From Berberis thunbergii (Eukaryota > Streptophyta > Magnoliopsida > Ranunculales > Berberidaceae), in contig QNQO01000809.1 of assembly GCA_003290165.1 (NCBI GenBank), positions 372,001 to 436,000 on the forward strand: 64,000 bases of DNA, written 5' to 3'. Under the pieces are notes generated by a model. The model was not told the origin of the DNA. It worked only from the letters and a program-made list of their open reading frames with translations, and did no database searches. Shown here one piece after another: positions 1 to 64,000 of the stretch. A program made the position numbers and the translations under genes. The stretch's first letter is position 1. Each line of letters opens with the position of its first letter.

Positions 1-1014
1 TGAAACGAATTAGATGCATCCGGGCTAATCTCAATGTACCTCAAGTGAAACACATTCTGAAAGAAGAAACTACCAGCAGAAGGTTTGGCCACACATCAAG
101 GTCCTAAAGGCACTTCTTATTACTGCCCCCATTTGATGAAGAAACAACTGAATTGACTTGGAGAGAGAGATTTCAGTGGGTGTATCTAAGAGGTTGAGCT
201 AAAGCAGAGCTTAGATAGCCTAGTAGTTTGGGAAGAGCCAGAGCTGCATTTGGTTGTGTTAGTTGATTAATTGTCTTCAGTGCTTGGTGATCCAAGTGTA
301 CTATGTTGTACGAACAAGGACACAGATACGGCGACATGGGCGATCGAAAAAAAAAAACTAGGACACGGGTATGGATAAGACAGGGAAACAAAGTAATAAT
401 TCATTTTTAGGATCAATTGGGGACTGGATTAGCTGCAATCCATTAAGTATACAATTCGAGGATATAAATGATAGGAAATATCTTTGCTAAGAATTATCAT
501 ACACTTAGGTGTAAAGATTTTAGATTAAGCAAAATTAGGGTTTTGCAATAACACCTAATACAGGTGTAGGAACTTGGACGTTTAGGAGAATCTGATGAGT
601 TGACTAAGAAATGAAATAAGATGGAGGGTATTACCTTGATGATGGAAAAACAATGACTCAATGAGTAACAATTTTTTTTTATGATTCAACAAAATAGAGT
701 CTATAATTTTTATTTTTTTAATCAATCAAACAACGCAGGCAATATGTTAAAGATTAAAAGAGCCAAGTGACTGAGCAGGTCACAAGGCAGAAGAACAAAC
801 GAGGCTAAAACTCCACTACAAATGAAAAATACTCTCATAGTTAAAAAGGACAAGAAACTGAAAATATAGTGTCTATAATACTTAGAACACGGATTCACAA
901 GAAACTAAAAGTGGCATACATAGCACAGTCAGACACTAACAGAACAAATAATAATGATTCATCAAAGATGCAATCATAACTGGAAGGTGCAAATCTTGGA
1001 TAACAGCAACTTAC

Positions 1015-4000
1015 TTTTGACACCAGAGGTATCTCCAGGATGTCTTTTTTAACCTTTTACGAACATCTGACAGGACGGAATTACAAGCATAGTGCCACCA
1101 CTTCATCTGCCAGCCCGTCTGTTTTCTTGATAAAGGGTAAGACCAAGGGCGATAATGTCCATATCTGCAGCAAAATAATCAGCAGTGGTAATATTATATT
1201 CATTGAACATAAGAAGACAGGGTACCTGACACTTTAAAAACTCGAAAACAAGAAAATCTTTCAACAATGTTAAATGACAAATCGAAGAAAATCAAAACTT
1301 TGATACCTTAGGGAAAGTAGAAAGTATAAAAAATAAACTAGTAGATCAAGAAGAAATCATGTTATACAGGTGACGAATAGAATGCTATGATAGGTTCATG
1401 CAGAGATTCAATAAGCTAAATGACAAACGGTATATGGACAATACCTTATGTAAACTAGAGTCTGATGAAGCAAAAGCAGAAAGACTCGCTGTGTATTGGC
1501 TGATCTCCTCTCTTTCATATATTTTTAATAGATTGATTTTGTAACTACTAGGAATAAAACATGTAGAAACTTGAGGATAAGCATGTTGACCATTAGCGTG
1601 GAAAATATTTAGGGTATCTAGGATAAGCATATACATCATTAGTGAAGGATTGATAGTAAGCTATTCCAGGTGGAATGTTGATCCCAGGGGATTATCTTTT
1701 TGGAAGTTAAGAATAACACGCCTATCAGATCTGTTATGGTCAACGTCTCAGCTCAGTGGGGGTTGAGTGTGTTTATGGAAGCAACCATTTGTTACGGTGA
1801 TATGCTGTCAAGCAGCAAAGAAGTGCTTCTTCATGGGTGTTAATTGAGGATGGGGATAATGACAGTGTTTTATGGGACTCTAGACTTAAAAAAGACACGC
1901 AGATGCAGAGAATGATGGCTCCTCATGGGAGGAATGGTATGGGAAGGCACTGCATCAAGTCTTGAGTTGCTTTCAAATGTTAAACGGTTTGAGCTCAATA
2001 CCCACTGAAAAGTAAGTGAGCAACTCTTGTTCTCTCTGCAATGAACACAAAGGAAAGGAGGTGCTAACGTGATGCATAAATTAAGGAGTAGGAGGTCTAC
2101 ATCCAGTGATGAACCAAACTCATTCCTCCAAGTTATCTATGGCAGGGAGATGTAAATGTGTAAAAAAAGGCCCAGTTCGTGTAGATTAGTGTGTTTAAAG
2201 AGTTAAATTCCAGATCTATTTCTTTAATAGCATAAAATCACTTCTTTCTTTTTTTGAGTCAAAACACACGCCAAAGATTTTATTGATAAAAAGGTGAGTG
2301 GGAAACTCACAATACACTACACAAAAAGAAGATTATCCCAGCTAAACATGATAAGTCAAAGGTAATGTTCTGGAATGTTTTGTGAGATGTCCCCCATTGC
2401 CAAATGGCTTCCTTCAGAGAAATCACAACTCATCGTGAGAGAGCGCTTTTCCTTCGAAAATTCTTTTGTTTCTTTCCATCCATAGAGTCCAAGTGACAAG
2501 ATGGATCTCTCTCCTCCAAATCCAACTCTCCATTCTAGAGTTGTTGACATGGTTCCAATTAGTTCGCCAGCTATTAATGGAACCCTGCACCAGCCAGCTC
2601 ACCCTGAATTCCTTTAAGAATGCAGTCCACCCTTCTCTAGAGCAGCTACAACTCAGTAAAACATGATCCATGGACTCCTCTACTTGATTGCACAGTACAC
2701 AGTGGTTTAGGATCTGAAATCCCCTTTCTCCTCAGGTTATAGACAGTAAGAGTTCTACCTTGGATGACAGTCCAAAGGAAAAAAGATGGTCAAGATCCTG
2801 TGGATCCTAGAAAGATGGTAGAGACCCTATGTGGGTCTTAGATAACTAAGCTCTGCTGCAGTTGTTGAGAAGCTTAATTATACATTATTCAGTGCTACAA
2901 GAAGACCCAGAGATGGTGCCTCTGCCACGAGGAAGAAAGCGAGTGTACCTCAGCTCCCCATATCCAAGGTGGATAATGTGGGAATTTCATTGAAAATGAG
3001 TGCACGTCATGTGGACTAATCAATGCTTCAGAGGGATGATCTACCCCAACTGTGCTGTTGCATGAAAATTTTCAAGTATTAGAGTTGCACTGTCAAACCA
3101 GGAAGGGGAAATCCCACCTGAGTGGTAGAGAATTTGGGCATGTATCAACAGAGTACTCGTGATATAGTTGGGGAATATGTCCTCTGCACCAGCAATTCCC
3201 CCATATCTACAAGTGAGAATAGCACAAGGAGAATCGTGGAGAGCAGTAACAGAGCAACAGACCACATGCAATCTAAGGGTGGAGAGCCGAATGGTGTGGC
3301 ACAAGATGGGCCACATATCAATAAAAGCTAGTGTCCCTATTTGGAAAGACAAAAGTTGCTCTGTTTTCGCTTGGGGTAGCTTTCTTTGGTTATCACTTTT
3401 CAATGAGAATTCCTTCTAAATTTGCTTTCTTCATGTGGCAATGTGCATGGGATAGCCTTCCAATCAAGGAGTTCAGTAAAAGAAGTATGAAGGAGAAGAT
3501 TATTTGCGGAGCTGTCGGGATTGAAAAAGTCTCTTTGTGATCGATTTTTTGCATGGTTGTCTTGCCTCAGCCTTTTTGGAGAACTTCTTCTTAAAAACAG
3601 TTCATCACTTCATTAGGTGATTTCTTTGAGCCTGTGGCTAGAATGAAATAGGAGGTTGTCCTGAATTCAGCTCTAAGGACAGAAACGTGATTGCAAAAAT
3701 GCTGTCCTCATGGGCGTTGGTACTCAATTAGGTGGGAAACGAGGATTCTTTCAAGAGGTTCCATGTGAACTGGGAGTGACTAAATGCTAAACAATAACTT
3801 CACACTATAGACAGATCACACGGCACCATTACCATTACCATTACCATTACCATTAACAATAACAGATTACCATTGTGATCAAGAGAATTGTAAAGGTAAG
3901 GATGCAAAATAAATAAATCAGATTAAAAAAATAAGTCAATAAGAGGTATGATTTACTTCTCTCGTAAAGGGCATATGCATAGGTAATCCCATAGAATCAA

Positions 4001-7000
4001 GAGGTGTTCCATCTGGATCTCATTTAACTGCAAGGCCTGAGAAAGTTCTGCAGTGAGTTAGAACGAAGAAAATGATGACATTTTGTAACTAAAGTGATAG
4101 CAAAAGACTAACCAAGTTGGTTAATAACTCCCCACTAATGGAGTACTGTGGAGAACCATTCTCAAGCTTTCCAGATCTATTCACCTGCATATAAATTTCA
4201 TCACCTTTATTACTCCTACTTTTGAATTTAAATGGAACAGCAACAGAAAGAAATTTAAATGGAATAACTACAGAACATAATTTCAAGGTGACCATTTTCA
4301 AAGACTCGAGTATAGCAAACTTGGTTGCATGTCTTAAGAGACCGTAACCAAACTAAAACAAATTAGGACACACTGTCAACTAGAGAAGTAACCAAGTATA
4401 TATATATCACAAGCACAAGGGATTTCAAAATAAACTCGCTTACCATAAGAGACACGGCTACATCAAAAGGAACCAATATGTAATCGAATTCATTATTTTC
4501 CAATCTCGCTTTGCTCCAGAGCTGAGAGTCACCAGAGATGTCACTACCCATTGAATGCAATGTTCCAGGGGATGTGCTGCAATAAACTCCTAAACTTGAT
4601 AGCTCTACAATCTTGTTGACTTGACCACCTCTAGGTTTCCCAATTGATGAACTGAAACGACAAGACAATTAAGACTATTCACATCCATACAAAAATAATC
4701 ATAAGCAAGAAAGTAAACGAATATGTTGAAATGCAATCTAAAACAAATATGGATTGTGCTAAAAGCCTAATGCAGACTTACATGACCAAAACTACTAATC
4801 CACACTCAAAATTAACCCTGGGGTTTTCAATAAAATAAACAAAAAAAAAATGAAAATAAAATCCATTACATAAGAATATAGAAAAGCTACCGACATTTAT
4901 CATATAAAGAAGAAAGCACATCAAAAAGAAAAAGTTAGGAAGTTCGTATCAGTTAGCTTGCATTCACACATCTGCTTGATCACCACAGCAAGTATGAGTA
5001 CATCATGGTAAATCAAATTAAAAATAAAAAATGAAAAAATAAAAAGTTTAAACACACTCTTTTCTATATTAGCATTAGAGTTTTTTTTTTCTCCAAGATA
5101 GACAAATTATATTCATTCAAAGGGGAAAAAACATTGTGACTCAAAAAGTCATGACGAGAAAGTTGCAACTTACAACTAGTAACATGTGATGATTTAAACA
5201 AACCTTCCCAATCAAATAAACAGACACTGAATTCCATTCTCAAACTAATATGCAATGAGTTTCTTTGTCTTTTGTTTTGACTTTGGGTCTAAGCCTCAGC
5301 CTCAGCCTCATCGGTACATCGGTACGGTACATATATCTTACGATACACTGATATATGATGATGCAGGGATGTATTATCCTTGTACAAGAATGAATGGATG
5401 GATGATAGGTAATTCTCATATCAATGGATGATAGGTAACAACAGCTAATGTGTGTCCCACAATTATTATATCAATGGAAGTGGTTTGGTGATCTACTTGC
5501 TTGAATAAGTCTTATTTTATCTCTTTTACATGCTTAATAACATGCAAATATTTTATCTCTTTTACATGCTTAATCATGCAAATATTTGTGGTTTCCAATA
5601 CACAATACTTTACCATATATTTATGCTTAATAACATGCAAATATTTTATGTATTTTTGCACCATATCTTACAATACACAATACTTTTACCATATCAGTAT
5701 CTCAATTTCAGGTTTCCAAAACGCGATACGATGAACATTTTGATAGCTATGGATTGAACAATGTCAATAAACACCATGCTTATCATTTGTCAACTATCAC
5801 GAAAGCTAACAGTCTCTCTAGACAATAAAAAATGAGTAAAGATACAGAGACTATTGAAATTTCAAGCATATAGGAACACACTTTATTTTGACAGGAGAAG
5901 TATCTCAGTGTCTTGTAAAAAAAGAGTTACTGATCTCAACTAGGAACAAAAAAAATTCATGAATAGCGACAACAACCAAAAAGCAAAAGAAATCACATCT
6001 CAAGTTCATCTAACAGTATCTGATAAAAGGAAATCTATCAGTACCCAAGAGGATTCTGCTCCTGCTTCATCGTCAGACTGGAAAACTTCAAACCAAATAC
6101 AAACTGTGCCTGAAAAGCATCAACTAAAGTAAAGAACAATGGCAATTCAATTGGAAGAAAGCATCATAACAGCCAGCGAAGAAAATCACGATATCAGGGG
6201 AACTAACCAAATTCCAGTAAGAATATATTTGAAAGGCAATCACAAGATTTAATGCCTTGGAAAAGATTGAATTGTGAACTCAAGATACCATGCACCAAAA
6301 GTCTTACAAGCTAAACTAGCACCCATTGGCAAATTACAATATATGGCACCATGGATTGACATTTCAAAAAGCAGAATCTTGGAAAACCAATATAAGTTTT
6401 CAGGACATCATCATAATTGAAATAAATAAAAAGAGCGAACAAAACAGAGTAAAAATGTCCATGGTAAATATTTCATTAGAAGGATTCTTCCCTAAACTCC
6501 GCAGTTAAGGAAGACCAAATCATAGTTGTTTATGACTGGAAAAAAAAAATCGGTCTCATGATTCCTAATGGTATAAGGCGCAAACATTGACAATAATTCT
6601 CTTTTTCTCTCTAAGGTCCTCTTGGGAAATGGTTTATTGAGTGTCACACACAAAGTATTCCTCTCTAGGGAAAAATGAACTCCGAAATACAAACTGGAAT
6701 ATAATTGGTTGAGAATATTAGTTTTGTCCTAATGAAAGCAACAAATGAGATGGTAATAGAATTTGACCGAGAGTATGCCTAATTTGCTACCAACAAAATG
6801 CGAGAATTAAAAGGTGCACGAGGATCCAAAATAACTCCATGAAATAGGCAACCAAACTCTCACTTGTTTAGGTACTGGTGTAAAAGCAAATAAACTGATG
6901 AAACTTGATGCGACAAAGCTTTAATAACTCACTCTTAATGATGCATGGACACGGACACAACACCACGACTTGAAAACTTTCCAAAGACTAAGACTCAGTG

Positions 7001-10000
7001 ACACGGCAGACATTTTCTTTAATAAGTTTGATGAATATAAACAATAATAATGTCTAAGACATTTTCTTTCTTTAATAAGTCTGAATATAAACAATAATCC
7101 AACAAAGAAAGAATTTAAATAGAAAAGAACAAGAAGATGAATATGAGACCACAAAAGAATGTTATTGCAATGTCTTTGTTGCAAGTAAGGGGGGGGAAAA
7201 GTAGAAGAGAACAAGATGAAGAAAAAAAGTAGAAAAGAAAAAGATGTACAAAAGTGAAGGAAATGACACTTTGTTGCAAGCAAAAAAATAGAGTAGAGAA
7301 AAAGCAAAGTATAAAAGGAATATAGGTCAAAGTAAACAAAGGAGAGAAGAATACGCAATTGAATCTTTAGTTGGATTAACAACCTTCAAATTAGATGGTT
7401 ATTTGCACCAACTTAAAAATAATAAAATAAAGTTGGTTGTCGATTCTTAGACTGTGTCCTGACCAAGTTCCGGGCTTTTAGGTGTATCAAAGGCGTGTCT
7501 AACCTATTGACTACATTGATCATGTGTCTAACACCTACAAACACATTGAAAAAGAGTCAAACACGTATCGGGGGAGTATTGGTGTATGATACATGTTAGA
7601 CATGGATGTAGGAATTTTTTGAAAAGCATGTGTATCCTTGCTCTCTCAATACAACAATTTCAAAACCGATTACAAAATTTAACTTGGGGGGTAGGTGTGC
7701 TTGTTTGCATGGAAAAGAAATTTTTTCATTAGAAAATATATTTGCCAATGCTTGGTTACATGGAAATAAAATTGTCTCGAAAAAAATATTTTAAGGGTTT
7801 GGTTGAAATTTCGTACCATTATGAAAAAAAAAATTCTTACCTCGCCCTATACGCAAATTTTTTATCCCGAGAAATATTTGTTGGACAATTTTCTTTTCCT
7901 GCTAAAATTTTCTTTGCAACAATAGTCTATTTAAACAAAGACTAATTCTACATGGATTTAGAATCTATATACAAAAAAAACGCTAATCATACACGGTTTT
8001 TAATGTGGATCAACTTTTTTTAACATAAATCATAAAAGCCTAATTAATTAAAATAAATAACCTTATTCTTATCATTTTCTCCAACTTTGGATAGATGCTC
8101 ATCGAGCTTAGACACCTTATTCCAAGTTGTCTGCCATTAAAGATGCCCTTGAGTACTGAGATTATGAGCATCAACAACCAACAAATCTCCATCAGTTATC
8201 GGGGCGTGTAACTCCTTTGGGCAATCATGCGAATGTGACCAATCTGTCCACAAGTAAAACCTTGAAATTAAGATTATACACAGAAAGATGAGCATCCGAC
8301 ATGTGCAGCATAAACGGATGTAGTCTGCGAGGTAACTTGAGTGTCCAAATTATATTGTGAGTGTCCAACCTTCTTAGCATATTGTCAAGCTTCGATCATG
8401 GTCGTAATTGTAACTATATCCAACTGACTACGACCATGCCAATACCAGTCCACCTTTTTCTATTTAAATTATCTTCAATCTGCTACAAATAATATGAAAT
8501 TCCTCGATGTACTCAAGGTCAAAACTATAAACATGCCATGTGTAATCTTATGCAACCTGCCAAATAAATCTATGTGGTGAATTTGGGAATGCAAACATGT
8601 TGCATTAATTTTCTCATCTTGGAACAAGTCTAGGCAATATATTTTTCCAACAACTATCCTCCAAATCAAAGCTATCCACCAACTAGATTCAATATCATGT
8701 ACCTTGGTTGCAACAAAATGTGTCACTTTATTACCTAAAGCAACTTATTATGCAAGAACCCAAAGCACGCGGAATCTCATCTCATCAAATCCCTCTCCAC
8801 CCACTCATTGAGGTCAACCAAGATACTATCTAAAGGATAGGACCCCCAATTTCTATTACACGCTTTTTAATGACCACACGGTCCTCTGCTAAAAACACCT
8901 CAATCTTCAACTTGGATATCATTAAGTCTCCTTATCATGGTAGAATAAGCATGGAAATAATTTTTTCATTAAATTCTTTGTTATCCCCCCATTTGGATGG
9001 TGACCAAACTCACCATCTTTCATCCTCAATCCGATGAATCCCCTCGACCACCACCATCTTGGGGGCCTAAGATGCATTATAAAGGCATCGTAGTTTAAGA
9101 CAATGTAGTGAGGCTTATGCCTCATCAAAAAATTTTGAACTAAAGCCTCACTGGGTTGGCATTGTTGGCCACTAAGTCTAGCATTGTTTATGCTTAGTTG
9201 AGTGAGGTGTACGCCTCACACCTCGTCAAAAAAATGTACCTCAGTTCCTACGATTTATTAAACCTTGAAAGGCATTAAGGAGGCCCTCCCCTTCTAGGGC
9301 ATTAATAACCGTTATCTCATCCAACAATGTGGCCTCCCTGGATCCTAGCTTCCCATATATATTCTTGCCCCATTGTGCAATCTTCTTTTTGAGATTTTTT
9401 AGATGCTTTAGCTTGAACCCAAATAAGGTACCTGACCAAAGAAAACCCTCCTCAAGCCAAGCTACGCCATCTCAAAATGGAAAGGACATTTTACTTACAA
9501 TTACTCCGCCCACAAGCCAAAACAATGGGCCCATGATCAAAGCCCACCCTAGGCAAAGCAACAAGATGAATTGAATCCCACTAATGCACCCATCTTGAAA
9601 AACCAAGGACCTGTCAAGGTTGCCCCTCTCATACAGTCATAGAAATATCCACTAAGAAATTAGCACAAAAAAACTATACAAATCTCGCCAAATTCAACAT
9701 ACTTCTAGTGGTGGAGTTATTATTGAATTTCTCTTCCAGACCCATATGACACTGAAGTCAGCCCCAACCACATAAGGAAGATCCCAATATCCATGAATAG
9801 CATACAACACAGCCAAGAAAATTCTTCTCTCTTAACTCTTAGGAGGCATACAACCCAGCGAACCCACCTGAAATTCTCACTAAACAGACGACACTTCAAA
9901 GAAATCAAATAATCCCCAATTGAGTATTCCTCAATCTCCCATACTTGAGGATCCATATGCCGAACATCCCCTCTAGACCTCCCCAACACCGAGGCATAGG

Positions 10001-13000
10001 CACCAATCCACCAGCCCCTTGCCCCGACATCCTAATGGGAGCTTGGGACACTCCCCTGTCTCACTCAAAAAAAGAAAAGGCTTCTTTTTTTAAGAGTTCT
10101 AACATAACCCAGCGTCCTACCATTCCCCAAATCCCTCACGTTACAAGCGAGAAAATCAGTCTTCATTTCCACCATCGACGCCCCACAAGAACAATTGCAT
10201 CCCATCTAACCCTCAAGAAAAGCGTCGGCATTTAATAACTTTTCATCCTCATTATTCAAAACCTCCCCAATAGACGAAGAATTTCTCCAAAGCCAGTGAG
10301 CAACTTCACAATCATAATACCGCCTCCCCTCAATCTCTAGATTCTATCCTCCAACTCCTTGAACACATCTTCCATTTTTGCTTATCATTGAAGTCAAGAG
10401 AATCCAGCTTAGAAGCCATGTCCATACCCTGTAATATCTCAACAGACCCATATATCACTCCTCTACCTTCACGGGTATCTAACAGCGAAATTGGGCATAG
10501 CATATAGAAGAGAAAGCGTGAAGAATTGAAATAATAGAATTGAAAAAATGGCTCGGAATAAAGAAATAAAAGAATTAGAGCCTTATGGATTGATAAAGAC
10601 TCCATGGATAGGAATATAAAATGAAATATCAAAGTAGTTCTAATGATAATCCCAGAAATGTGAATTTTTTTTCTTTTTCTTATTGTATTACCTGGCTTTG
10701 TCGTTTGCTTTTTCAAATTATATCAAGATTGAACTCCTAAAGGGGCCCTTTTGAATCAATTCCTGAGTGAGACACTAGCCACTATGAATTTACTGCATGT
10801 ACCTATGTATATAACACACGGAGTGATATATGTGTATATGTTTCCAAAGTGTTTCCATATATATTTCCATAGTGTTTCATTCAGAAATACCCTTTTGTAG
10901 CTAATCATTTATTGGAAAATTTTGAGAAGCTCAACCGAAGGACAGAAAAAGAAATAATAGTAACTTGGTCCCCGAGCATATATATATAATGTTCAATTGT
11001 TTCAGAAATTATATATTGGACAAAATGGAATTTGACAATCACAAAATCTCAACCTAGCACACAATAATCTTTCAACACCGATAGAAACAACAATCCCAAG
11101 GCAAATATGAATTATATGTCGGACCAAGCATTAAAAAAAATGTATACAAACTGTAATAACAAATTACCAATTCGCTGGCCATGCCAGTATATACAACATT
11201 AACGTTTCTGATGGACAGCTGGATGCCATCAAGAATCTGTAGACAGAAATAACAAGACAATAAAAGTTTATTTGCAGTGCATGTGTAGCGAAAGCACTCT
11301 TGATGATTTCTCTGTTGAATTGAACATCAGAGAATATAATAAAAGGAAGAAACCAAATCTCAAAACCAAAAATGAAAAAAACTTCTTATTTTGTCAGGAA
11401 TAAATAAAAAGATGTTAAGAGTCATTTTTTACATTAACAGCTTGACGGGAATTAAATTTACAATATAACGTAATCTTAGGCAAGCCATTGTCACCTTTGC
11501 AGTGATGTGGGAAATAAATGATTGCCCAGCCTGGTTTTCTGCAAAAAGACAACCTTTAATCAGTTTCAAGCAGCAAATAGAATCAAACCAGATGTGAAGC
11601 GATATTTTGAAGTGAGTCTAATTCTTAATTTGAAGCAGTTTAAAAATCATGGGGTTTTTGCACTTTACCCCTAGTTTTCTTGTTTTATTGTATTTTTCCC
11701 CTTTTCAAACTTTACTCTTTTGCCCCTACAATTAATGTGTCCTACAACACCTAACAGGTACGTGAGTCCATTTCAAAATTTTATAATATCCCTATAGTAC
11801 ACCCCCCATCAAGATGGGTATGAAGAATGATGAACTCCATCAATCATAAATAGATCAAAGCTCTTATGTCATATTCTACAATATCCACAGAAATGAAAGC
11901 TCTCCATGGTATTTGACTATTCAATTGAACCATGTGATCCGTAACCACAGTAGAGAATGGAATTAGCAAAATAGCAAAAAAAAAAAAACTATATGTAATA
12001 ATTAAGAAAAAAAATCAAGCATTTTCACTTAATAGTCTCCATATGAGCCTTGCACCTCCCAGCACTACCAACCTTAAAAGACAGAACCACTTAACTCAAC
12101 AACTCTCCTCCAAAAATAAGTGTCTTCCGCTACAAATCTACATTCCCACATAGCTTGATCCATAATTTGAAGATTATTTTTCAAGCCATCCACATATCCT
12201 AGCCTATTTCACCAACATAACTTGTTTGTCCTCCATTTCATAAGAATTTTTTAAGAGCTCGTCTGAAAATTAGATGGTTACTAACAAGACCTAGAACGGT
12301 GTCAACTAGTATGTTGTAGCTCTAAGCATGGAGCGTTCGATGTGAGAATCCGTGAGTGTTGATGCAAGTATTTGACACGATATGCATCGACACATTTTTT
12401 TATAGAAATAAAGGGTCATCTTTACATTTTTATATAGTTTGTCAGATGTCCTCCTTTTGAAAAATATTTTCATTTGCATTCACTAAGTTCTTACCAAAAA
12501 ATTTCCACCACCAGCTAATGAATAGAACGGCCAATTGCGATGGTACTAACAAATATTTAAAAGTTGTTTGTGGGTTAGGACTTGAGAAAAGGCATTATAG
12601 TACTAAATTAGAGACTTGGGCCATCACCTATCAAGGCTTGCGCCATCAAGCTTTAAGCCTCAAGTTAGGATGAATTCCAGCCAACCAGATAGGTTTTTTT
12701 TATTTTCTACAACTCTTTTATCTAATTGAACCCTCCTAAATATCTTTTTTTAATCAATAAAATACGAAAGCTATTATTCAAAACTCCTCCTTGCAAGTGA
12801 GACACTCCACAAGAAAGGCAAAAAAAAGGAGATGGTTACAAGGGGTTTGCAAATCACAGTGACTCCAAAAACCACGCAAACATGACATCACTCTCTAGAA
12901 TGCATACGGGTTGGAAGAATATTGTTTGTTCCCAAACCAACCAAAAAGGGTCGATCATTTGGAAGAAAATCAGAATTTGCTCGAGAACTTTAATTCTGCT

Positions 13001-15245
13001 TCTTAACTCATTACACCCTCATGTTCTCTGACTTCTAAATTTTGCAATATTTTGCTCATTTCCTCTCCCATTTTGAATCCAACACTTGCGTCCAACATAT
13101 TAGGAGATTCTTGACTAGGCACTATCAATTATATAAGCTTTCTTCAATGATTGGAAGTATGAACATACATGAAGAAAATGATAGAGATGGATGAACCAGA
13201 TAACATTTGACATTGGAAAAGTAGATCATGATGCATACTAACACACTATCACCTAATCAATTCACTATCCATAGTAACAGTACTTATCTTATTTAATTAT
13301 AAGTTCTTGATATTTAGTGAGTTAAAAAAAAAATTTAAGGGATACTTCTTTTTAGCAAAAAGGCTTACTTACACCTTGGAACTTTAGAACATTCATACAC
13401 TGGGATATTTTAACAATTTATTCCACTTAATCCTCTGATAATAAACCATGAAGTACCCCTTACCATACATACACACATAGAATATATTGTTTTTTCTGAA
13501 TCAAACTAATTGTCACTAGTGGATCAATGAAAGCAAATCTATTTAATTAAACAACTAAAGCACCAAAAACTTGAGCTGAAAATGAATAACTCACCACACA
13601 CACGCCTTGATAATTTTGCTAGCTCTGCTGCAGCTAGCTTTGCTTTTTTCCCAGCATACTCCCTGCTTTCTACTGATTCTGAACTCCACTATAAAACAAC
13701 AGCAAATTTTATATAAAATATGATAATACCATGTCCTTAAGTATATCATTTTCACTACGATCTTCTTTCACAAGCAACTGGAAGAAAATGGTCACCAAGT
13801 AAACAAGCTCAAATCATAAACAAATGTGCGACATAAAATGTAAAGTTTGTGAGAAAATGTACCTCATTATCATCTCTTTGGTGAGAATGTATGAAGACAT
13901 CCTCTAAAACAATTATGATGGGATCCCAACCTAGCTTTTTCCATGGAATTTTTATGCTTAACTTCCCAATTCGACCTATTAGATAAGTCCACAGTCAAAA
14001 CAAACTTAGAACGCGAGCACAAAAGTAGAAATTCAGGTTAGTAATCTTAACAAAAGGTATTCAAGAAGGTACATTGAGGGTGATGGATAAAGAGGACAGG
14101 TGCATTCCTATTTGTTTGAAAATACAAAATTTTATCACTGATTTGTAGCAGTTAAAGGATCTTTTTTATTCAAATTCCATGGATACTGAAAAACGATTAC
14201 AATAAAGCCCGAAGCGCATTCAGTACACTGAACCTGTTGTTGGTACTGTTGACCTACAAATACACATGCCAAAATTTCAAACTATTGGTAATTACCACCA
14301 CTCCTTGTATCTAAGATGGTAGCTGAAGTATCAATAGTATGTAGAGTAGGTTATCCTAGTTAAACATAAATAGATCTAGAGTCACATGTTGTAAAGAGTT
14401 AAAGAGTCAATCCCCATTGCCAGATATCTTCCTTGATTGAGAAAAATGCCTCTTCAACTTAAGTCTTGTCCCTTCAAATATATTATGTTGCTTTCCTTCA
14501 GAATTGCCCATGTCATAAAATAAGCACTCGTATTCAGATTCCATACCAATGGTCATGCATGTATTGTTCCTTTCTATTGGCCAGGACACCCTGAACTCAT
14601 TATGAGGGTAACCCATACAATTTTAGAAAACTGACAGTTGATGAGAATGTCATCTAATCTCTTTGCCCTCTTCACAAAGAACGACTTTGAACTTTATTTG
14701 CTAATAGGTTTGGGTTATTCAAAAAAAAAAAATTTAATAAAAATTAAAAATTAAAAAAAAATAATAAAAAAATTAAAAATAAACCTACAGAGTTGGTGAG
14801 AAGCGTACAGTGAAAAGCTGAACATGTAAAGGTTACATTCTAAATATTTTTGTGAGCTTTATCAAGGATTTAATGTTTTCATAAGAAACAAGTGATTGAT
14901 GCCGGACCTAAAATCTTGGGGATGAAAAAAATAATCAAACAAAAGAGTAAAGAAGTTACAAGTAGGGTGGGTGTTGATATACATACCTTCCTCTAGTGCC
15001 AAAGGCAATTGGAGGTAGTTGAAAGCTTCAGGAATCAAAGCTACGTTTTCCAGTAACAGTTCCCCTGCACATAATATTCGAAGCGAGAAGTGTTGGTATC
15101 AAAAAAAATTGAATGAGAAATGATTGAAATTGATAATTAAGAACTTACCGTTCCATAAGCCGATCTTGAGCTTCTCCTTGGGGATGTCTTTGACATATCT
15201 GCCGAGGTAATCGAGTAGCAATTTCTGGACGAGCCCTTCGAACAT
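1015..15245 (-). CDS. VPS13-like intermembrane lipid-transfer protein, N-terminal 11 exons (partial at left edge)
   Basis: VPS13 proteins are long rod-like bridges that move lipids between membranes at contact sites. Eleven exons, read from high to low coordinates, join in frame: 15149-15245, 14987-15064, 13863-13975, 13595-13688, 11495-11538, 11168-11236, 6045-6109, 4444-4651, 4113-4184, 3957-4036 and 1015-1164 (1070 bp, about 356 residues). All have GT donors and AG acceptors and matching phases. The start [11 protein letters not shown] and the motifs [63 protein letters not shown] and [14 protein letters not shown] are typical of plant VPS13 chorein regions (M type). Donor gtaagt ends exon 11, so the gene goes on beyond the window. 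No stop or frameshift was seen. The first bases of exon 10 were set by homology: the alternative acceptor 10 bp upstream would bring in a stop. Exon borders are my reading and not transcript-based. Confidence 0.88.
2250..2830 (-). mobile_element. L1 LINE fragment, 3' end with zf-RVT domain
   Basis: The minus strand encodes the zinc-binding tail of plant L1 reverse transcriptases: a Cys-X2-Cys start ([10 protein letters not shown]), then [16 protein letters not shown] and later the block [14 protein letters not shown]. Downstream on the same strand is a short 3' tail with AATAAAATC and an A-rich end near 2245-2260, as expected for the 3' end of a retroposed LINE. The upstream part (2700-2830) still reads as a decayed L1 tail in shifting frames. 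The 5' remainder is absent, as is usual for 5'-truncated LINEs. It lies in VPS13 intron 10 in the gene's own orientation. Confidence 0.72.
3300..3640 (+). mobile_element. L1 LINE fragment, zf-RVT region, opposite strand
   Basis: The plus strand carries [19 protein letters not shown] followed by [17 protein letters not shown], which is the pattern of the L1 zf-RVT linker (iPsKvaFFlW...l...l.rRg). The frame breaks after about 3540 but similar residues continue in another frame. Orientation is opposite to the neighbouring fragment at 2250-2830, so this is a separate insertion. Confidence 0.62.
3825..3854. repeat. (ACCATT)5 microsatellite
   Basis: Five perfect tandem copies of the hexamer ACCATT are followed by the degenerate unit AACAAT. 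It is located in VPS13 intron 10, 100 bp from exon 10. Confidence 0.9.
4652..6044 (-). other. VPS13 intron 7 with an internal repeat block
   Basis: The intron between the exon ending EQNPLG and the exon starting [10 protein letters not shown] is about 1.4 kb. Its middle (about 5290-5735) is built of repeated motifs: CGGTACATCGGTACGGTAC on one side, then three copies of a unit containing CTTAATAACATGCAAATATTTTAT or a close form, and two copies of CAATACACAATACTTT. This looks like a small decayed repetitive element; no class could be assigned. Confidence 0.45.
6110..11167 (-). other. VPS13 intron 6 (5.06 kb)
   Basis: The intron joins the exon ending [10 protein letters not shown] to the exon starting [11 protein letters not shown]. 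It contains an L1 endonuclease remnant (listed separately), a weak minus-strand zinc-knuckle-like trace near 8190-8290 (CGQIGHIRM) that may be LINE or retrotransposon gag debris, a block rich in GGACACG/GTGTC motifs at about 6940-7640, and an inverted-repeat-rich block with GAGGC/GCCTC at about 9040-9240. No host gene was recognised in it. Confidence 0.6.
9660..10420 (-). mobile_element. L1 LINE fragment, endonuclease region, decayed
   Basis: Reading the minus strand from 10420 down, short blocks in changing frames match the N-terminal endonuclease of plant L1 ORF2: a V-R-x-LGNGRTL start (near 10110), then [28 protein letters not shown] and [17 protein letters not shown], at the spacing of the family consensus. 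Several frameshifts are needed. It is in VPS13 intron 6, in the gene's orientation. Confidence 0.55.
12745..13080 (-). mobile_element. probable L1 LINE 3' fragment
   Basis: On the minus strand this stretch ends in ATTTTATTGATTAAAAAAAG, the same type of 3' end as the L1 fragment at 2250-2830. Upstream sequence is rich in stops but shows a TTTTTGGTTGGTTTGGGAA block that resembles the L1 tail. The call is based mainly on the 3' end, so it is tentative. It lies in VPS13 intron 4. Confidence 0.35.
14155..14650 (-). mobile_element. decayed L1 LINE 3' remnant
   Basis: The minus strand reads [12 protein letters not shown] and later [11 protein letters not shown], which line up with LKEFRVSW and [13 protein letters not shown] of the L1 fragment at 2423-2671. 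The 3' side ends in AATTTGAATAAAAAAG, a LINE-like tail. It is more decayed than the 2250-2830 copy. It lies in VPS13 intron 2. Confidence 0.45.
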
Positions 15246-15385
15246 CTCTCTGTCGCTCGCTCTCTCAAATGAATGACTTGGAAACACAAGTCATGGGTTT
15301 GTTAGATTAGATTAATCGAATGTGTCTACTTATTCTTCGTGGAGCCACCATCGATAAAGAGAAAGAGATTGAGAGTATGTATGTG
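15246..15385 (-). promoter_or_regulatory. 5' flank / probable 5' UTR of VPS13
   Basis: Only 140 bp of apparently unique sequence separates the VPS13 start codon from the repeat that begins at 15386. It is CT-rich next to the ATG on the gene strand (GCTCTCTCAAATG type), as is common for plant leaders. No convincing TATA box was seen in it. The core promoter may therefore lie inside the inserted sequence, or this may be leader only. Confidence 0.4.
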
Positions 15386-15611
15386 CAATGTTTTAAAAAA
15401 TGTTTTTCAGCCTCTAGTCGATCAAGCTTTTTCCGAGGCGAAGCGAGGCGTTTTTTAATAATTAAAAAAATTTACCAAAAAAAAACAGTTGAAACAATTA
15501 GTATATATTAAGATATTCTAGAAGACTTACATGTTTGTTTAATCGTTATTTACTTATTTTATGAATTTCTTTTGCAGATTAAATGAAGCACCAACATGAA
15601 AATGAAGACTG
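15386..15611. mobile_element. hAT-like repeat end, family 'CAATGTTTTAAAA'
   Basis: This begins CAATGTTTTAAAAAATG and continues with GATCAAGCTTTTTCCGAGGC and a shared block that ends GAAGCACCAACATGAAAATG near 15605. The same order of blocks opens the 1507-bp element at 49046, whose both ends are visible. Beyond about 15611 the two copies diverge, and no matching right end (TTTTAAAACGCTG type) was found before 18.4 kb. The copy is therefore truncated or was broken by later insertion. Confidence 0.6.
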
Positions 15612-15906
15612 AACATTTCAAAGTCATGCAAGGGACTACCAATAACATACTGTGTAACATTACTTATATTGAAGAGAGTGCACAATACTTCATTTATATT
15701 AAAACAATTTTGAGGGCATGACAAACTTAAAAAAAATAAATGAAGAATGCTCTTTTCATCATCAAAATTATAGAACAAACTTGTGCTTGGTTTAGATTAC
15801 TCTAAGGCAATTGCAATTATAGATATCACTCTAAGGAATTTCGCAGCCAAAATACAGCAAGATGGCAGCCCAAAATATAGCAAGATAGCAGCCCAAAACC
15901 ACATAC

Positions 15907-15967
15907 CTCTAAAGCAATAACAGCATCGAATGTCCTCTATTCTTCAACCAACTTTTCTGTCAACAGT
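15907..15967 (-). pseudogene. COQ3-like methyltransferase exon fragment (captured)
   Basis: A 61-bp exon with AG acceptor and GTATGT donor reads LLTEKLVEE, a stop, then RTFDAVIALEV across the donor. This matches the region of plant COQ3 (ubiquinone-biosynthesis O-methyltransferase) around AEKLV...FDAV..LEVIEHV. The stop codon in the middle and the lack of neighbouring COQ3 exons show it is non-functional. A stretch this short is weaker evidence than the other three fragments. Confidence 0.55.
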
Positions 15968-16067
15968 CTGCAAGGAACACAAATTAGCATTGTCAGTTTA
16001 ACTGGTTCAACCCATAGCTTAGTACAAGAGAAAGAAATTAAGAAGAGCTTAGATTGATGGCACTCAC

Positions 16068-16240
16068 AGGAGGCTCTCATCTCGTTCTCCTCCGATAACA
16101 ATTTTACCAGAAACCTTGTCATCGTCTAATAGCTTTGACAGGCGCGCAAAGTGATTGGAGTTCACAACACGAGACAAGTCTTTTGATTTCAGTGGATCTT
16201 TCCCGAAGGATTCCTCCAATATATCTTTCAAGGCATCTAT
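16068..16240 (-). pseudogene. ALDH3-family aldehyde dehydrogenase exon fragment (captured)
   Basis: A complete exon of 173 bp, with AG acceptor and GTGAGT donor, encodes IDALKDILEESFGKDPLKSK, DLSRVVNSNHFARLSKLLDD and KVSGKIVIGGERDESLL. This is the conserved ESF-G-P-SKDLSRIVN-HF-RL block of plant ALDH3 enzymes, which lies between the catalytic cysteine region and the C terminus. The reading frame of the exon is intact, but no other ALDH3 exon is near it, so it is an isolated fragment. Confidence 0.85.
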
Positions 16241-17155
16241 CTGGTATAGAGATGGGTTTAAGCAATAATCCAAAAGAAAAAATAGATTATCTGGCTATGT
16301 GCAAATCCCATAATATAGTTAACACACTTCAAATGAAAGTAACAACATCTGATACACATACAAGAACAAATACAGCAAGCACCCGACAACAAATACAGCA
16401 AATACAAGAAGTATGCTAAACAGACAGCTGAGTATGGTTGCAGTTCGAGTCGGAACATGTAATGTGGAGTTAGAGCTTGGTGTTCATAAACAAAAAAAAG
16501 GGCTAGTACATGGTTGCTGACCACTGCAGAGATTTGATACATTACTGAATGTTGGGTAATGTTAGTGAATTTAAATTTAGGTATTCCCAAAATACAAATT
16601 TCGAAGAAGAAATGTAATTAGAACAAGAAGAATAGGAAGAAGTATAATTAGAAGAAGAAGTATTCGTACAGAAACAGAGCTTGGATCAAAGTGTTCAACC
16701 AAAGTGTTCGAATCGCAAATGAAACGGCTTCGATCGACCAAAGTGTTCGACCGTCTTGTCTTCTTTGATGATCGATCGCTGGTTCGATCTTCTCTTCTTC
16801 TCCTCTTCTTCCTCTCTTCTTCTATTCTTCTTCAGTTCGTGTCTGCAAATGAAACACAATTAGAGGAAAGAGTCGAGTTAGGTTAAGTTATTAATCATAA
16901 TCTCAGTCGTTGGATCTGTTTAAAGATGATGTTATGTGTGTACGTGTCTGTATATGGTGTTGCTTTGCTGCGAGGTATGGTCGGTCTTGGGGAAGCTTTG
17001 CTGCCAGGTAAGACCTGTGCCGTTGGCACTACTACAGAGTACATCGCACTTTCACGAAATTGTCGAATAATCGCAATTGAATTTTTATTTCATTATTTAA
17101 AAAAACACTTACAATGAATTAACTTTGACAAAAAAATGGAATGACGACTAAAACA

Positions 17156-17279
17156 GATGCTAGCAATCTCCACCTCAGTAAATATCTCACCAAGAGCCTT
17201 CAGCTTCATCATAACAGATGGCAAATCTCCCAGTGTGACTTTACCACCCAATTGACTCTTCAGTGAAATAAAATGCACG
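17156..17279 (-). pseudogene. fimbrin-like exon fragment (captured)
   Basis: The stretch encodes FISLKSQLGGKVTLGDLPSV then MMKLKALGEIFTEVEIASI. This matches the EF-hand-like N-terminal segment of plant fimbrins (LKSKF.S.K...G.VTVGDLPP...KLKA...EEEI). Fimbrin cross-links actin filaments through later CH domains, none of which are present here. Edges are approximate. Confidence 0.7.
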
Positions 17280-17822
17280 TAGTCCATCCAAATTCACAAT
17301 TCATTTCCCATAATCCATCAATGTAAACTAATAACATGTTATGAATGATGATCTAGCCTCCTCTCAAAACATCCACCTTAACCCATCTCAAAACATCCAC
17401 CTTAACCCATCACTGATCTTTACATAATAACCCATTTCTCATTCAACATATTAAAATGAACTTGATTTTACCCATACTAATCAGTGGATCTACAAATCAA
17501 ACACAATTTTCAACAAATATGAATCCACCCATGGTGTTCAACATACATTCAAGCTCAATCAGCAATTCAGCCAAATCAAAACAATACCCAAAGTTCCTTA
17601 AAGTACCCATGGTGCGATTCAAAGAAGACTGACTTCGAATCCAATCCATCAGACAAATAAAACTCAATCAAAACAAATTTGAAACTGAAATCAAGACATC
17701 TAAAGAAGATCAGATTGATTTCAATTAATTAACCCAACAATTCAATTGGATGCAGGAAACCTAACAACAGTGATGATTGATTGGAACTTGATTGAGAAGA
17801 CGAAAGTAAGTATAGATCGAAC

Positions 17823-17896
17823 CTTACGACCGTCGACGGAGAGAAGACCGCTAAGGATGCATTCTTTGAGTCCAGTTCCGAGCACTATGGCTGCCG
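17823..17896 (-). pseudogene. Rab GDP-dissociation inhibitor exon 1 fragment (captured)
   Basis: The sequence encodes [20 protein letters not shown] followed by RK and a GT donor. This is the invariant N-terminal FAD-fold-like motif of Rab GDI and REP proteins ([27 protein letters not shown]). The natural start (M-D-E-x-Y-D) is missing and replaced by ISAA. The rest of the GDI gene is absent. Confidence 0.85.
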
Positions 17897-18761
17897 AAAT
17901 CCAATAAAGAAAAGATCGATCGCAGAGGAGATGGAGATCGAAAGGGGTTTTAGGGTTTCTGATAGAATCGCCTCTATTTCAGAGAGGAGGAGACAGAGAG
18001 ACCTATGTGATGAGAGAGTTCTCAAATAAAAGACGCTTTTGTCAGTGAGTGAGGGCAAGCATTTGTTGTTCGCCTTGTTCCTTGCTTGCTGAAATGGGGT
18101 TGAAAATGCTTGTTTTCTATTTGTGTTCGTGTAGGTGTTGACTCTTCTCTGCTCTTGTTCTCAGAAGATGGGGAGAGTGGAAGAGAAGAGATAGGAAGGA
18201 AGGAAGAGAAGAAGCAAACCGCGAGGAGGAGCAGAGAGAAATTCAAGTAAGATTGGGTTGAGTGATAAGGGTTTTGATATATATTTTTAGGAGAAGTCGC
18301 AAAGGATAAGGAGGAGAACATTGAGGGAGAGGAGAGAAGGAATCGAGGTATTTCTTCACCCTTTGGCTATTGGAGCATGAAGAATTTGGAATCGCATAGG
18401 AAGATTTGAGAATTAGGGGGATGTATTGTATATGGATTCTTATGGAATTGATAAATAATTTGAAAAGTCCACAGACTCTTTAAAATGTCTACGGACTTCT
18501 GCTTATTTCTTAAATCTATAGACTTTTGCTACAGACTTTCCAGAGATTTATGAAAATCCACGGACTTTGTATGAACGACTTTTACAGATTTCTAATTATT
18601 TGTAAGATAAAAAAAGCTGATAAATAGTGATGAAACAAAAAAACGTCCGCATATAATTAACAAAAGTGAGAGATACATGTGCTAAAAAAACTAAAAAAAG
18701 AAAAGGTTGTTAATTAACATCTTTAAAATAAGAAGTAAACGTCCATAAAATTGTATTATGA

Positions 18762-18890
18762 TCATTCTTCTCCTTCATGATCATGGTCACTTTCTTCATT
18801 ATCATTGTTAGCAACGTTGACGTTTGCTTGAGTTGCTGCCCACATTTGATTAGCAATACTCATTCTCCATTGATTAGCATTTTCAACATT
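18762..18890 (-). pseudogene. Harbinger transposase C-terminal tail
   Basis: The minus strand encodes ENANQWRMSIANQMWAA, a Q-A-N-V-N-V-ANNDNE stretch and an acidic end (HDHEGEE). The same tail follows the DDE domain in the sister copy at 20625-21056, which identifies it. The match between the copies ends sharply near 18887, where the captured kinase sequence follows after about 13 bp of filler. Confidence 0.75.
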
Positions 18891-18899
18891 CGATGTTAG

Positions 18900-19663
18900 T
18901 TGATTCTCCTTGTTTACGATTATGTCCCTAATGGGAGCCTTGATAAGCTCTTGCTTAGCAATCAAAAGAAAGCTCTGACTTGGGAGCAAAGATATAGGAT
19001 CTTGATTGGGGTTGCTCAAGCTTTGTTGTATCTCCATGAAGAATGTGAGCAGAGGGTAGTGCACCAAGATGTGAAACCAAGCAATGTGCTTCTAGATGCC
19101 GAACTCAATGCCAAACTTGGAGATTTCGGCCTAGCCAGGATATATGATCATGACATTAATCCTCAGACTACTCATATTGTAGGAACTCTTGGGTACCTCG
19201 CTCCTGAGTTCACCAGGACAGGAAAAGCTACAAAAAGCACTGATGTGTATGCTTACGGTGCTCTAATGCTTGAAGTAGCCAGTGGAAAGAGGCCCATTGA
19301 ACCACTAGAGAATGCTGAAGAGTTGGTGTTGGTGGATTGGGTCAGGGAACTACATTCGAAAGGAGAAATCATGAGAGCCATGGACTCCACGTTGAAATCT
19401 TACAATCTGGATGAAGGAGAGCTTATTCTTAGTCTTGGTTTGTTATGTTCCCATCCCATCCCTAGTTGCAGGCCCAGCATGAGAAGGGTTGTACAGTTTC
19501 TCTTAGGGTACGCATGGATATCCATCTCGACATTCCAGGCTTGATTGCAGGTTCCTCTGAAATTTGTCTAGATGATTCAGATCCTTCATCCAGGATGACA
19601 TCTTCCAAGAGTACATCTAGTTTCACAAGCTTTAACAAAAAACATGTAGCTCAAAACACTTGA
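18900..19663 (+). pseudogene. L-type lectin receptor-like kinase fragment (captured)
   Basis: The frame enters the kinase at the hinge (LLVYDYVPNGSLD) and runs through the catalytic loop HQDVKPSN, the DFG motif, APE, subdomain IX (DVYAYGALMLEVASG) and subdomain XI (RPSMRRVVQFL). The glycine loop, VAIK lysine and helix C are missing, and so are the lectin and membrane parts. The usual HRD is HQD. An in-frame TAG directly precedes the hinge and no ATG starts it. A frameshift near 19505 moves the natural C-terminal tail (DIHLDIPGLIAGSSEICLDD, then a Ser-rich end) into another frame, which ends at TGA 19663. It is therefore a piece of the 3' half of a LecRK gene, carried in a Harbinger element, and not a working kinase. 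Confidence 0.88.
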
Positions 19664-20624
19664 GCAACTTACTAAATGACACGAGGAAGCAAACTTAACA
19701 TAACTTCCAGATTTATAGAACCTAATTTAATCCAAACCCTAACCCAAAATCATCAACGATGCAAACTATTAATACTTATGCAAAGATAGAAAAAGAATCG
19801 AGAAAACAAGATGATGGGAACCAACCTCTTCACGGCTGGCACAAGGAAGAACTTTGGGAGACTTTTTTTCACGTTGAAATCTTTGATATGGAGGCTGGCA
19901 AATTATTGAACTTTGTTATTTATACCTAACACTACAAAGTCCATGAGAATCCATGATTTTTCAAATCCATAAATATGAATGATATTTTGAATACCCTAAA
20001 ACTTTTTTGGACTTTCTGAAATCCATATTAAATACCCCTAGACTTTGTGGATTTCAGAAAGACTTTTTAAAATCCTGATTGTATACCCCTAGACTTTTGT
20101 GGACTTTTTAAAATCCAAATTGAATACACTTGGATTTTCAAAATTCATGAAATTTATTAAATTGCCCACAAAATCCAAATACAATACACCCCCCTTAGAG
20201 AGAGTGAGGAAAGCATCGAGGGTAAAATTTTCCACTTAAGTTCTGCCAAAGATATAACATTACCACGCAGGACAAACACTTGTCATATATTCTTATGGAA
20301 TTGATAAATAATTTGAAAAGTCAACGAACTTTTTAAATTGTCCACAGACTCTTTAAATTTTTCACGGACTTCTGCTGATTTCTTAAATCCATAGATTTTT
20401 GCTACAGACTTTCTAGAGATTTATGAAAATCCACGGACTTTGTATGAACGACTTTTACAAATTTCTAAATATTTGCAAGATAAAAAAGAAGTTGGCAAAT
20501 AGTGATGAAACAAAAAAAGTCCATAAAATAGAGATACATGTGCTAAAAAAAACTAGAAAAAAAATGTCGTTAATTAGCATCTTTAAAATAAGAAGTAAAC
20601 GTCCATAAAATTGTATTATGATCA

Positions 20625-21056
20625 TTATTCTCCTTCATGGATTCTTTTTTCATTATCATTGTTAGCAACGTTGATGTTGGCTTGAGCTGCCCACATTTGA
20701 TTAGCAATACTCATTCTCCATTGATTAGCATTTTCTCTTTGCTGCTCTTGGGTTTGAATATCATCACAATCAAAATTATCTTCATCATTCTCTACCGGGT
20801 CATTTTCTGGTTTAGGAGGAAATTCATCTGAACGACATTCTTGTCGAAGAAAATTATGCAATCATGCACATGCCAAAACAAGCTCCGCTTGTGTCTTGTA
20901 AGGAAATGGTGGTGCTAATTTGAAAATTGTAAACCGCGACTTGAATATTCCAAATATTCTCTCAATTACGTTCCTCAATGAAGCATGACGAAGATTAAAT
21001 AACTCAATTGCGTTGACAGAATGGTTTCCTGGACCGCCAAACATACATACATACAT
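20625..21056 (-). pseudogene. PIF/Harbinger transposase, C-terminal DDE_4 part
   Basis: Two open stretches, separated by one stop, encode LRHASLRNVIERIFGIFKSR, FTIFKLAPPFPYKTQAELVL and ACA, then LHNFLRQECRSDEFPP and an acidic tail. The R-H-SLRNVIER-FG..K.RF block with the glutamate after RNVI is the last catalytic part of HARBI1-like transposases, followed by the usual ...VLAC.aLHNF. The N-terminal two thirds of the gene are missing, so the element is non-autonomous. Confidence 0.82.
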
Positions 21057-21659
21057 GATCCAACCATGATCAACTTATATGGTCCAATCATGATCCAAAC
21101 ACATGGAAGTCAAAACCAACTATAAATCTAGTCATACGCAAACAACTATAGCAAAATATCATATATATAGCATATATGATCCAATTAACCATAAAAAACA
21201 TACCTGAGAAGATAACCGGCATCAAAAACATATATGCTAGGGATTGTAAGCCATAATGATCCAACCAAATATACTATATATATTTAATCCAGTGATTTAT
21301 AAACCCTAATTTAATCCAAACCCTAACACAACTTCCAGATTTATAGACCCTAACCCAAAATCATCAACGATGCAATTATGAACACTATAGTATATTTGAT
21401 CCAGATATATAAATCGCTGGAAGAATCAACGATTTATAAACCCTAATTTAATCCAAACCCTAAAATAATCCAAAATCAAGGCTATAAATCGCTGGATTAA
21501 AATAATTAGAGGATGGGAAGTTGTGTTAAGGGTTTGGATTAAACTTAGAGGATTGGAAGTTGTGTTAGGGTTAGGATGGGAAGTTGTGTTAGGGTTTATA
21601 ATCCCATCCTATAGTTGTGTTAGGGTCTATAAATTCATTATTTTAATTAACGATTTATA

Positions 21660-22085
21660 AATCAAATAGATGAACTTGAATCCAAAGTCAAGGCTATGTC
21701 ATATCAGCTCTCAGAAGCTGAAAATGCTCGAGAGCCGCTGCTCTATGCTGCAAATGAGCTGATGATCACTCAAGAAGAGCTGATTAATGTGAAAAATGAA
21801 TTTGTTGTTGCCGAGGAATCAAAGTGCTATGTCACAAGTTGAACTAATGTCAGTTACTATTAATATTGAGAAAGAAAAGACCAGAGAGCTCAATGAAGAT
21901 ATTCTTGTCTCAAAGTTGACTGCTATTGCAAACATGAAAGAGCATTCAAAATTTGTATCAGAGAAGGATGTTGAAGTTCAAGCACAAGATCATCTGGAAG
22001 AGCTACAAAACCAATTGGATGTAATACAGGAACTAGAGAAGCAGCTCTCAGATAAGACGTTTATCAATCAGAACTGAAGCAAGTG
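21660..22085 (+). pseudogene. captured coiled-coil gene fragment
   Basis: The plus strand reads DELESKVKAMSYQLSEAENA, then after frame changes MSVTINIEKEKTRELNEDIL and DHLEELQNQLDVIQELEKQL. The heptad pattern, with many E, K, Q and L residues, is that of a long coiled coil. I do not recognise the parent gene. It replaces the position that the kinase fragment occupies in copy 1. About 70 bp of it (GATGTAATACAGGAACTAGA onward) recur at 22190-22262. Confidence 0.6.
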
Positions 22086-22189
22086 AAAGAGTTGCACAGT
22101 TCTTTGATAATGATTTATATGAATTCCAGCGATATAAGTTCAAGATATAAATACATAACTTCCATCCTAACCTATGAATACACAATTGG

Positions 22190-22262
22190 ATGTAATGCAG
22201 GAACTAGAAAAGCGGCTCTTGGATAAGACGTTTATCAATCAGAACTGAAGCAAGTGAAAAAC
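22190..22262 (+). repeat. direct repeat of the coiled-coil fragment's end
   Basis: About 70 bp (GATGTAATGCAGGAACTAGA through AACTGAAGCAAGTGAAA) repeat 22017-22087 with a few substitutions, separated by about 100 bp. This suggests local duplication or template switching when the fragment was captured. Confidence 0.8.
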
Positions 22263-22530
22263 TGAAATCCATATTGAATACCCCTAGACTTTGTGGATTT
22301 CAGAAATACTTTTTAAAATCCTGATTGAATACTCCTAGACTTTTGTGGACTTTTTAAAATCCAAATTGAATACACTTGGATTTTCAGAATCCATGGAATT
22401 TATTAAATTGCCCACAAAATCCAGATACAATACACTTGCCCACAAAATCCAGATACAATACACCCCCCTTAGACTTGGGGAAGGGATCCTTCCATGCAAC
22501 ACCACCAAAAATGCTTGCGGTACCTACAAC

Positions 22531-22946
22531 TAAGGTGTAAGCGATTGATCGGATTCGGATCGGATTGTTTGGAAACCGAATCCATTAGGACACGGGAAAT
22601 CCAAATCAGATCCAAGTATTTTCGATAGGATAAATCTAAATTTTCATCTGATCCAACCCAAAGTTACTTTAAATTGATTTTTTTTAATATAATAGATGTT
22701 AAGATTTGTTTATAGGTAGGTGCTAAAATGCCCAAAACCACAGTCTTATTTAATGTTAATAAAATTTCAAGTTGAAGTCTAAAACTATATAAATTGAATT
22801 CATATCGAAATCGGATTTAGTTAAGAAATTTTGATACAATTTTTACATCCAGGTCCATTCTAAATACGAAACGTTCAAATTGAATCCAATTTATTTGATC
22901 AAACCGAATCTGATTTCCAACATCATCTGGTCGATTGACACCTTTA
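22531..22946. mobile_element. possible hAT-type MITE
   Basis: The left end TAAGGTGTAAGCGATTGATC and the reverse complement of the right end, TAAAGGTGTCAATCGACC, are similar imperfect inverted repeats. Internal sequence repeats GGATTCGGATCGGATT and its complement. The flanking 8-mers (CCTACAAC and CCAAGTAC) agree at only five positions, so the target duplication is unconvincing. Confidence 0.35.
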
Positions 22947-23552
22947 CCAAGTACGAACTTGTGTTTTGCAACTCTTCTTAATACGTAACAAATAAATAAT
23001 TCATTTTTGTATCAAATAGAGAATAGTTTGTTTTTGTGCGCTTCAACAGCAATGTGTACACACTGTGTTTTTATTTAGTTTTGGTCCCCTTTATTTGTTT
23101 GAAATTGAGACAAAAACACACATTCTATTGAATTTTTTTAAATTTATTATAACAAAATTTCACTTTCACGATTCTTCAGCAGAATGATTTCTTATTGAAA
23201 GAGTGTGTGTGTGTGTGTATGTGTTTGCTAAAATGAAATAGAGAGTTATCTTAGAATCCCCTAATAGTTGTCTAAGTGTCTTTATATATACAACTCCTTG
23301 CATGTTTTTTTTTCATGCATTAAATGTTATGTGGGGAAATCTTTGAAAACATGATCTCAAATCCGCCATATCTTAGACTAACAAACATGTAATTTCATCA
23401 AACTTGTAATTTGATCAAGCCATAAATTGTTCTCATTGTGACATGAATTGCAAAATGGTTCGGTCAAATTATCTCAAACAGGCCCTTCTTTGGGTGTTTA
23501 GGGAAGAGGACTGGATCGCTTTGTACTTGTTGTATCCCTAACTCTTATACAA
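22947..23552. other. intergenic AT-rich sequence
   Basis: No coding match or clear element was seen. A short (GT)n run lies near 23201-23220. Confidence 0.6.
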
Positions 23553-24309
23553 TTGCTTTTAGGCAGTGACTATTTGGCACCACAATTTACTCTCACCTGT
23601 ACCACCCATCTTTAAAAAAAAATTATCTACTCTCCCACACCACCCAAGTAAACTACTATTCATCTTCTTCATTTCTTACCATATCTTCTCAAGACACAAG
23701 AAGATCGACAACTCATGGAAGGGGTAGCGAGGTAGGGGGCAATCGATTGCAAGAACAGTGAGAGGCGACCGGCGATAGCGAAGATAGAGGAATTGGAGCC
23801 ACGACACCGTTGCCCCTTCTTCTCCTTCTCCTCCCCCTCCCCCTCTCCATCTTATTCTTATCGTTCCCCTCTCCCAGTTCTCCCACTAGCTATTCTTCTC
23901 TCAATCTCTCTCAGTTCCCCTATTTTCTTCTCCCATTCTTTCTTTTTCTTGCATAGGTCATTGCCCCTCTCCTTCTTCTGCTTCCCTTCTCATTTTCTGT
24001 CGTAAATTAACAAACACAAATTGGAATTTCAAAAATATTCATTTAAAATAAATCAACAACAAACACATTAGAAACAAAATCGATAGAAAAAATGAGGAAG
24101 GAAAGATTACCAACAATCTGAAAACGTATAATTACTGGAAAAAAAGAGGAAGGAAACACTGCAATGACAGAAAATGGGCAAATCACAGCACCCCATGTGA
24201 GTCGGACAACCCCAGTCACAACGGCACATGCAAATGCAGTTCCCATACTCGCATGAGGCGCTACGACTGGGGTTCTGCCACACGCATGTGCTGCTGCGAT
24301 TCGCCCAAT

Positions 24310-25230
24310 TCAAACTTTGTCATTGACTTTCGGTCAACTTATACGCTTGATTTTTAAGATCATCAAAACACAACAAATGTAGTACTCTGTGTTATATAAT
24401 GAACACAATTTGAATCACCTAAAAGTGTTTTAGAATGAGTAAGTTATGATCATTTTACTAAAGTTACTCAAATTTGTCTGGTAAAGAAAATATGGTATTC
24501 TCCCTAACTTTTGACCAATTTTGACACTCGATTGAGACCAATTATCAAACTCATCAAAACACGATAAATATATTACTCTAAGTTATCTAATAAACACAAT
24601 TTGAATCACTTTAAAATGAATAAGTTATGGTCATTTTACTACACTCACTCAAAACTATCCAGCAGCGACCAAGTCACAAAGGATCAAAAGAATGTAGGTC
24701 TCCCACTAGCACAATTCTATGCAAGTGTTAGTCTTTCACTTGCATGATCCCTTGCGAGTTTAAGGCTCTTACTCGCATTTGCAGTGGGTCATGCGAGCGA
24801 CTTACATTCGCAGCGGATCATGCGAGTAAGAGACTTACATTCGCATAATCCTTTGCGACTTGGTTGTTGTTGGATAGCTTTGAGTGAATGTAGTAAAATG
24901 ACCATAACTTGCTCATTTCAAAAAAAATTCAGGTGATTCAAATTATGTTATAACTCAGAGTACTATATTTTTCATGTATGAGCTTGAGAATTGGTTTCAA
25001 TCAAGTGTCAAAGTTGGTCGAAAGTCAGGACAGTACCATGTTTTCTTTACCAGACATATTCGAATGGTTTTAGTAAAATGACCATAACTGGTTCGTTTCA
25101 AAACATTTCTAGGTGATTCAAATTGTCTTCATTAGATAACTCAGAGTACTATATTTTTCATGTTTGATGAACTTGAAAATCAGGCTTACTCGAGCATCAA
25201 AGTTGGTCAAAAGTCAGGGATAATACCTTG
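24310..25230. repeat. large imperfect palindrome with tandem units in each arm
   Basis: The left arm (24310-24690) and right arm (24850-25230) are inverted copies; for instance TTACTCAAATTTGTCTGGTA faces TACCAGACATATTCGAATGG, and GTAAAATGACCATAACT recurs inverted as AGTTATGGTCATTTTAC. Each arm holds two tandem units of about 180-200 bp, each with a TAACTCAGAGTACTATATTT block. The centre (24690-24850) repeats GCGAGT and ACTTACATTCGCA motifs. A transcript through it would fold into a long hairpin. Confidence 0.75.
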
Positions 25231-25559
25231 TTTTTATGTTTTGAATGAGTGAGTGCTAGGCTATTTTGGAAAGAAAAAAGAAGAGGGGTGGCATTGATAC
25301 CATTGCGATGGCCACCATCGCAGCCCCACATCTTCTATCTCTTGTCGTCGCGTGCTCAATTGATGAACCCTTTTGGGTGAGTCGAATAGAAGTAGAATGG
25401 GAGAGATTGAGAGAGATAGTGGCGGTTTACTTGGGAGGGGAGAGGGATAAGGATATTTCGATCGAAAAAGAGGGACATAAAGCTTTCAATTGAAGAAGAA
25501 GGAGTTGTTAGTCAAAGAATAAAAGAGGAAGGATCGAAGAATTGCAGGAATTGCAGAGT

Positions 25560-26219
25560 TTTCCAGACCAAGTTCACAGGAGCAATTGAACTAGTTCCAA
25601 AGGTCATTGAAGATGTCAGATTACGAGCTTCAGTACTGGTTCTTCAAGTAGAAGACAATGCTGACAATAGAGGCCTATTGAACAAATAGAAAATTGGTGC
25701 TCAGTTCCATATGTGCACTAGCACTTGGCATGCATGGAAGAGGCCTGAACAAGGATGGGTAAAAGTTTATACGAATGGTTCTCTAACAGGGGCTAGGGGG
25801 CTATGGTGCTTTGATCAGGGACCATGAAGGCTAGTGTTGGCAGCTGCAGCAGGATCTCAAAAAGCACAAACAATAATTTTGCACGAGCTACAGGGGATTG
25901 AGATGGGCATCAAGCTAGCCCATAGCCATGGCTTCCAGAAAGTGGAGCTCAGTATGGACTTAAGCAATGTGTATAAGTTTTTAACTACCACTAAAGCTCC
26001 TCCATGGGAAACACTTCATACTGTTAGGCGTATCAGGGAGGACATGAAGAAGTTTATGGGATGCAGGGTGATGCACGCGATGAGGGAAACAAACCAGGCA
26101 GCAGATAATCAAGCTAAGCTCCTTCCCAATCATGAGTTTGTGGAGATCATTCCAAGCTCTTTTGCTGAAGACATCAAGAAGATAGTATTTGATGATGCTA
26201 GAGGTAGGAAATACTCTTG
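25560..26219 (+). pseudogene. RNase H-like (RVT_3) domain fragment inside the MULE
   Basis: The frame from about 25730 reads WKRPEQGWVKVYTNGSLTGA, then after a shift ELQGIEMGIKLAHSHGFQKV, LSMDLSN, then ETNQAADNQAKLLPN. This is the RVT_3-type RNase H pattern of plant LINE-derived and free-standing genes (GWVKLNTDGS...AEL.A...G..LA...G...V..E.DS..). The first catalytic Asp is Asn here (TNGS); the Glu of HELQ and Asp of SMDLS are kept. Upstream (25560-25680) a further open stretch, FTGAIELVPKVIEDVRLRAS, ends at a stop. It is broken and probably captured together with flanking host sequence. Confidence 0.7.
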
Positions 26220-26518
26220 AATGTAACAAATATCTTATCCATTTTTTTCAGTGGTCTGGGGATCCCATATAAACCCCCACGCTTGCCTTTAAAAAAAAGG
26301 ATTGAAGAAAAAAATAGGAAGTTGGGAGGGGAGAGAGAACTTTCCGTCGTTTGAATTAGGGAAGGGAGAAAGAGTTAGATTTTTCCTTTTATGGGTGGTG
26401 AGGAAGAGAACTGTGGTGTGGATAGGACAGAAAATGCATGGTGCAGGAAAAAAAATATTAGGTGAGTGACGTGGGTGAGAGTAAATTGTAGTGCCAAATA
26501 ATCGCTACCTTGCTTTTA

Positions 26519-26917
26519 TAATAAAAGCAACAACAATTTATTGAAAATGGAACTTTGAGCCATTATACAAATGAAATATCATAAATGAAATATTATATAA
26601 TTAGATTGGAAAAAAATGTACACAAAGAACAACAACAATCACAAACATGACACTTAATTACATTTTCTAATAAAAAATTGACACGGAAATTAGGATGCTA
26701 ATTGAAAAACAAAATATTTAATGAAAATGTTGTCAAGCAGAATCATCTGCATTTTGCACAGGCTCTTGGCAATCCATGACTTTGGTCTGTCTTATAACTG
26801 GGGAAATCAAATTCCATACTGCATGAAGCAAACAAGTATCAGATAACTTGAAAAATGTATATGCATTATTGCCGAGCAAAGGTTTTCATTACATGAGCAT
26901 GTTTGGAAGCAACATAA
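26519..26917. other. intergenic AT-rich sequence
   Basis: No coding match or repeat was recognised between the MULE target duplication and the Gypsy element. Confidence 0.55.
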
Positions 26918-26922
26918 GTAGG

Positions 26923-27600
26923 TGATGATACATAAAAATGGTCACACCCCGGAGCTGTACATGTGTCATGATGATCTCGAGGAATCACTAACTCAAGCGT
27001 CAGCCCAACACTGATCCAGCCCAAGCGGTTCTAAGCTTGCCCAACTGTGGTTCTCCAGTTGGACCCGAACTCCCACAACATGCTAGGCCCACACGTCTCA
27101 CAACAATTCTCAATACCCGCAAGCCTTCTTCAGACAAGTATCTCGAAGATTAGTTTCAGACGGGCAATTACAACTGCTCTATGCTTCCAACTAGGAAGCA
27201 AACACCAGAATATCTTCCACATAAGAAAACTCCTTTCTACGGATTGTTCTTGGATTGAGAACTACCTCCCGTGTATCAAGGAGCACATAGCTAACATGGA
27301 ACTTCCCTCCTGCAACACGACTCCTAATTAGGGAGGGATCTCCACGAAGATCTCATTTCTAAACTACACCTACGATGGCCTAGTAGAACCAGAACTCATT
27401 GCACTATAAATAAGACATGAGGTTGGTAAGCTAAGGTACACTACAAATTCCTTGTTACAGCATTACACATTTCTCATAGCCTTGTCTGACTTTAGCATCG
27501 GAGTGTCATCTGCCATCCCACGGTGGTATGTGGCTCACATGCGTTACTTGTGCAGGTTAGCGGGATTAGGTCAAAATAGGGAGCGAAAAAAACTACATCA
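26923..27600 (+). repeat. Gypsy 5' LTR
   Basis: The LTR starts TGATGATACATAAAAATGG and ends GAAAAAAACTACATCA. A TATA-like ATAAATAAG lies at about 27408-27416. It matches the 3' LTR over its whole length, with scattered substitutions and small gaps. Confidence 0.88.
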
Positions 27601-27601
27601 G

Positions 27602-27619
27602 TTTGGCGCCGTCCATGGG
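27602..27619 (+). promoter_or_regulatory. Gypsy primer binding site
   Basis: TTTGGCGCCGTCCATGGGG directly follows the 5' LTR. A TTGGCGCCG core in this place is frequent in plant Gypsy elements as the tRNA primer site; the tRNA was not identified here. Confidence 0.6.
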
Positions 27620-27679
27620 GACGACATAGTTCATAACTTTACACTAATCATCGTCTCCTATCAAATCCTAGAGAAATGG

Positions 27680-28270
27680 TGACCACCAGGTCACGCAACA
27701 ATAAAAAATTAGGGGACACATCTGAAGCTTAGACCGTCCTTGTACCGCCTCTCTTGGCGAATCCTGTCGTGCACGAGAAGTCAACTCACACTCCTGCGCC
27801 AACAGCAGCACCGTTGAACCCCGGGTCGGATGTGTGATTTCTTTTGATACACTAGGCTATGTCACTGATTAAGACGCTCGAATCAAAGATGTTGAGCCTT
27901 AACGAAACCTAGAAATGTGTTTAACAACGGGTTGACCACCGTTCGCGTATGCAGCGACACAATGACCATCTCAGCTTTCATCAATGGGTTACAAATTTTT
28001 TTTTTTACAACTATCCGACATTGGACCCTCCAGCAAGCATGGCAGACCTGACAAAGAAAACACGAAACTTCATTGTCCTGGGAGAAAGACGAATGAGAAC
28101 CGAACCCGGGGAGCCATCTGTCAGCAAAATACATGTGCTTCATGAAGCACATTCCGAGTTTCAACCATCCAACTGGTCTAGAAATAGGGCTCTGCGAGTT
28201 ATGAGGGTTCAAGCGATATGTGGCAAGCAACCGCCATAATATGATCAGAGGGAAGGCTCATCCACACCGC
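27680..28270 (+). pseudogene. Gypsy gag, degenerate
   Basis: A start-like MVTTRSRN block at 27678 is soon followed by stops. Later stretches in changing frames include QRHNDHLSFHQWVTNFFFYN, TLDPPASMADLTKKTR and HVLHEAHSEFQPS, which resemble the nucleocapsid-side portion of Tat gag (nP..adl...A..yi..EE). Much of the normal gag length is missing; only about 600 bp lie between primer site and protease. Confidence 0.5.
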
Positions 28271-28278
28271 TGGCATTT

Positions 28279-28728
28279 ATGCAGAAGGATCTCCAGGGCA
28301 TACAACTCCCGCACGACAACGCCCTGGTAGTGACAATTTCCTTGGCGAGCTGGGAAGTGAGAAGGTCCTTGGTTGATACTGGAAGCTCAATGAACTTCTT
28401 GTTCCTCTGCACGCTCCGTAGCATGCAACCAAATGAAGCAGCGTTGACCCCTGATAGTCATCCAGTGACCGACTTCAGTGGCGATAAACAACTCCCCGTG
28501 GGAAAGATACAACTGACAATAACAGCGGGAGAGCAACCAACTCATAAAACCCTATTTCAAGGGTTCATAGTGATTGACATGCCTTCGGCGTTCAATGTGG
28601 TTTTAGGAAGACCCTGGCTACATCATATGGGAGCGGTAGTCTCTACCCTGCACCAATGCCTCAAGTACCCTACAAACCAAATGGTTGGTACACTAAAAGG
28701 AGACCAGATGGCAGCCATAGAATGCTAA
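28279..28728 (+). pseudogene. Gypsy aspartic protease segment
   Basis: An open 149-residue stretch has the active-site motif SLVDTGSSMNFLF (D33-T34-G35), then DFSGDKQLPVGKIQLTITAG and FNVVLGRPWLHHMGAVVSTL, followed by CLKYPT. This order (DTGSS, F.G...P.G.I.L....G, ILGRPWLH, LK.PT) is that of plant Gypsy proteases of the Tat lineage. The enzyme would cut the Gag-Pol polyprotein in the virus-like particle. A stop at 28726 separates it from the RT part. Confidence 0.82.
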
Positions 28729-28983
28729 TACATGGTGACTTTGCCTCCTGACAGTCCTCAACAGACAGTAAATCCAACAGCGAATACTACCCTCCGAACA
28801 TCCCTAAGCACAACAGAAAAGCAACATACACTAGTTAACGAGGCACCAGTAAGAAAGAAATCATCAAGGTCTACTTCGACAGCCCTCAAAACAGCAAGGC
28901 CATTCGGTTCCCGCCTAAGCAAGATAGTGGCAAAACAACTTACGGAGTTGTTGTAGCGTAACCAGGACATCTTTGCCTGGACT

Positions 28984-29805
28984 GTGTGGGAAATGGTGGG
29001 GATCGATCCGTCGATAATTACTCATCGCCTCGAGGTCGACCCCTCGAAGAAAATCGTCAGGCAGAAGAAGAAGCCCATGGCACCCGAAAGGAACGCAATC
29101 AAGGAAGCGCGATACCCTGATTTGGTTGGCAAACATCGTTCTCTTGAAAAAAGAAAAAAGGGAAGTGGAGAGTGTGCGTAGACTACACTGACCTAAACAA
29201 AGCATGCCTAAAGGACAACTTCTCACTCCCCGCATTGATCAGATCGTAAACGCCACTCCGGGACACAACCTACTTACCTTTATGGACGCTTATTCAGGCT
29301 ACAATCAAATATTGATGCACCCCCAGATCATGAAAAAACCTCTTTCGTAACGAAAAGAGGAATATTCTGCTATCGGGTAATGCCATTCGGTTTGAAGAAA
29401 GCAGGGGCTAGTTATCAACGATTGGTCAACCGAATATTCAAATAGCAGATCGGCAGAAATATGGAAGTATACATCGATAACATGTTGGTGATGAGCCTTC
29501 GCAGCCCCGACCACATACGAAATCTTGCCGAAGCATTCGACCAACTCAGTAAATACCGGATGAAACTCAACCCACAAAAGTGCACGTTTGGAGTTGAGTC
29601 AAGAGAATTCCTGGGCTACATAGTGGCCAAAAGAGGGATTGAAGCCGATACAAAACAGATTCAGACTCTTTTCGACATGAAATCTCCGACCAATATCATA
29701 GACGTTCAGAGCCTGACTGGGAGGGTAGCAACACTCAACAGATTTATATCAAAGTTGTCCGACAAATGTCTTCCATTCTTCAAGATACTAAGAATGAACA
29801 AATGA
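28984..29805 (+). pseudogene. Gypsy reverse transcriptase segment
   Basis: The frame begins THRLEVDPSKKIVRQKKKPM and breaks at about 29180; further pieces (FVTKRGIFCYRVMPFGLKKA, GASYQRLVNRIF) lie in another frame. The last open part (29461-29805) has MEVYIDNMLVMS, KCTFGVESREFLGYIVAKRG and SLTGRVATLNRFISKLSDKC. The polymerase motif normally reads YxDD; here the second Asp is Asn (YIDN), so catalysis would be lost even without the frameshifts. A TAG at 29443 precedes this part. Confidence 0.85.
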
Positions 29806-29829
29806 TTCTTATAGAATGACAAATGCGAA

Positions 29830-30354
29830 CAAGCCTTTCAAAACTTGAAAGCATACATGGGGAGTTCGAATATACTCTCTAAGCCCACATTAGGCGAAAC
29901 ACTATACATGTACTTGTTTGTTTCCAAACATGTCGTTAGTTAGGCCCTGCGTTGCGACGGATCTTTAACAGATAGAGCAAGCGGAATAGGGATCACACTC
30001 CGCTCCCCCAGCAGCTACACCCTCGAAAAGGCCATCAATTTCGACTTCCCCGCTTCAAATAACGAGGCCGAATACAAAGCACTCCTGTCCAGCCTGAAGC
30101 TAGCTTTCAGGATCAGCATAGATCACCTAACAACATACAGTGACTCAAGACTAGTGGTCAACCAAGTCAAAGAAGATTTCAATCGCAAAAATTCCCACAT
30201 AATAGCCTACCGCAACAAGGTATTTGCCGTAATGGGCAAATTCAAGAGCTGCCAGCTCACACAATGCCCCCAAGATGATAACCAAAGAGTTGTCAAGCTA
30301 GCAAAAGAAGCCTCAGCCTCCAACGAAGTCTCCAGTGGCCTCATCGAGTATTAA
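29830..30354 (+). pseudogene. Gypsy RNase H segment
   Basis: Readable pieces are YMYLFVSKHVVS, then in 30000-30340 FDFPASNNEAEYKALLSSLK, LAFRISIDHLTTYSDSRLVV and NQVKEDFNRKNSHIIAYRNK. The NNEAEYEAL, SDS.LVV.Q...F pattern is the second, archaeal-like RNase H typical of Tat elements. Several stops interrupt the region. Confidence 0.7.
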
Positions 30355-30539
30355 GAGAGGTCAAACTTCGATGAGGATGAGCACAAAAATATCTGCGTCC
30401 CGAAAACACAGCCAAATTGGATGATTCCGATACTAGAACATATAGCGTCACGAGCCCTACTGACCGAGAAGGTCAAAACTGAAGAATTAAAAACAGAGCA
30501 ACAAGATATACTCCTAAATGACATGTTATACGGGAGATC

Positions 30540-31563
30540 GGTGATGGGACCCCTGCTCTGATGCCTATCGCCTTAAGAGGCAAGCCAAGTATTGGGAGCT
30601 ATCCGCAACAGTATTAGCGAGAATCACCCAGGGGGAGAACCCTCGCCCATAAGGCCCTGACTCTAGGTTATTATTGGCCAACAATGCAGCGAGACGGTAA
30701 ATATATCGTTTGCAAATGCGACAAATGTCAGAGGTTTGCACCATATATCCATATGTTGACCCAACCACTGACTCCAATGACTAGTCCATTGTTGTTCGCA
30801 CAATGGGGAATAGACATCGTCAAGCCGCTCCCGGCGTCGGTTGGTAAAAAAATCATTCTAGTCGCCGTCGACTACTTCACCAAGTGGGTTGAGGCAGAGC
30901 CCCTATCCAAAATAGGGCAGGTCCAGATCGAAAAATTCATATGGGCCACCATCATCTGCCGATTTGGCATCCCTAGAGTATTGGTCATTGACAACGGAAC
31001 TCAGTTCGAATATAGCAAGGTCAAAGAACCGTGCAAAAGTTTGAGAGTCAAGCACCACTTCTCCTCGCCAGGACACCCCCAGGCCAACGGCCAAGCGAAA
31101 GTTACCAACCGGACGATCCTAGAGGCCACCAAGAGAAAATTCGATGTAGCCAAAGGAAAATGGGTTCTAGAGCTACCAGGAATACTCTGACGTATCAAAT
31201 GACTAAAAGGATCCCTATCGAAGAGACACCCTTCGCCCTAGCTTTCGGGTCGGAAGCTATAGTTTCGGTAGAACTAGAGGTGCCAACCTTCCAGACGAAA
31301 GAGTTTAGATTAGAAGGTAACGATGAGGCCTTACGCGTGGGACTAGACCTCCTCGCCGAAAAATGGGATATAGCTTCCACCAAGATAGCCGCCTACCAAC
31401 AACGTATGGCGCAGTACTATAACAAGAAGGTCAAGCTACGTGAATTCAAGGTGGGGGATTGGATCCTCAGAAAGACCCAGCAGAACACAAAAGAAGTCGG
31501 AGCGGGAAAGCTAAATTCGAATTGGGAAAGACCTTACAAGGTTGCTAAGGTCAATTATCAATA
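30540..31563 (+). pseudogene. Gypsy integrase segment
   Basis: The zinc-finger side reads TMQRDGKYIVCKCDKCQRFA. The core has FAQWGIDIVKPLP, FTKWVEAEPL, VLVIDNGTQF and GHPQANGQAKVTNRTILEAT. The last catalytic residue of the D,D(35)E triad is normally Glu in ANGQ-E-TNR; here it is Lys. The C-terminal part (31200-31563, TPFALAFGSEAIVSVELEVP and KVKLREFKVGDWILRK) is in another frame. The integrase is therefore inactive by both substitution and frameshift. Confidence 0.86.
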
Positions 31564-31648
31564 AAATATTTTGCTTTTACTAAAACTTCCACTGGCGTCT
31601 GTTACAGCTCTTGACCAACCTGACTATGACCAAATTCGAATATCTCCC

Positions 31649-32540
31649 CAAAGCCTAATCCGCTTCGCACGGGTCGCGACAGCTGAGGAAGTGGGAGTCT
31701 AGTTAGCACATGTTCGCTGATGACGACAACTCGCCAAAGGATCATTCCTCTCAATACAGACAATGATCGCCAAACTTACTAGGTAAGCTTAGTTAGTTTG
31801 TGACTGATGACGACGACTTTTGGTGCCCAAAGCCTAATCTGTTCCACGCGGGCCACGACGGTTGAGGAAGTGGGAGTCGAGTTAGCGCTTGTCCGCTGAT
31901 GACGACGACTCGCCAATGGATCATTGCTCTCAAAACAAACTATGATCACCGAACTTACCAGGTAAGCTTAGTCAGTTTGCAACTGATGACGACGGCTTCT
32001 GGTGCCCAAAGCCTAATTCGCTCCGCGTGGGTCATGACGGTTGATGAAGTGGGAGTCGACTCAACGTTTGTCTGCTAATAATGACGACTCGCCAATAGAT
32101 CATTGTTCTCAACACAGACAATGATTGCTGAACTTACCAGGTAAGCTAGTTAGCTCGCGACTGATGACAACGACTTCTGGTGCCCAAAGCCTAATCCGCT
32201 CCGCGCGGATCGCGACGACTGAGGAGTGGGAGTCTAGTCAACCCTTGTCCACTAAAGACGATGATTCGCCAAGGGATCATTGCTCTTGATACAAACAATG
32301 ATTGTCGAACTTATTTGGTAAGCTTAGTTAGTCCGGGACTGAAGACAACAACTTCTGGTACGCCAAGCCTAATCTGCTTCGCGCGGGTCGCGACATCCGA
32401 ACAAATGGAAGAAGTCAGTACTAGTCTGCCAACATTGAAGGCATCATTATAGACAATGACTGAGGAGATCCTGTCAACCCCTGGCCAACAACTACTTCCG
32501 CTAGTTAACCCCTAATCTGTCACAATGGCTATATAATTTG
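31649..32540 (+). repeat. 179-bp tandem array in the Gypsy 3' spacer
   Basis: Five units begin with CAAAGCCTAAT or a close form at 31649, 31828, 32007, 32185 and about 32363, a period of 178-179 bp. Each unit contains a CGCGGGTCGCGAC-like GC-rich block, GACGACTCGCCAA, AATGATCGCCGAACTTACCA and GACTGATGACGACGACTTCT or variants. The last unit is shorter and more divergent. Tandem arrays between pol and the 3' LTR are known in Tat-lineage elements. Confidence 0.85.
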
Positions 32541-32690
32541 ATCGAAGAAGATAGCATTCCGCCTAACAACACAAACTCTACGGTCTACAAAGCAACCAAA
32601 ACAAATACGACAATATAGGGAAAAAACAACACTTTCATTAAAATTACATGTCTATATAATATGTGCCCAGGAAAAGACATTACAATCAAT

Positions 32691-33434
32691 CTAAAGAGAA
32701 ACATCATTCTCATCTGTTAGCCTTAGAATATCAGTGCTCTCCCCTCGATTGATCGACCCAAAAACAACCCTCATATACAGGGCTAAGTCAAGATCGATGT
32801 CAGAGTGCTCTCCTCTAATGAGTTCCAGGAGCTCCAGTCTGCCTTGAATGATCTCAGACGAGATCAACGGCCTCTTGCCGGACATGTCAAAGTCCACCAC
32901 ACCTAACAAGGCTTCATAGTGCAAGCACTCCCCCGCCATCGACCGCTCCGCCTCCAGAGCACGACGAAGTCCCTTGTCAACCGTAACCTCTTGCTGCTGC
33001 CTTTCAATGACCCATTTTGCCTCCGTCTGCTTCCTTTCGACTTCCTGAGCCTCTCTATTAGAAGACCACATGTCCACAGTTGCATCCAGGCGCCCTAGTT
33101 CAGCCCTAGTCAGCTTCAGTTTAGCACGGGTTGACTTCAAATTAGACTCGATAGCCTTCAGCAGAACCTTCACATCAGCAGCTGTCGCATCGGTAACGAG
33201 GGTCGTGGCCTCCTCACCCTCGCGGTTCGCAACAATGCCAGAACCTTTCGCCCAATAGAGGGCGTTCGAATACATCTGCAAATCAGTGAAGGCCTTTTCC
33301 AAAGCAAGGACCCTCCCACGGGCTTCAGGGTGTAGCAAGACAGGACCCTGCAGCTCTGGGGCGTGAGTACTAAGGGGAGAAGTTTGCCTCGTCCTTGGGA
33401 CTACAACCCTGTACATTCGCCTCCAATTCTGCAA
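32691..33434 (-). CDS. antisense ORF of the Gypsy element, coiled-coil part
   Basis: A 247-residue open frame runs against the element's sense strand between the tandem array and the 3' LTR. Its middle is a predicted coiled coil (VLLKAIESNLKSTRAKLKLT, WVIERQQQEVTVDKGLRRAL), and the C-terminal part is acidic with a short SSEIIQGRLELLELIRGEHS helix. There is no catalytic motif. Tat-lineage Gypsy elements are known to carry such antisense ORFs of unknown function. It is probably the C-terminal half of one ORF whose N-terminal half lies at 33638-34253, with the frame broken between. Confidence 0.6.
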   Translation of the reverse strand: MQNWRRMYRVVVPRTRQTSPLSTHAPELQGPVLLHPEARGRVLALEKAFTDLQMYSNALYWAKGSGIVANREGEEATTLVTDATAADVKVLLKAIESNLKSTRAKLKLTRAELGRLDATVDMWSSNREAQEVERKQTEAKWVIERQQQEVTVDKGLRRALEAERSMAGECLHYEALLGVVDFDMSGKRPLISSEIIQGRLELLELIRGEHSDIDLDLALYMRVVFGSINRGESTDILRLTDENDVSL

Positions 33435-33637
33435 GCCTGGAAGGGCTGAGCAGGGCTAGGCTTATCTTCTTCATACGACGAGCCACCACCCCCTTAGCTG
33501 GTGAACCTGACACAAGGTGAGCCTCATAAGAACACTACAACAACCTGGTGTGCGCGACATTGCCTGGCATCATGACCTTTTCAACATAAACCAAATGGAA
33601 CTTGAGAAACTCCCTCTTTATCCGCATCTCTTCCTTA

Positions 33638-34253
33638 CTAAGAAATGGAATAACGAACTTCCCTGAAACAAATAAACCATGTCAGAACCCGTGTCACAAA
33701 AGGAGCGCATGAAGATATGCATGCACCAACAACCAAGGACTCACCAAGGTCAAACTGAAAGTACCGAGACACTCTGCGACTCCCGAGCCTGCAGTAACCA
33801 GAATCTGTCGAAGCCAATAACCATTGCTTCTTCCAAGATTCAACGTTGTTCGTCGTCAGTCGCAGACAAGAAAGACAAGTCAGCATACATATACTTTTGG
33901 AATCCAGCCGAGCATCGGTCAAGCGATGAATCACTAGCGAAGTCATGATCCCTCAGGAGAATTGTGAGCAGTATCTTGAACCCGCGTCGAGCCATTTGAG
34001 TGGGAGGCATGCAAAAGTGGGTGAAGGAGCGCCAGATGTCATTTGACACTGGGAACCGAAGCCGAGACTGGAACATACCTCGGTACAAGCCTATAAACCC
34101 ATGAGGGGCATAGTCAGACCTAAAACTCCAAATGCAGGAACAGTTTGCAAATCTCCAGGGATAACAGATCTTTGGAAAAAAGTTTAACGTTGTCAGCCAG
34201 CCATTGGGAAGGAAAACAAGTATTACGGTTCTAAAAGATAGCTCATATAACAA
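33638..34253 (-). pseudogene. antisense ORF of the Gypsy element, N-terminal part
   Basis: The minus strand encodes YAPHGFIGLYRGMFQSRLRF, PVSNDIWRSFTHFCMPPTQM and ARRGFKILLTILLRDHDF. The pattern of a Gly-rich start, LRFP, a short helix and P-x-Q resembles the 'putative gypsy-type transposon' (Transposase_28-like) domain that sits at the N terminus of such ORFs. Frames change at about 33840. A second copy lies at 34486-34888 because of the local tandem duplication. Confidence 0.5.
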
Positions 34254-35266
34254 TGAGAAAATCTTACTCAGAACAGTGATTATTTATAAGGGAGGCAAAT
34301 CGAATTTTCCCTCCACGAGCAGTCACGTACCCATTAAATGTCATGCACCGCTCAAAACCAATGCTTCGAGTCCAATAGTACAGTTGTCTTTACAAAGAGT
34401 TAGTGGACCGACATAACACCCCACTAATTTGGGGGGAGTAGCTGATGATACATAAATACGGTTACACCCCAGAGCCGTACACATGTCATGATATGCATGC
34501 ACCAACAACCAAGGACTCACCAAGGTCAAACTGAAAGTACCGAGACACTCTGCGACTCCTGAGCCTGCAGTAACCATAATCTGCCGAAGCCAATAACCAT
34601 TGCTTCTTCCAAGATTCAACGTTGTTCGTCGTCAGTCGCAGACAAGAAAGACAAGTCAGCATACATATACCTTTGGAATCCAGCCGAGCATCGGTCAAGC
34701 GATGAATCACTAGCGAAGTCATGATCCCTCAGGAGAATTGTGAGCAGTATCTTGAACCCGCGTCGAGCCATTTGAGCGGGAGGCATGCAAAAGTGGGTGA
34801 AGGAGCGCCAGATGTCATTTGACACTGGGAACCGAAGCTGAGACTGGAACATACCTCGGTACAAGCCTATAAACCCATGAGGGGGCATAGTCAGACCTAA
34901 AACTCCAAATGCAGGAACAGTTTACAAATCTCTAGGGATAACAGATCTTTGGAAAAAAGTTTAACGTTGTCAGCCAGCCATTGGGAAGGAAAACAAGTAT
35001 TACGGTTCTAAAAGATAGCTCATATAACAATGAGAAAATCTTACTCAGAACAATGATTATTTATAAGGGAGGCAAATCGAATTTTCCCTCCACGAGCAGT
35101 CACGTACCCATTAAATGTCATGCACCGCTCAAAACCAATGCTTCGAGTCCAATAGTACAGTTGTCTTTTCAAAGAGTCAGTGGACCGACATAACACCCCA
35201 CTAATTTGGGGGGAGTAGCTGATGATACATAAATACGGTTACACCCCAGAGCCGTACACATGTCAT
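33714..35266 (+). repeat. 776-bp tandem duplication next to the 3' LTR
   Basis: Copy 1 (33714-34489) and copy 2 (34490-35266) are nearly identical, with a handful of substitutions and one extra G. Each includes part of the antisense ORF, the polypurine tract and the first 47 bp of the LTR (TGATGATACATAAATACGG...). The junction falls at GATATGCATGC, where ATCATGAT of the LTR meets the start of the unit. The partial LTR start at 34443 is thus a by-product of the duplication. Confidence 0.92.
35206..35217 (+). promoter_or_regulatory. Gypsy polypurine tract
   Basis: TTTGGGGGGAGTAGC directly precedes the 3' LTR. An identical tract lies at 34429-34440 in the first copy of the local duplication. 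Confidence 0.75.
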
Positions 35267-35896
35267 GATGATCTTGAGAAATCACGTCCTCAAGCATCAA
35301 CCCAACACTGATCCGACTCAAGCGGTTCTAAGCCCGCCCAACTACGGTTCGCCAGGCGGATCCGAACTCTCACAACATGCTAGACCCACACGTCTCACAA
35401 CTATCTTCAATATATTTTCAAGCAAGTATCTCAAAGATCACATTCGAACAGACAACTACAACTGCTCTCTGCTTCGAACTAGAAAACAAACACCAGAGTA
35501 TTTTCCACACAGGGAAACTCCCTTCTACGGATTGCTCTTGAATTGGGAACTATCTCTCGCGTGTCTAGGAACATAGAGCTAACAATGAACTTCCCTCCTA
35601 CAACACGACTCCTAATTAGAAAAGAATCTCCACGAAGATCTCCTTCCTAAACTACGCCTAAGATAGTTTGGTAAAATCAGAACTCCTTGCATTATAAATA
35701 AGACGTGCCGTTGTTAAGCTAAGGTACGTTACAAATTCCCTGTTACAACATTACACTTTCCTCAGAGCCATGTCTGACTTTAGCATGGAGTGTCATTGAC
35801 CACCTCACGGTGGTCTGTGGTTCACGTTCGTTACTTTTGCAAGTCAGCAGGTCTGCGGGATTAGGTCAAAACAGGGAACGAAAAAAGACTGCATTA
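35220..35896 (+). repeat. Gypsy 3' LTR
   Basis: It starts TGATGATACATAAATACGG and ends AAAAAAGACTGCATTA, matching the 5' LTR at 26923-27600. The differences between them are scattered substitutions, suggesting an old insertion. The last base pair of the LTR is TA and not the CA seen in the 5' copy. Confidence 0.88.
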
Positions 35897-36409
35897 GTAT
35901 GTATAAAGTTTTTATCCATAAGAAATTGTGATGTAAATTAAATGATGTTGTTAACTTAACCTACAATGATTTGAAGATGTTTCATCAAAACGAAGTTCAC
36001 TTGCATGTAGGGATGACAACGAAAGATTAGGGCGGATTTAAGCAAATCCATCCCCGCTCCGCTGGGGATTGCGGGGCCCCAAATCCGGCCTACATATCCA
36101 TTTTTTCTATTTTTTAAAAACCACCCCCGCACTGGACATATTTGCGAATATCCGCCCCGAATATCCATTTAAGATCGATTTCTTGGTGGGTGTTGAATCC
36201 CTGCCCCAACTGATCCCCCACCCCAACCGATCTGCCCCAAGTACTTTTTGCCTTAATTTATTTTTTGTAGCAAACGTGACAGCCTGATTGACAATAAAAT
36301 TTAAAACATTTGTAAACCAAATTGGACAATCAACTTGTTCAACTAGTATAAATCAATATAACATGTATAAATAGATAACATCATAGCAATAACCTATAAA
36401 ATATTCAAA

Positions 36410-36442
36410 AATACTTACACAAGTAATACTTGTGTAAGTATT
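36410..36442. repeat. short perfect palindrome inside the hAT
   Basis: AATACTTACACAAGT, a 3-bp loop, then its exact complement. Part of this stem (TTACACAAGTATTAC) recurs 20 bp further on. Confidence 0.8.
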
Positions 36443-36979
36443 CAAAAATACAAGCTCAACTTACACAAGTATTACACATTTTTGTTGTCACAATAGTCTA
36501 ACAAAACAAGAAGTAAATATGTTCGATAACAGTTATTATAAAATATTGTGAAAGCAAAACAACAACAAAATGATGACAACCAACAAAATCCTTCGTCACG
36601 CTTTGTTTTTATGTTTTTACAAAACTTTCACAACCTGAAATAAATAAAAAATTTCTAAGTTAGTTTCTATAAGAAAAATTGGCGTTGTTTTACATCACCT
36701 CCATCAAGTCCTTGAAATACAAAAAATATTCATAACCTTTCATTCATTAAACCAACATGCAACATTGTTCCTACAACATAAAATAATTCCTTTTAGCAAG
36801 GCCTAATAAATCATTAGTTCATTATAGGCTCATTTGAATACTTATATACCTCAAGAGGATCTGCATCATCTTGAAAGGTGAACCTCCTATAAAGTGAAGT
36901 AGAAGTTTAATGTCATAATATAAACAATGTTAAGTTATTAATTTACTAAAAAAAGCAAACATAAAATAAATAAGACATT

Positions 36980-39192
36980 TCATAGCAAGACTTTATTACC
37001 TTTAATATCATTCCATAGCCAGTTTTGCGCACACATCAAAACTTCTAATGACTTTGGATGAAGCCTGTTGCGATGTAGACTAATAAACCTACCACCCGTA
37101 CTAAGTGCAGACTCCAGAGCAACTATAGAGACTAGAACCACTAAAACGTCCCTAGCAACCTGATTCAAGGTCGGATATTTGCTTCCATTAGTCTTCTACC
37201 AATTCAGAATGTCAAAATTATGTTCTAGAGGTAGAACATCAGCAGCCAAATAATAATCCAACTCCGACTTGACATTACTATTAGGTCCATCCCCAGAGTT
37301 CTGCATAGAATCCACACAAAAATTACTAAGATCATCATCATCAACTTCATTTTGTGGTTGGCTAACATATGACTGACTATCTGCTGAAGAACTTGCCCTA
37401 GGCCTTGAACTCATATATTCACTTAGCAACTCAAAACACAAGTTTCGAGCTTCTTGGATTTTTTATTGTACATCATCCTGATTCTATAGTTTGTGAAAGT
37501 AATACTCAATCAACTTCATTTTGAAACGAAGATCCAAAACAATTGCCTCAACCATTATCCCATGGATTGCATTCTAATACTTATCAAAATTTTCAATCAT
37601 ATTTGATATCATCTGTCTTATCACTGGATAACTAGAAGTATGAAACCGATGTAATAACTTTTTAATTGAAGAAATCTTTAGAAAAAAAGGTTGGCTGTAG
37701 GATACTTTGTTCCAGAAAATACTTTGGTTGCTTTATGAAACAATTTCAACTTCTCACACATCTCACATGCAAGCAACCAATCTTCATCACGTGGCAACGG
37801 TTTATATTGTGAATCATGTTGCTTCAATCTAGGAAAGACATCCTTGAAAATGATAACAGTCTGAAGCATCAAATAAGTGAAATTCCGCCTTGTTTTGCAA
37901 TCTAAAGCCAACTTCTTGCCACATTCAATTTTCAACTGTCTAGCTGCCTCTAGAAACTTTTCTTCCCTCTTTGGCATGGAAAACCAATAAGTAACACTAT
38001 TCTAGATTCTTTCAATACCATCACCTATAACTTCCAACCCATCATTAACAAACAAATTTTAAAATATGCGCAAAACATCTCATGTGGAATCAATCACCCA
38101 CTAGCATCATGGTGCCTACCTTTAGCTTGCTTTTCAGAAAAGTGACCGCACTATAATTAGTTAAAGAATTATCCACGGTTAATGCATATAGCTTGTTATC
38201 CAAATTCCAATCCATTAATGCATCACAAACAACTTCAGCAGTATGAGGGCATGACACAGAAACGAACCTAACAATAAATATGCAATAATGTAGAACATAT
38301 TAATTAATAAATGACCATTGTAATCAATGAAATGCAAATAGAAAAAAAACATGTTTACCTTATAATACGACTTTGCAATGCCCAATTGCCATCAATGAAA
38401 TGTGTTGTGATAGCCATAAACCCCCTCTTTTGATTACTCGCAGTCCACATATCAGTAATAATTGCAATCCTACTTTTGTTCATCTCCAACAATTTCATTG
38501 TCTACACCTTTTCATAATCATAAATCTTCAAAATATCACTTTTTATGGTATTTCTAGACACTACCTTGAACTGTGGTTGGATAACACCCATCATCATTCT
38601 AAAACCATAATGTTCAACCATTGAAAGGGGGATACTCATGCAATATAATTGCTTTTGCAATAACTTCTTGCAAACTCTTGGTTGAAGCCAGAAGCACTAA
38701 CATCAATCGACTCAGTCAATGTGGAAGCAATCAATAAAGATTGTCGTATGTCCACTTGACTACCCCTATTCCTTAGATATCTTTTACTATGGTCAATTAA
38801 ATGACTTGTGCCATTCCTAGTCTCCCCTCCAAGCAAAGTACCACAATAATTGCATTTAGCTTTATCTAAACCGCTAATGGTAATCCATGTAAAGTGATTC
38901 CATACTACAGATGCGAACTTTCTTTTTTCTTGTTGGTGGTAGTGGTGGTGAAGGGACATTACTATTAACAGTATTGTTTTCAACATTGGGAGTAGGAACA
39001 TCATCAGGAGTGGGATTTGATTGTACATCGGGTGATGGTAAGACATTCGAACCCACAGGTGTTTGAGGATACCTCGGGTGATGGTAAGGCATTCGAACCC
39101 ACAAGTGTTTGAGGAGAGTCGTTACCATGACCATCCCAATCAAAAAAGGTAGATTGTTGAGTTTCAATTGACCTGGGGCGATCTCTTACCAT
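36980..39192 (-). pseudogene. hAT transposase (BED finger, core and dimerisation domain)
   Basis: From high to low coordinates: a Ser/Pro-rich start, a BED zinc finger (KFASVVWNHFTWI...AKCNYCGTLLGGETRNGTSH then HSKRYL), a core region (about 38050-38620: RIAIITDMWTASNQKRGFMA, FIDGNWALQSRII, YALTVDNSL), a helical stretch (PKREEKFLEAARQLKIECGK), KSELDYYLAADVLPLEHNFD and the C-terminal dimerisation block ARDVLVVLVSIVALESALST with RLHPKSLEVLMCAQNWLW. The third Cys or His of the finger, normally near HLKRC, is Y here. Several stops break the core (one near 38505, others near 38070), so no active enzyme is made. Confidence 0.85.
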
Positions 39193-42100
39193 ATTCTATA
39201 CATCAAGAAAACAAAAACAACGTTGGAGCTTAGACTGTAAGAGGAAAATCAAACATCAAAAGCTTGTAAATCAACTTAGCTTTGTTTATCAAGCAAAACA
39301 TATAGGCTAAATGCTAGTTTGGGCATATGTATACTTGAATATTTCTATTTAATTTTTTGCAGAATGTAGAAAAGGCAGTGATGTAGTAGAAGGCAAGGGA
39401 ACTCTTGTAAATATAGTGACTTAGTACAGAGGAATAAAAGGATTTCAGCAAAAAGGTTCTTAAAATGTAATGTCAGCCATGCTGATCTGAGTACAACAAC
39501 AGTTGGAGTGAACTATGTAATGTTAATTTGTAAAATCCATCAATTAACAATCAAATAACACATTGATTTTGAGTCTAAATAAGCCAGGCTTGCATTCCAT
39601 AATTAAAATATAAAAACCAATATCCTTCAGTAAATTGAATTCTAGAATCTTGAAAATGCTCAATCTAACAAACATGTAAATGTTCAAATCTTATCCCTCC
39701 ACACCCTTTCATTATCTTTTCTGACAGTTTGTTGAGTGCATCAACCACACAAAGAGATTAGACCTACCCAATAAAAAAAATATTTTAAATGATACACCTT
39801 TAAGGTCCACCAAGGCTGATGCCAAATGGCAAATAAGCACTAAAAACTTTACTTGTAACAACATAGAATGCTCTCATATTCCTTCCTAGTCATAAAATTC
39901 AACAAATGGTGTCATGCATCGTACTCAAATAAGTTTTCCAGCTCCTCCAGGAAGAAATTTGACCTTCCAACTTTTTCTGTGCATCATGTAAATAGGACAG
40001 AAACACCTAAGAGATATCAAACTGATATAGGAAGTGGTTCCACACCAATAACACAATCACATCTCAAGAATCCATTGTTACTTTGGCGCACATCCAGTAA
40101 GCCATAAAAAGAACAACCCCCCCAAGAGATATAAAACTAACATCGGCATGGATCAAAACTTGCCAACCCCAAACCTAACCCATTAGAAGGAAGTTGTTGC
40201 TTGCAAAGAGATACAGTTGAACACATTACAAACTAGACTATACCCATAAAGATTTTCTTATAAATTAAGCTGGGAGATTACAAAAGCTTTGCAAACAGCA
40301 ACATTGGAACTTGTAAATACTAGTAGCCAACACAAAACCCATAAAGAAAAAACATAAAATTGAGTTCAAAGAGAAGGAATTACTCACATAGGCAGGGAAG
40401 AGAGAGACTTTCTAAAAAAAAATGCTCAACAATGAAGTAATGATTGATGAAGACCAATTCCTGACAACATAAACAACTAAATCATATGCAAACGTAGACA
40501 AATAACTAGAAAATTTTGTTCAAAACCAACCTCAAATCTGAATATTATAGAGGATTGACAAATAGACTCACCTATTTGCTGAAATTTGTTGAGATGAAGA
40601 AGAAAATAAACCAATCTCCTTTCAAATCCAAGTGTAGCATGTAAAAATCTGAAGGGCGAGCATATCAAATGAAAATCAAGCCCAAATCATGGTCAAAACT
40701 GAAAATTGCATAAAAATCCAGCAGATTTATGCTTTTAAGCTTACTAACCCAAAACATTTGCAAATCTGATAGAAGAGATCAAGTGACACTGAGCGTAGCA
40801 CCCTTCATCTTGAAGATCTTATGAGGATTAGAAGAAGATTAGAAGTAGAAGAATAAGAAGACAGAAAACCCTAAAACGAACTTAAAATTAACAGAAAAAC
40901 GAAGAAGAAAGGAGCCATACCTTGGTGATGTGATCTTGGGGTTGTTTAGCGAATCGCAAAACCCATTCGCTCCCTGTGCTTCACTCGCAATAGTTAAGGG
41001 GAAGAGAGGAGTATGAGGAGGTGGAAGAGAGGAGTGACTCCTTTGCGTCTCCTTCTTTGTGTCTAGAGGTGGAAGAGAGAAGTCTGAGGACCTAGACAAA
41101 CTCGACAGTGAATGAATGGGATTGTGTGCGGCGGATCTCAGGGTTTCTTACGTTTTAGTTTATTTTTTTGGAAAATGGTTTAGTTAATAATTACTTTAGG
41201 GTTTTTTTTCCCTGTCACTTAAGGGGCGAAGGGTACTATAGTAATTTGAGTAATATAAATGGATATCCGTGGGGTGGATATGGCCAAAACCGTATCCGCC
41301 CTGAATATTCAACGAATACTGTTTTGATATCCGAAACTACCCAAAAACCCATTCAGCCATATCCAAATCCGCCCCACTGCCAACCCTACTTGCATGGGAG
41401 AGTGAATCACAGTGGCAGCGAACAATAACTTTTGTAAGAAACACACTTTAAACAAAAAGAAAGTAATTAACAAGTTCTTGAAGGAACTTAGAGTATATGG
41501 TAGCTGCAAACCATTCATTGACAATTTTCACCCATGTGCTAGCCCAACCAACATCAATGCTCCATCTGATTGATATAGCCAAACCGTTTCAAGAAAAATG
41601 TAACATGAAATATCGAAAAAAAACTTGAACAAAATTTGAGTAAGAAAGCTACTTTCTAGTTGAGTGATCTAGCTGCCAGCTGATGAATAACATCACAAAG
41701 TACATAGCCCACAATGAAAAGATGACGTGGAAAAACTCTATAAGGAACATCATCTTCCTGTTCAACCTCATCTTTGCAAAACTGGATGTGAAAGAGAATG
41801 GTTCTTATTGAGCAAAAGTAATACTCTATTTGACATGCTCATAACTAAAAATTTGTTGAATTCTATAGAGAAGACCAACTAACCTGAAAGGATCGAGAAT
41901 CAATTCCAGTAGAAAATGTTGCCATGACAATTGCACAAATTGCAATTAGAAAGCCCTAGATACAGCATGGTAGAAAGACATAAGGAACCAAGAAAATCAT
42001 CAGAATCCTGTTACATAAATTTAATCATCCAACATGGTCCTGGATACGGATTTCCTACAGTTGCAGTATGTTTCTAGAAATGCCTATTTTAATTATCCAT

Positions 42101-43620
42101 CCTTCTAGGTTATGAAAATGGAGGACATAACTAACTTTTGTGAATACTACAACATTTTATATCATCATATATGAGTGCCCAAAGATCAAACTTATGGAAA
42201 CTAAACATGTTCAACACGAGTGGCTTTTCTTGGCTAAAGAAACTCAATACTTACATGTCATTGGGTCTACCAGGAAGTAACTGTAACAAAAATATACTTG
42301 ACAAAAAAATAATAATAAAAAACTATTTCATTTGCATGGGTCATATCATATACAAAAATATACCAGAAAATTAACTTTGAATGTAATGATATAATCATCA
42401 TTACAATAAACAAGATAGCTGTCCAAGTTATGAAAAATATGTTGAGAATGCATGATGGCCTTCGAGCATACAGCAAGTACATCAACAGTATTCCACAAAT
42501 AGAAGCAACATAGAAAATAGTGGACATGAATAATCCAAAGACACAGCTGCAATCCAAATGATCAAACGTAATCAAAATTTTCATCACTGGTAATGATAAA
42601 TGTACAGAAATATGATACTGAGAAAATAAAATGAAACACACCTTTGCCTGTGCTTTTCATCTGGCATCCAGTAATTATTCCACCAATTGATGAATTGAAT
42701 GACACTCATAAGTTGGAGAAAAAGAAATATTCTAATTCATGTCAATCACCAAAAGGGGGAAATGAAAAGAAAAGATTCAGTCATTACATTGAACAGAAGA
42801 ATCCTGATCCAAGAAGCAGAAAGGAAACTGTCTATTTGTTTCGGTAATTAAAATGAATAGAACTCTCTAGTTTAAAATGAATAAATAAATTATCTTCTCT
42901 GCATATGCCAAGGGTAGGGATGACACTCTTCTAGGAGTCACTTGGGTCATTTGGAAAGAGTGGAACTTCAGAGTGTTTAAGGGGAAAAAAAGAGAGGTCA
43001 AAATTTTCTGTAGGGAACATCAAATATACTGTCTGTTGGGCAATGGGGCTTGACTTAGGGCAATTTTAAAGATTTTCATCTCATGTTTGCGTTTCTAACT
43101 GGGCTAGCTGGTTAGCTCCTAAGCAAGTATGTACTTTTTTGCTTTTGTGGCCATGTGAACTTCTCACTTGCTTGGGCTCTGCCTTTTATAATATAAGTGA
43201 GTCTGTTTTGAAGTTTGAAAATTAAATAATAAAAACATAAATACCAAGGAATTTCATTTTTTGTCTGGAAATACAAACTTGAAAATTCGTTTACATGGTT
43301 CCCATACCAAGATGAATCTACCATTAATTCATGGTGATAATTAACACCTCACCATGCAGATCATCCTCAATAAAAAAATCATAGCGGTAGGAATTTCCAT
43401 GCCTCATAAAAAACTGGTTGATAAATTAGGATTTATTGTTAGTTTGTAGACCACATTCGCCGAGTTCAGAAATTTGAAAACAGTACTATTATTGTAACAA
43501 ATCTCATTATGGACTTGAGATTCATCCAAGGAGATCTGATATAAACACGAGTTTGCATCTTAATAAACAACTATAGGCACTGTAAAATAGTTCAGGTTCT
43601 ATGCCACCCCGAGTCCTAAG

Positions 43621-44135
43621 TGTAGTTGTAGTGAACAAATCCCAGCACCCTTTAGGATCTTATTTAAGCTGCAATTGACAGAAAAAAAACGCAGAACACA
43701 ACTAGAAGAACAAATTTAAGTGCATATAACAGAAAAAACAACACACCACAACACAGATTTATGTAAGGGCTACTACACTGGCTAAGAGTGTTGGAAGATC
43801 TGATTTCACTATAAATTGTAGAGTACAACTTTGAATTACACCACTACAATATGTCCCATAGATCGCAATCAAAGACCATAACCCAAACCTCTCCAAGCCC
43901 CCTTCATTGTGACAATCTCATAATAACAATAGTGGGTTCTTCTCTTTATCTCATACACACTCCTCAATCTCTGAGAAAAAAGAAGCATACTCTCCCTCAC
44001 TTCACTTTTATCACAGAAATCTCTGGAATTATAGAAGTTATCAGACAAACAACTTTCCAAAAACTGTTGGAGAAACTTCCCAAACTACCCTACTGTGCAC
44101 ATATCAAACTTGAAATTTTGAACCAAAATTCTACA
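43621..44135 (-). repeat. Copia-1 3' LTR
   Basis: On the minus strand it starts TGTAGAATTTTGGTTC after the polypurine tract and ends GTTCACTACAACTACA. The end portion (GATCCTAAAGGGTG, CTTAAATAAG) recurs in the 5' LTR stub at 55525-55590, which supports the assignment. Confidence 0.8.
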
Positions 44136-44819
44136 ATCTCCACCTTGGCGAAAAATTTGATCGGCCTTGTAAAAATTAATGCTCCACCTTGGTAAAAACC
44201 TTCTTCTACCTCAATGCACCTCGAGTGGTGAGGTGACCCTAGAACTTGATCAGATTTGAGATTTAACAAGTTCAAGCAATGCTTGAACTTCTCTGAATTC
44301 ACTGACTTGGTAAGAAAATCTGCTGCATTCTCATTGGTGTGAACTTTCTGAATAAAAATATCTCCCAAAGCAACCCAATCAAAAATCCGATGGAACCTGA
44401 CATCAATGTGCTTGGTTCTTGCATGGTACATCTGATTCTTTGCTAAACATATCGCACTTTGACTGTCGCAATGCAATAAAACTGCTTCTTGTACAAGTCC
44501 AAGCTCTCTTACTAAACCTTTCAGCCAAACAATTTCTTTCGATGCCTCCGTAAGTGCAATGTAGTCAATTTCTGCTGTCGACAATGCACTGACAGACTGC
44601 AACATAGATCTCCATGAAATTGGTCCATTTGCACATGTAAAAACATAACCTGTGGTAGACCTTCTTTGTCCAAATCACCTGCAAAGTCTGAATCTACAAA
44701 CCCAACAACACAATCAGCACCATGCTTTCACTCAAACACAATCCCCTATTCACTAGTGCCTCTCAAATATCTCAAAATCCATTTGACAGCTTTCCAATGT
44801 TCTTCCCTGGATTTTCCAT
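44136..44819 (-). pseudogene. Copia-1 RNase H segment
   Basis: The open part (44136-44605) encodes SVSALSTAEIDYIALTEASK, EIVWLKGLVRELGL, LHCDSQSAICLAKNQMYHAR, TKHIDVRFHRIFDWVALGDI and KVHTNENAADFLTKSV, the standard Copia RNase H and tail. Upstream pieces VVGFVDSDFAGDLD and MENPGKN lie in other frames. The Asp of VDSDFAGD, Glu of TAEIDY and Asp of HCDSQS are kept. Frameshifts near 44620-44760 break the join to the RT. Confidence 0.85.
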
Positions 44820-44828
44820 ATACTTACA

Positions 44829-45030
44829 GGAAAATTCTAAATGTCGAGGATTTGGGCGAGGAAAATAGCGAGGGAAATGAGGTGGACGGGGTGGAAACCG
44901 TCCATCCTCCTCGGGAGGTGCGCGTGGAAAGTCAACGCTCACCTCCCGAGGAGGATGGACGGTTTCCACCCGTCCACCTCATTTCCCTCGCTATTTTCCT
45001 CGCCCAAATCCTCGACATTTAGAAAAGCTC
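44829..45030. mobile_element. Mutator-type foldback MITE, 202 bp
   Basis: Two arms of about 84 bp are almost perfect inverted copies (one base indel): TCTAAATGTCGAGGATTTGG through CCTCCTCGGGAGGT and back. They enclose a loop of about 20 bp with CGCGTGGAAAGTCAACGCT. The outermost 7 to 8 bases of the two ends are less alike (GGAAAATT and GAGCTTTT). The 9-mer ATACTTACA flanks it on both sides (44820-44828 and 45031-45039). Removing the element and one copy restores Copia-1's MVCTRP...KYMENPG order. It has no coding capacity. Confidence 0.9.
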
Positions 45031-45101
45031 ATACTTACAAGTCACTACACTAACCACTTGGGAAATATTGGGCCTTGTGCAAACCATGGTGTACATAAGA
45101 C

Positions 45102-45312
45102 TGTTGGAAAGGAGAATATTCGGCTGAGATTTATTGCTGATCTCTAGGGATTGCCTAGCTGTATAGGCTAGTCAGCTCTGTAAATAAGAAATTAGTTGTA
45201 TGATTATTTTGTACCCTTTTTAGTGCCTTGTATACACTTAAGTAGTGTATGTGTATATCATTCTTTGTATCAATGAAATATCAAAAAAATAATTCTCTTC
45301 TAATTCCTTAGA
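45102..45312 (+). repeat. Copia-2 5' LTR and primer site
   Basis: The LTR begins TGTTGGAAAGGAGAATATTC and ends near TCTAATTCCTTAGA. It is followed at 45313 by TGGTATCAGAGC, complementary to the 3' end of initiator methionine tRNA, the usual Copia primer. Its 3' end is AGA and not the common CA. Confidence 0.85.
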
Positions 45313-45399
45313 TGGTATCAGAGCAAGAGCAGGAACTTGTCTGCATTTGGAAAAAATTATCAGGACTTATTCCTTGAAATTTAAACCTTAGCCTCTCAC

Positions 45400-46610
45400 G
45401 ATGTCGGAGTCCAAGTCTACTAAAAACCGTGGTCCCAATTCTGACTCGCACTCTGTGCAGATAACCACTATATGCCTTAATGGAGACAATTTCCAGTGCT
45501 GGTCCCAATCAGTGTGTGTGTGTGTGTATTCGAGGGAGAGGAAAGATTGGGTACGTGCCTGGTGATACCTGATTTGAAGGATACGACTTAAGCCACTTAG
45601 GATGGATGCAGAAAACTCATGGTTATGGCCTCGCTTGTTAATTCCATGGATGAAGGCATCACCTCTAAATATGTGCTGCCAAGGAACTGAGGGATAATAT
45701 TCACCAGATGTATTCTGATTTCAGCAATCACCCCAAGTGTATGCACTGCAACACAAGTGTATTCCGATTTCAGCAATCACCCCAATGGTGTTATGGCTTA
45801 GTGGTTAGGGCTGTGTGAGTTTGTCCCCCACGTCCTCGCTTCGAATCCCACCTGCAACGTGGTTACTTTTTAATGGGTGTTGACCTATAGGTCGCTCACT
45901 TGATAGGTTATGGGATCATTAAAAACCCAACTACAGCTTGGAGAAATTTGACAAAGGGGAGACAAAGTCACCAAATACTTCAATATTTTGAAATGGCTGG
46001 GGCAGGATCTGTATATTTTCGATGACTATGAATGAAAATCTTCAGATGATTGCAATCACCACAAGAAGACAGTGGAAAACGATCACATCTATAAATTTCT
46101 TGCTGGACTGAATGTAGAATTTGATGAAGGAGAAGGATCCTTGGTCATGGTCCTCTCCCTTCACTTGGAGAGGTGTGTTTGCTGAAGTTCAGAGGGAGGA
46201 CAACCGTCCTAGTATTATGCTCGGAAAAAAGGGGTTGGGGCACCTTTTGAAAAATTTTCCTTACTCGTTGTTGATGCAAATGTGAGCATAACTTCCAATA
46301 GCCAGAGCAGAGCGGAGCGGAGGATAAGCCTCGGATTTAGTGTGATATCTGCAACAAACCCTACCATACACACGAGACATGCTGGAAGATTCATGGAAAA
46401 CCTGCTAACTGGAAGAGCAAGAAGCCTAGAGACCAATCTGCTCGTGCAAATGAGGTATATGCTAGTCCCTTCAGTAAAGAGCATGGACCATCTACTGAAG
46501 CTGCTGAAATCCAATCCAGAGTCTGGTATTCCTAGTGTTTCTCTGGCTCGAACAAGTAAAACTCTAGTGTCTTCTCTTGTCATTCTAGCCCGATTCAGGT
46601 GCCTTTGATC
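45400..46610 (+). pseudogene. Copia-2 gag, degenerate
   Basis: The start reads MSESKSTKNRGPNSDSHSVQ, then ITTICLNGDNFQCWSQSV, the N-terminal gag motif of these Copia elements. Later pieces are HQMYSDFSNHPK, VTKYFNILKWLGQDLYIF, YKFLAGLNVEFDEGEGS, ICNKPYHTRETCWKIHGKPA (zinc knuckle) and DHLLKLLKSNPESG. The SINE-like insert at 45785 and several frameshifts break it. Confidence 0.75.
45785..45934 (+). mobile_element. tRNA-derived SINE-like insert in Copia-2 gag
   Basis: The insert has an A box TGGCTTAGTGG (45794-45804) and a B box GCTTCGAATCC (45838-45848) with 33 bp between, as in an RNA polymerase III promoter of tRNA type. A tail of ATTAAAAACCCAACTACAG follows. Gag coding continues at once after it (CTTGGAGAAATTTGACAAAG). 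No cloverleaf could be closed, so this is a SINE head and not a tRNA gene. A 26 to 28-bp piece of gag (TGTATTCTGATTTCAGCAAT and on) is duplicated directly before it (45709 and 45758). Confidence 0.7.
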
Positions 46611-46612
46611 AC

Positions 46613-47712
46613 ATGACAAATCTCTCTCCATGTATTTTATTCTTATTCGCCTTTATGATTCTCACTCTGAGAACGGGGATAATGTTTGGCAAAGCTAGAA
46701 TGGTGGACGGTCTCTACTATTTTGATGACAACTTCCTCCCTAGTAAACAAGCTCACGGTTTTGGTACTAGTACTAGTTCTGTCCGTGCCCGTGAACAAAT
46801 AATAATTTGGCATCATAGACTAGCACATCCTAGTTTTTCTCATTTAAAGTATCAATTTCCTGTCCTATTTAAAAATGTGGATTGCTCATTTTTTCAATGT
46901 GGAAGACGTCATTTATCAAAGAGCCATCGCAATAATTACAGTTCAAAACCATATTGTTCCTCAAAACCATTTTACTTGATTCATATGATGTTTGGGGTCC
47001 TTGGAAAATTATGACATTTTCTGGGAAAAAATGGTTTTTAACTTTCATAGATGATCACACTCGGGCACTCGGCTATGTAGGGTATTCGATGAATTATAAA
47101 TCAGAGGTTGAAAATTTGTTCAAAATTTTTTCCAATATGGTTGAAAACCAATTTCAAACAAAAATAAAGATACTTCATTAATGGAACCGAGTATTTCAAT
47201 AATTTTTTGAAAAATTTTTAAAGGAAAAAGGGATTCAACATCAATCTACTTGTAGTCATACTCCTCAACAAAATGGTATTGCCAAGAGAAAAAAAAACAG
47301 ATATTTAATTGAAGTTGCACGTGCAATTATGTTCTCAATGCATGTTCCAAAATATTGATGGAAAATGTATTTTGATAGCATCTTATTTGATAAATAGAAT
47401 GCCTTCTCGTATTTTAAAATATATTACACCCTTAAATGTTTCAAAAGTTTCTTCCATGAATGTCGACTTTTATGTGACTTACCCTTGAAAATTTTTAGGT
47501 GCACCTTGTTTGTTCACATAACTAGTAGACTTCGATCTGCACTTGATCCTAGGACAGAAAAATGTGTGTTCATCGGTCATACCCCAAATAAAAGCGGATA
47601 TAAGTATTATAATCCTAAACCAAAAAAAAATATTGTGAGTACGAAATGTCTTGTTTGTGGAAAGTCAACCTTACTTGGGACAAAACTGTCTTCAAGGGGA
47701 GATAGAAAATAA
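46613..47712 (+). pseudogene. Copia-2 pre-integrase and integrase segment
   Basis: A protease trace (SGAFDHMTNLSPC type) is followed by IIIWHHRLAHPSFSHLKYQF (zinc-binding HH), then, in another frame, VWGPWKIMTFSGKKWFLTFI DDHTR with a space where I break the motif, VENLFKIFSNMVENQFQTKI and YFNNFLEKFLKEKGIQHQST, TPQQNGIAKR. The residue for the middle catalytic Asp (normally SDNGTE) has been lost to a stop (H-stop-NGTEYF) at about 47180. A conserved tail (SALDPRTEKCVFIGHTPNKS, GYKYYNP) ends the segment. Much of the protease itself is deleted. Confidence 0.8.
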
Positions 47713-48199
47713 TGAAGCTCAGTTTTGGGAAACAATTGTTCCTTTGCCTAATACCTTATTTCATGTACCTATTATCAATCCTTCCACCTCTAATAGTCAA
47801 GAAATTGGTAGTCACAATAACGAAAAAAAGAAGGAAATGCTAGCCTACCATTGCCAAACGTCGTTGACTCACAAACAAGAGGCGAAATATTAAAACATGA
47901 TCACTTTAGTCCTACCTTAGAGCTTCGTGTTTACATCAAAGGGGTGTTCATCAAAGCAAATAAAGACTTGCCTATAACTCTAGAACAAAACCAATTACTG
48001 TCTCCGAGCAATGTTCCATCTAATACCCCAGGTAACTCTAATCCTCCTTTGTCAAATTCCACTCCTACTGCTTTAAATCTTGATGTACCTATAGCACTTA
48101 GAAAGGGAGTCTAAACCTGTACGGAACATCTTACTACTAAATATGTGTCTTACCATAAACTTTCTAAGTCTCATAAAGCTTTTACTTCAAAAATCTCCC

Positions 48200-49037
48200 A
48201 CCTATTTATCCCGAGAACCATTCAGGAAGCCTTTGATAGTCCGAATTGGTAACTAGCAGTTTTTGAAAAGATGAATGCTCTGAAAAAAAAAAAGGGATTT
48301 GGGAGATAGTTAACTTACCGAGGGAGAAGAAAATGGTAGGATCCAAATGGGAGTTTACGGTTAAGTGTAGAGTTGATGGAAGTATTGAAAGGTACAAGGC
48401 GCATTTAGTAGCAAAAACTTTACACAAACATGCAATATTAATTATCAGAAGATGTTTGCTCCAATCGCAAGGATTAATTCAATCCGTGTCTTACTATCCT
48501 TAGCCATTAGTCTTGAGTGTCCCTTACACTAGCTCGATGTAAAAAAAAAAATGCATTCTTAAATGGGGATTTGGAAGAGGAAGTCTTTATGAGCCTACCA
48601 CCAAGGTTTGAAGAACACCTTGGTGAAGAGAAAGTATATAGATTAAGAAAATCTCTGTATGGCCTCAAACAATTTCCCAGAGCCTGGTTTGAGCGATTTG
48701 AGAAAGTTGTGAAGGGCCATGGATATACACAAAGTCAGACAGATCACACTATGTTCTACAAATACTCAACAGAAGGAAAGATTGCCAGTTTAACTGTTTA
48801 TGTTGATGATATAATATTAACAGGTGATTATCATTTTGAACTCAAAAGAAATTTAAGAGAACTATTGTTGATGACTTTGAGAGCAAGGACTTAGGAGCCA
48901 TAAAATATTTTCTTGGAATGGAGTTTGACAGGTCTAAAAAGGGCATCTATGTCTCAACGAAAATATATGTTGGATCTTCTTGGAGAGACAGGTCTACTCG
49001 GTTGCAAAGCAGAGACACCAATTGAACCTAATTTGAA
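48200..49037 (+). pseudogene. Copia-2 reverse transcriptase, 5' part
   Basis: Pieces read EKMNALKKKKGFGEIVNLPR, VGSKWEFTVKCRVDGSIERY and KAHLVAKT. The open part (48517-48894) has NAFLNGDLEEEVFMSLPPRF, KVYRLRKSLYGLKQFPRAWF and SLTVYVDDIILTGDYHFE, so the YVDD catalytic motif is intact. Downstream, DFESKDLGAIKYFLGMEFDR follows in another frame and is cut by the hAT-like insert at 49046. Confidence 0.85.
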
Positions 49038-49045
49038 ACTCCAAT

Positions 49046-50552
49046 CAATGTTTTAAAAAACATTTTTAAGCTTCGAGGCGTTCAAGCTTTTTCCGAGGCG
49101 AAGCGGTGCCTCAAGGCGTATCGAGATGAAGCGAGGCGTTTTTTCATAAAAAAATTGATGAAAATATAAAAAAATTATAAATAATAAAAAACAAAAGAAA
49201 CACTCATCAACGTAAGAGATAACATGAATTCAATCACAAAAGTGATTGAGGCGGTAGAATTACTTAATTATAGTGTATATTCTGGAAGACATGCAGTCTC
49301 GTTTAATCCTTACTTTATGTATTCTTGAAATCTTGTTGTCTAATTAAAACAATTTTGAATTTCTTTTACAGATTGCATTGAAGCACCAAAATGAAAATGA
49401 AGACTGGAGTTACCTGGTCGGCCGTCTAACGACAATATAATCAATGGGAACCGGCAACATCACTAATAAATTTGAGAACCCATTCAAGTCTAGTGCATAT
49501 GTCCATGTAAACTTTGTTTAGAATCGATATTGATATTGGTATGTCCTCCATGTAAACTTTGTTTAGAATTGATATTGGTATGTAATCTTTAATTTGGTCA
49601 AATTTTGATTTTGTTCTTCTTAGTCAAAACTATAATCATTTTTTATAAAAGAAAATGGGGAACCCAATATATTTGAGCACAATCATCAACTTGGAGTTGG
49701 ATAATGACTCGTAGTCCGTAGTCTCAACTCACTATATTAGGGCACAGTCATCAAGGCATCAATTTGCTCCAAGCAAAGTATTTTATAATAAATGGAGAGT
49801 TTAAAATAAATGAAGTTTGTGGAATAGAGAAAATTCATTGATTGAGACTTGACAACTTTATCTTGAAACCTTCTTTATCTTGAAGAAACTGTCTATATCT
49901 TAAAGTTTCTTGATATCTTAAAGTTGACTGAGATGCAGAAACTCTCTTTATCTTTGAAGCTTTCTTTATTTTGAAAACTTGAACAACTCCATTAATCGAG
50001 AGGGATAGAAGGAAGCGTGAAAATGTTGTTGAAGATGTTGGATGCTACAATCTCATGTTTCGATCAAGTGTTTGACAAGTTCAAATCGAAAGCACCCAAG
50101 CAAATCGACTAAACTTCTTCATCCCCTTCTTCTTTCGACCAGAAACCGATTTCTTCTTTGATCAGATGGAGAGGATCAAAGCACAACCTGCACTGGAACT
50201 TCTTCTGCTTCTTATTCTTCGATCACATCACTAAAACTTCTTATTCCATATCGATCTGTTGTTCTTCTTGTGATCGATCAGTTGATCTGAAACTTCTTTG
50301 AATCGACCGATCAGGTTGTTCTTCTTCATCTGATCTGAAAATGAAACAATGAAACAATTAATCAGATTTGATCAAATATATCTCTGTTTTATTGACTCAC
50401 ACGCTTCACACCGAGTCGAGGCGGACGACTCGACTCATAAGAGTCATACAAACAAAGCGTACGTTTTACTTACTCACTCTGACTCGTACGCATCAGTGCA
50501 TTTGCTTGCGAGTTGCCTCAACTCGTGAGTCAAAACTCTTTTTAAAACGCTG
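49046..50552. mobile_element. hAT-like non-autonomous element, 1507 bp, in Copia-2
   Basis: The ends are CAATGTTTTAAAA and, read inward from the right, CAGCGTTTTAAAA. The 8-mers ACTCCAAT (49038-49045) and GCTCCAAT (50553-50560) flank it, one mismatch. Removal rejoins Copia-2 pol (...NLKLQSAKPEDV). Subterminal GAGGCG motifs repeat at the left end. No transposase motif was recognised. Other members of the family lie at 15386 (broken) and, more distantly, at 51828. Confidence 0.8.
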
Positions 50553-50560
50553 GCTCCAAT

Positions 50561-51235
50561 CAGCTAAACCCGAAGATGTGAAGAACATGAAAAATTTTAG
50601 AGGTTGGTTGGTAACTGACTAATCTATCGCATACCCGCCGAGGTATAGCTTTTGCAATGAGCATGGTAAGTTTCTTTATGCACTCAAGAGATCTAAAACA
50701 CTTCAATGCGATGTACAAAATTCTAAGGTACTTAAAGGGATCACTAGGGAAGGGCCTGCTGTTTGAAAAATAACATCACCTACAAATTGAAGTATATATA
50801 GATGCAAACTGGGCTGGGAGTATAACCGATAAAAGGTCGACCTCTGGCTATTGTACTTTTGTTGGAGGAAACTGGGCTTAGTAAAAAGCAAAATGTGGTG
50901 GCAAAAAGCAGTGTTGAAGCCAAATTTAGATCAGTTGCCCACAAAATTTGTGAGGTGTTGTCGATTAAGTGAATCTTCAAGTCCCTTTCCGATAAATGCA
51001 TATTGTGATAACAAAGCAACAATCTCACTAGCACATAATGTTGTTCTTCGTGACAGAACCAAGCATGTTGAGGTAGACAAACACTTCATCAAGGAGAAAA
51101 TAGAGATTGGGCAGATTTGTATGACCTATATACCAACTAATGAATAGATTGCAAATGTTCTTACAAAGGACTATCCAAGAAGTAATTTAAGAAATTGACG
51201 AGCAAGCTGACTATGGAAGATATCTTCAAACCAGC
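50561..51235 (+). pseudogene. Copia-2 RT end and RNase H
   Basis: Readable parts are SAKPEDVKNMKNFRG, HSRDLKHFNAMYKILRYLKG, SLGKGLLFEK, EVYIDANWAGSITDKRSTSG, YCTFVGGN, then FPINAYCDNKATISLAHNVV and DRTKHVEVDKHFIKEKIEIG. The IDANWAGS and CDNKAT motifs hold the RNase H aspartates; the glutamate-bearing SSVEAEFR block is damaged by a frame change near 50915. The order and the polypurine tract at 51236-51245 match the expected 3' end. Confidence 0.82.
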
Positions 51236-51245
51236 TTGAGGGGAG

Positions 51246-51520
51246 TGTTGGAAAGGTGAATATTCGACTTAGATTTATTGCTGATCTCCAGGGATTTACT
51301 AGTTGTATTATGTTGGAAAGGAGAATATCCGGCTGAGATTTATTGTCGATCTCTAGGGATTGCCTAACTGTGTAAATAAGGAAAATTAGTTGTATGGTTA
51401 TTTTGTTCCCTTTTTAGTGCCTTGTATAGACTATAAGTAGTGTACGTGTATATCATTTTTTGTATCTATGAAATACTATTTCACTAAAAACAGTTCTTTT
51501 CTAATTCCTTATTGTTTAGA
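51246..51520 (+). repeat. Copia-2 3' end: partial LTR (65 bp) plus full LTR
   Basis: After the polypurine tract, TGTTGGAAAGGTGAATATTC starts an LTR that stops after 65 bp at GTTGTATTA. A second LTR, TGTTGGAAAGGAGAATATCC, then runs from 51311 to 51520. The second copy carries 7 extra bases (TTGTTTA) before its final GA. Confidence 0.82.
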
Positions 51521-51526
51521 AAGACA

Positions 51527-51827
51527 ACCCACCACATTAGCATACAATATCTTTGATATCTCCATAATCTCCTCATTTGTAGAATGGCTTTGCTCTGTAC
51601 TGAATGGAAAATGACATGCTAGAGGAGTGGACACAGGTTTAGCATCTACCATATTAAAGTTTTCAAGCACCTTCTAATGTACTTCCTTTGAGAAACCCAT
51701 TGCTTCCCTGCTTTTCTGTCCCTCCTAATCTCCATGCCCAGAATCTTGGTTGCTGCCCCAAGATCCTTCATGTCAAGCTCACTGCTCAACAATTGTTTTA
51801 GTTCCTCAATTCTTGACATATCTTTTC
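51527..51827 (-). pseudogene. Copia-1 reverse transcriptase, 3' part
   Basis: The minus strand reads DMSRIEELKQLLSSELDMKD, LGAATKILGMEIRRDRKAGK and QWVSQRKYIRRCLKTL, then after a frame change MVDAKPVSTPLACHF and EIMEISKILYANVVGC. This is the standard Copia RT thumb and connection. It follows on from the fragment at 52592-53063 across the hAT-like insert and continues beyond Copia-2 at 45101. Confidence 0.85.
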
Positions 51828-52583
51828 CATTGTAATTAAGGCATTGAGGCGAATGGGCCTGAAAACGCCTTAGGCGTGAAGTGAGACGGTCTTAACATTT
51901 TTGAAAGATTTTTCATAATAAATTGAAACATATCAACATAGTAGTATACATCATCATTTTGATAAGTATTATAAGCAAATATGTACAAAAATGGCACAAC
52001 TATCTAGAATCGAAATGGAAATATAATAAAGTTGTAAAACATAGCGAAAAGATGCACTACATAAGTGTCAAGTAACTTGCAAACATCCACTAAATTATTA
52101 AAAATCAATAATCTTGAAAGAATAAAAACTTGAGAATATTGAGCATTTGTCAGAAGAAACTGTTGCAATGGTTGATAAAAATCCACAAGTATGATCACTA
52201 TTGGTATTCTAAACTATGATATAAAAAATCAAGATTGATGTTGATCACAGACTGACCAAAACATGATATATTTTTTCCAAAAAAAAATGTGATAAAGTTA
52301 TTAAAACTTAAAAAGGTTTTATCTTTTTTTTATCAAATTTATCAAATATTACACCAAAAAATAGAAAACCCTATTGTAGAGTGGGTTGCAATCTCTTTTT
52401 GTTGCAACTGAGTCACAAATGGTTGTAAATGGACTGGCTGCAACTATTTTTGGGCTAAGGTGGGTGGGGCAGTTGAAGTGGGGCTAGGCGGACGTGTCAG
52501 TTCATCACAACACACTGCCTCAAGGCAAATTTTTGTATAAACGTCTTGAGGAGCACCTCTAGGCGGTCGCCTTGACTACACTG
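51828..52583. mobile_element. hAT-like element, 756 bp, in Copia-1 RT
   Basis: The ends are CATTGTAATTAAGGC and, read inward from the right, CAGTGTAGTCAAGGC. The flanking 8-mers ATCTTTTC and ATCTCTAC agree at six of eight positions. Subterminal CCTAGGCG-type motifs (GAGGCG, TAGGCG) occur at both ends. Its removal rejoins the Copia-1 coding sequence (ACRD next to DMSRIEE). No coding capacity was seen. Confidence 0.65.
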
Positions 52584-52591
52584 ATCTCTAC

Positions 52592-53063
52592 AGGCTATCA
52601 ACATATCGTCGACATACAACATCAACAATATAACTGATCCCATCATCAAACAAACGAGAATAAATGCAACAATCATACTCACAATGCTTGTAGTCAATCC
52701 GTAACATGTAAGAATCAAACTTTTTATACCATTGCCTTGGTGATTGCTTGAGACCGTAAGTAGACTTCCTCAATCTGCACACCAAGTCCTCTTTCCAATT
52801 TCAACAAAGCCTTCTGGTTGCTCCATAAAGATGACTTTTTCAACATTCCTATGAAGAAACGTTGTCTTCCCATCTAATTGTTCCAATTCTATGTCAAGTT
52901 GAGCCACCAAAGCTAACAACACCCTAATTGAAGTATGTTTCACCACCGGAGAGAATATCCCATTGTAATCCATTCCCTCCTTTTGTGAGTGTCCTTTTGC
53001 AACCAACCACACCTGGAACTTAACATCTTCACTTTCATGTAAATGTTCTTTCTTCCTAAACAC
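52592..53063 (-). pseudogene. Copia-1 reverse transcriptase, 5' part
   Basis: Two overlapping frames encode VWLVAKGHSQKEGMDYNGIF, SPVVKHTSIRVLLALVAQLD, LEQLDGKTTFLHRNVEKVIF and MEQPEGF, then RLRKSTYGLKQSPRQWYKKF and MLYVDDMLIACRDQ. The YVDD catalytic motif is present. The usual DVKTAFLHG has become LDGKTTFLHR. A frameshift near 52660 and another near 52785 break it. The 53065-53320 region upstream of it is Copia-1 linker sequence with stops. Confidence 0.85.
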
Positions 53064-53472
53064 CCACTACAACAAACTAATTTTTTGTTACCAACTCCCA
53101 TACTTACAAAGAGATTCCATCTCTTATATCATAACACCCATCCTTTTATCCCTTTCATTGCTTTTTGGTGCTTCAATATAAGTAGTCGGATCACCAATAC
53201 TGGTAACAAGAGCAAAGTGAACTTCTTCATCCAGTCCAAACGTTTTAGAAAAAAAGTGAACTTATTCATTCCACCCAAGCCTTTGAGGTGCTCTGGTGGT
53301 TCTTTTTGCTCTCCCTTGTGCTATAGACGAAGGCTCCTCATAAACCTCTTGCCATTCCACTCCACTAGAAGTACCAATCTCAGCATCCTTTGGCACTTTT
53401 TCCTTGTATTACTCACTCCAACAACTAGAATATAGTCTGCCACAACTTTCTTAACAATATTTTCAATGTACT

Positions 53473-53474
<2 letters not shown>

Positions 53475-53512
<38 letters not shown>
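53475..53512. repeat. 38-bp poly(T) run
   Basis: Thirty-eight T in a row (A on the Copia-1 coding strand) interrupt Copia-1 between integrase and RT. It could be the tail of a lost retroposed insert or simple slippage. Confidence 0.9.
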
Positions 53513-53569
53513 CTGATTGCACCTCTTTAACAAATACTCTTCATCAAACACAAAATCTCTGCTGAAAAT

Positions 53570-54457
53570 CCTCTTCTTGTGACTGGATCCCATAATTTAA
53601 ACCCACCTTACACCTTTCTCAAACCCAAAAAATATGCATGCACGCGACTTAGGGTCTAACTTGGATCTTCCATTATTCGAAATGTGTGCATAAGCCAGGT
53701 ATCCAAACACCCTCAAAGAACTCTAGTTCACGTCCCTACCAGTCCATACTACTTCAGCAACCTTGAAACTAATAGCTTTTAATGGAGACTTTCAACAGAG
53801 TTCTATTCATTCGTTCAGTGACTCTATTTTGTTGTGGAGTGTTAGGAATTGTAAAGTGACGTGTAATCCTTTCATTATTGCAAAATTGGAGAAAATCATT
53901 ACCTTTGTATTATCCACCATTATGACTTCTTAGCACCTTGAATTTTCTACCCGTTTGGTTTTCAACATGAGCCATCCACTCTTTAAACTTAGTGACTTCT
54001 AATCTTTGTTTCATAAAATACACCCTAACCTTTCAAGAGTAGTCATCAATGAAACTTACAAAATAAAGAGCTCCACCATTTGACTTTATTAGTGAAGGTG
54101 CCCATATATTTAAGTGCACATAATGAAGTACACCCTCACTTTTACAACTCTTACTTGCAAGCTTGAAGGCTACGCTACTATGTTTAGCAAGATCACAGTA
54201 CATGTTTTCACACCCTTCAACAATTGACGCTTGCGAAGTTCTAACATACCCTATTCGCTCATGTGTCCAAGTCTCATATGCCAAAGTTGAGAATCATCAT
54301 CACTGGAAACTGTAGAGATAGAAACTCCACCTACAACTGTGTTTCCAACACAGTTTTTACAAATTACCAAATTCGGTACCCTTTCATAAGCACCATAGCA
54401 CCAATAGTCACTTTGAGTGTACAATTCAGGCAGAGAATGTACACCCATTTGAATCAA
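53570..54457 (-). pseudogene. Copia-1 pre-integrase and integrase segment
   Basis: The upper part has DDDSQLWHMRLGHMSE (pre-integrase zinc motif), then GCENMYCDLAKHSSVAFKLA, KSEGVLHYVHLNIWAPS and NGGALYFVSFIDDYS. The first catalytic Asp of the family (HxDxWGP) is Asn here. Further down, pieces of HVENQTGRKFKVLRSHNGG, FNNERITRHFTIPNTPQQNR and MNRTLLKVSIKSY lie in shifting frames. Confidence 0.8.
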
Positions 54458-54647
54458 GTGCTCCTAGGGAAATCAGATTTTTCTCGAGTGCAAGTACATG
54501 TCTAACCTCACTCAAAGTTCTCACAACTTCATCATGCATTCTGATTTTAATGGTTCCAACCCAATGGCCATACACGACCCCCATCGTGAGAATCATAGGT
54601 TGCAAACCAATCCTTAACCAGGCACATATGGTATGAGCAACTAGAAT

Positions 54648-55502
54648 CTAAAATCCAAACATCTGAAAGATATATTTACCTTGGGAAACTAGTAGAAGCT
54701 CACCCTTATTTTCTAAAGCAACACTCGCCGAATCTGATTTTTCAGCCTTGGCTTTCCCATTTTTAATCTCCTCCTTGTACTTGTAAGAATATCTCCTATA
54801 ATGGCCCTTCTTGTGACAATGATGGCATTCAACATCCTTCCTCCATCTAGATTTTGATGTAGATTTCTTTCTAGACTTATTTCCTCTCTCTTCCGTTTTT
54901 CCATGCTCATTTGATCCCCCTTTTGCTACTAGACCCTTAGCTTGAGATTCATACCCGATTTGCTTCTTCATTGTGGCATGAGAAATTAAATCTTGCACAA
55001 CTTCCTCAAATTTCAAAGTAGTTTTGTCAAACATCATAGTCGTCACAAAATGTTCGAAGGAATCTGGAAGGGAATTGAGTAACAAGAGGGCCTTGCTTTC
55101 CTCATCAAATTTTACTTCAACCCTCAACAAATCACTGATTGAACATATTTAAATGATCTAAAATATCACACCCTTCCTCCATCTTCAAACCATAAACCTT
55201 CTTCAAATACAACTTATTGGAGCCAGAAACCCTTAGCAGTCCCTTCGTCATTCCTCCATCGCATTGTACATCACTTCATCCAAAATGTGCATTGAATGGA
55301 ACTAACAACCTTCTCATCTAAGTCAACCCAATCTCCGTCTGACATTGTCGCCATTGTCGCAGGCTTCTCCAACAAAGCTTTATGAATACTTTGTTGAATC
55401 AAAATCTTCATCCTTTTTTGCGAAACCAAAATTGGTTCTCCCATCAAAGACTTGCACTTCGAATTTCACACTACCAGAAATCGGAGTATTCTTCGCAGCC
55501 AT
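54648..55502 (-). pseudogene. Copia-1 gag
   Basis: The gene starts at 55502 with MAAKNTPISGSVKFEVQVFD and GRTNFGFAKKDEDF, then runs through frame changes to the open part 54648-55130: KFDEESKALLLLNSLPDSFE, HFVTTMMFDKTTLKFEEVVQ, a basic stretch, and CHHCHKKGHYRRYSYKYK. The last is the CCHC nucleic-acid knuckle (C-X2-C-X4-H-X4-C), but the last Cys is Ser or Tyr here. The start lies 9 bp after the primer site. Confidence 0.82.
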
Positions 55503-55510
55503 GTAAACTC

Positions 55511-55590
55511 GCTCTGACGCCACTTGAAGTCGCAGTGAACAAATTCTGACACCCTTTAGGATCTTATTTAAGCTGTACTGACAGAAAAAA
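55511..55590 (-). repeat. Copia-1 primer site and 5' LTR stub
   Basis: On the minus strand TGGCGTCAGAGC (a variant of TGGTATCAGAGC) is the primer site. It is preceded by about 65 bp matching the end of the 3' LTR (GATCCTAAAGGGTG block). Beyond about 55590 the similarity stops, so most of the 5' LTR is gone. Confidence 0.7.
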
Positions 55591-57744
55591 AATACAATAA
55601 TAGATTTGACCTTACCTAAAATTTTTTCTTCATATTTTCACTTTGGGTTTTTTGATAAACTATCCAGGTATCACTAAAGCTAATCCTGTTAAAAGATACT
55701 GTAAATACGTTTTATTTGAAAGTACTCTTGGCTGCTATTTATTTGAGGACTAATACTTTTGGCCTCATTTTAGGGAGTATTCCTTGCTCATGAGTTACTT
55801 TCAATTTCTTTTTTCCTACAGTGAAACTTCTCTGATCATATGTTGGAAGAGCACCCCATGATTCATGTACTATTGTACTTAAACAGCGACAAGCTGTACA
55901 CATTTCCCACATATTTATCTACTAGTTCAAATGTGCGAAACCAATTGTGACCATGACCAAGCAAATTCACATTATCTGTTACCTACAACATTAACATATA
56001 AAATACTACCTTCATATTTACTGGGAATTTTCATCTAATTACAAAGTCAGAACAAAAGGAAAGACCCATGAAAAACAATGTTGCAGTTCAAAAATACAAG
56101 AATAATTATGATAGTTTTCTTTTCTCCTTTTAACTGTAAGGCATATGTTGAGCAATGGATATGACGACCCTCGCATACTATATCACTTAGAGTTTAAGGT
56201 TTCTATTGATCAAATAGGAATTTCACAGATATAGATGTGCCCTTCATTCGCATCAAGAAGCCCGTAGGGTGCTTAATGCACTCAGCGACTATACAGGTAT
56301 CACATTTTAAGAATATGACATGCAATACTCAGATATTTTTTTGTTTATGAAAATAAAACTCCATAAATATGTATATCACAAGCAGGGTTTCAACAGGAAA
56401 GACAACTTGTCATGGAGTTAAATAGATGAAGAAGTTTATATGATGTAGCAAATAGTAAACAGCTGACGCTTACCCAGCACCAATCCGAGCAACTTCACCT
56501 GCAAATGAATAATAATTTATTGTCAGAATATTGTTGGATGTATGGAGTCACTCTGTTTGATGTTATAGCTAAACAGTTTCCACATCGAAGATCAATTTGC
56601 ACAATTTTAAACAAAAGGCTTGTCATTATTTGGGCTATACTTCCCAAGAAGTTTCTTTGAGGACTTCAATTCCATAGTTATGAACAAAGGGTTCTAAGAA
56701 GCATAGCAGAAGGGGTCTTGCGATCTTCATAAATTCATATCGCTTTCTATCTCCTTGTGTAAGAGACAGTTCTTGATCACTGTGCTTATTGCAAATAAAT
56801 GTTTGGATGCATGCAGTGCTACAAGGTTCAGGGGGTTTCAAGCCGACGAACATGGAGTAGATGATAAACAGGAGTTTTATGATAAGGATGATAAACAAAA
56901 TGGAACTTGTATTTCATCTACCACCTTCTTGTTCATGGTTCTCTAACAAGTTACTTCAGATGCTTGTAAACCTTGCTGCATCGACTCGCAATATTGCATG
57001 TTTATCCGTATAGTAAAGCTTGAGTAGGTTGGCATCAAGAAAATTTGGATACTCAGTGGGTGTAAAGGGAACCTTTGTATTTATTCAAACACCTCCACTG
57101 CATAAACCAACCTCAGCTTGATTTTAAGACCTTTAGCATAGCCCTTCACATTCTTTACAAATAACAAAAAATTAATCATGCACTCCAAAAAAAATGTGTC
57201 AACTTTTGAACATGGTAACAATTCATTTCAACCCGAACTCCCTGCAACAACCAGGTCGTAACAAAAACAGTGCGTTCAAATGGCCTAGAGTAAGTTAAAC
57301 TTGGAATGGAGCTATTTGAACCATCTTGTCCTCAGCATGATCTACCGATTTAGTCTGATACATTCTCATTGCAAAACATTTACTGAATGAAGGAGTACTA
57401 TTTTTAAGGCAGCTTCTACTCTTTCTATTTTAAAGTAGCCTCGTTCTACCTTATGACTAAACAGCATGCATAGTGCAACCAACTTCAAGCAGTTTTCAGA
57501 TGCAACCATATCATCAGAAATTATGAATAGAATGTTTAGATATTGCTAGCCAATAAACTCATTCTTTGTAACAAGCAAAGGATGGAAATCCCAAGATGTG
57601 CATCTCTGATGTCAAAAAAACAAAGAGAAAACAATCACGATTCTAAGTTAAGTTAAACTATTATCAATGTTTGAAAGAGTTATATTATATTGTAACACAG
57701 CATGTAGCTGTGCTTCAAGTACTTTATGACTATCAGTTACGTAC
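55591..57744 (-). other. SERINC introns 3 and 4 (part), around tiny exon 4
   Basis: Apart from the 25-bp exon at 56474-56498, no coding or repeat signal was recognised here. An open minus-strand frame at 56635-56898 does not fit SERINC. Confidence 0.6.
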
Positions 57745-58304
57745 CATATACTTGAATGAAAGCCAGAGGACAGAAGAATGGAACTCCCACTGATGTAATT
57801 AACAGAACAAACTTTAAGGCCCACCATCTGGAATGCCACGTGCTGCAAGCTTCATACAGTTTTCTGGTTTTAAACATTGTGAAACATGAAGAAGAAAAAA
57901 ATCTGAAGCTTTTGTCAAGGAAGCAGAACCAGAAGAGGAAATAAGCAAACCAAAGTATATATCAAACTTATCACAGTTTTGTATCCAGATAAATATTACT
58001 GGCTGGAATTTGGAACAGTAAGTGGGTAGGTGGTAATGTGGTAATTTACTAAAATATGTAGATAGCATACATAATACATGACCAAACAAAAACATATAAT
58101 TTATAAGAAAGAAATAAAACAGCCTAAACTCACATGAAGAACTCCCACAGTATGAGAACAATCACGTCCACCAACCCCACATGCTTTAAGATCTGCAGAT
58201 TAACAGAAGTTCAAAATAAATAACATGGTTAATAGTGCAATACTGTGGAAATGGGCTTAAATGCTGTACTTAAAATGTGGATGCATCCAGAATGCTTGTT
58301 TAGT

Positions 58305-58426
58305 GGAACAAAATTCATGATACTATCATTTTTCATCATCATCGATTTACAAGGAACAAACTGGAGGAACAAAATTCATGATACTATCATTTTTCATCAT
58401 CATCGATATACAAGGAACAAACTGGA
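58305..58426. repeat. 61-bp tandem duplication in SERINC intron 1
   Basis: Two adjacent copies beginning GGAACAAAATTCATGATACT differ at about one base (CGATTTAC and CGATATAC). Confidence 0.92.
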
Positions 58427-59439
58427 CAATTTTTAGGTTTTCATGATATCGAGGATAGTGGCATGACGCTATGAAGTGTGAATACATGTCTCAAAACATA
58501 CAGAAGTTTTGGGGCGGGAGATCTCTGAAAGAGAAACCTACGTTAACCTGTAAAGACAAAACAGATACTTACCATGACTAACCATAAGTGCTATAACCAG
58601 CCCCTCCCCTCCCCTCCACCCCACCCCTGGCCCAACACCATTATGGGAACTCATGCACTAGCCAAACACCCAAATTTGATCCTCCATCAGAGAATCAAGT
58701 GCACCCCAAAATCCAACATTCTGATATAGCATTGTAGTTAACTGAGATAGTCTCATCAAGCTATCTTAATATTAAACATTCACTGAGAGTCAGAGATATA
58801 TATAGTTTTCCACAATCAGATTTTCTACCATTGCAAAATATTATATAGCTGGACAAGGCCATCTCAATATATTAAGATTTCAAAATGCTTAGGGCAGCTA
58901 TTGTTGTATGGCTGATGCAAATTCTGTTTCAATCTGCAATACAGAGACAACTACCCAACCCTTGTAATCCTTGTGTGGGAAGCTGAGGAATGCATCTATC
59001 ATTAACATGAATTCTTTTTGAACAATGGAAGTGCCTTGAAGTATCTTCTAGGGAGTAATAAATTGCCCAAAACAGACATTTTGAAACATCCAGTGGAATG
59101 AGGAGAACATCAATCAGAAATGAGCTATTGCACAAGTTCAAGAAAAGAAAACCTCCACTTACAGTGTAGCCTTGGGAGGATCTTGTGCCCATAGTCATGG
59201 ACCAACCAAGCCATTAAATTCGTCAACAAAATGATGAATCCGTACACGTAGCGAGCTTGTAGAGATTTCTTCCTCTCTACTGAGCATTCAAAACTCTTCT
59301 TCCTTACATATATGGATGGCTCTTCTAATGTAATAGATAGATCATGTAACAGATCACATGGTCTATCAGTAATAATGTTTGAATTCCTTACACAAATATC
59401 TCTTTCTTTACTCTCAACAGCCTCAATGTGGTCACCCAT

Positions 59440-60470
59440 TCTGCAGTTTTAAGAAGGGGGAAAACATTCAGTGAGTTAGTTTTTGCCATTTCAACATAAG
59501 CTACTATAGAACTTCACACAATGTATCCAAATAGATCATGTTCGCTGTAGTCCACTAGACTGAAGAAACAAAACCAATATTGGAATTTCTTTATAGACCA
59601 AGCAACATAGTGTATAAGCATTTAATAACAATGAGGAGATGGCCATAAGGCATTAATTTTCAATCAGAAACTACCTAAGCTGCTTCCTTCATAAATCAGA
59701 TCCAACAAATACAAGAGGAAGAAGAGCTTCAGGCACCACCTTACCCACTGAATGTGGCTTGAACAAAGAAGTATAAACTATCTTAAAACACCTATTTTTG
59801 TGGGAAATAAACTAAGAATCACTGGATGAAAAAGTTCAATCTACATACAATGCCCATATAAATATCCAGTACGTTTTGCAACTCAATCAAAAAACGTGTA
59901 AAGTTTATCTCTACCCAAAGCATGAAAATGCAAGAAAATTCAACAATAAAAGAGTGAGTTTAAAGTGAGAAAAAAGGGTTTCTTAGATTTCCTTTGTCGC
60001 TGTGAAGGTTTGAATTAAGCAACAGGTGAAGTAAAGCCTGTAGCATTGAAAATAAGCTTTTTAATCTTCTAGACTAACTAGAGTTTAATACTACTAATAG
60101 AAACAAGACAAATAAGGAGGTCCCCAACATAGACAACTCTCCTCTCTAAAAGGAACATCTATTGGGTAACTTCATATTGTTCCAAAATTGACTCAGGACC
60201 TATAGTTTTCAGTTTTTACAGGTTATAGAATTCAACAAGAAGATGAACTCTATAGAGGCGAGAAGAAGAATACAAACAGAATCCACAAAATATTACACCA
60301 AAAATAAATAAATAACAGGAGAATTAGCATATAAGCCATTGAAACAAAGGAGAGAAGAAGAACAGGAATAGCATAATATAACACCAGAAACATAAAATAA
60401 TCAGAAAAATTTCCATTTGAAGAACTATACTTTGTATTCTCCAAGAGAACGCACTATCCACTTCTTAGGG
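59440..60470. other. 5' flank of SERINC
   Basis: About 1 kb of AT-rich sequence separates the SERINC start from the pararetroviral sequence. No gene or clear element was seen, and no promoter motif stands out. Confidence 0.5.
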
Positions 60471-60867
60471 TGGCTTTGATAGTTCAACCAAGTCCAATAC
60501 GATCTTTTAAGTATAGGTTTTGTATAAATCAGAGTTTGAAAGACTTAACTTTGATCAAGCCAATCGATCGATATAGCTCTAAGACAGTTTCCTGCTTTAC
60601 ACTTAGAGAGGACCTAGAAGATCTTATTAGAGGTTGATCGTTCTTTTAAGTTAAGTTTTGAGAAGAAAAGAAAACAGAGAGATGTATAGATAAGAAAAGA
60701 TGCTTATATATTGATAAGAAAATAAACTGAAAATAAATACAGAGGAGACTTACAGGTGAAGAATATACAAGCGTAGGTAGAAGGGGAAGAAAGCTTACAA
60801 TTAAGACCTTAGGGATACAAGATAGGTTTGGGGTTCTAAAAACGTCTACTTAGCTCTGAGAGCTTAC

Positions 60868-60879
60868 ATTTTTTATAGA
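60868..60879 (-). promoter_or_regulatory. TATA box of the pararetroviral promoter (predicted)
   Basis: On the minus strand CTTCTATAAAAAATG follows a CT-rich stretch (TCTCTTCACCCTTTCTCTTC) about 300 bp downstream of the ORF2 stop. A short self-complementary AGCTCTCAGAGCT comes after it. This is where full-length RNA promoters sit in caulimoviruses. It points toward SERINC. Confidence 0.5.
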
Positions 60880-61175
60880 AGAGAAAGGGTGAAGAGATAA
60901 GGCTCTTCATTGAGTGGAGGATGAGCTGGATGCTTATCCTTTGCTTTGTCTTTTGCATTGAGTGGAGGTGGACTGTTGAAGATGCTTTGACTGTTCACCT
61001 TTTGACTGTCGGCAGGTACTGTTGAAGATGCTTCGACTATAGCTGCATTAATTGAGTAGACTGTAGCTTCACGCGGAGGCTTTTGAAAAAGAGAAATGAT
61101 GTTTGTCGGGCTGTCTGTTGACTGTGGCCGAAAACATTTTTGTCTGATTGAGGAGGTGGCAGATGCTGCCTTTGG

Positions 61176-62393
61176 TCATAATGGACATGGGATACATTCA
61201 CAAATCTCGAGGATCGATGAGGCCATAGCAATCATCTTCATTGAGATCCACTGTTGGATCGTCTTCTTCATCAGCTTCATCAGAACAAATTGGGACAGAG
61301 TTTCGATGAGCTGAGCTCGGGTTGGTTTGGTCATGATTTTCTGCAGAATCTGCTGCTTCAACTGTTTAACGTTGGAGGATGATTCTGAGGGGAGACCAAT
61401 TTGTACTGGTGGTGGTGTAGGAGACACCTCTTTCTTGGAGAAGAAAGCTGTTACGCCTTCTTTTGTAACCTTGGAATGGTCAAACCGCTGCCACCACTTT
61501 ACTTTGTAGCGTCGGCAAAACCATTGGGGCGGTTTGACTTTGGAGAGATTGATAGCAAGATCAAGGGGAGAACATACGTAATCCCAACACATGATCCATG
61601 CTAGATTGAATCTAATAAAGAACCAGATCGAGAGTACCTGTTTGTCTACAGGTGCAGGAGACTGGTACATTTCTTTGAACACATTCCAACCTTTTCTGAC
61701 AGGTGAAGGGAGAATGTCAATAACAGGACCATAAGAGCTCCACCATTGATGCTGAAACCAGAATGGTAGAACCTTCTGATTGAACTTTTTGCAGAAAAGA
61801 AAGAACCACGAATGGCCACTTTGATGAAGACTAACTAAAAATGCTCGAGTCCAAGCATTTTTGTAGTCAAAATAACTGTAAGAAGAAGGAACATAGCTCT
61901 GTGAGAGCTTCTTGTGATAACGGGGATGTTGTCCCCATTCAGCTTCAGTCAAGACCTTGAAGATCCGACACTTGGAGAAAGTAATGCGAGAATTGGTGTC
62001 ATCATAGTAATGGGTGACACTAATTGAGTCTGAATCAACTAGAATGAATTCATAGAATTCTCTAGATTTGGAGGCATCAGATTCTTCAAACTGTTGGTCT
62101 GGAGAATACAGATGCTTTGAGATTGCTTGAGGATCAGAGATCAGAGCCTGGAATTGGGGCTCAATCAAGCAAATGAAGTCTATATTAGACTTATTAATGT
62201 ATTGGAGAGGTGCCTGATTAGGCTTTGAGAAACTCACCATAGATGAGTTTAATTCTTCATTTTGTGTCAGAGGAGAGAACTTTTGGGACAATTGAAGAAC
62301 ATAAGAAAGAGGGGCTGGCTGCGGAGAAGCAGAAGGCTTCTTCGCATAACTGGCCTTTGATTTTGGCTTGGGAGATGAGGATGAATAACTCAT
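61176..62393 (-). CDS. florendovirus-like ORF2, function unknown
   Basis: An uninterrupted 405-residue frame begins right after the RNase H part. The first 35 residues are Ser/Pro/Lys-rich. The middle is rich in aromatic residues, with clusters of W (HQWWSSYGP, KWWQRF) and FCKKFNQKVLPFWF. The end is Leu/Ile-rich with a short coiled-coil-like helix (NVKQLKQQILQKI). No catalytic motif is seen. The length and position fit the ORF2 of florendoviruses, whose role is not established. Its intact frame contrasts with the broken polyprotein next to it. Confidence 0.72.
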   Translation of the reverse strand: MSYSSSSPKPKSKASYAKKPSASPQPAPLSYVLQLSQKFSPLTQNEELNSSMVSFSKPNQAPLQYINKSNIDFICLIEPQFQALISDPQAISKHLYSPDQQFEESDASKSREFYEFILVDSDSISVTHYYDDTNSRITFSKCRIFKVLTEAEWGQHPRYHKKLSQSYVPSSYSYFDYKNAWTRAFLVSLHQSGHSWFFLFCKKFNQKVLPFWFQHQWWSSYGPVIDILPSPVRKGWNVFKEMYQSPAPVDKQVLSIWFFIRFNLAWIMCWDYVCSPLDLAINLSKVKPPQWFCRRYKVKWWQRFDHSKVTKEGVTAFFSKKEVSPTPPPVQIGLPSESSSNVKQLKQQILQKIMTKPTRAQLIETLSQFVLMKLMKKTIQQWISMKMIAMASSILEICECIPCPL

Positions 62394-62399
62394 CTTTGG

Positions 62400-63711
62400 A
62401 GAAACTCACGGGAGAGGAAGTCTGCCAGTGAGTTGTCAGCTCCCTTTATATACTTGATTTCAAAATCAAATGCAGAAATCAAACCTTGCCATCTGGCGAA
62501 AATCTGTTTAGAAACCAAATTGAGAACATCTTTAGTTAAAATATCTTTTGCAGATTGGCAATCAATTTGCAGTAAAATTTTTGATTTATTAAATCATCTT
62601 GAAATTTCATGATGCACAATACGATCGCTAAAACTTCTTTTTTGACCGTAGAATAATTCATTTGAGTAGAGTTCCAAATACCAGAATGGTATCGGACCAA
62701 TTGAATAGTAGAAGACTCTGGGAGACGCTGTTTGAGGATACCACCATACCCTTGGTTGGACGCATCTGTTTCTACTATTTTGAAGGCATTGGGATCTGCA
62801 ATTCCTAAACAAGGAAGATTTTTGACTTGACGGACTATGGAAGTATGGGCTTCAGTCCATGGGCCTGGATTTTTCTTAAGGCGAGAGTATAAGGGCTTAA
62901 TCAAAACTCTAAGGCCTTTATAAAAATCTGCAACATAATTTAAAGATCCTAGAAATCTTTGTAATTGGGTTTTATCCCGGATTTCATCTGAAAATTTATC
63001 TGCAAATTCAATTGTTCTTGAAATTGGGGTAATCATACCATTGAAGATTTTGTGACCTAAAAATCTAACATTTGTTTGAAACAAATTGATTTTGGTTGGA
63101 GATAAAACCAATCCATTCTTTTTAATACAATTTTCGAATTGATATAAATGTTTCCAGTGAGCTGGAACCGAATCAGAGAACACCAGTATATCATCGATAT
63201 ACACAATGGTGAATTGAGAGAATTGAGAAAGAATATCATTCATGATATTCTGAAACTCACTTGGAGCATTTTTGAGACCAAATGGCATTACATTCCATTC
63301 GTAATGGCCAAAGGGGACATTGAAGGCGGTTTTATACCGATCCTTGGGGTGAACCTGGATTTGCCAAAATCCAGATTTAAGATCAAATTTAGAAAATACA
63401 CAAGCATTGTGTAGTCTTTTCAGAAGATCTCTTTGAGAAGGAATTGGATATCTTATCCATTGAAGAACCTGATTTAGAGGTTTATAATTAATGACAAGAG
63501 GAGGACTTCCTCGTTCTAGTTCCGCGGCTTTGTTGACATAAAAAGCAGCACAACTCCATGGAGATTTAGAATCTCTAATGAGTCGTTTCTGTTTTAATTG
63601 ATGTATTTCTTGTTTACAAAATTCCATAAGTTCGCTATTCATTTGAATAGGGCGAGCCTTAGTAGGAATTTTTCTCTCATCAAACCCTGGTTCGTAGGGA
63701 AGACGAACCAC
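62400..63711 (-). pseudogene. pararetroviral reverse transcriptase / RNase H
   Basis: The enzyme copies the viral RNA into DNA in the capsid. The open stretch 62536-63711 (391 residues) has the RT blocks VINYKPLN, FSKFDLKSGFWQI, VMPFGLKNAP, the catalytic YIDD (residues 171-174), FLGHKI and the RNase H start IVETDASNQGYGG (Asp 316) with VKKEVLAIV (Glu 359). Near 62590 the frame shifts by one within an A/T run, and the remaining RNase H residues lie in another frame down to about 62400, where ORF2 begins. The domain is therefore split. The upstream end of this frame, at about 63711-63760, is another frameshift. Confidence 0.85.
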
Positions 63712-64000
63712 ATGCTGGGATCTATACCAGAATGCATTAGGTAGATTAGAACAGAGTTCATTTGTAAATGTTTTTGATATTGAATTATTTGAGATTGAAG
63801 TTTAGGTTCACTGATTTGATCAGCAACCCTTTTATATTCAATTTCTTGTTTAAGAAAGTTTAATTGCTGTTGTTTGCTAATTAAACGATTCAAAAACACT
63901 TTGTGTTGAACTTGATTAAGTTCATATACTTCTGGTTTAAACAAGAATGGAAATTCAAGTTTTGTACCTAAATAGGTAATTGAAATCCCTTGTTTAGACA
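63712..64000 (-). pseudogene. pararetroviral protease-RT linker, cut by window edge
   Basis: This part, in a different frame from the RT, reads PEVYELNQVQHKVFLNRLIS and KQQQLNFLKQEIEYKRVADQ, a charged helical linker. The protease would lie further upstream, outside the window. A frameshift near 63760 separates it from the RT part. Confidence 0.7.

Follow-up and report, generated by a model that had tools for sequence, protein, structure and literature searches.

The window, a 64,000-nucleotide stretch of the Berberis thunbergii genome, holds on its minus strand, between positions 15907 and 17896, a row of pieces from RabGDI, fimbrin, ALDH3 and COQ3, in the sequence that a sequence-only reading of this DNA had stated. 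The three GT donors that it mentioned are likewise intact (GDI, 17822; ALDH3, 16067; COQ3, 15906). Together with a kinase fragment (discussed later), five gene sources are represented in approximately 3.6 kb (15907-19544), and these were delivered by three kinds of transposon.

The sequence-only reading took the four exons for a single captured block. We searched the window's own assembly (2,239,400,495 bases, or 2.24 Gb, in 11,732 contigs) with 15612-18412 as the query, and scored 40 of 2019 candidates. Among these, the right side (17155-18412, in whole or in part, mostly with the adjoining 17008-17155) was found at at least 21 other places, a count that omits two GDI genes, and the left side was found again at places other than those of the right side. 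As the two halves have different copy sets, we rejected a single four-gene capture. The junction of both halves was present, among the scored candidates, on C809 and C9089 only. The latter is also, among these candidates, the sole second copy of the whole block; it is 98% identical over 3.4 kb and, because it carries the 5' end of the neighboring VPS13-like gene as well, most likely represents the other haplotype. The reading that we favor, with a probability of roughly 90%, is that a GDI-fimbrin Helitron and a hAT-related element bearing ALDH3 and COQ3 are independent mobile elements that lie side by side, stacked before the VPS13-like gene. Weighing against this two-element explanation, 70 bp are unaccounted for, from the end of the hAT-like sequence at ~16937 to that of the Helitron at 17008.

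The Helitron is non-autonomous, is oriented on the minus strand, and consists of two parts: a main part (17008-18416), comprising the 3' two thirds and more of the element down to a decayed 3' end, and a 5' part (20195-20289), separated from the first by a later Harbinger insertion. Compared by gapped blastn with the 20 copies that were fetched, the main part shows 89-93% identity, and it ends near the position of CTAG in the other copies; in most of them, 17008 through 18416 runs directly into 20195-20289. The copies were fetched from 20 of the 21 places (C11544 was left out) and represent 12 loci besides that of the window, eight pairs having shared flanks. For L010/L017 and L026/L027 the sharing was seen on one side only, and L025, in which no end was located, was counted as its own locus.

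Complete copies are approximately 1.63 kb long, starting with TCTATCTTACAATTC directly after an A and finishing with GTGCCAACGGCACGGGTCTTACACTAG directly before a T. Among the 18 fetched copies whose 5' end is readable, 14 show the TC, 13 of them identified by script and L010 by eye; L016, L018, L020 and L021 deviate from it, and the end is unreadable in L017 and L025. At the 3' end, 16 of 17 readable copies have CTAG, the exception (L009) having TTAG, and L025-L027 are unreadable. An A precedes the TC in 12 of 14 copies and a T follows the 3' end in all 17, which fits insertion between an A and a T with no duplication of the target, the absence of which was judged by eye. The copies also share a 3' hairpin, GTGCCAACGGCAC or decayed forms thereof. 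In the window this hairpin (GTGCC-AAC-GGCAC; 17017-17029, minus strand) is the single exact match, and the 101-base stretch that holds it folds modestly better than shuffled sequence (z = -2.1, with 8 of 200 shuffles equally stable). These ends, and the approximately 12 other insertion loci, bear out for GDI and fimbrin the earlier suggestion of Helitron capture; the suggestion fails for ALDH3 and COQ3, which belong to a separate family, related to hAT, whose own copies share an end near 15386.

The window's own copy is damaged at both termini: the first ~35-40 bp of the 5' end are lost, and the 3' end reads CTGG, with no T after it, the final bases being CTTACCTGGC in place of CTTACACTAGT. 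Because of this decay, a strict scan for a hairpin followed by CTRR and T returned no Helitron end in 15300-20500. When the scan was relaxed and the T omitted, only 17029 was found within the same interval; the relaxed scan with T returned two unrelated places (21408 and 21731) in 14000-23500.

The GDI segment (17320-18105, minus strand) comprises 206 bp before the start codon, exon 1 and the start of intron 1 of a RabGDI gene. Identity to the GDI gene at C335 (L036) in the same genome is 89% for the window and 91% for copy L011, and spans approximately 780-810 aligned columns. The coding remnant of exon 1 (17823-17888, minus strand; 22 residues), followed by its donor GT (17822-17821), was recognized by Pfam (GDI, E = 9.6e-9) and PDB (Rab-GDI, E = 5.2e-6), as well as by the copy alignment and the source gene. 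Relative to the C335 gene, the captured DNA lacks 21 bp containing the start codon. In an alignment of the 15 most complete of the 20 copies (L017 and L025-L028 were left out), the start codon is absent from all 15, and 13 retain the donor GT, the two exceptions representing one locus. Exon series of GDI-type genes are present in the B. thunbergii genome, where 132 matches, the Helitron pieces included, were obtained. As the match begins only 206 bp before the ATG, a complete GDI promoter should not be assumed.

The fimbrin piece (17156-17272, minus strand) corresponds to the first part of exon 2, in the EF-hand region, and its acceptor has changed from CAG to CAT. Its second half and donor were lost by a deletion of ~91 bp; in the consensus, the piece runs on to an exon end of EF-hand type, followed by a GTGAGT donor, and the frame of this consensus exon is undisturbed in 12 of 15 copies. 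Scored against Arabidopsis references, with crossed controls of 22 and 17, the fimbrin piece reached 82 (FIM1 N-terminus) and the COQ3 exon 64 (COQ3); none of 2000 shuffles reached either score. Database searches were less specific. The window's fimbrin piece had no Pfam match and one weak, unrelated PDB match (BIM1, E = 0.026), and a protein database search with the fimbrin and COQ3 pieces gave nine candidates, of which none reached E 10. When the full fimbrin exon was taken from a copy, it yielded a weak EF-hand match, below the cut-off, and PDB matches to calmodulins (among 60 of 240 matches listed), which fit an EF-hand and do not name fimbrin.

The fimbrin-holding part of the Helitron is 93.5% identical, over 291 columns, to a fimbrin-type exon 1/exon 2 locus at C1464. 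That locus has the acceptor TGCAG, whose CAG is replaced by CAT, always at one position, in the window and in 13 of 15 copies. Copies L022 and L023, which are one locus, keep the CAG and, with a K2P distance of 0.044, are the most diverged of nine loci measured; the nine copies differ from the consensus by 0.017-0.044. A cryptic AG lies ~11 bases inside the exon. Fimbrin exon 2, with all or part of exon 1, is also carried by L042 and L044, which have the same kind of 3' end, and by L045, whose end falls outside its stretch; no GDI match was found in the 600-700 bp fetched for these three. Measured to the source, the K2P distance of the fimbrin part (0.059) exceeds that of the GDI intron (0.026), which fits capture of fimbrin first; alternatively, the divergence of the fimbrin part may indicate that a locus other than C1464 was its true source.

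Another repeat family (L046, L047 and L048, on C140, C215 and C30) was seen to carry DNA of the same fimbrin-type locus, namely its 5' region, its exon 1 and a part of exon 2 (382 bp at 90-93% identity, in all three places fetched). With 150 of 543 candidates scored, at least 89 exon-1 fimbrin matches were among the matches listed, and a few of these lie in real fimbrin genes. Two transposon families seem to have drawn on a single fimbrin locus.

The ALDH3 and COQ3 pieces are carried by a hAT-related non-autonomous element on the minus strand, delimited through its family copies and a transposase relative, with a sharp end at ~15386 and an approximate one at ~16937. A search from 15386 upward, in which 40 of 1215 candidates were scored (the window and C9089 among them, haplotigs included), placed the family at more than 30 places. 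Of the 38 other matches, 36 start at query bases 6-9 (15385-15388) in the main match, and the remaining two, on C309 and C7301, start there through a second piece. The copy on C66 is without the ALDH3 exon, that on C1217 is without the start of the COQ3 exon, and that on C5647 has COQ3 and no ALDH3 exon; the last extends to an imperfect inverted end, which the window lacks. On C237, the same terminal region occurs with a COQ3 remnant (by eye) and a same-strand transposase, which matched DUF659 (1.6e-52), a domain we take to be a mark of hAT transposases, and, weakly and below the curated cut-off, Dimer_Tnp_hAT (0.0014); Pfam found no BED finger piece in this copy. Inverted ends (AATGTTTTAAAAAG and CATTGATTTAAAAAG) were seen in one copy only, L034, where they are imperfect; the one sequence common to its flanks is CGTGAA, which stands at different offsets, and no clear target-site duplication of 8 bp was seen.

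We also considered the repeat at 15386-15816 as an LTR, on account of two direct copies on C2; these proved to be part of a tandem duplication of ~4.2 kb, and the LTR reading was rejected. A short relative of the hAT-like terminus is inserted at 49046-49407, in a region of copia-like ORFs (copia by eye) from which part of the copia sequence is apparently missing.

The ALDH3 segment (15968-16324, minus strand) includes intron, exon and intron as far as the next acceptor, and is 91% identical over 360 columns to an ALDH3-type locus on C281 (L031), which was named by eye from its exons. The match ends exactly at the acceptor of that locus's next exon, the point at which the window's COQ3 exon begins. 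The enclosed ALDH3 exon is complete (16068-16240, minus strand), with an acceptor and a donor GT (16067-16066), and matches both the C281 locus and class-3 ALDH in PDB (E = 2.5e-6); Pfam gave no match. The COQ3 exon (15907-15967, minus strand; 21 codons) has a donor GT (15906-15905) and an in-frame TAG (15939-15937), and was matched in neither Pfam nor PDB. COQ3-type genes are found in the same genome (18 matches from 20 candidates), and in all three COQ3-type loci fetched, the captured donor sits where the next exon begins (GTTATTGAGCACG, after AG). The COQ3 source exon itself was not found in six fetched stretches; of the parent genes sought in the plant's own genome, then, a GDI gene, an ALDH3-type locus and a fimbrin-type locus were recovered, and the source exon of COQ3 was not.

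All four fragments might still have traveled together if the 3' end of one long Helitron had been bypassed and the unit had run on through the hAT-like piece. The decayed terminus of the window copy, with its altered final bases, would allow such a bypass to take in flanking DNA, and 3' terminator bypass is a demonstrated Helitron behavior, by which capture was shown in cell culture for Helraiser (PMC4778049). The hAT-like piece, however, stops at its own family's common terminus near 15386, and the restriction of the junction to C809 and its probable haplotype C9089, among the candidates scored, also argues against a long unit; we consider this explanation very unlikely. The sequence-only reading had offered a Pack-MULE, i.e., a Mutator-like element with captured fragments, as its other possibility, and mixed gene fragments are indeed described as typical of Pack-MULEs (PMC13317346). 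For the GDI-fimbrin half this is already refuted by the Helitron ends of its copies. Moreover, comparison of 15380-15949 with 17900-18429 or 20190-20299 returned no inverted pair at 14/20 with an 8-10 bp target-site duplication, and none at 16/20, and a repeat scan of 15000-18700 showed only short, low-complexity inverted pairs among 25 of 50 listed. A Pack-MULE origin of the block is almost certainly wrong.

The insertion that divides the Helitron is a PIF/Harbinger element (element B; 18417-20194, minus strand), with the terminal inverted repeat GGGGGTGTATTGTAT and TAA on both sides. Since other Helitron copies run from 18416 straight into 20195, and so have the empty site, this stretch entered the window's copy later. 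The PIF-type inverted repeat has three matches in the window and none in 100 shuffles. On the plus strand within element B lies a kinase fragment (18900-19544; Pfam Pkinase, 3.8e-31; “receptor-like” by eye), the fifth captured gene piece. With its PIF inverted repeats, 3 bp target-site duplication, empty site and host gene piece, element B qualifies as a Pack-type PIF. A further Harbinger (element A; 20290-22473, minus strand), recognized by Pfam and repeat comparison and containing a DDE_Tnp_4 remnant, is fused to the truncated 5' end of the Helitron. Elements A and B are related, having both end regions in common (84% and 95%); in B the kinase piece sits mid-element, and the last part of A's coding end is kept (by eye).

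Considering these data together, we postulate that a Helitron first took up fimbrin DNA beside its 3' end, and that one lineage would later have taken up the GDI 5' part (5'UTR, exon 1 and intron start). The GDI-fimbrin Helitron would then have spread as a non-autonomous element of ~1.63 kb, in a burst mostly of the acceptor-less lineage. Independently, the hAT-related family may have taken up the exons of COQ3 and ALDH3. A copy of either element came to adjoin the other here, and the kinase-carrying Harbinger later split the Helitron. The gene pieces would thus be passengers, of replicative transposition in the case of the Helitron and of cut-and-paste transposition in the case of hAT and Harbinger, and such passenger transport is the explanation that the evidence supports.

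A GDI-fimbrin fusion protein is unlikely, as most aligned copies would offer neither a GDI start codon nor a regular fimbrin acceptor; the Helitron lineage with both lesions makes up eight of the nine aligned loci. The chimeric transcript suggested by the sequence-only reading is likewise made less probable by the lost ATG (15/15) and the destroyed acceptor (13/15 and the window). Lacking the ATG and a proper internal acceptor but retaining an intact donor, the Helitron might instead serve as a portable first exon, non-coding and spliced to a downstream gene, a role we judge unlikely; its putative targets here would possibly be the ALDH3 and COQ3 exons or the VPS13-like gene, and the cryptic AG in the fimbrin exon could weaken the case further. 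The start codon of this resident VPS13-like gene (15243-15245, minus strand; VPS13_N, E = 3.4e-8 and 32 bits, below the curated cut-off of 80) lies downstream of the hAT-related element, ~140 bp from its end. The stack might therefore be read as an alternative promoter and leader for it, being on the same strand, ~140 bp upstream, and equipped with the GDI exon 1 donor and the intact splice sites of the ALDH3 and COQ3 exons. The GDI homology, however, begins just 206 bp before the ATG, and we hold such a function to be unlikely. Since the COQ3 exon contains a TAG and the GDI piece has lost its ATG, no coding contribution to the VPS13-like gene would be expected.

The closest parallel to the Berberis Helitron is HelibatN3 of bats, which carries the promoter, first codons and splice donor of NUBPL, and for which an outward-splicing leader was shown (PMC4778049). 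Both amplify the 5' end of a host gene that finishes in a usable splice donor. The Berberis element differs in having no start codon, in the fimbrin piece behind GDI, the acceptor of which is destroyed in most of the aligned copies, and in its presence at about 13 loci; any promoter activity of it is putative. If it did act as a portable first exon, it would parallel, in a plant, the NUBPL exon-trap Helitron of bats, and if the GDI leader were expressed at several loci, it would represent a testable plant transposon that distributes first exons. Maize Helitrons also capture genes and give chimeric transcripts, with exons of unrelated genes within TC...CTRR elements between A and T (PMC4528327); the Berberis element, at 1.63 kb, is short by comparison, and any transcript of it is putative.

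Pack-TYPE transposons of rice and maize include the PIF and hAT superfamilies (PMC8903248), and PIF and hAT elements of grapevine carry host gene pieces (PMC2528002). The hAT-related and PIF/Harbinger elements described here resemble these in holding host exons and introns; they differ in that a Helitron, a hAT-related element and a PIF are stacked, and the sum resembles one multi-gene capture. The Tgm-Express CACTA elements of soybean likewise contain fragments of several genes, with exons that can be spliced to one another (PMC1947982), whereas the Berberis block is without the CACTACAAGAA ends of CACTA elements. We rejected such ends here: CACTACAAGAA is absent from the window, and CACTAC, which occurs 23 times, is found once inside the block (17027) and not at the block ends. 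Exon capture by Helitrons and gene-carrying PIF and hAT elements are already known, as is the general process (PMC13317346); no paper joining fimbrin with Helitron gene-fragment capture was found in the open-licence literature. The B. thunbergii case is a clear new example of known plant-genome exon shuffling. It illustrates that adjacent gene fragments on the same strand need not be one capture, and the probable order of steps, from fimbrin to GDI to burst to Harbinger, with source loci in the same genome, would make exon shuffling by a Helitron traceable stepwise.

Elsewhere in the window, ORFs on the minus strand at 61179-63998 contain reverse-transcriptase-like text and resemble, by eye, the remnant of an endogenous pararetrovirus. 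A perfect inverted repeat of 56 bp, enclosing a second pair of 40 bp, is located at 44835-45024. Large direct repeats (33714-35181, and 26917-27428 with 35214-35716; 98% and 82-84% identity, respectively) sit in a GC-richer stretch with ORFs that were named gypsy-like by eye.
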